Assembly: GCF_000341265.1 (NCBI RefSeq)
Contig: NZ_ANAE01000181.1
Span: forward strand, 1 to 33,409
DNA length: 33,409 nucleotides
Direction of reading: 5' to 3'
DNA from: Nocardiopsis prasina DSM 43845
Lineage (GTDB): Bacteria; Actinomycetota; Actinomycetes; Streptosporangiales; Streptosporangiaceae
Shown here: positions 1 through 33,409 of the stretch, one piece after another
Position numbering within the stretch: the stretch's first letter is position 1
Layout: every line of letters starts with the position of its first letter
Notes under the pieces: generated by a model
What the model was told of the DNA's origin: nothing
The model's database searches: none
Seen by the model: the letters and a program-made list of their open reading frames with translations, nothing else
Translations under genes and position numbers: made by a program

Positions 1-78
1 TCGGGCGTCGGCCTCGGCCAGCCGGGTGTCGAGTTCGGTGACCAGGTCGGTCAGGCCAGCAAGGCTGTCACTCGCCAC
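1..78 (-). CDS. 5' end of a leftward gene cut by the window edge, product unknown
   Basis: Only the first 26 codons are inside the window, reading from a GTG at 78 toward base 1. The frame is open and is preceded by a very strong Shine-Dalgarno GGAGGAGG at 88-95, nine bases before the GTG, which makes a real start likely. The visible peptide (VASDSLAGLTDLV...) is a short leucine- and aspartate-rich helix and does not identify a family. The gene diverges from the IclR regulator. In Streptomyces a related IclR regulator (AllR) sits next to allantoin/glyoxylate genes, so this could be a metabolic gene controlled by its neighbour, but that is inference from context. Confidence 0.6.
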   Translation of the reverse strand, partial: MASDSLAGLTDLVTELDTRLAEADAR

Positions 79-161
79 GTGTCGTGTCCTCCTCCGTCGT
101 CGGTGCCGTCTCTCGGGGGTCAGTGAGAGCCCGGGCACTAATTTCTATATGCGGATAATAA

Positions 162-178
162 CTTCTGCGATTCGGAAG
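162..178. promoter_or_regulatory. Imperfect inverted repeat in the divergent iclR promoter region, possible operator
   Basis: A 17-bp imperfect palindrome (CTTC...GAAG outer arms, two mismatched inner pairs) lies in the 230-bp gap between the leftward gene starting at 78 and the IclR regulator. The surrounding stretch is noticeably more AT-rich than the rest of the window. IclR-family proteins usually bind palindromes in divergent intergenic regions, so the place is right. The repeat is short and could be chance. Confidence 0.25.
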
Positions 179-307
179 AACAAGGGTGCCGAGGACCCTG
201 CGGATCCGAACGCGAAGCTTCCGCACGCAACAGAGAGCGAAAACCTCCTTTCGTATTGCAGAATGAAGGGCGAGACCGCAGCGGCCCTCAGCATGGGAGC
301 ACGACCC

Positions 308-1114
308 TTGTCAGCCTCACAGATCCCCCGAACGGACCAGCCACGCCCTCCAGAGGAGACGGCCCGGCGCTCCGGTGGCGTGCAGTCACTCGACCGCGCC
401 TTCGCCCTGCTGGAGATCATGGCCGAGGCGGGCGGCGAGGCCTCCCTGAGTCAGCTCGCCGACTCCTCGGGCCTGCCCCTGCCCACCATCCACCGCATCA
501 TCCGCACCCTGGTCGGCAACGGCTACGTGCGCCAACTCCCGTCCCGCCGGTACGCCCTGGGCCCCCGTCTGATCGGGCTCGGTGACAAGGCGGCCCGCAT
601 GCTCGGCACCTGGGCCCGCCCCCACCTCGCCCAACTCGTGGAGGACCTCGGCGAGACCGCGAACCTCGCGATGCTCGACGGCGACAAGGTCATCTACGTC
701 GCCCAGGTCCCCTCACCCCACGCCATGCGCATGTTCACCGAGGTCGGCCGCCGCGTCCTGCCCCACTCCGCCGGGGTCGGCAAGGCCCTGCTGTCCCAGC
801 TCAGCGACGAGGAGGCCCTGGCCGCCGTCCGCCGCACCGGGATGCCCGCCGCCACCGAACGCACCATCACCGACCCCGACGCCTTCCTCGCCGAACTGCG
901 GCGCATCCGCGAGACCGGGTACGCGATCGACGACGGCGAACAGGAGGTGGGCGTGCGATGCGTGGCCGTCCCCGTCAAGGACGCCCCCTCCGGCATGGCC
1001 GTGTCGGTGTCCGGACCCGAAGCCCGCGTGGGCTGGGACTTCGTGGACCACGCCGCACCCATCGTGCAGCGGTGCGCCCGGGTCCTGGCCACCGACCTCA
1101 ACAACCAGAGCTGA
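308..1114 (+). CDS. IclR-family transcriptional regulator
   Basis: The protein has an N-terminal winged helix (about residues 15-75, from GGVQSLDRAF through the NGYVRQ wing) followed by an IclR effector-binding domain (about 90-265) containing the typical PHSAGVGKALL and GYAIDDGEQEVGVRC segments. It resembles the actinobacterial AllR-like group next to allantoin or glyoxylate genes in Streptomyces, so a small carboxylic-acid effector such as glyoxylate is possible but unproven. The start is uncertain. A TTG at 308 has GGGAG (295-299) eight bases upstream and gives 268 aa; ATGs at 263 and 293 are in frame but lack a Shine-Dalgarno. It diverges from the gene at 1-78 and converges on era, with a strong hairpin between. 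Confidence 0.9.
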   Translation: MSASQIPRTDQPRPPEETARRSGGVQSLDRAFALLEIMAEAGGEASLSQLADSSGLPLPTIHRIIRTLVGNGYVRQLPSRRYALGPRLIGLGDKAARMLGTWARPHLAQLVEDLGETANLAMLDGDKVIYVAQVPSPHAMRMFTEVGRRVLPHSAGVGKALLSQLSDEEALAAVRRTGMPAATERTITDPDAFLAELRRIRETGYAIDDGEQEVGVRCVAVPVKDAPSGMAVSVSGPEARVGWDFVDHAAPIVQRCARVLATDLNNQS

Positions 1115-1124
1115 CTCACACCAC

Positions 1125-1164
1125 GACGAGGGGGCGTGACCACATGTGGTCACGCCCCCTCGTC
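1125..1164. terminator. Perfect 40-bp palindrome, bidirectional terminator between iclR and era
   Basis: Bases 1125-1144 are the exact reverse complement of 1145-1164, with no mismatch and no spacer. It lies 11 bases after the iclR stop and 19 bases past the era stop, where two convergent genes need termination. The arms are G/C-rich; no T tract follows on either side, which is common for actinobacterial terminators. Confidence 0.8.
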
Positions 1165-1182
1165 CGCTTCGAGACCGCCGAA

Positions 1183-2151
1183 CTACGTCTGCTGGTCGAA
1201 GCCCAGCTTGCGCAGCTGCTTGGGGTCGCGCTGCCAGTCCTTGGCCACCCGCACCCGCAGGTCCAGGAAGACCCGCTGCCCGAGCAGCCCCTCGATCTGC
1301 TTGCGGGCCCGCGAGCCCACGTCACGCAGACGCGAACCCTTGGAGCCGATCACGATCGCCTTCTGGCTGGGGCGCTCCACGTACAGCGACGCGTAGATGT
1401 CCACCAGCTCCTTGCCGGGCTTGGTGTTCTCCCGCTCGTACATCTCGTCCACGACCACCGCGATCGAGTGCGGGAGCTCGTCCCGGACACCCTCCAGGGC
1501 GGCCTCGCGGACCAGCTCCGCCACGAGCATCTCGTCCGGTTCGTCCGTGAGGTCGCCGTCCGGGTACAGCGGCGGCCCCTTCGGCAGGTGCGAGCACAGC
1601 ACGTCCGTGACCGTGTCCAGCTGGAACTCCCCGCGCGCGGACACCGGCACGATGTCGGCCCAGTCGCCCAGTTCGTTCACGGCCATCAGGTGCTCCCCGA
1701 CCGCCGCCCGGTCCACCAGGTCGGTCTTGGTCACCAGCGCGACCACCGGGGTGTTGGTCTGCTCGGCCAGCTCCTTGGCGATGTAGGTGTCACCGCGCCC
1801 GATCGGCTCGTTGGCCGGCAGACAGAACGCGATCACGTCCACCTCGACCAACGTGGACCGCACCAGCGAGTCCAACCGCTCCCCCAGCAGGGTGCGGGGC
1901 TTGTGCAGACCGGGCGTGTCCACGATGATCAGCTGCGCGTCCGGCCGGTGCACGATGCCGCGCACCGTCCGCCGGGTGGTCTGCGGCCGGTTGCTGGTGA
2001 TCGCCACCTTCTGCCCGACCAGCGCGTTCATCAGGGTGGACTTGCCCACGTTCGGGCGGCCCACGAAGCAGGCGAAACCGCTCCGGAAGCCCTCCGGGAA
2101 GGAGAGCGGTTCCAGCGGCACGCGGAGCTTCTCAAGGTCGAGGTCGTTCAT
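1183..2151 (-). CDS. era: GTPase Era, ribosome assembly factor
   Basis: Era binds the 3' end of 16S rRNA during 30S maturation. The 322-aa product shows the G-protein motifs in order: G1 GRPNVGKS (31-38), G2 PQTTR (56-60), G3 DTPG (78-81), G4 TKTD (141-144) and a SAR G5. The C-terminal KH domain has the IGSKGSRL loop that contacts RNA. G4 begins with Thr rather than the usual Asn. It is the last gene of the leftward ybeY, corC, deaminase-like, era string; the start lies nine bases after the stop of the upstream gene, consistent with co-transcription. YbeY and RsmE in the same block also act on 16S rRNA. Confidence 0.97.
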   Translation of the reverse strand: MNDLDLEKLRVPLEPLSFPEGFRSGFACFVGRPNVGKSTLMNALVGQKVAITSNRPQTTRRTVRGIVHRPDAQLIIVDTPGLHKPRTLLGERLDSLVRSTLVEVDVIAFCLPANEPIGRGDTYIAKELAEQTNTPVVALVTKTDLVDRAAVGEHLMAVNELGDWADIVPVSARGEFQLDTVTDVLCSHLPKGPPLYPDGDLTDEPDEMLVAELVREAALEGVRDELPHSIAVVVDEMYERENTKPGKELVDIYASLYVERPSQKAIVIGSKGSRLRDVGSRARKQIEGLLGQRVFLDLRVRVAKDWQRDPKQLRKLGFDQQT

Positions 2152-2160
2152 CGGTCCTTC

Positions 2161-2505
2161 TCAACGCCGGGCGATGTTCGCGGGCACCCCGTCGGGGGCC
2201 GCGATCACCACCAGCTGGGTCTTCAGGTCGTCCGCCACCGCGCGGTCGGCCTCGGTCAGCTCCTTGGCCTGGGTGACGACCACCGCGGCCTCCAGGGCGG
2301 AGGCCTCGCTGGAGGCCGCCGCGGCCACGGCGGCCTGGAGCGCGCTCAGCTGGAGCGAGGGCAGCGACACCGTGGTGGCCACGTACGTGCGCCCGGTCTC
2401 GTCGCGTACCGCGGCGCCCTCGGCTGCCGCGTTCCGTGCCCGGGAGGCCCGCGCGAGGGTGATCAGCTTGGCGTCCTCGGGGCCGAGTCCCGTCGTGTCC
2501 GTCAC
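2161..2505 (-). CDS. Cytidine-deaminase-fold protein without zinc ligands
   Basis: The 114-aa protein has the helix-strand pattern of the cytidine deaminase family: a GAAVRDETGRTYVATTV strand pair followed by an alanine-rich helix and a C-terminal strand. The catalytic CHAE-type and PCxxC zinc motifs are absent: the product contains no cysteine or histidine at all. It is therefore probably not a deaminase. Similar short proteins annotated as cytidine deaminase sit beside era in other actinobacteria, which suggests a conserved non-catalytic role linked to this operon. Its GTG start at 2505 overlaps the TGA of the upstream corC-like gene (GTGA), so translation is probably coupled. Confidence 0.8.
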   Translation of the reverse strand: MTDTTGLGPEDAKLITLARASRARNAAAEGAAVRDETGRTYVATTVSLPSLQLSALQAAVAAAASSEASALEAAVVVTQAKELTEADRAVADDLKTQLVVIAAPDGVPANIARR

Positions 2506-3866
2506 TGGTCCGTGCTCCTTACGTCGTGGTCGTGGCCCTGGTCCCCTTCGGGGGCGAGCCGCTCCACCAGCACCGTCGTCATCCGGTTGCGGCGGCTGCT
2601 CTTGCCCTCCAGGGTGAGCCGGAGTCCAGCGTATTCTGCCTGGGCGCCGCCCGCCGGGACGCGACCCAGCACGAACGCCACCAGGCCGCCCACGGTCTCC
2701 ACGTCGGAGACCTCCAGGTCGCGCTCGGGGAAGAGTTCGGCCAGCTCACCCAGGGGCAGTCGCGCGGTGACCCGCACACGGTCGTCGTCCAGCCAGTCCA
2801 CCGGGGCGATCTCGTGGTCGTACTCGTCGGTGATCTCGCCGACGATCTCCTCCACGATGTCCTCCAGCGTGACGAGCCCGGCGGTGCCGCCGTACTCGTC
2901 GATCGCCACCGCCACGTGGTTGCGGCGCTTCTGCATCTCCCGCAGGAGTTCGTCGATGGGCTTGGTGTCGGGCACGAACGTGGCGTCACGCATCACGTCC
3001 CCGGCGGTCAGGGGCACGTCGTCCGCGCCCCCGGCGGCCGCAGCCCAGCGGTCGCGCAGGCGCTCCACCAGGTCCTTGAGGTAGATGATGCCGACCACGT
3101 CGTCCTCGTCCTCACCGGTGACCGGGATACGCGAGTACCCGCTGGCCATGGCGAGCGAGAGGACCGCGTCGGCGTCCGCGTCACGGCCCGTGAAGACGAT
3201 GTCGGGCCGGGGCACCATCACCTCGCGCACGGAGGTGTCGTCCAGCTTGAACACCGAGTGGATCATCTGGCGCTCCTCGGGGTCGATCACCTCCCCCTGC
3301 TCGGCCAGATCGACGAGCTGACGCAGCTCCACCTCGGTGCTGAACGGGCCGTCCCGGTCGCCCTTGCCGCGCGGGGTGAGCGCGCGGCCCGCCCCCACCA
3401 GCAGACGGGCCAGCGGACCCAGCACCACCTGGAGCGGGTACACGACCGTCGCGCTGGCCCGGGCCAGAGGACCGGCGAACTGGCGGCCGAGGATGCGCGG
3501 CGTGACCGCGATCAGGACGCACTCCACCACGACCATCGCCACGGCGGTGAGCACCAGGGCGGGCCAGTCAGCTCCCAGCAGGAAGACCATGCCCACCACG
3601 GCGGCGAGCACGGCGCAGACCTCGCACACCACACGCAGGAAGAGCAGCATGTTCAGGTGCTCGGTGGGATTGACCCGCACCCGCTCCCACGCGGCGCGCA
3701 CCCGTGCGGGGCGCTCGGCGTGGGCGTCCTCCATGCCCATGGAGATCACTCGGGTGACGGCGACCTCGGCCGCCACCAGGAAACCGGCCACCGCGGTCAG
3801 GAGGAGGGCGGCCGCCAGGGACACCGACCACACCACGGGGTCACCCGTGGCCAGCGACGCGCTCAT
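2502..3866 (-). CDS. CorC/HlyC-family membrane protein (DUF21, CBS pair, CorC_HlyC)
   Basis: The 454-aa protein starts with a DUF21 membrane domain (about 1-190, with hydrophobic segments near 14-34, 95-115 and 115-135). A tandem CBS pair follows (about 210-340, with VREVMVPRPD and the RIPV...DDVVGIIYLKDL pattern), then an EYGGTAGLVTLEDIVEEIVGEI segment and a C-terminal CorC_HlyC domain (about 355-440). Members of this family are linked to magnesium or cobalt transport; a haemolysin role is historical. The ATG at 3866 overlaps the ybeY stop as ATGA, and the gene's own stop overlaps the next GTG, so three genes are chained by overlaps. Transport substrate cannot be read from sequence. Confidence 0.93.
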   Translation of the reverse strand: MSASLATGDPVVWSVSLAAALLLTAVAGFLVAAEVAVTRVISMGMEDAHAERPARVRAAWERVRVNPTEHLNMLLFLRVVCEVCAVLAAVVGMVFLLGADWPALVLTAVAMVVVECVLIAVTPRILGRQFAGPLARASATVVYPLQVVLGPLARLLVGAGRALTPRGKGDRDGPFSTEVELRQLVDLAEQGEVIDPEERQMIHSVFKLDDTSVREVMVPRPDIVFTGRDADADAVLSLAMASGYSRIPVTGEDEDDVVGIIYLKDLVERLRDRWAAAAGGADDVPLTAGDVMRDATFVPDTKPIDELLREMQKRRNHVAVAIDEYGGTAGLVTLEDIVEEIVGEITDEYDHEIAPVDWLDDDRVRVTARLPLGELAELFPERDLEVSDVETVGGLVAFVLGRVPAGGAQAEYAGLRLTLEGKSSRRNRMTTVLVERLAPEGDQGHDHDVRSTDQ

Positions 3867-4360
3867 CGGGCGCTCTCGTCCCCTTCGGTCGTCCCCTCGG
3901 CGGCGGCCTCGCGCTCATTCCAGGCGGCGAGGATCTCACCCTGGAGGCCGAACATCTCCTTGTGCTCCTCGGGCTCGGCGTGGTCGTAGCCGAGCAGGTG
4001 GAGGATGCCGTGCGTGCACAGCAGGTCGATCTCGGCCCGGGTTCCGTGACCGGCCTTCTCGCCCTGGCGCTCGGCCACCTGCGGGCAGATGATCACGTCA
4101 CCGAGCACACCGGGCTCGCTGGTGCGTCCGGGACCGCCGGGGCGCAGTTCGTCCATGGGGAACGAGAGCACGTCGGTGGGGCCGGGCTCGTCCATCCAGC
4201 GCACGTGGAGGTCGGTCATGGGTCCTTCGTCCACCAGCACGACCGACAGCTCGGCCAACGGGTGCACCCGCATGGCGTCGAGCACGTGCCGGGCCAGACG
4301 GGAGAGTCGCTCCTCGTCCACGGTGGTGACGCCGGACTCGTTGGCGACGTCGATACTCAT
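3863..4360 (-). CDS. ybeY: Endoribonuclease YbeY, rRNA maturation factor
   Basis: YbeY is a zinc-dependent RNase involved in 16S rRNA 3'-end maturation and ribosome quality control. The 165-aa product carries the signature HGILHLLGYDH, whose His117, His121 and His127 bind the metal. The N-terminal part has the family's strand pattern and PTDVLSFPMDE. The ATG at 4360 gives the usual family length; an open frame extends upstream but passes through a hairpin and is not YbeY-like. It follows phoH by 136 bases and overlaps the corC-like gene. The phoH-ybeY pair is widely conserved. Confidence 0.96.
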   Translation of the reverse strand: MSIDVANESGVTTVDEERLSRLARHVLDAMRVHPLAELSVVLVDEGPMTDLHVRWMDEPGPTDVLSFPMDELRPGGPGRTSEPGVLGDVIICPQVAERQGEKAGHGTRAEIDLLCTHGILHLLGYDHAEPEEHKEMFGLQGEILAAWNEREAAAEGTTEGDESAR

Positions 4361-4438
4361 CGGTTGCGGCTGCCTCACTTGGATTCGGTGTGGGTCGGCG
4401 GGGTCGCTCCGCCTGGCGCCCGGGGAGGGGCGCCCACC

Positions 4439-4481
4439 GACACCGGTGGGCCCGCACGGGGCGGGCCCACCGGCCGGTGTC
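4439..4481 (-). terminator. Strong bulged hairpin between phoH and ybeY
   Basis: A 17-bp G/C stem (left arm 4439-4455, right arm 4461-4481 with a 4-base CCGG bulge, loop 4456-4460) starts 15 bases after the phoH stop on the leftward strand. There is no U tract. Because ybeY and corC appear to continue the transcript, it may be an attenuating terminator or an mRNA-stabilising structure. Confidence 0.5.
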
Positions 4482-4496
4482 ACTACGTACTTCTTC

Positions 4497-6680
4497 TCAG
4501 TCTGCCCGGTGTTCGGGGCCCTCGGCGCCGTCGCCCCGGTCCTTCGGGGTGTCACCGCCCCTGCGCCGTCCGCCGCGCGGCCCCGGCCGGCCCCGGTCTG
4601 CGTCGCTCCGGCCGCCCTGATCGGCGTCGTAGCGCCCGTAGGCGTCGACGATCTGCCCCACCAGGCGGTGTCGCACGACGTCCTCACTGGTCAGTCGGCA
4701 GAAGGCGATGTCGTCGATATCACGCAGGATGTTCTCGATGGTCCGGAGCCCGCTCGTCTGCCCGCCGGGCAGGTCCACCTGGGTGACGTCACCGGTGACC
4801 ACGATCTTCGACCCGAAGCCGAGCCGCGTGAGGAACATCTTCATCTGCTCGGGCGAGGTGTTCTGCGCCTCGTCCAGGATGATGAAGGAATCGTTGAGTG
4901 TGTTGTGCGTGAGCAGGAAGTCCTCGGTGACGTAGAGGGAGTCCTCCGCCGCCACCTGGATGCACACGCACTCCTCGCTTCCGGCCGGTTCGACGGAGTC
5001 GACGAAGCGCATCGGGCGTCCCCCACCGGTCGCGTCGTACTTCTCCCTCTTGCGTCGGAGCCGGAAGGGCTGAACTCCCTCGGGCAGACGCAGGTCGAGG
5101 CCATGGGTGTCCTTGCGGTAGAAGACCTCCCGTCCCCGGGCGAGGCCCGGCGCACGCCCCTCGGCTGGGCGGGAACGCTCGTAGACCACGCCTCCGAGAG
5201 ACCGGACCAGGAAGGTCACCGCGTCACGCAGGTGCGGGGACGTCGTTCCGTACTGCACGCGGCAGGTGCGCCCCGCTTGTGTGACCGGTCCCCCGTCGGA
5301 GTCGAGCAGGCCCTGGAGCAGGGCCAACCTCACCTCGGCCGTGTTGTAAAGGTAGTCGTCCGGTACGAACTTCGTGTCGGACCTGGTCCCGCACAGTCCC
5401 AGGTCGCGCATGATCGCCGTCACCGGGTTGGCGATGGTGATCACGTCACCCGGCGCGCTCTCGCGGTTGAGAACGTAGTCCACACCGGACTTGTGCCTGA
5501 CGCGAACTCCGGGAAGAAGCGTGTCGAGTGCCTCGGCCAGCTCGGGGTCCTTGGTCGCGAAACTCGGTGTGGTCGAACCAGTGAGGCAACCGTCCCCGAG
5601 GAGCAGGCCCAAGGCGTAGGCGTCCATGGGTACCTCCCGTTCCGGGAAGGCCACGGGCTCGCTGAGCAGAGGGAGCTCGTACCGGCGGTAGTGCGAGCTG
5701 CGCAGCCCGCTCTCGACGATCTCCTTGGCGGTGAGCACCCTGGGCGGCTTGCCTCTGCGTGCGTCGTCCCTGGTCCGGACGGTCCACAGATGGTCCTCTG
5801 AGCACAGCGTGGAGGCACCGTCCTGTGAGGAGAAACGGTAGGTCGCCTTCTCCCCCTGCGGGTACACCCCGATCACCGGGGTCGGTCGCCCGTCAGAGCC
5901 CGTCACCAGGTCACCGACCCGGAGGTCACCGATGGGCCGGAACCCCTCCGGGGTCAGCACCTTGGTGTGCAGTGGCTGCGCCCGACCCCGCATGTACGCC
6001 AGGGGGGCGACCTCGATGGTTCCGGCCGCCATCAGCTTGGGGATGGAGTCCGGGTCGAGCATGTCGTGCAGGGCGTCGTACAGCGGACGCAGGTACGGGT
6101 CGATCTTGTCGTACAGGGTGCCGGGCAGGAACCCCAGGCGCTCCCCGGCCTCGACGGCGGGCCGGGTGAGGATGATCCGGTTGACCTCCTTGTCCTGGAG
6201 GGCCTTCACCGCCTTGGCCATGGCCAGGTAGGTCTTTCCGGTGCCCGCCGGGCCGATGCCGAACACCACGGTGCGCTCGTCGATGATGTCGACGTACCGC
6301 TTCTGGTTCAGCGTCTTGGGGCGGATGGTCTTGCCCCGGTTGGACAGGATGTTGGTGGTCAGCACGTCCGCGGGGCGTTCCTTGCCCGGCGAGCGCAGCA
6401 TGTGGATCATGCGCTCGATGGTGTCGGGGGTGACGTGGGTGCCGCTCTTGGCGAGCTCGATCAGCTCCTCCACGAGGCGGACCACCACGGCCGTCTCCTC
6501 GGGGGTGCCGCTGATCGTGAACTCGTTGCCACGGACGTGGATGTCGCTCTTGAAGGACCGCTCCAGCGCCCGGAGGAGCTCGTCCCCCGAACCCAGCAGG
6601 CTGATCATCGTGTGTTCGTCCGGAACCACGACCTTGACCTGGGTCTCCGGGTCCTGGTTCGTGTGAGTTGACTCGGCCAT
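4497..6680 (-). CDS. phoH: PhoH-family ATPase precursor interrupted by an intein
   Basis: The 727-aa reading frame encodes a PhoH-like P-loop ATPase of 367 aa interrupted by a 360-aa intein (residues 234-593). The N-terminal region (about 15-80) is KH-like; Walker A is [10 protein letters not shown] (141-150); Walker B is IILDEAQN (600-607, after the intein); a later [12 protein letters not shown] motif (627-637) follows. The C-terminal tail (about 688-727) is a low-complexity Arg/Asp/Gly run. Without splicing the two Walker motifs would be about 450 residues apart, so activity should require intein removal. PhoH proteins are ATP-binding RNA helicase-like or RNA-associated proteins, often beside ybeY as here. 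Shine-Dalgarno is weak (AAGG, eight bases before the ATG). Confidence 0.95.
4902..5981 (-). mobile_element. Class 3-type intein with LAGLIDADG homing endonuclease, in PhoH
   Basis: Residues 234-593 of the PhoH frame interrupt the normally contiguous MRGR/TLNDSF junction just before Walker B. The insert begins with Ala (AQPLHTKVL), not Cys or Ser, and ends with His-Asn before a Thr. Block B contains SEDHLW (Trp299), block F contains VCIQV (Cys573), and the +1 residue is Thr594. Trp, Cys and Thr at these places are the signature of class 3 inteins, in which the block F Cys replaces the N-terminal nucleophile. LGLLLGDG (357-364) and [10 protein letters not shown] (454-463) are the two LAGLIDADG motifs, each with its Asp, so the homing endonuclease may be active. 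The block looks lower in G/C and less codon-biased than its flanks, consistent with horizontal acquisition. Confidence 0.93.
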
Positions 6681-6764
6681 GGTGTGGCCTTGCGGCCGCT
6701 GTCCCTACCCTTCGGTCACGGCCCCGGGGTCGGTCGCCCGGGGTTCCTCGCGGACGGGCCGCAC

Positions 6765-6791
6765 ACCGTGTTCGACGGTGTCGAACACGGT
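6765..6791. promoter_or_regulatory. Perfect 11-bp inverted repeat upstream of phoH
   Basis: Arms at 6765-6775 and 6781-6791 are exact reverse complements separated by five bases. It lies 85 bases upstream of the phoH ATG and about 95 bases after the HIT-gene stop. The G/C content of the arms is moderate, so it reads more like a protein-binding site than a terminator, but either is possible. The remainder of 6681-6886 shows no gene. Confidence 0.45.
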
Positions 6792-6886
6792 CACCACGGG
6801 TGTGTGGGACAACCGAAGTGGCCGGTGGGGCCCGTCCGCGAGTCTACCAACCAGGGCCCGGGGGGCTCGATGGATTATCGCTCCGC

Positions 6887-7237
6887 CTACCCGGGGGGCC
6901 AGTTCAGCCCGCGACCGCCGAGCACGTGGGCGTGCAGGTGGAACACGGTCTGCCCGGCGCCGGCCCCGGTGTTGAACACCATCCGGTACCCGGACTCCAC
7001 CACACCCTCGTTCCTGGCCACCTCGTGGGCCTCCCTCACCAGGGCGTCGAGCAGCCCCGTGTCGGTGGCCGCGGCAGCGGCGGCGTCGGCGTGGTGCTCG
7101 CGGGGGACGACCAGGACGTGGGTGGGCGCCTGGGGGTTGATGTCGCGGAACGCCACCGTGCGCTCCCCCTCACGGACGATCTCCGCTGGAACCTCGCCCT
7201 TCACGATCTTGCAGAAAAGGCAGTCGGGGTCGACCAT
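6887..7237 (-). CDS. HIT-family protein (histidine triad nucleotide hydrolase)
   Basis: The 116-aa product has the full histidine triad HLHAHVL (His100, His102, His104; the middle His is the nucleophile), the upstream QTVFH segment and an N-terminal CLFCKI segment of the kind that binds zinc in the HinT branch. Such enzymes hydrolyse adenosine phosphoramidates and aminoacyl-adenylates. The ATG at 7237 has GGAAGG upstream at good spacing. The gene lies between rsmE and phoH, its usual place in actinobacterial genomes, except that a rightward sigma-factor pair now separates it from rsmE. Its end is followed by 206 bases without a gene before phoH. Confidence 0.95.
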   Translation of the reverse strand: MVDPDCLFCKIVKGEVPAEIVREGERTVAFRDINPQAPTHVLVVPREHHADAAAAAATDTGLLDALVREAHEVARNEGVVESGYRMVFNTGAGAGQTVFHLHAHVLGGRGLNWPPG

Positions 7238-7530
7238 CGCTCACCTTCCGTCACGCGGCCGCGCGCTCCGTGGCGGCACCGCTCTCTCGGTTCTCGGATT
7301 GTCCGCTGACCATGATGCCGCAGGTGCCCGGAACGCCGCAGGTACGCGACCCACGAGGAGATGAACCCTCAACCTTTCCGCAACCGTTCCGATCCGCGTT
7401 CCCCTCCAGCCACCGATCGGGGCGCGATAGTCTTTGTCTCCGTGCGCGTCAGGCTGTGGGCAACGCCCCGCTGTTCGGCCACGTCCGACGTGTTCGGATC
7501 GGAACGCACGTCTACTGGAAATGATGAGGT
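7238..7530. promoter_or_regulatory. Divergent promoter region of the HIT gene and the sigma factor gene
   Basis: This 293-base gap separates two divergent starts and holds no convincing gene. It must contain both promoters. A near-palindrome (GTTCgGATCgGAAC, one mismatched pair) at 7492-7505 lies 26-40 bases before the sigma-factor ATG, and a TAGTCT at 7428-7433 is a possible -10 without a good -35. GGAAC-type elements used by ECF sigma factors occur at 7501-7505, but no convincing spacing to a -10 was found. Confidence 0.4.
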
Positions 7531-8121
7531 ATGCCCTTTCGTAAACCCCGCGACAAGGGTGTGCGTCGAACTGATGTGACGACAGAAACCTTGGTGGCCA
7601 ACGCCACCACGGCGCCACTCTCGGTCGAGTGGGACGCCGACCACGCAGTGACGGAGCTCTACCGGGAGCACTACCGTCCGCTCGTTCGGCTCGCCGCCCT
7701 GCTCGTGAGGGACCACGCGACCGCCGAGGAGGTCGTCCAGGACGCCTTCGTCGCCATGCACGGCGCCTGGCGCCGCCTCAGGGACCCGAACAAGGCCCTC
7801 TCCTACCTCCGCCAGGCGGTGGTGAACAAGGCCCGGTCGGTGCTTCGCCACAGGGCAGTCGTCGAGAAGCACGCCCCCAAGGCCCTGCCCGACGCGCCCA
7901 GTGCCGAGCACGGGGCCATGAACCTGCTCGAGCGCGAGGCGGTCATCACCGCCCTGCGCAAGCTACCCACCCGTCAGCGAGAGGCCATCGTGCTCCGGTA
8001 CTACGGTGATCTGTCCGAGGCACAGATCGCGGACGCCATGGGCATCAGCAGAGGCGCGGTCAAGAGCCACACCTCGCGCGGCATCTCCTCCCTTCGCTCT
8101 GTACTGGAGCAGACGTCATGA
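7531..8121 (+). CDS. SigE-family ECF RNA polymerase sigma factor
   Basis: The 196-aa protein has sigma region 2 (about 40-108: LYREHYRPLVRLAALL, then the TAEEVVQDAFVAM -10 recognition helix) and region 4 (about 130-192: LRKLPTRQREAIVLRYYGDL and a SEAQIADAMGISRGAVKSH helix-turn-helix). These features match the SigE/SigM-like ECF group of actinobacteria. The ATG at 7531 lacks ideally spaced Shine-Dalgarno; in-frame GTGs at 7561 and 7576 are alternatives. The stop overlaps the next ATG (ATGA), so the downstream membrane protein is probably its partner. The gene is transcribed against the surrounding housekeeping block, whose usual order it interrupts. Confidence 0.94.
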   Translation: MPFRKPRDKGVRRTDVTTETLVANATTAPLSVEWDADHAVTELYREHYRPLVRLAALLVRDHATAEEVVQDAFVAMHGAWRRLRDPNKALSYLRQAVVNKARSVLRHRAVVEKHAPKALPDAPSAEHGAMNLLEREAVITALRKLPTRQREAIVLRYYGDLSEAQIADAMGISRGAVKSHTSRGISSLRSVLEQTS

Positions 8122-8837
8122 GTAGCCCCAACGATAGGAACGAACCGGAGTTCGAGGACCAACTCCGCCAGATACTGCGCGCCGAGGCCGACGAGGTCAC
8201 ACCTTCGGCCGAAGGCCTCAACCTCATCCGTGAGCGCACCGAGCGCCAACGCGGTTCGTCGTGGTTCGGGCTGCCGTGGCTCCGTCCCGTGACGGCCGTG
8301 GCCGCTGCCGTGCTCATCGTCGCCTCGGTGATCATGTCGAGCCCACAGGTCCGCGAACAGGTCCTGGAGATCGTCCCGGCCGGGGCCGACCGCGAGGGCA
8401 CCCCGCCCGAGACCCAGTCCGACGGGGGCGACGGCGTGGCGGCTCCCGACCCGTCGACGGACTCCACCTCCGGCACCAGCAAGCTGGAGGAGGAGACCGG
8501 GGACGACCCCGAGGGCACCCCCAGCCCCGACAGCTCGCCCTCCTCCTCGGAGGACGACGGTTTCGAGGCCACGTCCCCGTGCCCGCCCGGTGAGGAGCTC
8601 GTCCCGCCCGCGACCGACGGCGCCCGTGACGAGGACAAGAGGAACAAGGACGACGACCGCGACGACAGGGGCTCCGACAAGGAGACCTGCGCCCCGACCG
8701 ACGAGCCGAAGGAAGAGCCCACCGACGAGCCCACCAGCCCCGGGGGCGGCAGCGACCCGGACCCCGGTGACGGCGCCGAGGACCCCGGCAGCGGTTCCGG
8801 TGGCGGCGGTGAGGAGGACGGGGCCAGCGCGAGCTGA
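8118..8837 (+). CDS. Single-pass membrane protein with acidic low-complexity outer tail, putative anti-sigma factor
   Basis: The 239-aa product has a short charged cytoplasmic N-terminus (1-54), one membrane helix (about 56-74) and a long outer tail (75-239) made of Asp, Glu, Pro, Ser, Thr and Gly with a Lys/Arg/Asp cluster near 174-190. Two cysteines (in SPCPPGEE and KETCAPTD) lie in the tail. Overlap with the sigma gene (ATGA) and N-in topology suggest an anti-sigma role: the cytoplasmic part would hold the sigma factor. No zinc anti-sigma motif (HxxxCxxC) is present, so this is inference from context. The tail looks intrinsically disordered and could span or sense the cell wall. Confidence 0.75.
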   Translation: MSSPNDRNEPEFEDQLRQILRAEADEVTPSAEGLNLIRERTERQRGSSWFGLPWLRPVTAVAAAVLIVASVIMSSPQVREQVLEIVPAGADREGTPPETQSDGGDGVAAPDPSTDSTSGTSKLEEETGDDPEGTPSPDSSPSSSEDDGFEATSPCPPGEELVPPATDGARDEDKRNKDDDRDDRGSDKETCAPTDEPKEEPTDEPTSPGGGSDPDPGDGAEDPGSGSGGGGEEDGASAS

Positions 8838-8864
8838 CCCCCGACGGCGTCGCCGAACAGACAT

Positions 8865-8902
8865 GACGAAGGGCCCGTGGAGGATTCCACGGGCCCTTCG
8901 TC
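8865..8902. terminator. Strong 17-bp hairpin terminator between the sigma operon and rsmE
   Basis: Arms 8865-8881 and 8886-8902 pair perfectly around a four-base loop. The hairpin is 28 bases after the end of the rightward sigma/membrane-protein pair and 68 bases beyond the leftward rsmE stop, so it can serve both directions. Confidence 0.88.
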
Positions 8903-8970
8903 GTACCTCTGTGCGTGTGTCCGGCCACCGGGTCACGGTCGCCGGGGACGGACCCCCGGCTCGCGTCCGC

Positions 8971-9714
8971 TCACCAGCGTCCCGTACGGGCCTGGAGCAC
9001 GGACAGGGCCGCGACCCCGGCGGTGGAGGTGCGCAGGACCGAGGGGCCCAGCAGGGCCCGGACCGCTCCGGCCGCGTCGAAGGCGGCCAGTTCGGTCTCG
9101 GAGATCCCGCCCTCGGGGCCGACCACCAGGACGAGCCCCGCACCGTGGGGTTCCTCCGGCAGTGGGAGCTCCGAGAGCCGAAGCGCCCCCTCCTCGTGCA
9201 GGACCACGGCCAGCTCCGCCTCGGCGAGCAGGGCGGACACGCCCTTGCGGTCCAGCGGCTCGGTGACCTCGGGCGTCCGGGCCCGGCGGGCCTGTTTGGC
9301 CGCCTCCCTGGCGCTCGCCCGCCACTTGGCCAGGGCCTTGGCGCCCCGATCACCCTTCCACTGTGTGACACAGCGCTCGGCTGACCAGGGCACGACGGCG
9401 TCGACCCCGGCCTCGGTCATCATCTCCACCGCGAGCTCGCCCCGGTCCCGTTTGGGCAGGGCCTGCACCACGGTGATGCGGGGTCGCGGCTCGGGTTCGC
9501 TCCTGCGTTCCAGCACACGGCAGACGAGCGTGTCCTTGCCGAGGACCTCGTCGACCTCACAGCGCGCACGAAGGCCGAGACCGTCGGAAAGGTCGACGGT
9601 CTCTCCCTCGCCGATACGTCGGACCGCCACGGCGTGACGTCCCTCCGGGCCGTCCAGTCGGATCCGGTCGCCCGCCAGAGCGGCGGTCCCGACCAGGAAG
9701 ACCGGCGGGGTCAC
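8971..9714 (-). CDS. rsmE: 16S rRNA (uracil-1498-N3)-methyltransferase RsmE
   Basis: RsmE methylates U1498 in the decoding region of 16S rRNA. The 247-aa product has an N-terminal PUA-like domain (about 1-75, with RHAVAVRRIGEGETVDLSDG) and a C-terminal SPOUT methyltransferase domain containing VVGPEGGISETEL and LGPSVLRTSTA, which form the knotted S-adenosylmethionine site. The GTG at 9714 overlaps the dnaJ stop (GTGA), giving the start position and coupling it to dnaJ; the dnaJ-rsmE pair is standard in actinobacteria. Confidence 0.96.
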   Translation of the reverse strand: MTPPVFLVGTAALAGDRIRLDGPEGRHAVAVRRIGEGETVDLSDGLGLRARCEVDEVLGKDTLVCRVLERRSEPEPRPRITVVQALPKRDRGELAVEMMTEAGVDAVVPWSAERCVTQWKGDRGAKALAKWRASAREAAKQARRARTPEVTEPLDRKGVSALLAEAELAVVLHEEGALRLSELPLPEEPHGAGLVLVVGPEGGISETELAAFDAAGAVRALLGPSVLRTSTAGVAALSVLQARTGRW

Positions 9715-10853
9715 TTGGCTCCGAAGGCGTCGCGGATCTTGGAGAAGAACCCACCGTGCCCGGGGCTGAAGCGGCCCGGATTCTGGTCCTCCCCACGCAG
9801 CTCCGCGAACTTGCGCAGCAGGGCTTCCTGCTCCTCGTCCAGCTTGCCCGGGGTCTCCACGTCCACACGGATGCGCAGGTCTCCCCGGCCGCCGCCGTCG
9901 AGGTGGGTGACGCCCTTGCCTGGCAGGGTGATGACGTGGCCCGAGTTGGTCCCCGGACGCAGGTCGATGTTCTCGGTTCCGTCGAGGGTGTCGAACGCGC
10001 ACGAGGCACCCAGCGCGGCCGCCGTCATGGGGACGGTGATGGTGCAGTGCAGGTCGTCGCCGCGACGCTCGAAGGTCGGGTGCGGCTTCTGGACGATCTC
10101 CAGGATGATGTCGCCGCGCGGTCCGCCGTTGGGGCCGACCTCGCCCTCGCCCGCGAGCTGGATGCGGGTGCCGTCGTCGACACCGGCGGGGATCTTCACG
10201 GTGCGGGTGACCTTCTCCCGAACCCGGCCCTCGCCCGCGCAGTCGCCGCAGGGGTTGGTGATGACCGAGCCCTGGCCCGAGCACTGCGGGCAGGGGCGCG
10301 AGGTCATGACCTGACCGAGGAAGGAGCGCGTGACCTGGGAGACCTCGCCCTGGCCGTGGCACATGTCGCAGGTGGTCCGGTGCGAACCGGCCGCCGTGCC
10401 CTCGCCCTGGCAGGTCTCACACAGGATCGCGGTCGGGAAGGTGATCTCCCGGCTGACCCCGAAGGCGGTCTCGACGAGGTCGAGCTCGATGCGGATCTTG
10501 ATGCTGCGTCCGCGCCGGACCCGTTCCCGGGGGCCGCGGCCGCCGGGCTGTCCTCCGCCGAAGAAGGCGTTCATGATGTCGTCGAAGGCGAACCCGCCCG
10601 CGTTGCCGAAACCTCCGGCACCGCCACCGCCGCCGGGGGCGAAGGGGTCCTGACCCATGTCGAACATCCGACGCTTGTTCTCGTCGGAGAGGACCTCGTA
10701 GGCCTGGGTCACTTCCTTGAAGCGCTCCTGGGTCGCGGGGTCCGGGTTGATGTCCGGGTGGAGCTCGCGCGCGAGCCGCCGGTACGCCTTCTTGATCTCG
10801 TCCTTGGACGCGTCGCGACGCACCCCGAGAACCTGGTAATAGTCTCTGGCCAC
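9711..10853 (-). CDS. dnaJ: Chaperone DnaJ (HrcA-linked copy)
   Basis: DnaJ is the J-domain co-chaperone that stimulates DnaK ATPase. The 380-aa product has the J domain with HPD at 32-34, a Gly/Phe-rich linker (about 71-105), four CxxCxGxG zinc motifs (145-152, 162-169, 188-195, 202-209) and the C-terminal substrate-binding domains. A GTG start at 10853 is chosen because the J domain begins there (MARDYYQVLG) and it lies four bases after the hrcA stop. Being just downstream of hrcA, it should share the CIRCE-controlled promoter. Actinobacteria usually have a second dnaJ in the dnaK operon; this is the hrcA-linked type (DnaJ2). Confidence 0.97.
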   Translation of the reverse strand: MARDYYQVLGVRRDASKDEIKKAYRRLARELHPDINPDPATQERFKEVTQAYEVLSDENKRRMFDMGQDPFAPGGGGGAGGFGNAGGFAFDDIMNAFFGGGQPGGRGPRERVRRGRSIKIRIELDLVETAFGVSREITFPTAILCETCQGEGTAAGSHRTTCDMCHGQGEVSQVTRSFLGQVMTSRPCPQCSGQGSVITNPCGDCAGEGRVREKVTRTVKIPAGVDDGTRIQLAGEGEVGPNGGPRGDIILEIVQKPHPTFERRGDDLHCTITVPMTAAALGASCAFDTLDGTENIDLRPGTNSGHVITLPGKGVTHLDGGGRGDLRIRVDVETPGKLDEEQEALLRKFAELRGEDQNPGRFSPGHGGFFSKIRDAFGAK

Positions 10854-10857
10854 TGAG

Positions 10858-11871
10858 TTACTGTCCTGCCAAAATCTGTCCGACATACCGGGCCACCGCA
10901 CGGACGGCGCCCATCGTCCCTGGGTAGTCCATACGGGTCGGGCCCACCACTCCGATCTTGGCCAGCGACTGGTTTCCCACGCCGTAGTCAGCCGACACGA
11001 TGGAAGTGGATCGAAGGCCCTCGTGGAAGTTCTCCGCGCCGATGCGCACTGTGAGCATGGAGGGGTCCTTGGCCTCACCGAGCAGTCGGATGAGGACCAT
11101 GTTCTCTTCCAGTGCTTCGAGCACCTCGCGCAGGCTGGCCGCGAAGTCGACCGCGGCCAGGTTGGCGGTTCCCGCCAGAACGATCTTCTCCTCGTGTCTT
11201 TCCACGAGGCTCTCCAGCAGGATGGAGAGGACCGCGACCGCGACGGGCCGGTCCTCCGGGGCGACCTGGGCGGGCAGGTCCTCCACCGCGTCCGGCACGT
11301 CACCGAGGTGTCTGCCCGCGATGGCGCGGTTGAGCATGTTGCGCAGGTCGTCCACCACGGTCTCGCTGACCGATCCCAGCCCGTCGATGACGCGCTGTTC
11401 GACCCGGCCGGTGTTGGTGATGACGACCATCATGATGCGCTGGCCGCCGAGCGGCACCAGTTCCACGTGCTGGACCGACGAGCGGGTCAGCGACGGGTAC
11501 TGGACGATCGCGACCTGCCGGGTGAGCTGCGCGAGCAGCCGCACCGTGCGGGCGACGATCTCGTCGAGGTCCACGGCACCGCCGAGGAAGGACTCGATGG
11601 CACGCCGTTCGGCCGCCGAGAGCGGCTTGACGGAGGAGAGCCGGTCCACGAAGAGCCGGTACCCCTTGTCGGTGGGCACCCGTCCCGCACTGGTGTGGGG
11701 TTGGGTGATGTAGCCGTCCTCCTCGAGGGCGACCATGTCGTTGCGAATGGTCGCCGAGGAGACACCAAGGGGGTGACGGTCCGCCAACGCCCGGGAACCC
11801 ACGGGTTCGTTGGTGTTGACGAAGTCCTCGACGACCGCACGCAGGACCGCGAGCTTGCGCTCATCCAGCAA
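10858..11871 (-). CDS. hrcA: Heat-inducible transcription repressor HrcA
   Basis: HrcA represses class I heat-shock genes by binding CIRCE. The 337-aa product begins with a winged helix (about 1-80: [32 protein letters not shown]) followed by the GAF-like HrcA domain. The start is taken as TTG at 11871 because GGAGGT (11878-11883) lies six bases before it and the family begins at [12 protein letters not shown]. An ATG at 11889 is in frame but falls inside the operator. First gene of the hrcA-dnaJ-rsmE string; autoregulation is expected from the CIRCE element just upstream. Confidence 0.96.
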
Positions 11872-11882
11872 CTCGCCACCTC

Positions 11883-11909
11883 CTGGCACTCCAAGGTCCT
11901 CAGTGCTAA
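11883..11909 (-). promoter_or_regulatory. CIRCE operator of hrcA, with mismatches
   Basis: Plus-strand halves CTGGCACTC and CAGTGCTAA are separated by exactly nine bases, matching the CIRCE consensus TTAGCACTC-N9-GAGTGCTAA at 15 of 18 positions. It touches the hrcA Shine-Dalgarno and probably covers the transcription start, so bound HrcA would block its own promoter. Confidence 0.9.
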
Positions 11910-11914
11910 TTCTA
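11909..11914 (-). promoter_or_regulatory. Probable -10 box of the hrcA promoter
   Basis: TAGAAT on the leftward strand abuts the CIRCE element. Transcription would start about 7 bases downstream, inside CIRCE. No good -35 hexamer is visible at 16-18 bp spacing. Confidence 0.5.
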
Positions 11915-12049
11915 TGCCCGGCCGCAAACCCGCACGGCTACCCGCACGCAGTAACACGTGGACGGGGGTCGCTTCTTCCTTCTCGGATCCGCGACGTGCG
12001 CCACCCGCCAACGGGCGTCCGGGGTCCGTCACCAGTAGACTGCACCACC

Positions 12050-12889
12050 GTGGTTACCAAGGGAACCGGCCGTTACGGCCGCGACGTTCTGGCGGGAGAC
12101 TGGCGGCGACCGAAGAAGGGCGCGGTTCGCGAGATACCCCTCAGCCGTGACCTGGTCGTGGAGGACGCCGACGAGACCTTCTGCGGGGCCGTGGTGTCCT
12201 GGGACAAGGCCGCGGTGACCCTGGAGGACCGGGACGGGCGCCGCAGGGTGTTCGAGCTGGGCCAGGCCGCCTTCCTCGTGGACGGTGAACCGGTGACACT
12301 GGTGCGTCCGACGGAGGCCCCCAAGGGTCCTCTGCGCAGCGCCTCGGGGTCGATCGCGGTGACCGACGCGCGGGCCCGCACGGCCCGCGAGAGCCGGATC
12401 TACGTCGAGGGCGCCCACGACGCCGAGCTGGTCGAGAAGGTCTGGGGCCACGACCTCCGCGTGGAGGGGGTGGCCGTCGAGTTCCTGGAGGGGGTCGACG
12501 ACCTTCCCGCAGTGGTGGCGGAGTTCGAGCCGGGTCCGGGGCGCCGTCTGGGGGTCCTGGTGGACCACCTGGTGCCGGGGTCCAAGGAGAGCCGGATCGC
12601 CGAGCGCGCCCGTGGCGCGGACGTGCTCGTGGTCGGCCATCCCTACGTGGACGTGTGGCAGGCGGTGCGTCCGAGCGCGGTGGGGATCGGGGCCTGGCCC
12701 GAGATCCCTCGGGGGCTGCCCTGGAAGGAGGGCGTCGTGGACGCTCTCGGCTGGCGGATGGAGACGGGTGAGGCCTGGCGCCGCATCCTGGGCTCGGTCC
12801 GTGGCTACGGGGACCTCGAACCCTCCCTGCTGGGGCGGGTGGAGGAGCTCATCGACTTCGTCACGGGACCGCACACCGCGGAACACTAG
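12050..12889 (+). CDS. DUF3097 protein, function unknown
   Basis: The 279-aa product matches the actinobacterial DUF3097 family along its length, including the motifs TFCGAVVSW, RIYVEGAHDAELVEKVWG, VEFLEGVDDLP, LVDHLVPGSKESRIA and GHPYVDVWQAVRP. The YVEGAHDAE and later LVDHLVPG parts resemble the Glu and Asp motifs of a Toprim fold, so a nucleic-acid or nucleotide role is possible, but this is inference. The GTG at 12050 lies only eight bases after a TAGACT (12036-12041) that fits a -10 box, so the mRNA may be leaderless. It diverges from hrcA; genes of this family are commonly found near hemW and hrcA in actinobacteria. Confidence 0.9.
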   Translation: MVTKGTGRYGRDVLAGDWRRPKKGAVREIPLSRDLVVEDADETFCGAVVSWDKAAVTLEDRDGRRRVFELGQAAFLVDGEPVTLVRPTEAPKGPLRSASGSIAVTDARARTARESRIYVEGAHDAELVEKVWGHDLRVEGVAVEFLEGVDDLPAVVAEFEPGPGRRLGVLVDHLVPGSKESRIAERARGADVLVVGHPYVDVWQAVRPSAVGIGAWPEIPRGLPWKEGVVDALGWRMETGEAWRRILGSVRGYGDLEPSLLGRVEELIDFVTGPHTAEH

Positions 12890-13043
12890 GATTGTCACGA
12901 TCACGTGGTCTGATGGATCCCCCGGGAGACCGCTCCCCCGTTTCCGTCGGGCGACACGGCCTCCGGCCCTCCGCGGTCGTCGGTACGGCCCGAGTCCTTC
13001 GGGCAGACAGCAAGCGCCCCCAACAGCGGAGTCAAGGAAGAGC

Positions 13044-14423
13044 ATGAGCGAGACCCCGTCCAGTCATCCGTCACCGGACGACCCGCAGGGACAGCGGCAA
13101 CCGCCGCAGGAGCCCGCACAGCAGAGCGGCGCGCAGCCCGGTTGGGGCCAGCCCGACGCGCAGGCCCACGGTCAGCAGCAGAGCGGGGCTCAGCCCGCCT
13201 GGGGGCAGCCCGCCGGAGGTCAGCCGCAGGGGCCTGAGCAGCCCGGCCACCCCCCGCAGGCGCAGGCCTACGGCCAGCCCCAACCGTCTCAGGCGCAGCC
13301 GAGCGGTGCGCAGCCTGGATGGGGTCACGGCACGGGCGGTCAGCCGCAGGCGCCCCAGCAGACCAGCGGCGCACAGCCCGGCTGGGGAGTACCCGGCGGC
13401 GACCCGCAACAGGCCCAGCCCGGATGGGGCCAGCCCGGGGCACAGGCCCCGCAGCCCCAGGCCTACAGCCAGCCCCAGCCAGCACAGCCACCCCAGGCAC
13501 AGCCCGGCTGGGGACCCGACACCGGCGGCCAGCCCCAGGCACCCCAGCAGACCAGCGGCGCACAGCCCGCATGGGGACAGCCGCAGGAACAGGCGCAGGC
13601 GTACGGCCCACCGCAGACCGGTGCTCAGCCCGGTGGCAACCAGCCTGGGGCGCAGGCCCCGCAGCCCCAGAGCTACGGCCAGCCCCAACAGGCCCAGCCC
13701 GGTTGGGAGCAGTCGACGGCCAGCGAGCCGCAGCAGCCGCACTGGGGCCAGCCCGCGGGACAGGCGTACGGCCAGCCGCAGCAGAGCGGCGCGCAGCCGA
13801 CCTGGGTCCAGCCTGCCGGTGGCCAGCCGCAGCCGCAGCAGCCGGCCTGGGGCCAGCCGGAGGCGCAGGCCCAGCAGAGCGGCGCACAGCCCGCCTGGGG
13901 TCAGCCAGCCGCTGACCAGGCTCAGGCCGGCTACGCCCCCCAGGGGTACGGCCAGCCGCAGTTCCAGCAGGCCCAGCCCGGGCAGGCGCAGCCCCAGGCC
14001 GGTTACGGGGAGCAGTTCCAGCAGCCCCAGCAGGTCTACGGTCAGCAGCCGGTCCAGCAGCCCGCCGGTGGCGGCAACGACGTACTCGTCGCCATGCTCG
14101 CGCACCTGTCCGGATTCGTGATCGCCTTCCTCGGCTGGATCCCGCCGCTGGCCATCTACTTCGCCAAGCGCAACCAGTCACCGTTCATCCGGCACCACGC
14201 GTCCGAAGCGGCGAACTTCCAGATCACTATGCTGATCCCGTACATCTTCGCTGGCGTGGCATTCTTCGGCTTGGGTATCTTTTTCCCCAGCCTGTCCTGG
14301 ATCGGCTACCTTCTCATCGCCCTCGTGTGGATCATCTCCATCGTCTTCGGCGTTCTGGGAGCCTCCGGAGCCAACAGGGGAGCCTGGTCCCGTTACCCCG
14401 TGAGCATCCGGCTCCTGAAGTAG
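13044..14423 (+). CDS. DUF4870 membrane protein with long Gln/Pro/Gly/Trp repeat tail
   Basis: The 459-aa protein has about 345 residues of low-complexity N-terminal sequence built from degenerate repeats of the kind QQSGAQPAWGQPAGGQPQ, rich in Gln, Pro, Ala, Gly with regularly spaced Trp and Tyr. A DUF4870 domain follows (about 345-459), with three hydrophobic helices (about 356-373, 394-412 and 415-440) and the conserved FIRHHASEAANFQ motif. Function is unknown; the tail is predicted cytoplasmic or surface-exposed depending on topology and is probably disordered. GGAAG precedes the ATG at 13044. It is followed 30 bases later by a second DUF4870 gene with a different tail, suggesting an old duplication. 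Confidence 0.9.
   Translation: MSETPSSHPSPDDPQGQRQPPQEPAQQSGAQPGWGQPDAQAHGQQQSGAQPAWGQPAGGQPQGPEQPGHPPQAQAYGQPQPSQAQPSGAQPGWGHGTGGQPQAPQQTSGAQPGWGVPGGDPQQAQPGWGQPGAQAPQPQAYSQPQPAQPPQAQPGWGPDTGGQPQAPQQTSGAQPAWGQPQEQAQAYGPPQTGAQPGGNQPGAQAPQPQSYGQPQQAQPGWEQSTASEPQQPHWGQPAGQAYGQPQQSGAQPTWVQPAGGQPQPQQPAWGQPEAQAQQSGAQPAWGQPAADQAQAGYAPQGYGQPQFQQAQPGQAQPQAGYGEQFQQPQQVYGQQPVQQPAGGGNDVLVAMLAHLSGFVIAFLGWIPPLAIYFAKRNQSPFIRHHASEAANFQITMLIPYIFAGVAFFGLGIFFPSLSWIGYLLIALVWIISIVFGVLGASGANRGAWSRYPVSIRLLK
13128..14060 (+). repeat. Degenerate in-frame repeats encoding the Gln/Pro/Trp tail
   Basis: About 18 copies of a unit encoding roughly SGAQPxWGQP with variable QPQxPQ linkers fill this stretch. Some longer blocks are nearly identical: 13335-13387 and 13524-13576 match at most positions over 53 bases. 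Such repeats could expand or contract by slippage or recombination, so copy number may vary between strains and be mis-assembled. Confidence 0.85.
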
Positions 14424-14453
14424 TCACCCGCGCCCACACACCAAGGAACCACC

Positions 14454-15062
14454 ATGTCCTATCCGAACAACCCGAACCCCCACGACCCCTACGGTCAGGG
14501 TGAGTCCGGGGGCTACCCGCCCCCTCCCGGCTACCCGCAGCAGGGTGGTGTCCCCGGTGGTCCTCCCGTTCCGTACAACGGTCCGCAGAGCGGCGGTTAC
14601 CCGCCGCCCCAGGGCGGCTACCAGCAGCCCGGCGGCTACCCCCAGGGCGGCTACCAGCAGCCCGGTGGTTACCCGCCTCCCCACGGCGGTCAGTACGGCG
14701 GCTACCAGCAGCCCGGTGCCCAGGGCTACGGTGCCTACGTGCCGACCCCGGAGGAGCGCAGCTCGGCGAAGCTCGCCCACATCGGCGGCGGCTTCCTCGG
14801 CTGGCTGCTGCCGCTCATCGTGTACATCACGAAGAAGGACGAGTCGCCGTACGTCCGCGACCAGGCCGCCCGGGCGCTCAGCTTCCAGCTGGTGATGCTG
14901 ATCGGCTACACGATCTCGTGGATCCTCACGATCATCCTGCTCGGCTTCCTCGGGCTGATCGGCCTGGTGATCTTCTCGATCGTCTCCGGTTTCCGCGCGG
15001 CGTCGGCGGTGGACCGGGGCGAGTGGGCGCGCTACCCGATGGACGTCACCTGGGTGAAGTAA
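14454..15062 (+). CDS. DUF4870 membrane protein with Gly/Tyr/Pro-rich tail
   Basis: The 202-aa protein has a Gly-Gly-Tyr-Pro-Gln-rich tail (about 1-100, repeats such as [10 protein letters not shown]) and a C-terminal DUF4870 domain (about 105-202) with the conserved [16 protein letters not shown] motif and two to three membrane helices ending in YPMDVTWVK. It is paralogous in its C-terminal half to the preceding gene but has a distinct tail composition. An AAGGA Shine-Dalgarno precedes the ATG. The two genes are 30 bases apart and end at a shared hairpin terminator, so they probably form one transcript. Function unknown. Confidence 0.9.
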
Positions 15063-15079
15063 CCCGACGTTCCACGCGT

Positions 15080-15116
15080 GAAGGAGGGGCCCGGCACGAA
15101 GCCGGGCCCCTCCTTC
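15080..15116. terminator. Hairpin terminator between DUF4870 genes and hemW
   Basis: A perfect 16-bp G/C stem (15080-15095 with 15101-15116) around a five-base loop, 17 bases after the rightward DUF4870 stop and nine bases from the leftward hemW stop; it probably serves both convergent transcripts. Confidence 0.88.
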
Positions 15117-15125
15117 GTGCGTGCC

Positions 15126-16358
15126 TCAGGTGAGGTCACGGACGACGGCGTCCGCGAGCAGGCGGCCCCGCCTGGTCAGCGCGGCGCGTCCCCCGGAGTG
15201 GGCCACGGGGTCCAGGAGCCCTTCCTTGACCAGGCGTTCGGCGGCGGCCAGGCCCGGGGCATCCAGGAGTTCCAGCGGGCAGCCGCCGTCCACACGCAGT
15301 TCCAGCAGGACCCGCTCGAACCTGCGCTCGGCCTCGGTGAGCACCTCTCGGGCGTGGGCCGGGCTGTCCCCGGCAGCCAGGCGGGCCGCGTAGGCGGCGG
15401 GGTGCTTGACGTTCCACCAGCGGGTCCCGCCCACGTGGCTGTGCGCACCCGGGCCGATCCCCCACCAGTGTCCGCCGGTCCAGTAGAGCATGTTGTGTGC
15501 GCTGCGCCCCTCGGTGCTGCGGGCCCAGTTGGACACCTCGTAGGGGGTGTACCCGGCCCTGGCCAGGGCCTCGTCCGCCATGAGGTAGCGATCGGCCATG
15601 GCGTCGTCGTCGGGTTCGGTGAGTTCTCCCCTGCGGACGCGGGCGGCCAGACGGGTGCCGTCCTCCACGATCAGGGAGTAGGCGGAGACGTGGTCGGGCC
15701 CGGCACCGATGGCGGCGTCCAGGGAGGCCGCCCAGTCCTCGTCGCTCTCCCCCGGTGTGCCGTAGATGAGGTCCAGGTTGACGTGCTCGAACCCGGCCTG
15801 GCGGGCCCAGGTCACGCACTGTTCGGGGCGGCCCGGGGTGTGGCCGCGCTCCAGGACGCGCAGGACGTGGGGGCGGGCGCTCTGCATGCCGAAGGACACC
15901 CGGGTGAACCCGGCCTCCCTGAGGCGGGCGAGGTAGTCCGGGTCGACCGTCTCCGGGTTGGCCTCGGTGGTGATCTCCGCGTCGGGGGTGAGTCCGAAGC
16001 GGTCGCGGATCTCACCGAGGACGAGTCCGAGGTCCTCGGGTGAGAGCAGGGTGGGTGTGCCGCCGCCCACGAACACGGTGCTGACCGGCGGGCGTTCGCC
16101 GGTCAGCACCTGGTCGGCCAGGGCGACCTCGCCCGCCGCCTGCCCGGCGTAGGTCTCCCGGGAGGCCGTGGCGGTTCCGTCCCGTGAGACGAGTTCGTCG
16201 GCGGTGTAGGTGTTGAAGTCGCAGTAGCCGCAGCGGGGGACGCAGAAGGGCACGTGGACGTAGAACCCGAGCGGGCGCTCGCCGAGTTCGGCGAGGGAGG
16301 TCTCGGGGAGTTCCCCGGTCCGGGGCACGGGTTCGCCGTCGAGGGCTACGGATGGCAT
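15126..16358 (-). CDS. hemW: Radical SAM heme chaperone HemW
   Basis: The 410-aa product has the radical SAM cluster motif CVPRCGYC (Cys39, Cys43, Cys46) preceded by YVHVPF, the S-adenosylmethionine GGGTPT motif, and a C-terminal HemN-type domain. The extra Cys two residues after Cys46 that marks true coproporphyrinogen dehydrogenase (HemN) is absent (Phe instead), which favours HemW, a heme-transfer chaperone. The ATG at 16358 gives the normal family length; the start has a weak GGAG close to it. In many actinobacteria hemW lies next to lepA; here the maltose locus lies between them. Confidence 0.94.
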   Translation of the reverse strand: MPSVALDGEPVPRTGELPETSLAELGERPLGFYVHVPFCVPRCGYCDFNTYTADELVSRDGTATASRETYAGQAAGEVALADQVLTGERPPVSTVFVGGGTPTLLSPEDLGLVLGEIRDRFGLTPDAEITTEANPETVDPDYLARLREAGFTRVSFGMQSARPHVLRVLERGHTPGRPEQCVTWARQAGFEHVNLDLIYGTPGESDEDWAASLDAAIGAGPDHVSAYSLIVEDGTRLAARVRRGELTEPDDDAMADRYLMADEALARAGYTPYEVSNWARSTEGRSAHNMLYWTGGHWWGIGPGAHSHVGGTRWWNVKHPAAYAARLAAGDSPAHAREVLTEAERRFERVLLELRVDGGCPLELLDAPGLAAAERLVKEGLLDPVAHSGGRAALTRRGRLLADAVVRDLT

Positions 16359-16435
16359 GTCTCCAGTGTCACCGACCCGACGACGTGCCCTGACACTCAC
16401 CGTGCGCCGGGTGGCCCGTCCGGGGAGGCCCGGGA

Positions 16436-17527
16436 TCAGACTCCTTGGGTGGCGTCCTGGGGGTCCCTGCGCAGTGAGGAGGGGACGTCCAGGTGGCTCT
16501 GCGCGGACGGGCCGGGCAGGGACTCCGCGGGGGCGGCCGCCGTGGAGCCGCGCACGACCAGCTCGGGGTCGAAGACGTACTCGGCGTGTGAGACGGGGTG
16601 ACCGGCGATCTCGTCGCACAGGGCCCGCACGGCGGCCATGGCCATCGCGTTGACGGGCTGGCGGACGGTGGTCAGCGGCGGGTCCGTGAAGGCGATGAGC
16701 TGGGAGTCGTCGTAGCCGACCACGGAGAAGTCCTGGGGTACGCGCAGTCCGTGCTGGCGGGCGGCGCGGATGGCGCCCAGGGCCATGATGTCGGAGCCGC
16801 AGACCATGGCGGTGACGCCGCGTTCGATGAGTCTGCCCGCGGCGGCGTGCCCGCCCTCCACACCGAAGAGGGAGAGCTGGACGAGGTCGTCGCCGTCCAG
16901 GCCGTGCTCGGCGAGGGCCTGGTGGTAGCCCTCCAGTTTGCGGCGGACCGGGACGTAGCGCTCGGGTCCGCTGGTGAAGCCGATGCGGGTGTGGCCGAGG
17001 GCGACGAGGTGGTTGACGGCCAGGCGTCCGGCCTCGCGGTCGTCGGCGGAGATGAAGGCCGCCGGGACGGACTCCGTGTAGCCGTTGACCAGCACGATCG
17101 GCAGCCGCCGGGAGACCAGGGCCTGGTAGCGCTCGTGCGAGGCGGTGGTGTCGGCGTGCTTTCCGGAGACGAAGAGGATGCCGGAGACGTTGCGCTCCAG
17201 GAGGAGTTCCACGTACTCGTCCTCTGATATCCCGCCGGGGGTCTGGGTGCACAGCACGGGCGTGTACCCGCGCTGCGCCAGGGCGCCTTCGGCCGCCTGG
17301 GCGAACATCGGGAAGACCGGGTTCTCCAACTCGGGGATGACCATGCCGACCAGTCCGGCGGAGCGCTGGCGCAGCCGGGCGGGGCGTTCGTATCCGAGCA
17401 CGTCGAGCGCGGTGAGAACGGCCTTGCGCGTGTCGCTGCCGACGCCGGGCTTGTCGTTGAGCACCCGCGAGACGGTGGCCTCGCTGACGCCTGCGTGCCG
17501 TGCGATGTCGGCAAGTCGTGGACCCAT
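16436..17527 (-). CDS. malR: MalR-type LacI-family repressor of the maltose locus
   Basis: The 363-aa protein has a LacI helix-turn-helix at its N-terminus (about 4-25, LADIARHAGVSEATVSRVLN), the hinge helix region, and a periplasmic-binding-like sensor domain. It closely resembles Streptomyces MalR in its hinge (LDVLGYERP) and sensor (VLCTQTPGG.SE.EYVELLL and GGHAAAGRLIERGVTAMVCGSD). It should repress the divergent alpha-glucosidase and malEFG until maltodextrin is present. A TAGAGT at 17535-17540 on this strand lies only seven bases from the ATG at 17527 and no Shine-Dalgarno is visible, so the mRNA may be leaderless. A 77-base gap without a clear terminator separates it from hemW downstream. 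Confidence 0.92.
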   Translation of the reverse strand: MGPRLADIARHAGVSEATVSRVLNDKPGVGSDTRKAVLTALDVLGYERPARLRQRSAGLVGMVIPELENPVFPMFAQAAEGALAQRGYTPVLCTQTPGGISEDEYVELLLERNVSGILFVSGKHADTTASHERYQALVSRRLPIVLVNGYTESVPAAFISADDREAGRLAVNHLVALGHTRIGFTSGPERYVPVRRKLEGYHQALAEHGLDGDDLVQLSLFGVEGGHAAAGRLIERGVTAMVCGSDIMALGAIRAARQHGLRVPQDFSVVGYDDSQLIAFTDPPLTTVRQPVNAMAMAAVRALCDEIAGHPVSHAEYVFDPELVVRGSTAAAPAESLPGPSAQSHLDVPSSLRRDPQDATQGV

Positions 17528-17579
17528 GCTGGCAACTCTAGTCGAGAATCCTGACACAGGGACGAAAGTTGGCGGTAAT

Positions 17580-17598
17580 CTTGCGCAAGAACTTGCAG
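17580..17598. promoter_or_regulatory. Putative MalR operator between malR and the alpha-glucosidase gene
   Basis: The perfect palindrome CTTGCGCAAG (17580-17589) is followed by CTTGCAG (17592-17598), placing two CTTGC half-sites 12 bp apart in the 96-base divergent gap. CTTGCAG-type repeats are, as far as recalled, the sites bound by Streptomyces MalR, and similar repeats lie before malE here. Confidence 0.6.
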
Positions 17599-17623
17599 CC
17601 ATGATCCGGAAGGACCCCCACAG

Positions 17624-19225
17624 ATGAAGGACCAGTCTCACTGGTGGCGCGAGGCGGCCATCTACCAGATCTACGTGCGCAGCTTCGCCGATTCCAACGG
17701 GGACGGCGAGGGCGACCTCACCGGCATCCGCGAGCGCCTCCCCCAGCTGGCCGAGCTCGGCGTGGACGCGATCTGGCTGACCCCCTTCTACGTCTCGCCG
17801 CTGGCCGACGGCGGCTACGACGTCGCCGACTACCGCGACGTCGACCCCCGGTTCGGCACCCTGGAGGACTTCGACGCCCTCCTGTCCACCGCCCACGAAC
17901 TGGGCATCCGCATGATCATCGACGTGGTCCCCAACCACTCCTCCTCCGCGCACCGCTGGTTCCGCGAGGCCGTGGCCGCCGAACCGGGCAGCGCCGCGCG
18001 TTCGCGGTACGTCTTCCGTGACGGCCGGGGGCCGGACGGCGAGGAGCCGCCCAACAACTGGAAGTCGATCTTCGGCGGTCCGGCCTGGACCCGCCTCAAG
18101 ACCGCCGACGGCACCCCCGAGCAGTGGTACCTGCACCTGTTCGACCCCGAGCAGCCGGACTTCGACTGGAGCAACCAGGAGGTCCACGACGAGTTCGACG
18201 ACGTCCTGCGCTTCTGGCTGGACCGCGGGGTGGACGGGTTCCGGATCGACGTGGCGCACGGCATGGTCAAGGACCCGGCGCTGCCCGACATCGACCCCGA
18301 CGCCAAGGCGGACCTGCTCGACGGCAGCACCTCGCTGCCCTACTTCGACCAGGACGGCGTCCACGACATCTACCGCCGCTGGTCGCGTATCGCCGCCGGG
18401 TACCCGGGCGACCGGACGCTTGTGGCCGAGGCCTGGGTGGAGGACGCCGAGCGGGTGGCGCGCTACCTGCGCCCGGACGAGCTGCACCAGGCGTTCAACT
18501 TCGAGTACCTCACCGCGCCGTGGGACGCCGGGCGCCTGCGCGAGGTGATCGACGGTTCCCTGGCCGCCAACGGCGCCGTCGGGGCGACGACCACGTGGGT
18601 GCTGTCCAACCACGACGTCACCCGGCACGTGACCCGCTTCGGTGGTGGCGACCAGGGGCTGCGGCGTGCGCGCGCGGCCACCCTGCTGATGCTGGGCCTG
18701 CCCGGTTCGGTCTACCTGTACCAGGGCGAGGAGCTGGGCCTGCCGGAGGTCACCGACCTCCCGGAGGAGTCGCTCCAGGACCCCACCTGGGAGCGTTCGG
18801 GCCGCACCGAGCGGGGCCGCGACGGATGCCGCGTGCCGCTGCCGTGGGAGGGCGACGCCGCCCCGTACGGGTTCGGCCCCGACGGCAGCACGCCGTGGCT
18901 GCCGGTCCCCGAGGTGTGGGCGGAGCTGGCCCGCGCCTGTCAGCGCGGTGTGGAGGGTTCGACCCTGGAGCTGTACACCGCCGCCCTCGGTCTGCGCCGT
19001 GAGCTGGAGGCCCTGGGCGACGGCTCGATGAGCTGGCTGGACTCCCCCGAGGGCGTCCTGTACTTCGGGCGCGAGCCCGGTGTGCGGGTGGCGGTCAACC
19101 TGAGCGGTGACGCCGTCGAGCTGCCTGCCTCCGGTGAGGTCCTGGTGGCCAGCGGCCCCGGCGCCGAACTGGCCGACGGCGCGCTGTCCCTGCCCGCCGA
19201 GACCTCGGCGTGGCTGCGCGTCTGA
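17624..19225 (+). CDS. aglA: GH13 alpha-glucosidase (maltodextrin hydrolase)
   Basis: The 533-aa protein is a cytoplasmic (no signal peptide) glycoside hydrolase family 13 enzyme that releases glucose from maltose and short maltodextrins. Conserved regions are DVVPNH (100-105), GFRIDVAH with nucleophile Asp209 (205-212), VAEAW with acid/base Glu269, and SNHD with Asp331. A calcium-type loop DSNGDGEGD (23-31) is typical of the GH13 alpha-glucosidases of the AglA group in actinobacterial mal clusters. GGAAGGA lies upstream of the ATG. It diverges from malR across a 96-base gap containing CTTGCAG-type sites and ends at its own hairpin terminator. Confidence 0.94.
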   Translation: MKDQSHWWREAAIYQIYVRSFADSNGDGEGDLTGIRERLPQLAELGVDAIWLTPFYVSPLADGGYDVADYRDVDPRFGTLEDFDALLSTAHELGIRMIIDVVPNHSSSAHRWFREAVAAEPGSAARSRYVFRDGRGPDGEEPPNNWKSIFGGPAWTRLKTADGTPEQWYLHLFDPEQPDFDWSNQEVHDEFDDVLRFWLDRGVDGFRIDVAHGMVKDPALPDIDPDAKADLLDGSTSLPYFDQDGVHDIYRRWSRIAAGYPGDRTLVAEAWVEDAERVARYLRPDELHQAFNFEYLTAPWDAGRLREVIDGSLAANGAVGATTTWVLSNHDVTRHVTRFGGGDQGLRRARAATLLMLGLPGSVYLYQGEELGLPEVTDLPEESLQDPTWERSGRTERGRDGCRVPLPWEGDAAPYGFGPDGSTPWLPVPEVWAELARACQRGVEGSTLELYTAALGLRRELEALGDGSMSWLDSPEGVLYFGREPGVRVAVNLSGDAVELPASGEVLVASGPGAELADGALSLPAETSAWLRV

Positions 19226-19242
19226 CCGGGCCGTGAGCCCAT

Positions 19243-19276
19243 GGGTGCCGGACGGTGCGAGCGCCGTCCGGCACCC
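19243..19276 (+). terminator. Hairpin terminator after the alpha-glucosidase gene
   Basis: A 13-bp perfect stem (19243-19255 with 19264-19276) around an eight-base loop begins 17 bases after the stop codon, separating the alpha-glucosidase transcript from the following mal genes. Confidence 0.8.
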
Positions 19277-19296
19277 GCCTCCACCCGGTCCGCCTT

Positions 19297-19928
19297 CACA
19301 TCACCTTCCACGGGGCCCGCCCGCTCGCCGGGGTCCCGCCGGAGGCGGGGTCTGTCGTCCCGTCGGGCCCGTCCGCCGACGACGCCGACCTGTTCTCCGC
19401 GGGCGCCCTGGACGCCCTGATGGCCGCGCGTACGGGTGCCCCAACCGACCGAGAAGCCGGCGCCGTCCCGCAACACCCGCCTGCTCGGGAGCCCCGGTTC
19501 GTCGGAGGCGATGGCGGAGACCGGCACGGACGTGGTGGGCTCGGGTGCGGTGGCCCGGGTACTGAGGGTCCGGTGGGGCGATGAGGGCGACGCCCAGCAC
19601 ATCCACCCGTTCTTCTCCTCGGTCGGCGGTTACCTGTCCGGGGAGGACGCCTCGGGTGACCCCGACCCCGCGAACCTGGGCGTGGCCGCGCGTTCCCGCG
19701 CCGGACGCGGCGCTGGAGACGGTGGCCGCCCAGGACTCGGCGGCCTTCCATCGCGCGGGCGAGGGTGCCCTTCCGACGCCCGCCATTCCCGGGGCGGAGG
19801 CGGCGTGGAGCCCGTTCTCGCAGGCCAGCGCGGACCACTTCGGCGGAGGGGACCCGGCCGAGGCACTGGCCGAGGCCGAACGGCTGATCCTGGAGGCCCC
19901 CGCAGAGCGCAACACCGACCCGGAGTGA
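19297..19928 (+). pseudogene. Decayed malE-like maltose-binding protein remnant
   Basis: Translation in three successive frames lines up with the intact MalE encoded just downstream. Frame 1 (about 19297-19455) gives FHGARPLAG..., matching MalE FIGAHDWTG... without gaps over 19 columns, then GALDALM and GAPTDRE against TAVEALS and GVPYSQE. Frame 2 (about 19463-19690) gives SRNTRLL and PFFSSVGGYLSGEDASG against MRNTALV and ALFTSAGGYLFGQDETG. Frame 3 (about 19690-19928) gives DAALETVAA and GALPTPAIPGAEAAWSPFSQA against GMPMPSIPEMGETWDPLGQA. The signal peptide and N-terminus are missing, about 120 residues before the C-terminus are deleted, and at least two frameshifts are present. It is a paralogue, not a recent copy, since identity is modest. 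Confidence 0.85.
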
Positions 19929-19998
19929 GCGGGGAGCCACTCCCCGCACCGGTCGCCCCCTTCGTTTCCGGGGTGTTTCCACATCTTTATCCCGGGCG

Positions 19999-20025
19999 CC
20001 TGCAAAGACTTTCAAAGCCTGCAAG
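19999..20025. promoter_or_regulatory. Putative MalR operator array upstream of malE
   Basis: CCTGCAAAG (19999-20007) and CCTGCAAG (20018-20025) are direct repeats 19 bp apart, with a CTTTCAAAG palindrome (20009-20017) between them. On the other strand they read CTTGCAG-type, as in the malR-aglA gap. They lie about 105-130 bases before the malE start, in or near its promoter. Confidence 0.6.
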
Positions 20026-20127
20026 TTATTGCTAACGTCACATCACCACGCATGCCCGCAACGGACCCGGTCCCCCCGGTGACCCGCATGCGCCCCACCT
20101 CCGCAGTCCTCCCGGAAGGAAGACACC

Positions 20128-21375
20128 ATGAGATCCCGCAGCGCTTCAGCGGCCGCCGGTATCGCCGCGATCGCCCTGGTGGCGACCGCATGCAGCAGCG
20201 ACGGTCCGGACGGTGGCGACGAGGGAGCCGCCGAGGGCACCCTCGTCATCTGGTCCGACCCCGAACGCGCCGACGCCATCCAGAGCGCGGCCACCGAGTT
20301 CGCCGAGGCCAACGGTATCGAGGTGGACGTCCAGGGACTGGCCTTCGACGACATCCAGGGCGACCTCCTCAACGCCCACCAGGCGGGCAACGCCCCCGAC
20401 GTCTTCATCGGGGCGCACGACTGGACCGGCAACCTGGTCCGCAACGGCGCGGTCTCCCCGGTCGAGCTCACCGGCGACCAGGCCGGGGCCGTGGACGAGA
20501 CCGCCGTCGAGGCGCTCTCCTACGACGGGCAGCTCTTCGGCGTCCCGTACTCCCAGGAGAACATCTTCCTGATGCGCAACACGGCGCTGGTCCCCGACGC
20601 CCCGGAGACCTTCGAGGAGCTCGTCGAGGTCGGCGGTGAACTCAAGGACGCGGGTGAGACCAGCGAGGTCCTCGCGATGGCGATCGGTCAGGAGGGCGAG
20701 CCCTTCCGGATGAACGCCCTGTTCACCTCGGCGGGCGGCTACCTCTTCGGGCAGGACGAGACCGGCACCTGGGACCCCGCCGACCTCGGCGTGGGGTCGG
20801 ACGAGTCCGTCGCCGCCATGGAGAGGATCGCCGAGTACGGGGAGGACGGGGAGGGCGTGCTGCGCCGCTCCATCGACACCGAGAACGACGCCAACCTCTT
20901 CTACGAGGAGGAGGCACCCTTCTTCATCGCCGGGCCGTGGAACATCGGTGACGCCAACGACGCGGGCATCGACTTCGGGATCAGCCCCATCCCCGGCTTC
21001 GAGGGCGAGGCCCCGGCCAGCCCCTACATCGGCTACCACGCCTTCTTCGTCACCGAAGGCAGCGCCAACAGTGCCCTGGCCCAGGAGTTCGTGACCAACT
21101 ACGTCACCTCCACCGACTTCATTCTCAGCCTCTACGACGCCGACCCGCGCACCCCCGTGCAGAGCGAGGCGCTGGAGGCCGTCTCCGCGGACGACGCCAA
21201 CATCGCCGCGATCGCCGAGGCCGGCGCCGAGGGCATGCCGATGCCCTCGATCCCCGAGATGGGCGAGACCTGGGACCCGCTGGGCCAGGCTCAGGCCCAG
21301 GCCATCGCGGGCGGGGACGTCCGCGAGGCCATGGAGGCCGCCCACGACACCATCGCCGAGCAGATCGGCCAGTAG
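20128..21375 (+). CDS. malE: Maltose/maltodextrin-binding lipoprotein MalE
   Basis: The 415-aa protein starts with a lipoprotein signal peptide: a charged n-region, a hydrophobic core and the lipobox ATAC with Cys22 as the acylation site. The mature part is an extracellular solute-binding protein family 1 fold (TLVIWSDPERADAIQ..., FDDIQGDLLNAHQAGNAPDVF, GPWNIGDAND). It would capture maltodextrins outside the membrane and deliver them to MalFG. GGAAGGA precedes the ATG at 20128. malF begins two bases after its stop. Substrate is inferred from the neighbouring MalR, MalF, MalG and alpha-glucosidase. Confidence 0.94.
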   Translation: MRSRSASAAAGIAAIALVATACSSDGPDGGDEGAAEGTLVIWSDPERADAIQSAATEFAEANGIEVDVQGLAFDDIQGDLLNAHQAGNAPDVFIGAHDWTGNLVRNGAVSPVELTGDQAGAVDETAVEALSYDGQLFGVPYSQENIFLMRNTALVPDAPETFEELVEVGGELKDAGETSEVLAMAIGQEGEPFRMNALFTSAGGYLFGQDETGTWDPADLGVGSDESVAAMERIAEYGEDGEGVLRRSIDTENDANLFYEEEAPFFIAGPWNIGDANDAGIDFGISPIPGFEGEAPASPYIGYHAFFVTEGSANSALAQEFVTNYVTSTDFILSLYDADPRTPVQSEALEAVSADDANIAAIAEAGAEGMPMPSIPEMGETWDPLGQAQAQAIAGGDVREAMEAAHDTIAEQIGQ

Positions 21376-21377
21376 AG

Positions 21378-22994
21378 GTGGCAGCTTCCAGCCGCGACGG
21401 CGCGGGCCCGCCCTCCCCCGGGACGCCCGCCCGTCCACCGCTGCCCGGGGGCCGGTTCGCCGCCAACGGGTCGATCGTCGGCCAGCTCGTCAGGATCGCC
21501 CTGCTCGGCGTGTTCACCGCCTTCGGCGTGTGGGCGGTCCTGCCGTTGTACGTGGCGGGCAACTGGTGGGGCATCGGCCTGGTCGCCTTGGTGGTCGGCC
21601 TGGTCTACTACGTCTACCTGTCCAAGCGCACCGTCCCGGCGAAGTACCTGGTCCCGGGTGTGGTGTTCCTCCTGGCGTTCCAGATCCTGCCGGTGCTCTA
21701 CACGATGAGCACCTCGGTGACCAACCTCAGCGACGGCCACCGGGGCGACAAGGACCGGGCGATCGCGGCCATCGAGGCGTTCTCGGTCACCCGCGACCCC
21801 GACTCCCCCGAGTACGTGCTCACCGTCGCCACCACGGGAGACCCCGACACCGGTGATCTGGCCTTCCTGCTCACCGACGCCGAGGGCCACGCCCACGTGG
21901 GCACCGCGGACGGTCTGAGCGACCTCGGCGGCGCCGACGTCGACGCGGCCGGGAAGGTCACCGGCGCGTTCGGGTACACGATCCTGACGCCCGCCGAGGT
22001 GAACGCGCGCAGCGACGAACTCCAGGAGTTCGCGGTCCCCACCGACGACGGATCGGGCATCCGCTCCAGCGGGCTGTCCAGCGCGTTCGAGGGCAGCGCC
22101 GTCCGGGTCTACGACCAGGGTTGCGACTGCGTCACCGACTCCGAGAGCGGTGAGGTCTACACGGCCGACAACGAACGCGGCGCGTTCTACAACGAGGACG
22201 GACAGCGGCTGGCCCAGGGCTGGCAGGTCAACGTCGGTCTCGACAACTTCGCGCGCTTCCTGCTCAACCCGACCTTCGCCAGCTCGTTCTTCGGCATCCT
22301 GCTGTGGAACCTGGTGTTCGCGGTGTCCGTCACCGGGCTGGTGTTCGTGGTGGGGCTGGGGATCGCCCTGACCCTGCACGTGCCGAGGATGCGCGGCAAG
22401 GTGCTCTACCGCGTCCTGGTGATCCTGCCCTACGCCATGAGTTCGCTGGCCATGTTCCTGCTGTGGCGGGACATGTTCAACACCGACTTCGGCCTCTTCA
22501 ACCGGATGCTCGGGCTCCAGGTCGACTGGCTGGGCGATGTGTGGACCGCCCGGGCCGCCGTCATCCTCGCCAACGTGTGGCTGGGGTACCCGTACATGTT
22601 CCTGGTGGCCACCGGGGCGCTGCAGGCGATCCCGCGCGAGCTGGGGCAGGCGGCGCAGATCGACGGAGCGGGACCGTGGCAGGCCTTCCGGCACGTCACT
22701 CTGCCGCTGCTGATGGTCGCCATGACCCCGATCCTCATCGCCACGTTCGCGTTCAACTTCAACAACTTCAACGCGGTGTGGCTGATCACCAGGGGCGGGC
22801 CGTTCTCGCCGGACAACCCGACGGCGGGCGGCACGGACCTGCTCATCACCTACACCTACCGGCTGGCCTTCAACGAGGCCACGGCGCAGTACGGGTACGC
22901 GGCGGCGCTTTCGGTGATGATCTTCCTCATCGTCTCCGTGATCTCCGTGGTCAGCCTGAGTCGGAGCAAGGCCCTCAAGGAGGTGGACCGATGA
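21378..22994 (+). CDS. malF: Maltose ABC transporter permease MalF with P2-type extracytoplasmic loop
   Basis: The 538-aa permease has three N-terminal membrane helices (about 37-58, 62-81, 90-109), a large extracytoplasmic loop (about 112-283) and then the ABC permease core with the EAA motif ELGQAAQIDGAGPWQAF (421-437). The loop ends in GWQVNVGLDNFARFL, like the P2 loop end of E. coli MalF, and the core shares LPYA, NVWLGYPYM, FAFNFNNF and GGTDLLITYTYRLAF with it. Many actinobacterial MalF proteins are only about 300-340 aa and lack this loop. The loop holds a GCDC pair that could form a disulfide. The GTG start two bases after malE lacks a clear Shine-Dalgarno, implying coupled translation. 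Its stop overlaps malG (ATGA). Confidence 0.95.
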   Translation: MAASSRDGAGPPSPGTPARPPLPGGRFAANGSIVGQLVRIALLGVFTAFGVWAVLPLYVAGNWWGIGLVALVVGLVYYVYLSKRTVPAKYLVPGVVFLLAFQILPVLYTMSTSVTNLSDGHRGDKDRAIAAIEAFSVTRDPDSPEYVLTVATTGDPDTGDLAFLLTDAEGHAHVGTADGLSDLGGADVDAAGKVTGAFGYTILTPAEVNARSDELQEFAVPTDDGSGIRSSGLSSAFEGSAVRVYDQGCDCVTDSESGEVYTADNERGAFYNEDGQRLAQGWQVNVGLDNFARFLLNPTFASSFFGILLWNLVFAVSVTGLVFVVGLGIALTLHVPRMRGKVLYRVLVILPYAMSSLAMFLLWRDMFNTDFGLFNRMLGLQVDWLGDVWTARAAVILANVWLGYPYMFLVATGALQAIPRELGQAAQIDGAGPWQAFRHVTLPLLMVAMTPILIATFAFNFNNFNAVWLITRGGPFSPDNPTAGGTDLLITYTYRLAFNEATAQYGYAAALSVMIFLIVSVISVVSLSRSKALKEVDR

Positions 22995-23896
22995 CGGTCG
23001 GCGTTCCCGATGCGGTACGCGCGCCCCACACGCGCAGCGGAGCCACCCGGTTCGCGCTGTGGGCCCGACGTCTGGGGTGGCGGCACGCGGTCATGGTGGT
23101 GGTCGTGGCCTTCGCGACCTTCCCCGTGCTGTTCGTGGTCTCGGCCGCCCTCAACCCCGTCGGCACCCTGAGCAGCGCGCAGCTGTGGCCGACCGGGGCG
23201 AGCCTGGACAACGCCCGGGACCTGTTCCGGAACACGCCGTTCACCACCTGGTACGCGAACTCGCTGTTCTTCGCGACCACCAACGCGGCGGTGACGGTGC
23301 TGCTCTCCGCGCTGGCGGCCTACGCCTTCAGCCGGATGCGGTTCAAGGGGCGCAGGGTGGGACTGATCGGCCTCCTCATCATCCAGATGTTCCCGCAGTT
23401 CCTGGCGATCGTCGCCATCTACCTGATGTTCTCCAACATCGGTGAGCTGTACCCGGCGATCGGCTTCGACACCCGGTGGGGTCTGCTGCTGGTGTACCTG
23501 GGAGGCGCGCTGAGCATCAACACGTGGCTGATGAAGGGCTTCTTCGACACGGTGCCGAAGGAACTGGACGAGTCGGCTCAGATCGACGGCGCCACCCACG
23601 CGCAGGTGTTCTTCCGGATCATGCTCCCGCTGGTGACCCCGGTGCTGGCGATCGTGGCGCTGCTGGTGTTCATCTCCACCATCAACGAGTTCCTGATGGC
23701 CAGCGTGTTCCTGAGGGACACGGACGCCAAGACGCTGGGCCTGGGGCTGTACCAACTGGTCGCCTCGCAGCGCAACGCCAACTTCGGGATGTTCGCGGTG
23801 GGCGCGCTGATGCTGTCCCTGCCCACGCTGATCGTGTTCTGGTTCCTCCAGCGCTACATCAGCGACGGGCTCACCGCCGGGGCGGTGAAGGGATAG
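22991..23896 (+). CDS. malG: Maltose ABC transporter permease MalG
   Basis: The 301-aa permease has about six membrane helices, the first near 33-53, and the EAA motif ELDESAQIDGATHAQVF (191-207) that docks the ATPase. It pairs with MalF to form the maltodextrin channel. The ATG overlaps the malF stop (ATGA). No ATPase gene follows; actinobacterial sugar transporters of this type commonly share the MsiK ATPase encoded elsewhere, which is the likely situation here. A hairpin terminator follows 59 bases downstream. Confidence 0.95.
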   Translation: MTVGVPDAVRAPHTRSGATRFALWARRLGWRHAVMVVVVAFATFPVLFVVSAALNPVGTLSSAQLWPTGASLDNARDLFRNTPFTTWYANSLFFATTNAAVTVLLSALAAYAFSRMRFKGRRVGLIGLLIIQMFPQFLAIVAIYLMFSNIGELYPAIGFDTRWGLLLVYLGGALSINTWLMKGFFDTVPKELDESAQIDGATHAQVFFRIMLPLVTPVLAIVALLVFISTINEFLMASVFLRDTDAKTLGLGLYQLVASQRNANFGMFAVGALMLSLPTLIVFWFLQRYISDGLTAGAVKG

Positions 23897-23955
23897 CTGG
23901 TTCCGGTCCGCCAGGGCCCGGGGCACACTCCGTGCGCTCGCACGGCACACGAGGC

Positions 23956-23985
23956 GAGGGGCGCTCCCTGGCGGGGGCGCCCCTC
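23956..23985. terminator. Hairpin terminator between malG and lepA
   Basis: A 13-bp stem with one G-U pair (23956-23968 with 23973-23985) and a four-base loop, followed by TCTCG. It lies between the convergent malG and lepA genes and can serve the mal operon. Confidence 0.75.
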
Positions 23986-24035
23986 TCTCGTCGGTACCGG
24001 CCCCCGGGCGGCGGTGCGCCGACCGGGGCCCTCCC

Positions 24036-25877
24036 CTACTTCTTCTTCTTGTCCTCGGCACCGCTGGTGTCGGTGGACAGCGCGGAGATGAAGGCCTCCT
24101 GGGGCACCTCGACCCGGCCGACCATCTTCATCCGCTTCTTGCCCTCCTTCTGCTTCTCCAGCAGCTTGCGCTTACGGCTGATGTCGCCGCCGTAGCACTT
24201 GGAGAGCACGTCCTTGCGGATGGCGCGGATGTTCTCACGAGCGATGACCCGGGCGCCGATGGCGGCCTGGACCGGGACCTCGAACTGCTGCCGCGGGATG
24301 AGCTCGCGCAGCTTCTTGGTCATCTCCACACCGTAGGCATAGGACTTCTCCTTGTGGACGATCGCGGAGAACGCGTCGACCGGCTCGCCCTGGAGGAGGA
24401 TGTCCACCTTGACGAGGTCGGCCTTCTGCTCGCCGATGGGCTCGTAGTCCAGGGAGGCGTACCCCTTGGTCCGGGACTTGAGGGCGTCGAAGAAGTCGAA
24501 GACGATCTCCGCCATGGGCAGCGTGTACCGCATCTCGACGCGGTCCTCGGACAGGTAGTCCATGCCCTGGAGCTCACCGCGGCGGTCCTGGCACAGCTCC
24601 ATGATCTGACCGATGTAGTCGGAGGGGCTCAGGACCGTGGCCTTGACCATCGGCTCGTAGATGCCCTCGATCTTGCCGGTGGGGAACTCGCTGGGGTTGG
24701 TCACCACGTGCTCGGCGCCGTCCTCCATGTCCACGCGGTAGATCACGTTGGGCGCGGTGGAGATGAGGTCGAGGTTGAACTCGCGCTCGAGGCGGGCGCG
24801 GGTGATCTCCAGGTGGAGCAGGCCCAGGAAGCCGCAGCGGAAGCCGAAGCCGAGGGCCGCGGAGGTCTCCGGCTCGAAGGCCAGCGCGGCGTCGTTCAGC
24901 TGGAGCTTCTCCAGGGCGTCGCGCAGCACCGGGTAGTCGGTGCCCTCGATCGGGTACAGGCCCGAGAACACCATCGGCTTGGGTTCCTGGTAGCCGCCGA
25001 GCATGTCGGTGGCGGGCTTGGCCAGGGAGGTGATGGTGTCACCCACCTTGGACTGGCGCACGTCCTTCACGCCGGTGATGATGTAGCCGACCTCGCCCAC
25101 GCCCAGTCCCTGGCACTTGGTCGGCTCGGGCGAGCTGACGCCGATCTCCAGGATCTCGTGGGAGGCCTTGGTGGACATCATCTGGATGCGCTCACGCGGG
25201 CTGAGGTGACCGTCCACGACCCGAACGTAGGTGACCACGCCGCGGTAGGTGTCGTAGACCGAGTCGAAGATCATCGCGCGGGCCGGGGCGTCGGCCTGGC
25301 CGACGGGCGGCGGGATCTGGTTGACGATCTCGTTGAGCAGGTCCTCGACGCCCTCGCCGGTCTTCGCGCTCACCTTGAGGACGTCGGAGGCCTCGCAGCC
25401 GATGATCCCGGCGAGCTCCTCGGCGTACTTCTCGGGCTGCGCGGCGGGCAGGTCGATCTTGTTCAGGACCGGGATGATGGTGAGGTCGTTCTCCAGCGCC
25501 ATGTAGAGGTTGGCGAGGGTCTGGGCCTCGATGCCCTGCGCGGCGTCGACCAGCAGGATCGCGCCCTCACACGCGGCCAGGGAGCGCGACACCTCGTAGG
25601 TGAAGTCGACGTGGCCGGGGGTGTCGATGAGGTCGAGCGTGTAGGTCCGGTCGTCCACGGCCGTGAACGGGATGCGCACGGCCTGCGACTTGATCGTGAT
25701 GCCGCGCTCGCGCTCGATGTCCATGCGGTCCAGGTACTGGGCGCGCATCTGACGGTCCTCGACGACGCCCGTGATCTGGAGCATCCGGTCGGCCAGCGTC
25801 GACTTGCCATGGTCGATGTGCGCGATGATGCAGAAGTTGCGGATCAGCGCGGGATCGGTCCAGTTCGGCTGTGCCAC
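24036..25877 (-). CDS. lepA: Elongation factor 4 (LepA)
   Basis: LepA is a ribosome-associated GTPase that influences initiation and translocation. The 613-aa product has G1 AHIDHGKS (19-26), G2 RGIT (59-62), G3 DTPGH (85-89), G4 NKID (139-142) and G5 SAK (170-172), followed by the EF-G-like domains and the LepA C-terminal domain with [16 protein letters not shown]. It ends in a lysine run. A GTG start at 25877 has GGAG upstream at short spacing. In related genomes lepA commonly lies close to hemW and rpsT; here the maltose locus separates it from hemW. Confidence 0.98.
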
Positions 25878-26004
25878 CGTGCTCCGTTCACAGGGTTGGG
25901 TGTGGGTCGTCGCGCGCCTGGGGTGGCGCCGCCCCGCCGGGCTCTCGGTGATGGGAAGACCATCCGGCCACGGCGTCGTCCATCATCCCACGGCGCCGAG
26001 ACCG

Positions 26005-26030
26005 TCCTCACCGGAAGCGGCCGGTGAGGA
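26005..26030. promoter_or_regulatory. Hairpin in the gap between lepA and the following rightward gene
   Basis: A 10-bp perfect stem (26005-26014 with 26021-26030) and six-base loop lie 120 bases before the GTG of the next gene. The 271-base gap 25878-26148 must hold the divergent lepA promoter as well. The hairpin could be a leader structure or an operator; nothing else is evident. Confidence 0.35.
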
Positions 26031-26148
26031 TACGGCAGTATGGGCGCGAGCGCGGGACCTGAGTCCAGATTATGCGACCTGGGACCGGAAACGGGCGATG
26101 CGGGTGCCCAGCGGACGAGGGCGCCGGACGAGAGCGGGTGGCGTACGG

Positions 26149-27138
26149 GTGAAGTGGCTACTGAAACGGTTGCTGGCCGGAGTGGCGGCGGTCCTGGTCG
26201 TGGTGGTGGGCGCCGGCGCGCTGCTGGCCTACCAGTACTCGGGGTCGCCCGAGGACTGGGCCGCCTCCCAGGGCGCGGACGCGGCGTGGGTGGGTTCTTG
26301 GGCGGACACGGGGGCCCTGGAGGGCCTGCTGGACACGGGCTCGGTGAGCACGCTGTACGTGTACGCGGGTGAGGTGGACGCGGACGGCGGTGTGGAGCGG
26401 GTGCCGGACACCGGGGCCCTGCTGTCGTGGCTGGACGCGAACTTCCCCGACGTCGAGGCGCTGGCGTGGCTGCGGCACGTGGAGTCGGGTTCGTCGCTCA
26501 TCCGGGACCGGTTCGACGCCCCGGCCCGGGAGGCCCTGGCCCCGGTCGTCGCCGAGGTGGGCGCGGACGGGTTCGACGGGGTGCACCTGGAGATCCGTCC
26601 GGTGACGGTGAACGACCCGTCCCTGCCCTCCCTCATGGAACTGGTGCGGGAGGAGCTGGACGAGGACGCGCTGCTGTCGGTCCAGGCCCATCACGTGGAG
26701 CTGGTGCCCGGTGGGCGGGTCGCGTCGTTCGTCGCGGGCGGCGAGGAGAAGTACTGGTCGAAGGGATATCTGGACCGGGTGACCGAGCACGCGGACCAGG
26801 TGGTGCTGCCGGGGGTGGGGGCGAACATGCCCTCGGCGGGGTTGTACGGCGGGTTCATGGTGCGGCAGGTGACCGAGGCGGTGACGGCGCTGCGCACCCG
26901 CGAGGACGTCACCGTGAGGTTCGGGGTTCCGACCTACGAGAGCGAACAGTGGGGGCCGGTCACGGAGAACGAGACGGCGCTGACCGCGATCGCCGCCGTC
27001 CGGTTGGGGATGTCGAGGGTCGAGGAGGTCCCGGAGACGATGACCCTGGGCGTGTCCCTGTACCTGGTGGACGAGGCCGCGGAGGGTGATCTGACCGCCT
27101 ACCGGACGGCCTGGCTGTCCCCGGTGGAAGAGCGGTGA
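26149..27138 (+). CDS. Membrane-anchored protein of unknown function, possible TIM-barrel glycosidase-like domain
   Basis: The 329-aa protein has a charged start (VKWLLKR), one hydrophobic anchor (about 8-26) and a soluble outer domain. The domain contains alternating strands and helices, including ADGFDGVHLEIRP, LLSVQAHHVELV, ADQVVLPGVGANMPSAGLYGG and VTVRFGVPTYES. The FDGVHLE pattern recalls the DGVxxDxE strand of GH18-like barrels, with a Glu at the end, but the full GH18 motif is not present, so an enzymatic role is speculative. The GTG at 26149 has a weak Shine-Dalgarno; an ATG at 26098 is an alternative that adds 17 mainly basic residues. Located between lepA and rpsT. Confidence 0.7.
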   Translation: MKWLLKRLLAGVAAVLVVVVGAGALLAYQYSGSPEDWAASQGADAAWVGSWADTGALEGLLDTGSVSTLYVYAGEVDADGGVERVPDTGALLSWLDANFPDVEALAWLRHVESGSSLIRDRFDAPAREALAPVVAEVGADGFDGVHLEIRPVTVNDPSLPSLMELVREELDEDALLSVQAHHVELVPGGRVASFVAGGEEKYWSKGYLDRVTEHADQVVLPGVGANMPSAGLYGGFMVRQVTEAVTALRTREDVTVRFGVPTYESEQWGPVTENETALTAIAAVRLGMSRVEEVPETMTLGVSLYLVDEAAEGDLTAYRTAWLSPVEER

Positions 27139-27233
27139 CGGTTCCGGGAGCGCGCGGTGGCCCACCCCGAGGGGGCGAACGGGCGGTGCGCACCCCCGGG
27201 GTCCCGAGTGGTCCGCGTGGTGCGGCATACTGA

Positions 27234-27254
27234 GAAGTCCGTGTCTCGGACTTC
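27234..27254 (+). promoter_or_regulatory. Inverted repeat in the rpsT leader
   Basis: An 8-bp perfect stem (27234-27241 with 27247-27254) lies 140 bases before rpsT, just downstream of a possible -10 (CATACT, 27226-27231). It may be the first structure of the rpsT mRNA leader or an operator. Confidence 0.35.
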
Positions 27255-27290
27255 CACGTTCGAATTTGAGCCCTGTGGACTCACACACAC

Positions 27291-27312
27291 CCTGCGTCGG
27301 CGCCCACGCAGG
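27291..27312 (+). promoter_or_regulatory. Second hairpin in the rpsT leader
   Basis: A 7-bp stem (27291-27297 with 27306-27312) with an eight-base loop sits about 80 bases upstream of the rpsT ATG. S20 is known to autoregulate its translation in E. coli, so leader structure is plausible here, but no specific S20 site was recognised. Confidence 0.3.
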
Positions 27313-27393
27313 CCTCTCATGGAACGGCTGCCCATGGGATGAGCCGCCTGTTCGACCGACGCGAAGATCACAGTAACTGGAGCACGTTTTCGC

Positions 27394-27663
27394 ATGGCGA
27401 ACATCAAGTCGCAGAAGAAGCGCATTCGGCAGAACGAGAAGGCTCGTGTCCGCAACCAGGCGGTGCGCTCTTCCCTGAAGACGGCCGTTCGGAAGTTCCG
27501 CGAAGCTGCCGAGGCCGGGAACGTCGAGCAGGCCACCGTCGCGCAGCGTGACGCCGCTCGCGCCCTGGACAAGGCCAGCAGCAAGGGCGTCATCCACAAG
27601 AACCAGGCCGCGAACCGCAAGAGCGCGATCGCCAAGCGCCTGGACGCCCTTCAGTCCGCCTAG
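27394..27663 (+). CDS. rpsT: 30S ribosomal protein S20
   Basis: The 89-aa basic protein begins [18 protein letters not shown] and ends in the three-helix bundle pattern of S20, which binds 16S rRNA early in 30S assembly. Length and composition match the family. GGAG lies 11 bases upstream of the ATG, a longer spacing than usual. The 255-base region before it has no gene and carries two short hairpins; a strong terminator follows the stop. lepA and rpsT are usual neighbours in actinobacteria; here the membrane-anchored unknown protein lies between. Confidence 0.98.
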
Positions 27664-27688
27664 GGACTCAGGGCAAGAAGGCTTCGCG

Positions 27689-27717
27689 AGGGCCCGGTCC
27701 GCCAGGACCGGGCCCTT
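27689..27717 (+). terminator. Hairpin terminator after rpsT
   Basis: A 12-bp perfect stem (27689-27700 with 27705-27716) extended by a possible G-U pair, loop of four bases, 26 bases after the rpsT stop. It should isolate rpsT from comEA. Confidence 0.85.
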
Positions 27718-27833
27718 CGTCATGCCCAGCGCCTCCCGCGCGGGCCCGTCCGATCGCCCCGGCTGGTCCTGACCTGACGCGGCGGGCCGCCCAGCGCGGG
27801 TCCTCGAAACCGGTGTGGGACCGGGGGCGCACA

Positions 27834-27854
27834 CGGGCCCAGCCTCTGGGCCCG
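27834..27854. promoter_or_regulatory. Inverted repeat upstream of comEA
   Basis: A 9-bp perfect stem (27834-27842 with 27846-27854) with a three-base loop, in the 396-base rpsT-comEA gap. It is 20 bases upstream of the first DnaA box. Role unknown. Confidence 0.35.
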
Positions 27855-27874
27855 GGAACTCCCTCGTGTGGGAG

Positions 27875-27883
27875 TTGTCCACA
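27875..27883 (+). promoter_or_regulatory. DnaA box, actinobacterial consensus
   Basis: TTGTCCACA is a perfect match to the DnaA box form preferred in Streptomyces-type oriC regions. It lies in the gene-free rpsT-comEA gap, far from any dnaA gene in this window. Confidence 0.65.
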
Positions 27884-27999
27884 GGTCGCACCGGCCCCCT
27901 GGATCGTCGGCGCCGATCCTGGTTTGCTCGATATCGGGGGAGCCTCGGTCTCCGCCCGCGCGAGCCTGCCCGAAACCGGGTGCCCCGCGCCCCGGCGAG

Positions 28000-28008
28000 T
28001 TATCCACA
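28000..28008 (+). promoter_or_regulatory. DnaA box, E. coli consensus
   Basis: TTATCCACA is a perfect consensus DnaA box in the same orientation, 125 bp from the first and 15 bases upstream of the putative comEA -35. Bound DnaA could therefore influence comEA transcription. Confidence 0.65.
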
Positions 28009-28023
28009 GATCGAAACTGGCCG

Positions 28024-28052
28024 ATGACAGGGGGTTCCGGCCTACCTAGCGT
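28024..28052 (+). promoter_or_regulatory. Probable leaderless promoter of comEA
   Basis: ATGACA (28024-28029) and TAGCGT (28047-28052) are separated by exactly 17 bases, close to the SigA-type consensus. Transcription would begin seven to eight bases later, at or next to the comEA ATG (28060), and no Shine-Dalgarno precedes that ATG. Confidence 0.7.
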
Positions 28053-28059
28053 TGGATCC

Positions 28060-29820
28060 ATGACCGCTTCGCGCCGGTCGCGGCGCACATCTCCCCTGTC
28101 AGACCCCGAGGAACGGCTCCGCACCCTCGGCCTGGGCTCCTCCCCCACCGCCGAACCGCCGCGCGTCCTCGCCCCCAGCCCCCTTCCCGATCCCACGTCC
28201 GTGGTGACCCTCCCCCGGCCTCCCTACGCGGTCGGCGGGGCGGATACCCCCTACCTCCCCGACGGCCACGAGCCGGGGCGGAGCCCGCACTGGACCTCTC
28301 CCTCCCCACCGGGACCGCTGTGGAACGGAACGGCCGCGGCCACGGATCAGACGGAGTGGCCGCCGGAGGACTCCCTGGACCCGGAGTCCTCGCCCACCGT
28401 CCGAATCACACCGAACCCCGGCGGCCTCCCCAGCGCCTCCTCCCAACTCGACCCCCGGGAGGAACCACCACCGGGTGAGGTGTCTCCCGTCTCGGGCGGC
28501 GCAGCACCCCCGGCCTCCTGGGTGGGCACACCCGCGAAACCGCACGAGGGGGTTTCCTCGGACGGCTGGTCCGGGACGTCGGTACGGCCCTTCGAAGACC
28601 CCGAACTCGACGGCCACGACACCGCGCTGACGGACTCCGCAGCCCGGCGGCCACCCGAGTCCTGGAACGATGCGGCGCGGCGGCTCCACGGGACGGCCCC
28701 CGAGGACTGGGACGACGGCGCCGCAGACGCGCGGCAGGGAGGGCACCCGGGGCCCCGACTCCGGACCGGCCACACCGCGCGACGGCACCACGAGGTCGCT
28801 CCCGAGCCCGAGCCCGGCCAGGAACCCTGGACGTACGACGGCGACTCAGTCGGCGATCAGGCCGGGCGGCCCTCGGAACTCCGGTCCGGCCCCACCGTGC
28901 GACAGCACCACGAGGTGGTGTCCGAGTTCGCCCCGGAGGCCCTGGCCAACGACTCCGCAGGCACTGGCGAACGGGAGCGGCCAACGTGGGAGCAGCCGGT
29001 CGTCGTGGCACCCGAGGGCGGACCCGAGTCCGGGCCCGGGGCCCGGCACGCGCCTGGGCCGGGGCGACCTCCGGGCGGGCGAGAGGGCCTGAGCCAGGCT
29101 GCGGCCCGGCCACCGTCCGGGTACACGGAACTGTCTCCTGAGGGTCCTGGTTCGGTCCTGGAACGGGTGGCCGAGCGTTGGGGCTCCCACTCCGCGCTGT
29201 CCCGGCGGGCGGTGGTGGCCCTGTTGGTCGTGGGGCTGCTCGCCGTGGCGGGTGCCTTCCTGGCCCTGCGTGACCGCCCCGAAGAGGTGACCGTGTCCGA
29301 CCTGGCGGACCAGGCCTCCCCGGTCGGCCATGACACGGACCAAGAGACCGCGCCCGGGGACGGGGGCGGAACGGGTGAGGAGTCCGCGGAACCGGGCGGG
29401 GACGTGGTGGTGCACGTGGGCGGTGAGGTCGCCGAGCCCGGGCTGTACACCATGCCCGCCGGATCGCGCGTGGCCGACGCGGTGGAGGAGGCGGGCGGTC
29501 CGTTGCCCGAAGCCGACCTGGACCTGGTCAACCTCGCCCGGCCGTTGACTGACGGCGAACGCGTCCTCGTGGGAGTCCCCCAACCGGACGGTGGGTCGGG
29601 TGACGGACCCGAGGGCAGCGGCCCCCCGGTCAACCTCAACCTGGCCGGGCAGGCCGAACTCGAGACGCTTCCGGGGATCGGGCAGAAGAAGGCCCAGCAG
29701 ATCCTCGCCCACCGTGAGTCGCTCGGCGGGGCGTTCAGCGGCGTCGAGGACCTGCTGGGTGTGGACGGCATCGCGGAGAAGACGTTCAGGAACCTCGAAC
29801 CCCACGTGACGGTGGGGTGA
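28060..29820 (+). CDS. comEA: ComEA-family DNA-binding protein with unusually long N-terminal region
   Basis: ComEA binds incoming double-stranded DNA outside the membrane and passes it to ComEC. The 586-aa product has a long Pro/Gly/Ser/Glu-rich region (1-380), a membrane helix (about 384-403), a SLBB-type domain (about 449-506, VVVHVGGEVAEPGLY) and a C-terminal helix-hairpin-helix domain (about 524-584, LETLPGIGQKKAQQI...). Typical ComEA proteins have a much shorter part before the helix. Degenerate repeats with AARRLH / TARRHHEV / TVRQHHEV occur near 205, 239 and 279. The ATG at 28060 is chosen from the promoter position and the RLRTLGL segment common in actinobacterial homologues. The stop overlaps comEC (GTGA). 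Confidence 0.88.
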   Translation: MTASRRSRRTSPLSDPEERLRTLGLGSSPTAEPPRVLAPSPLPDPTSVVTLPRPPYAVGGADTPYLPDGHEPGRSPHWTSPSPPGPLWNGTAAATDQTEWPPEDSLDPESSPTVRITPNPGGLPSASSQLDPREEPPPGEVSPVSGGAAPPASWVGTPAKPHEGVSSDGWSGTSVRPFEDPELDGHDTALTDSAARRPPESWNDAARRLHGTAPEDWDDGAADARQGGHPGPRLRTGHTARRHHEVAPEPEPGQEPWTYDGDSVGDQAGRPSELRSGPTVRQHHEVVSEFAPEALANDSAGTGERERPTWEQPVVVAPEGGPESGPGARHAPGPGRPPGGREGLSQAAARPPSGYTELSPEGPGSVLERVAERWGSHSALSRRAVVALLVVGLLAVAGAFLALRDRPEEVTVSDLADQASPVGHDTDQETAPGDGGGTGEESAEPGGDVVVHVGGEVAEPGLYTMPAGSRVADAVEEAGGPLPEADLDLVNLARPLTDGERVLVGVPQPDGGSGDGPEGSGPPVNLNLAGQAELETLPGIGQKKAQQILAHRESLGGAFSGVEDLLGVDGIAEKTFRNLEPHVTVG

Positions 29821-32153
29821 GGGTGGTCAGCTGGCTGGGTACCGACGCGCACGGTCTGGACCGACCGCCGGACCTCAAACTGTTTCTCCCCGCCGTCGCC
29901 GCCTGGCTGGCCGCGCTCGGCGCACTGGCCGTCCCACCATGGCTCGCGTGGTCGTTCGCGGGAGTGCTGGGTTTCGCAGCGCTGGCGGCACTCATGGTGC
30001 ACCACCACGTACTGGAGGCTCCGGCGTTGGCCCTGGTCGCCACGTTGGCCTGTGGCGCGACGGTGGCGGCGGTGGCGGGCGTCCACGTGCATCGGACCGC
30101 CTCCAGTGCCGCCACGGAGGCCACGGAACAGGGCGGTGAGGCGGCCTTCCGCGCGGTGGTCACCACCGATCCGCGTTCCAGGGCCGGCCTGCCGCGTCCG
30201 GGCCGAGCCGAGTGGGTGGTGCCCGCGCACACCGAGTGGGTTCGGGTGGACGGTGCGGAGCGGGTGTCGCGAGCCCCGGTGGTGGTACTGGCCTCCGGAC
30301 CGGGCTGGGAGGGGCTGCTGCCGGGCCAGAGCTTCGAGGCGCGCGGTTCCTTCCTGGCCTCGGACGACGACCAGCTCACCGCCGCCCTGGTACTCGTGCG
30401 GGGTCCTCCGGAGGCGGTGGGCGAACCCGGGAGGTTTCAGGCGTTCGCGGGTGAGGTCCGGTCGGGCCTGCGCGAGGCCTCCGCAGGTCTGTCCCAGCCC
30501 GAGCGGGGGCTCCTCCCGGCACTGATCGTCGGTGACGTGTCCGCGTTGCCGGAACGCACGGCCGAGGACTTCCGAGCCACCGGGATGACGCACCTGCTCA
30601 CCGTCAGCGGCGCCAACCTCGCGATCCTCACCGGGTTCGTTCTGGGGGTGGCCAGGTGGACACGCGCGCCCACCTGGTGCGCGGTGCTGGGCGGCGCCCT
30701 GATGATCTGGGTGTTCGTCCTGGTGTGCCGTCCCGAGCCGAGCGTGGTGCGGGCGGCGTTCATGGGGTCCCTGGGTCTGTTGGCGTTGGCCACCGGCAGA
30801 GCGCAGGCGGGGATGCGGGCTCTGTGCGCCACCGTGGTGGGGGTGCTGTTCGTCGCGCCCGGCCTGGCCGCGTCCTACGGGTTCGCGCTGTCTGTGCTGG
30901 CCACGGCGGGAATTCTGGTGCTCGTTCCCGGTTGGGCCCGGGCCTGGTCGGAACGCTGGCCCCGGCCGGTGGCCGAGGGCTTCGCGGTCGCGGTGGCCGC
31001 GCAGGTGGCGGTCGCGCCCGTGCTGGTGCTGCTGTCCGGCGAGGTGTCCTGGGTGGCGATCCCGGCCAACGTGCTGGCCGCGCCCGTGGTGGCGGTGGTG
31101 ACCGTGTCCGGATCGGCGCTGACCGCTCTGGCGTCGGTGTGGCCGGGCGGCGCCGCCTTCCTGGTGCCCCTGCCCGGGCTGGGTGTGTCCTGGATCGCCC
31201 TCGTGGCCGAGACCGGGGCGCGGGTCCCCTACGGCGCGCTGCCCTGGCGGTCGGACGTGGTGGGCGGCCTGTTGTTGGCCGTGGTGCTGCTGGTGTTCCT
31301 GCTGACCCGTGGCCTGACCCGGCGGGTGCTCGCCGCCGTGGCGGTGGCCGTGCTGGTCCTGGGGTTGGCCGCCCGCTGCGTGCCGGGAGGGTGGCCGCCT
31401 CCTGGATGGGCCCTGGTCGCCTGCGACGTGGGCCAGGGGGACGCGTTCGTGCTGTCCGCGGGGGGAGGGGAGGCTGTGGTCTTCGACACCGGGGACGACC
31501 CGGACCTGGTGGACGGCTGTCTGGACCGCCTGGGGATACGCGTGGTGCCGCTGCTGGTCCTCAGCCACGACCACGCCGATCACGTGGACGGCGCACCCGG
31601 CGTGCTGCGGCACCGGAGGGTTCCGGTGGCGCTGGCCCCGCCGGGGTTCGGTGAGGGCCCGGCGGGCCGTCTGTTGGCAGAGGAGGGGGTGGAACTGCAC
31701 GAGGCGCAGCGGGGGCAGCGGTTCCGGGTGGGTCCGTGGCTGCTGCGGGTGCTCTGGCCCAGGAGCGGGTTCGTGGGGTCGGTGAACGACACCTCGGTGG
31801 TCGTGCGGGCCGACGGCCCGCAGATGTCCGTGCTGCTCACCGGGGACATCGAGATGGAGGCCCAGAGCGCACTGCTGCGCGAGCCCGAAGCCGAGCTGTT
31901 GTCGGTGACGGTGCTGACCACGCCCCACCACGGCTCGAACACCCAGGTCCCCGCCTTCCTCACAGCCACGGAGGCGACGGTGGCGGTCACCTCCGCTGGC
32001 CGGGAGAACTCCTACGGCCACCCCACCCCGTTCACGGTGGGAGTGCTGGAGGGGATGGCGCAGGCGCACGCGCGCACCGACCTCGACGGTGACGTCGCCG
32101 TCCTGGGCGGACCGGTACGGGTGGCCACCCGTGGCCCGAGACCCGACCCGTAG
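29817..32153 (+). CDS. comEC: ComEC/Rec2-family DNA internalisation channel protein
   Basis: The 778-aa protein has an N-terminal membrane and DUF4131-type domain, a central competence domain with several helices (about 230-520, including MTHLLTVSGANLAIL), and a C-terminal metallo-beta-lactamase-like domain (about 535-775) with DVGQGDAFVL and SHDHADHVDG, whose HxHxDH (His584, His586, Asp588, His589) would bind metals. The family forms the pore for single-stranded DNA entry in competent bacteria; the beta-lactamase-like domain is thought to be a nuclease. The GTG start overlaps the comEA stop. Actinobacteria often carry comEA-comEC without proven natural competence, so the physiological role here is unknown. 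Confidence 0.95.
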   Translation: MRVVSWLGTDAHGLDRPPDLKLFLPAVAAWLAALGALAVPPWLAWSFAGVLGFAALAALMVHHHVLEAPALALVATLACGATVAAVAGVHVHRTASSAATEATEQGGEAAFRAVVTTDPRSRAGLPRPGRAEWVVPAHTEWVRVDGAERVSRAPVVVLASGPGWEGLLPGQSFEARGSFLASDDDQLTAALVLVRGPPEAVGEPGRFQAFAGEVRSGLREASAGLSQPERGLLPALIVGDVSALPERTAEDFRATGMTHLLTVSGANLAILTGFVLGVARWTRAPTWCAVLGGALMIWVFVLVCRPEPSVVRAAFMGSLGLLALATGRAQAGMRALCATVVGVLFVAPGLAASYGFALSVLATAGILVLVPGWARAWSERWPRPVAEGFAVAVAAQVAVAPVLVLLSGEVSWVAIPANVLAAPVVAVVTVSGSALTALASVWPGGAAFLVPLPGLGVSWIALVAETGARVPYGALPWRSDVVGGLLLAVVLLVFLLTRGLTRRVLAAVAVAVLVLGLAARCVPGGWPPPGWALVACDVGQGDAFVLSAGGGEAVVFDTGDDPDLVDGCLDRLGIRVVPLLVLSHDHADHVDGAPGVLRHRRVPVALAPPGFGEGPAGRLLAEEGVELHEAQRGQRFRVGPWLLRVLWPRSGFVGSVNDTSVVVRADGPQMSVLLTGDIEMEAQSALLREPEAELLSVTVLTTPHHGSNTQVPAFLTATEATVAVTSAGRENSYGHPTPFTVGVLEGMAQAHARTDLDGDVAVLGGPVRVATRGPRPDP

Positions 32154-32309
32154 GTAGCGCCGCCGCGAGGTGGGCGTCCGACTCGGCAAGGCACTGTCGC
32201 GGACACACGCCCCGGGAGCGAAGGCACGAACAGGGCCTGGGGGCGAGGAGGCAAGCAGCTATGGGCCATCGGGCACCGGTTGGTCGGTGGAGCGTGGCAT
32301 CCTCGTTGT

Positions 32310-33272
32310 ATGCCTGCACCCGCCCTCATCACGCTCATCGTCGGCGACGAGGAGCTCCTCGTCGACCGGGCCGTGGCCGCTGTCGTCGCCTCGGCCCGCG
32401 CGGAAGACCCCGAGGTGGACGTCCACGACCTCGTGCCCGCCCAGGTGGGCCTGTCCACCCTGGTGGAGGTCACGTCGCCCTCGCTCTTCGGCGACCGCCG
32501 GGTGGTGGTGATCCGCTCCTCCCAGGACCTGGTCAAGGATCTGGCGGCGACCGTCACCGACTACCTCAAGGCGCCCGCCGACGACGTGTTCATGGTGCTC
32601 ACCCACGCGGGTGGCGCCAAGGGCAAGGCACTGCTCCAGGCCGCGGTGAAGGCCGGAGCCCAGCGGGTGGACTGCAAGGGTCCCACCAAGGGGCCCGAGC
32701 GGGTCGCCTTCGTCAAGAGCGAGTTCTCCTCCGCCGGACGGCAGATCACTCAGGACGCCGCGCAGGCGCTGGTGGACGCGGTCGGCACCGAGCTGCGTGA
32801 GATCGCCGCGGCCTGCACCCAGCTGATCGCGGACACCGAGGGCAGGGTGGACGCGGCGGCGGTGGCCAGGTACCACTCCGGCAAGGCGGAGGCCTCGGGA
32901 TTCACCGTCGCCGACCGTGCCGTGGAGGGTCGCCTGCCCGAGGCCCTGGAACAGCTGCGCTGGTCCCTCGCGGTGGGTACCGCCCCGGTGCTCATCAACA
33001 GCGCCCTGGCCGGTGCCGTGCGCGGGATCGCGGTGGCCGCCCAGCCTCCGCGCGGCATGAACGAGGCGGAGCTGGCCAAGCGGGCCAAGGTACCGCCGTG
33101 GAAGCTGCGTACCCTGCGTCAGCAGGCTCGTGGGTGGAACGCGGCCGGGGTGACCCGGGCGATGGCGGTGATCGCCGAGACCGACGCGCTCATCAAGGGT
33201 GCCGGACGCGATCCCGAGTACGCGCTGGAGCGCGCGGTGATCGAGATCGCCCGCGCCCGAGGCACCCGCTGA
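32310..33272 (+). CDS. holA: DNA polymerase III delta subunit
   Basis: Delta is the wrench subunit of the clamp loader and opens the beta sliding clamp. The 320-aa product begins MPAPALITLIVGDEELLVDRAV, the typical start of actinobacterial delta, and shows SLFGDRRVVVIRSSQDL and the C-terminal helical collar (EALEQLRWSLAVG... and KLRTLRQQARGW). It lacks a functional Walker A, as usual for delta. The ATG at 32310 is used; an ATG at 32280 upstream adds residues not typical of the family. It follows comEC by 156 bases, the usual comEC-holA neighbourhood. Confidence 0.95.
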   Translation: MPAPALITLIVGDEELLVDRAVAAVVASARAEDPEVDVHDLVPAQVGLSTLVEVTSPSLFGDRRVVVIRSSQDLVKDLAATVTDYLKAPADDVFMVLTHAGGAKGKALLQAAVKAGAQRVDCKGPTKGPERVAFVKSEFSSAGRQITQDAAQALVDAVGTELREIAAACTQLIADTEGRVDAAAVARYHSGKAEASGFTVADRAVEGRLPEALEQLRWSLAVGTAPVLINSALAGAVRGIAVAAQPPRGMNEAELAKRAKVPPWKLRTLRQQARGWNAAGVTRAMAVIAETDALIKGAGRDPEYALERAVIEIARARGTR

Positions 33273-33409
33273 ACGGAACCGCAAGCCTCGGCAGCGATCA
33301 CTGAACCCTGACCAGGGACGCGGGGGGCGCCCACGAACCCGGCACCGGTGTCCGATGCTCGACGCGCTCCCCGGGTGACCTCAGTGGATGGGGCGGCCGG
33401 CCCCCCCCC

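Follow-up and report, generated by a model that had tools for sequence, protein, structure and literature searches.

A LAGLIDADG-containing class 3 intein in the PhoH ATPase of Nocardiopsis prasina, and the synonymous diversity of its insertion site

The phoH gene of the soil actinobacterium Nocardiopsis prasina DSM 43845 is interrupted in frame by 360 codons within the window studied here, the whole stretch of 33,409 nucleotides of contig NZ_ANAE01000181.1. What is this insert, is it still mobile, and what does the DNA of its insertion site look like in genomes with and without it? We consider it very probable that the insert, lodged in the chromosomal PhoH/YbeZ ATPase, is a mobile class 3 intein that carries a LAGLIDADG homing endonuclease and is expected to splice itself out by the less common class 3 chemistry. 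The features of the locus are collected in Table 1.

The PhoH profile PF02562 matches the 727-aa ORF in two pieces (profile positions 2-117 and 116-204), so that the exteins, together 367 aa, carry the domain of the PhoH/YbeZ family, and the nearest database proteins to the precursor are PhoH family proteins of Nocardiopsis. Residue 233 abuts residue 594 in 24 of 25 intein-free Nocardiopsis genomes, which places the boundary at the DNA level; the 25th (G009) has a fragmentary copy. The insert starts with Ala-Gln-Pro and ends with Thr-His-Asn, followed by the extein Thr. Given the two PhoH pieces, the empty-site genomes and 291 distinct relatives at the same site, the insertion proposed in the sequence-only reading is real at exactly 4902..5981, and its placement between the Walker motifs also holds, with Walker A at residues 143-150 and Walker B just past the site. 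The ORFs adjoining phoH resemble ybeY, a gene for a CBS/CorC-type protein, and era. A second PhoH-family gene of the same genome (G000:C162:74460-75071, L002) gives a one-piece match and has no intein.

Table 1. The phoH precursor, its intein and the insertion-site codons, with coordinates in the window
Feature	Residues	Coordinates	Strand	Remark
phoH precursor ORF	727 aa	4497..6680	-	ORF translation and PF02562 match
N-extein	precursor 1-233	5982..6680	-	Walker A GPAGTGKT at 143-150
Class 3 intein, 360 residues	precursor 234-593	4902..5981	-	Ala1 to Asn360
C-extein and stop	precursor 594-727	4497..4901	-	Thr+1 into Walker B (FIILDEAQN)
Trp B:12	precursor W299, intein W66	5784..5786	-	invariant, 291/291
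His B:10	intein H64			two residues before Trp B:12
Cys F:4	precursor C573, intein C340	4962..4964	-	expected first nucleophile; invariant, 291/291
Thr G:5	precursor T591, intein T358	4908..4910	-	Thr of WCT
His G:6 and Asn G:7	precursor 592-593	4902..4907	-	
Thr+1 (G:8), extein residue	precursor T594	4899..4901	-	expected second branch point
LAGLIDADG motif 1, GLLLGDG	intein 125-131	5589..5609	-	acidic D130
LAGLIDADG motif 2, GLLDSDG	intein 224-230	5292..5312	-	acidic D229
Insertion-site codon -1		5982..5984	-	here CGG, not recoded
Insertion-site codons +1 to +3		4893..4901	-	here ACA CTC AAC

Class 3 inteins are described by the triplet Trp B:12, Cys F:4 and Thr G:5; their +1 residue is Ser or Thr with a single exception (PMC5222942). 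Altogether we collected 338 records of PhoH-site inteins, 291 of them distinct, among 304 loci and 234 proteins. The Trp, the Cys, the terminal Thr-His-Asn and Thr+1 occur in 291/291 distinct sequences, which, having been found by similarity, are not independent; this recurrence of the block at one site with one signature excludes chance. Cys F:4 is also invariant in a 42-row alignment. W299 and C573 are thus the block B and block F residues they had been taken for, B:12 and F:4, while the earlier choice of T594 as the threonine of the triplet was wrong, the class 3 Thr being G:5 (T591) and T594 the +1 extein residue.

A splicing-domain tree of 65 rows and 120 columns, with the four signature columns removed, separated 55 rows labelled class 3 from ten class 1 rows (five of them gp41-1-like) by a single branch with support 99/93; 14 PhoH rows lie on one side of another branch (99/92). 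The class 3 rows comprise PhoH, RecG-, DnaB- and phage ATPase-like proteins, named by resemblance, and others. One of them, L299 from a viral contig, has Cys F:4 and Thr G:5 with Asn in place of the Trp at B:12, and was labelled class 3 from its Cys and Thr. The tree is in line with earlier work treating class 3 as monophyletic (PMC4031507). The predicted fold of the insert combines a HINT and an endonuclease part, the latter modelled as similar to PI-SceI, and the endonuclease domain is matched by PF14528 (E 3.7e-9). Signature, phylogeny and predicted fold therefore bear out a class 3 intein in a housekeeping phoH gene. The Ala at intein position 1 would also suit a class 2 intein; class 2 inteins, however, are described as Mja KlbA orthologues with Cys+1 (PMC4031507), whereas Thr stands at +1 here, Cys F:4 and the rest of the WCT triplet are invariant, and the splicing domain groups with class 3, which leaves class 2 membership barely credible.

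Among inteins of known structure, the class 3 DnaB inteins of Mycobacterium smegmatis (6bs8) and M. chimaera (6rix) share the WCT triplet, as described, and the HINT fold, and in the tree DnaB-type class 3 inteins from actinobacteria group on the side of the PhoH intein. The M. smegmatis and M. chimaera inteins are, however, mini-inteins with Ser+1, whereas the PhoH intein has an endonuclease and Thr+1. The best PDB sequence match is gp41-1 (6qaz, 6riz), which shares the THN ending and the CSEEHL block B but belongs to class 1 (Cys1, Asp F:4); by its entry title, 6riz is gp41-1 with C1A, F65W and D107C. An independent origin of class 3 from a gp41-1-like scaffold, which this match would suggest, is not supported: in the tree gp41-1 falls among the class 1 rows, and class 3 forms one side of a branch. 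Class 3 inteins were also noted in four actinobacterial proteins that resemble RecG helicases (L058, L059, L094 and L098), inserted at Walker A (GK/AQPL...THN/T).

Residue 1 is Ala here, in keeping with a class that requires no N-terminal Cys, Ser or Thr nucleophile. Of the 291 distinct PhoH inteins, 262 begin with Ala, 28 with Ser and one with Cys, and the signature is unchanged. The Ser codons at this position are of both kinds (AGY in 11 and TCN in five DNA loci, duplicates included), and therefore position 1 changed repeatedly; 14 changes were counted on a FastTree phylogeny of 114 rows. Such repeated change fits a mechanism in which residue 1 would not serve as the nucleophile. Variation among Ala, Ser and Cys at this position while Cys F:4 stays is what the class 3 mechanism predicts, and makes the group a good test bed. 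Inteins with the WCT triplet and Ser1 or Cys1 were reportedly described by Tori and Perler in 2011. On two viral contigs (L211 and L216) we found class 3-signature inteins starting with Cys.

The sequence-only reading had called this intein unusual, which it is not. Among 8000 candidates scored, 5797 proteins match at E<=1e-3, and the 120 listed all have PF02562. A published alignment already includes class 3 PhoH inteins from M. fortuitum and M. xenopi (PMC6195587, Fig. 6a), a PhoH intein is noted in M. smegmatis (PMC7360933), and a count in nr gives 1701 class 3 inteins, 82.5% of them with LAGLIDADG motifs (PMC7891396). With mycobacterial cases published and class 3 abundant, the type is already known, and the present intein is one more in a large, common group. 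The mycobacterial inteins come from another genus; those of M. fortuitum and M. xenopi share the PhoH host and the class 3 signature, a likeness that rests on their published description, while the L080 intein, 100% identical to the PhoH intein of Mycobacterium lacus (P0121), occupies the same MRGR/T site with the Trp, the Cys and THN. A literature search found no text combining intein, PhoH and Streptomyces.

By analogy with class 3 chemistry, splicing would begin with attack of Cys573 (F:4) on the Arg233-Ala234 bond, giving a block F branched intermediate. The N-extein would then pass to Thr594 to form a block G branched intermediate, and cyclisation of Asn593 with an O-N shift would join Arg233 to Thr594 and yield the 367-aa PhoH. 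We expect this reaction to be constitutive. A conditional intein, in which stress such as oxidation of C573 blocks or releases splicing and thereby switches PhoH activity, has a precedent in the class 3 DnaB intein of M. smegmatis, described as redox-sensitive via a Cys pair (PMC6195587), and the PhoH intein does have further cysteines (C60, C132, C197, C240 and C338, intein numbering). Yet C60, C197 and C338 vary, being Cys in 152, 52 and 61 of 210 distinct sequences, C132 and C240 (Cys in 194 and 204 of 210) fall within the endonuclease part, and the intein is absent from 25/40 congeners; we regard such a switch as quite improbable, and the conditional PhoH activity suggested in the sequence-only reading found no support.

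As a mobile element, the intein would use its endonuclease to cut intein-free phoH and would spread by gene conversion. Its distribution is patchy: 15 of 40 Nocardiopsis genomes have it (one, G028, frameshifted) and 25 do not, and it was found in 22/200 genomes of a family sample and 15/396 of a phylum sample (in both, at least 57% identity over nearly the whole length, own genome counted), with partial matches in two more phylum-sample genomes (G237 and G241). On the extein tree, occupancy requires 11 changes, compared with a mean of 12.2-12.3 for shuffled labels, which were as low in 126-143 of 500 trials. Occupancy is therefore no more clustered than shuffled labels and implies many gains or losses. 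Recent transfer within Nocardiopsis lacks support in view of two results: dS of the intein exceeds that of the extein in 91/91 pairs of the 14 unbroken Nocardiopsis inteins, and these inteins form one clade relative to 69 from elsewhere. Taken together with the scattered occupancy, they make the intein look old in the genus, lost or regained from close kin repeatedly, and its mobility inside Nocardiopsis may likewise be old.

Purifying selection is evident in the median dN/dS over the same 91 pairs (extein 0.12, splicing part 0.15, endonuclease 0.25). These values also bear on whether the insert is a decaying or dead element that only splices and is losing its endonuclease. The intein of one congener, G004, lacks both acidic motifs and 29 residues but keeps its splicing blocks (endonuclease dN/dS 0.47), which is the decay step of the homing cycle, and the G028 intein is frameshifted at block B. 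In the genome studied here, however, both LAGLIDADG motifs are intact, and outside G004 the endonuclease part is constrained (dN/dS 0.22). We thus consider decay an unlikely description of this intein and retain that of a mobile element. The G028 copy (L075) combines its frameshift with a degenerate endonuclease and represents either a sequencing error or a broken phoH.

Among the matches listed (40 of 567 for phage records), a Caudovirales GX15bay protein annotated 'PhoH' was considered as a viral PhoH carrying this intein and was rejected, since it does not read as PhoH. The gene (L221 1501-2532, MK557849.1) lies beside a portal gene and has a related insert, and its name may come from intein similarity. 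The PhoH DEAQ motif followed the insert in 0/25 relatives that were full-length by our cut-off, out of 33 on viral contigs, the other eight not being full length.

The insertion site itself differs between occupied and empty alleles. Thr+1-Leu+2 is kept in 14/15 occupied but in only 9/24 empty Nocardiopsis alleles (Fisher p 7e-4), the empties having Ser+1 in 10/24 and Ile+2 in 5/24; an independent-pairs test on the +1/+2 residues scored 4.3 with the association versus 0.1 (median p 0.125). Codon choice is also abnormal. AGA, which encodes 0.1-0.3% of Arg residues in the rest of the gene, occupies position -1 in 7/24 Nocardiopsis empties. By rarity of coding, the window of codons -1 to +3 ranks first of 195 in these empties (n=24, z 9.4) and in those of four further intein-bearing genera (n=20, z 9.5), second in the Streptomyces empties (n=60, taken from the top of a list of 127; z 4.6) and 18th in the control genera (n=32; z 1.4). 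When each gene's own codon usage sets the expectation, at least two rare site codons occur in 8/24, 9/20 and 5/60 of the respective empties (expected 0.08, 0.22 and 0.09) and in 0/40 controls (expected 0.16), eight further loci having been added to the controls for codon counts. Any rare site codon was seen in 49/104 empties of intein-bearing genera versus 0/40 controls, at a background GC3 alike in all groups (0.94-0.96).

On within-gene percentiles, Mann-Whitney tests against the controls gave p 0.02 for Nocardiopsis empties and p 1e-4 for the four other genera, and did not separate Streptomyces empties (p 0.82). Across 143 family genomes outside Nocardiopsis, among the matches listed (23 of 173 matching genomes are not among them), a rare site codon occurred in 16/28 empties of five intein genera versus 6/115 genomes of 48 genera with none sampled (genus-level p 2e-5). 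The control genera and the four other intein genera (g4, g25, g28 and g52) were chosen after the site codons had been seen, and the intein-bearing g38 was left out of the sequence set. The phoH allele of the genome studied here is not recoded by the rare-codon score.

When the comparison is limited to genomes with identical four residues, only synonymous differences remain. On this basis the site diversity is 0.339 in Nocardiopsis empties (n=10), where 0/114 other protein-conserved windows are as high, and 0.221 in occupied Nocardiopsis alleles (0/127 windows). Similar results were obtained for empties of the four other genera (0.265; 0/73), occupied alleles of the family (0.242; 0/73) and occupied g4 alleles (0.227; 0/124). 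In Streptomyces, 1/96 windows in empties and 1/94 in occupied alleles are as high as the site, and in new g4 empties 3/118, whereas in control genera the site diversity is ordinary (0.115; 19/91). The new observation is thus that the synonymous diversity of codons -1 to +3 tops every protein-conserved phoH window in Nocardiopsis, occupied or empty. Among titles and the starts of abstracts, we found no description of synonymous diversification at a natural intein site.

Homing-driven diversification of the insertion site is plausible but unproven. In its most specific form, an endonuclease-driven arms race at the DNA level would, in genera that harbour the intein, diversify the 12-base site through rare synonymous codons while the protein is kept, as selected escape or as a scar of mutagenic repair; we rate this as a real possibility, somewhat less likely than not. 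It is consistent with the Thr to Ser or Leu to Ile changes that Nocardiopsis empties also show, and with the little or no change in genera without the intein. Resistance of the site is weakened as a full explanation by the median p of the independent-pairs test and by the occupied alleles, which have a rare site codon in 7/14, 12/18 and 21/42 cases, compared with 14/24, 15/20 and 20/60 empties. Because the anomaly is just as frequent where the intein is present, escape in empties does not by itself account for it. The idea that one donor flank was co-converted is weakened by the diversity of site haplotypes, of which 14 occupied Nocardiopsis alleles show 13 and 24 empty ones show 22. Three readings remain, namely escape from cleavage under selection, mutagenic repair after cutting, and mixed flanks carried with the intein.

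Alternatively, the site may vary for reasons other than homing, such as a signal acting in regulation or translation, relaxed codon preferences, or sampling in those genera. The anomaly of the occupied alleles speaks for this, as does g38, which carries the intein and yet has 1/8 listed empties recoded. So does a prediction stated beforehand for g4, which held only in part: a rare codon was present in 7/33 new empties, with 4.5 expected (p 0.15). The same empties nevertheless differ from controls (7/33 vs 0/40, p 0.003), three of them have at least two rare codons (expected 0.19), their site window ranks second of 195, and occupied g4 alleles have a rare site codon in 10/14 cases (expected 1.5). 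Moreover, the anomaly peaks at the site, with rank 1 of 195 in two empty groups and in occupied Nocardiopsis alleles, and is absent from control genera at equal background GC3. We therefore see a cause other than homing as possible, though somewhat doubtful.

Under homing-driven diversification, the variable site DNA may reflect a conflict of the insert with the genomes that host it. It would then provide a natural record of a struggle against a selfish endonuclease, most of it kept in synonymous codons, and would bear on the homing cycle and on gene-drive resistance. The nearest comparable case is the haloarchaeal MCM-d site (PMC10643990), where, as described there, the residue after the site also differs between empty and occupied alleles, most empty alleles having Pro and occupied ones Ser, and where laboratory escaper mutations arose in the target. 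The Pro is thought to block splicing (PMC10643990), whereas the changes in PhoH empties are mostly synonymous, with Thr to Ser or Leu to Ile in Nocardiopsis, and need not do so.

Two further inserts were noted in the same genome. One (G000:C161:91238-92473, L078) is a second class 3 intein, located at Walker A of a DnaB-like helicase (GK/ALALDT...THN/S). The other (G000:C203:23085-23327, L304) is an intein-like insert in a protein resembling an amidase, with a Cys-Ala-Asp start and an end near YYTGN/S.
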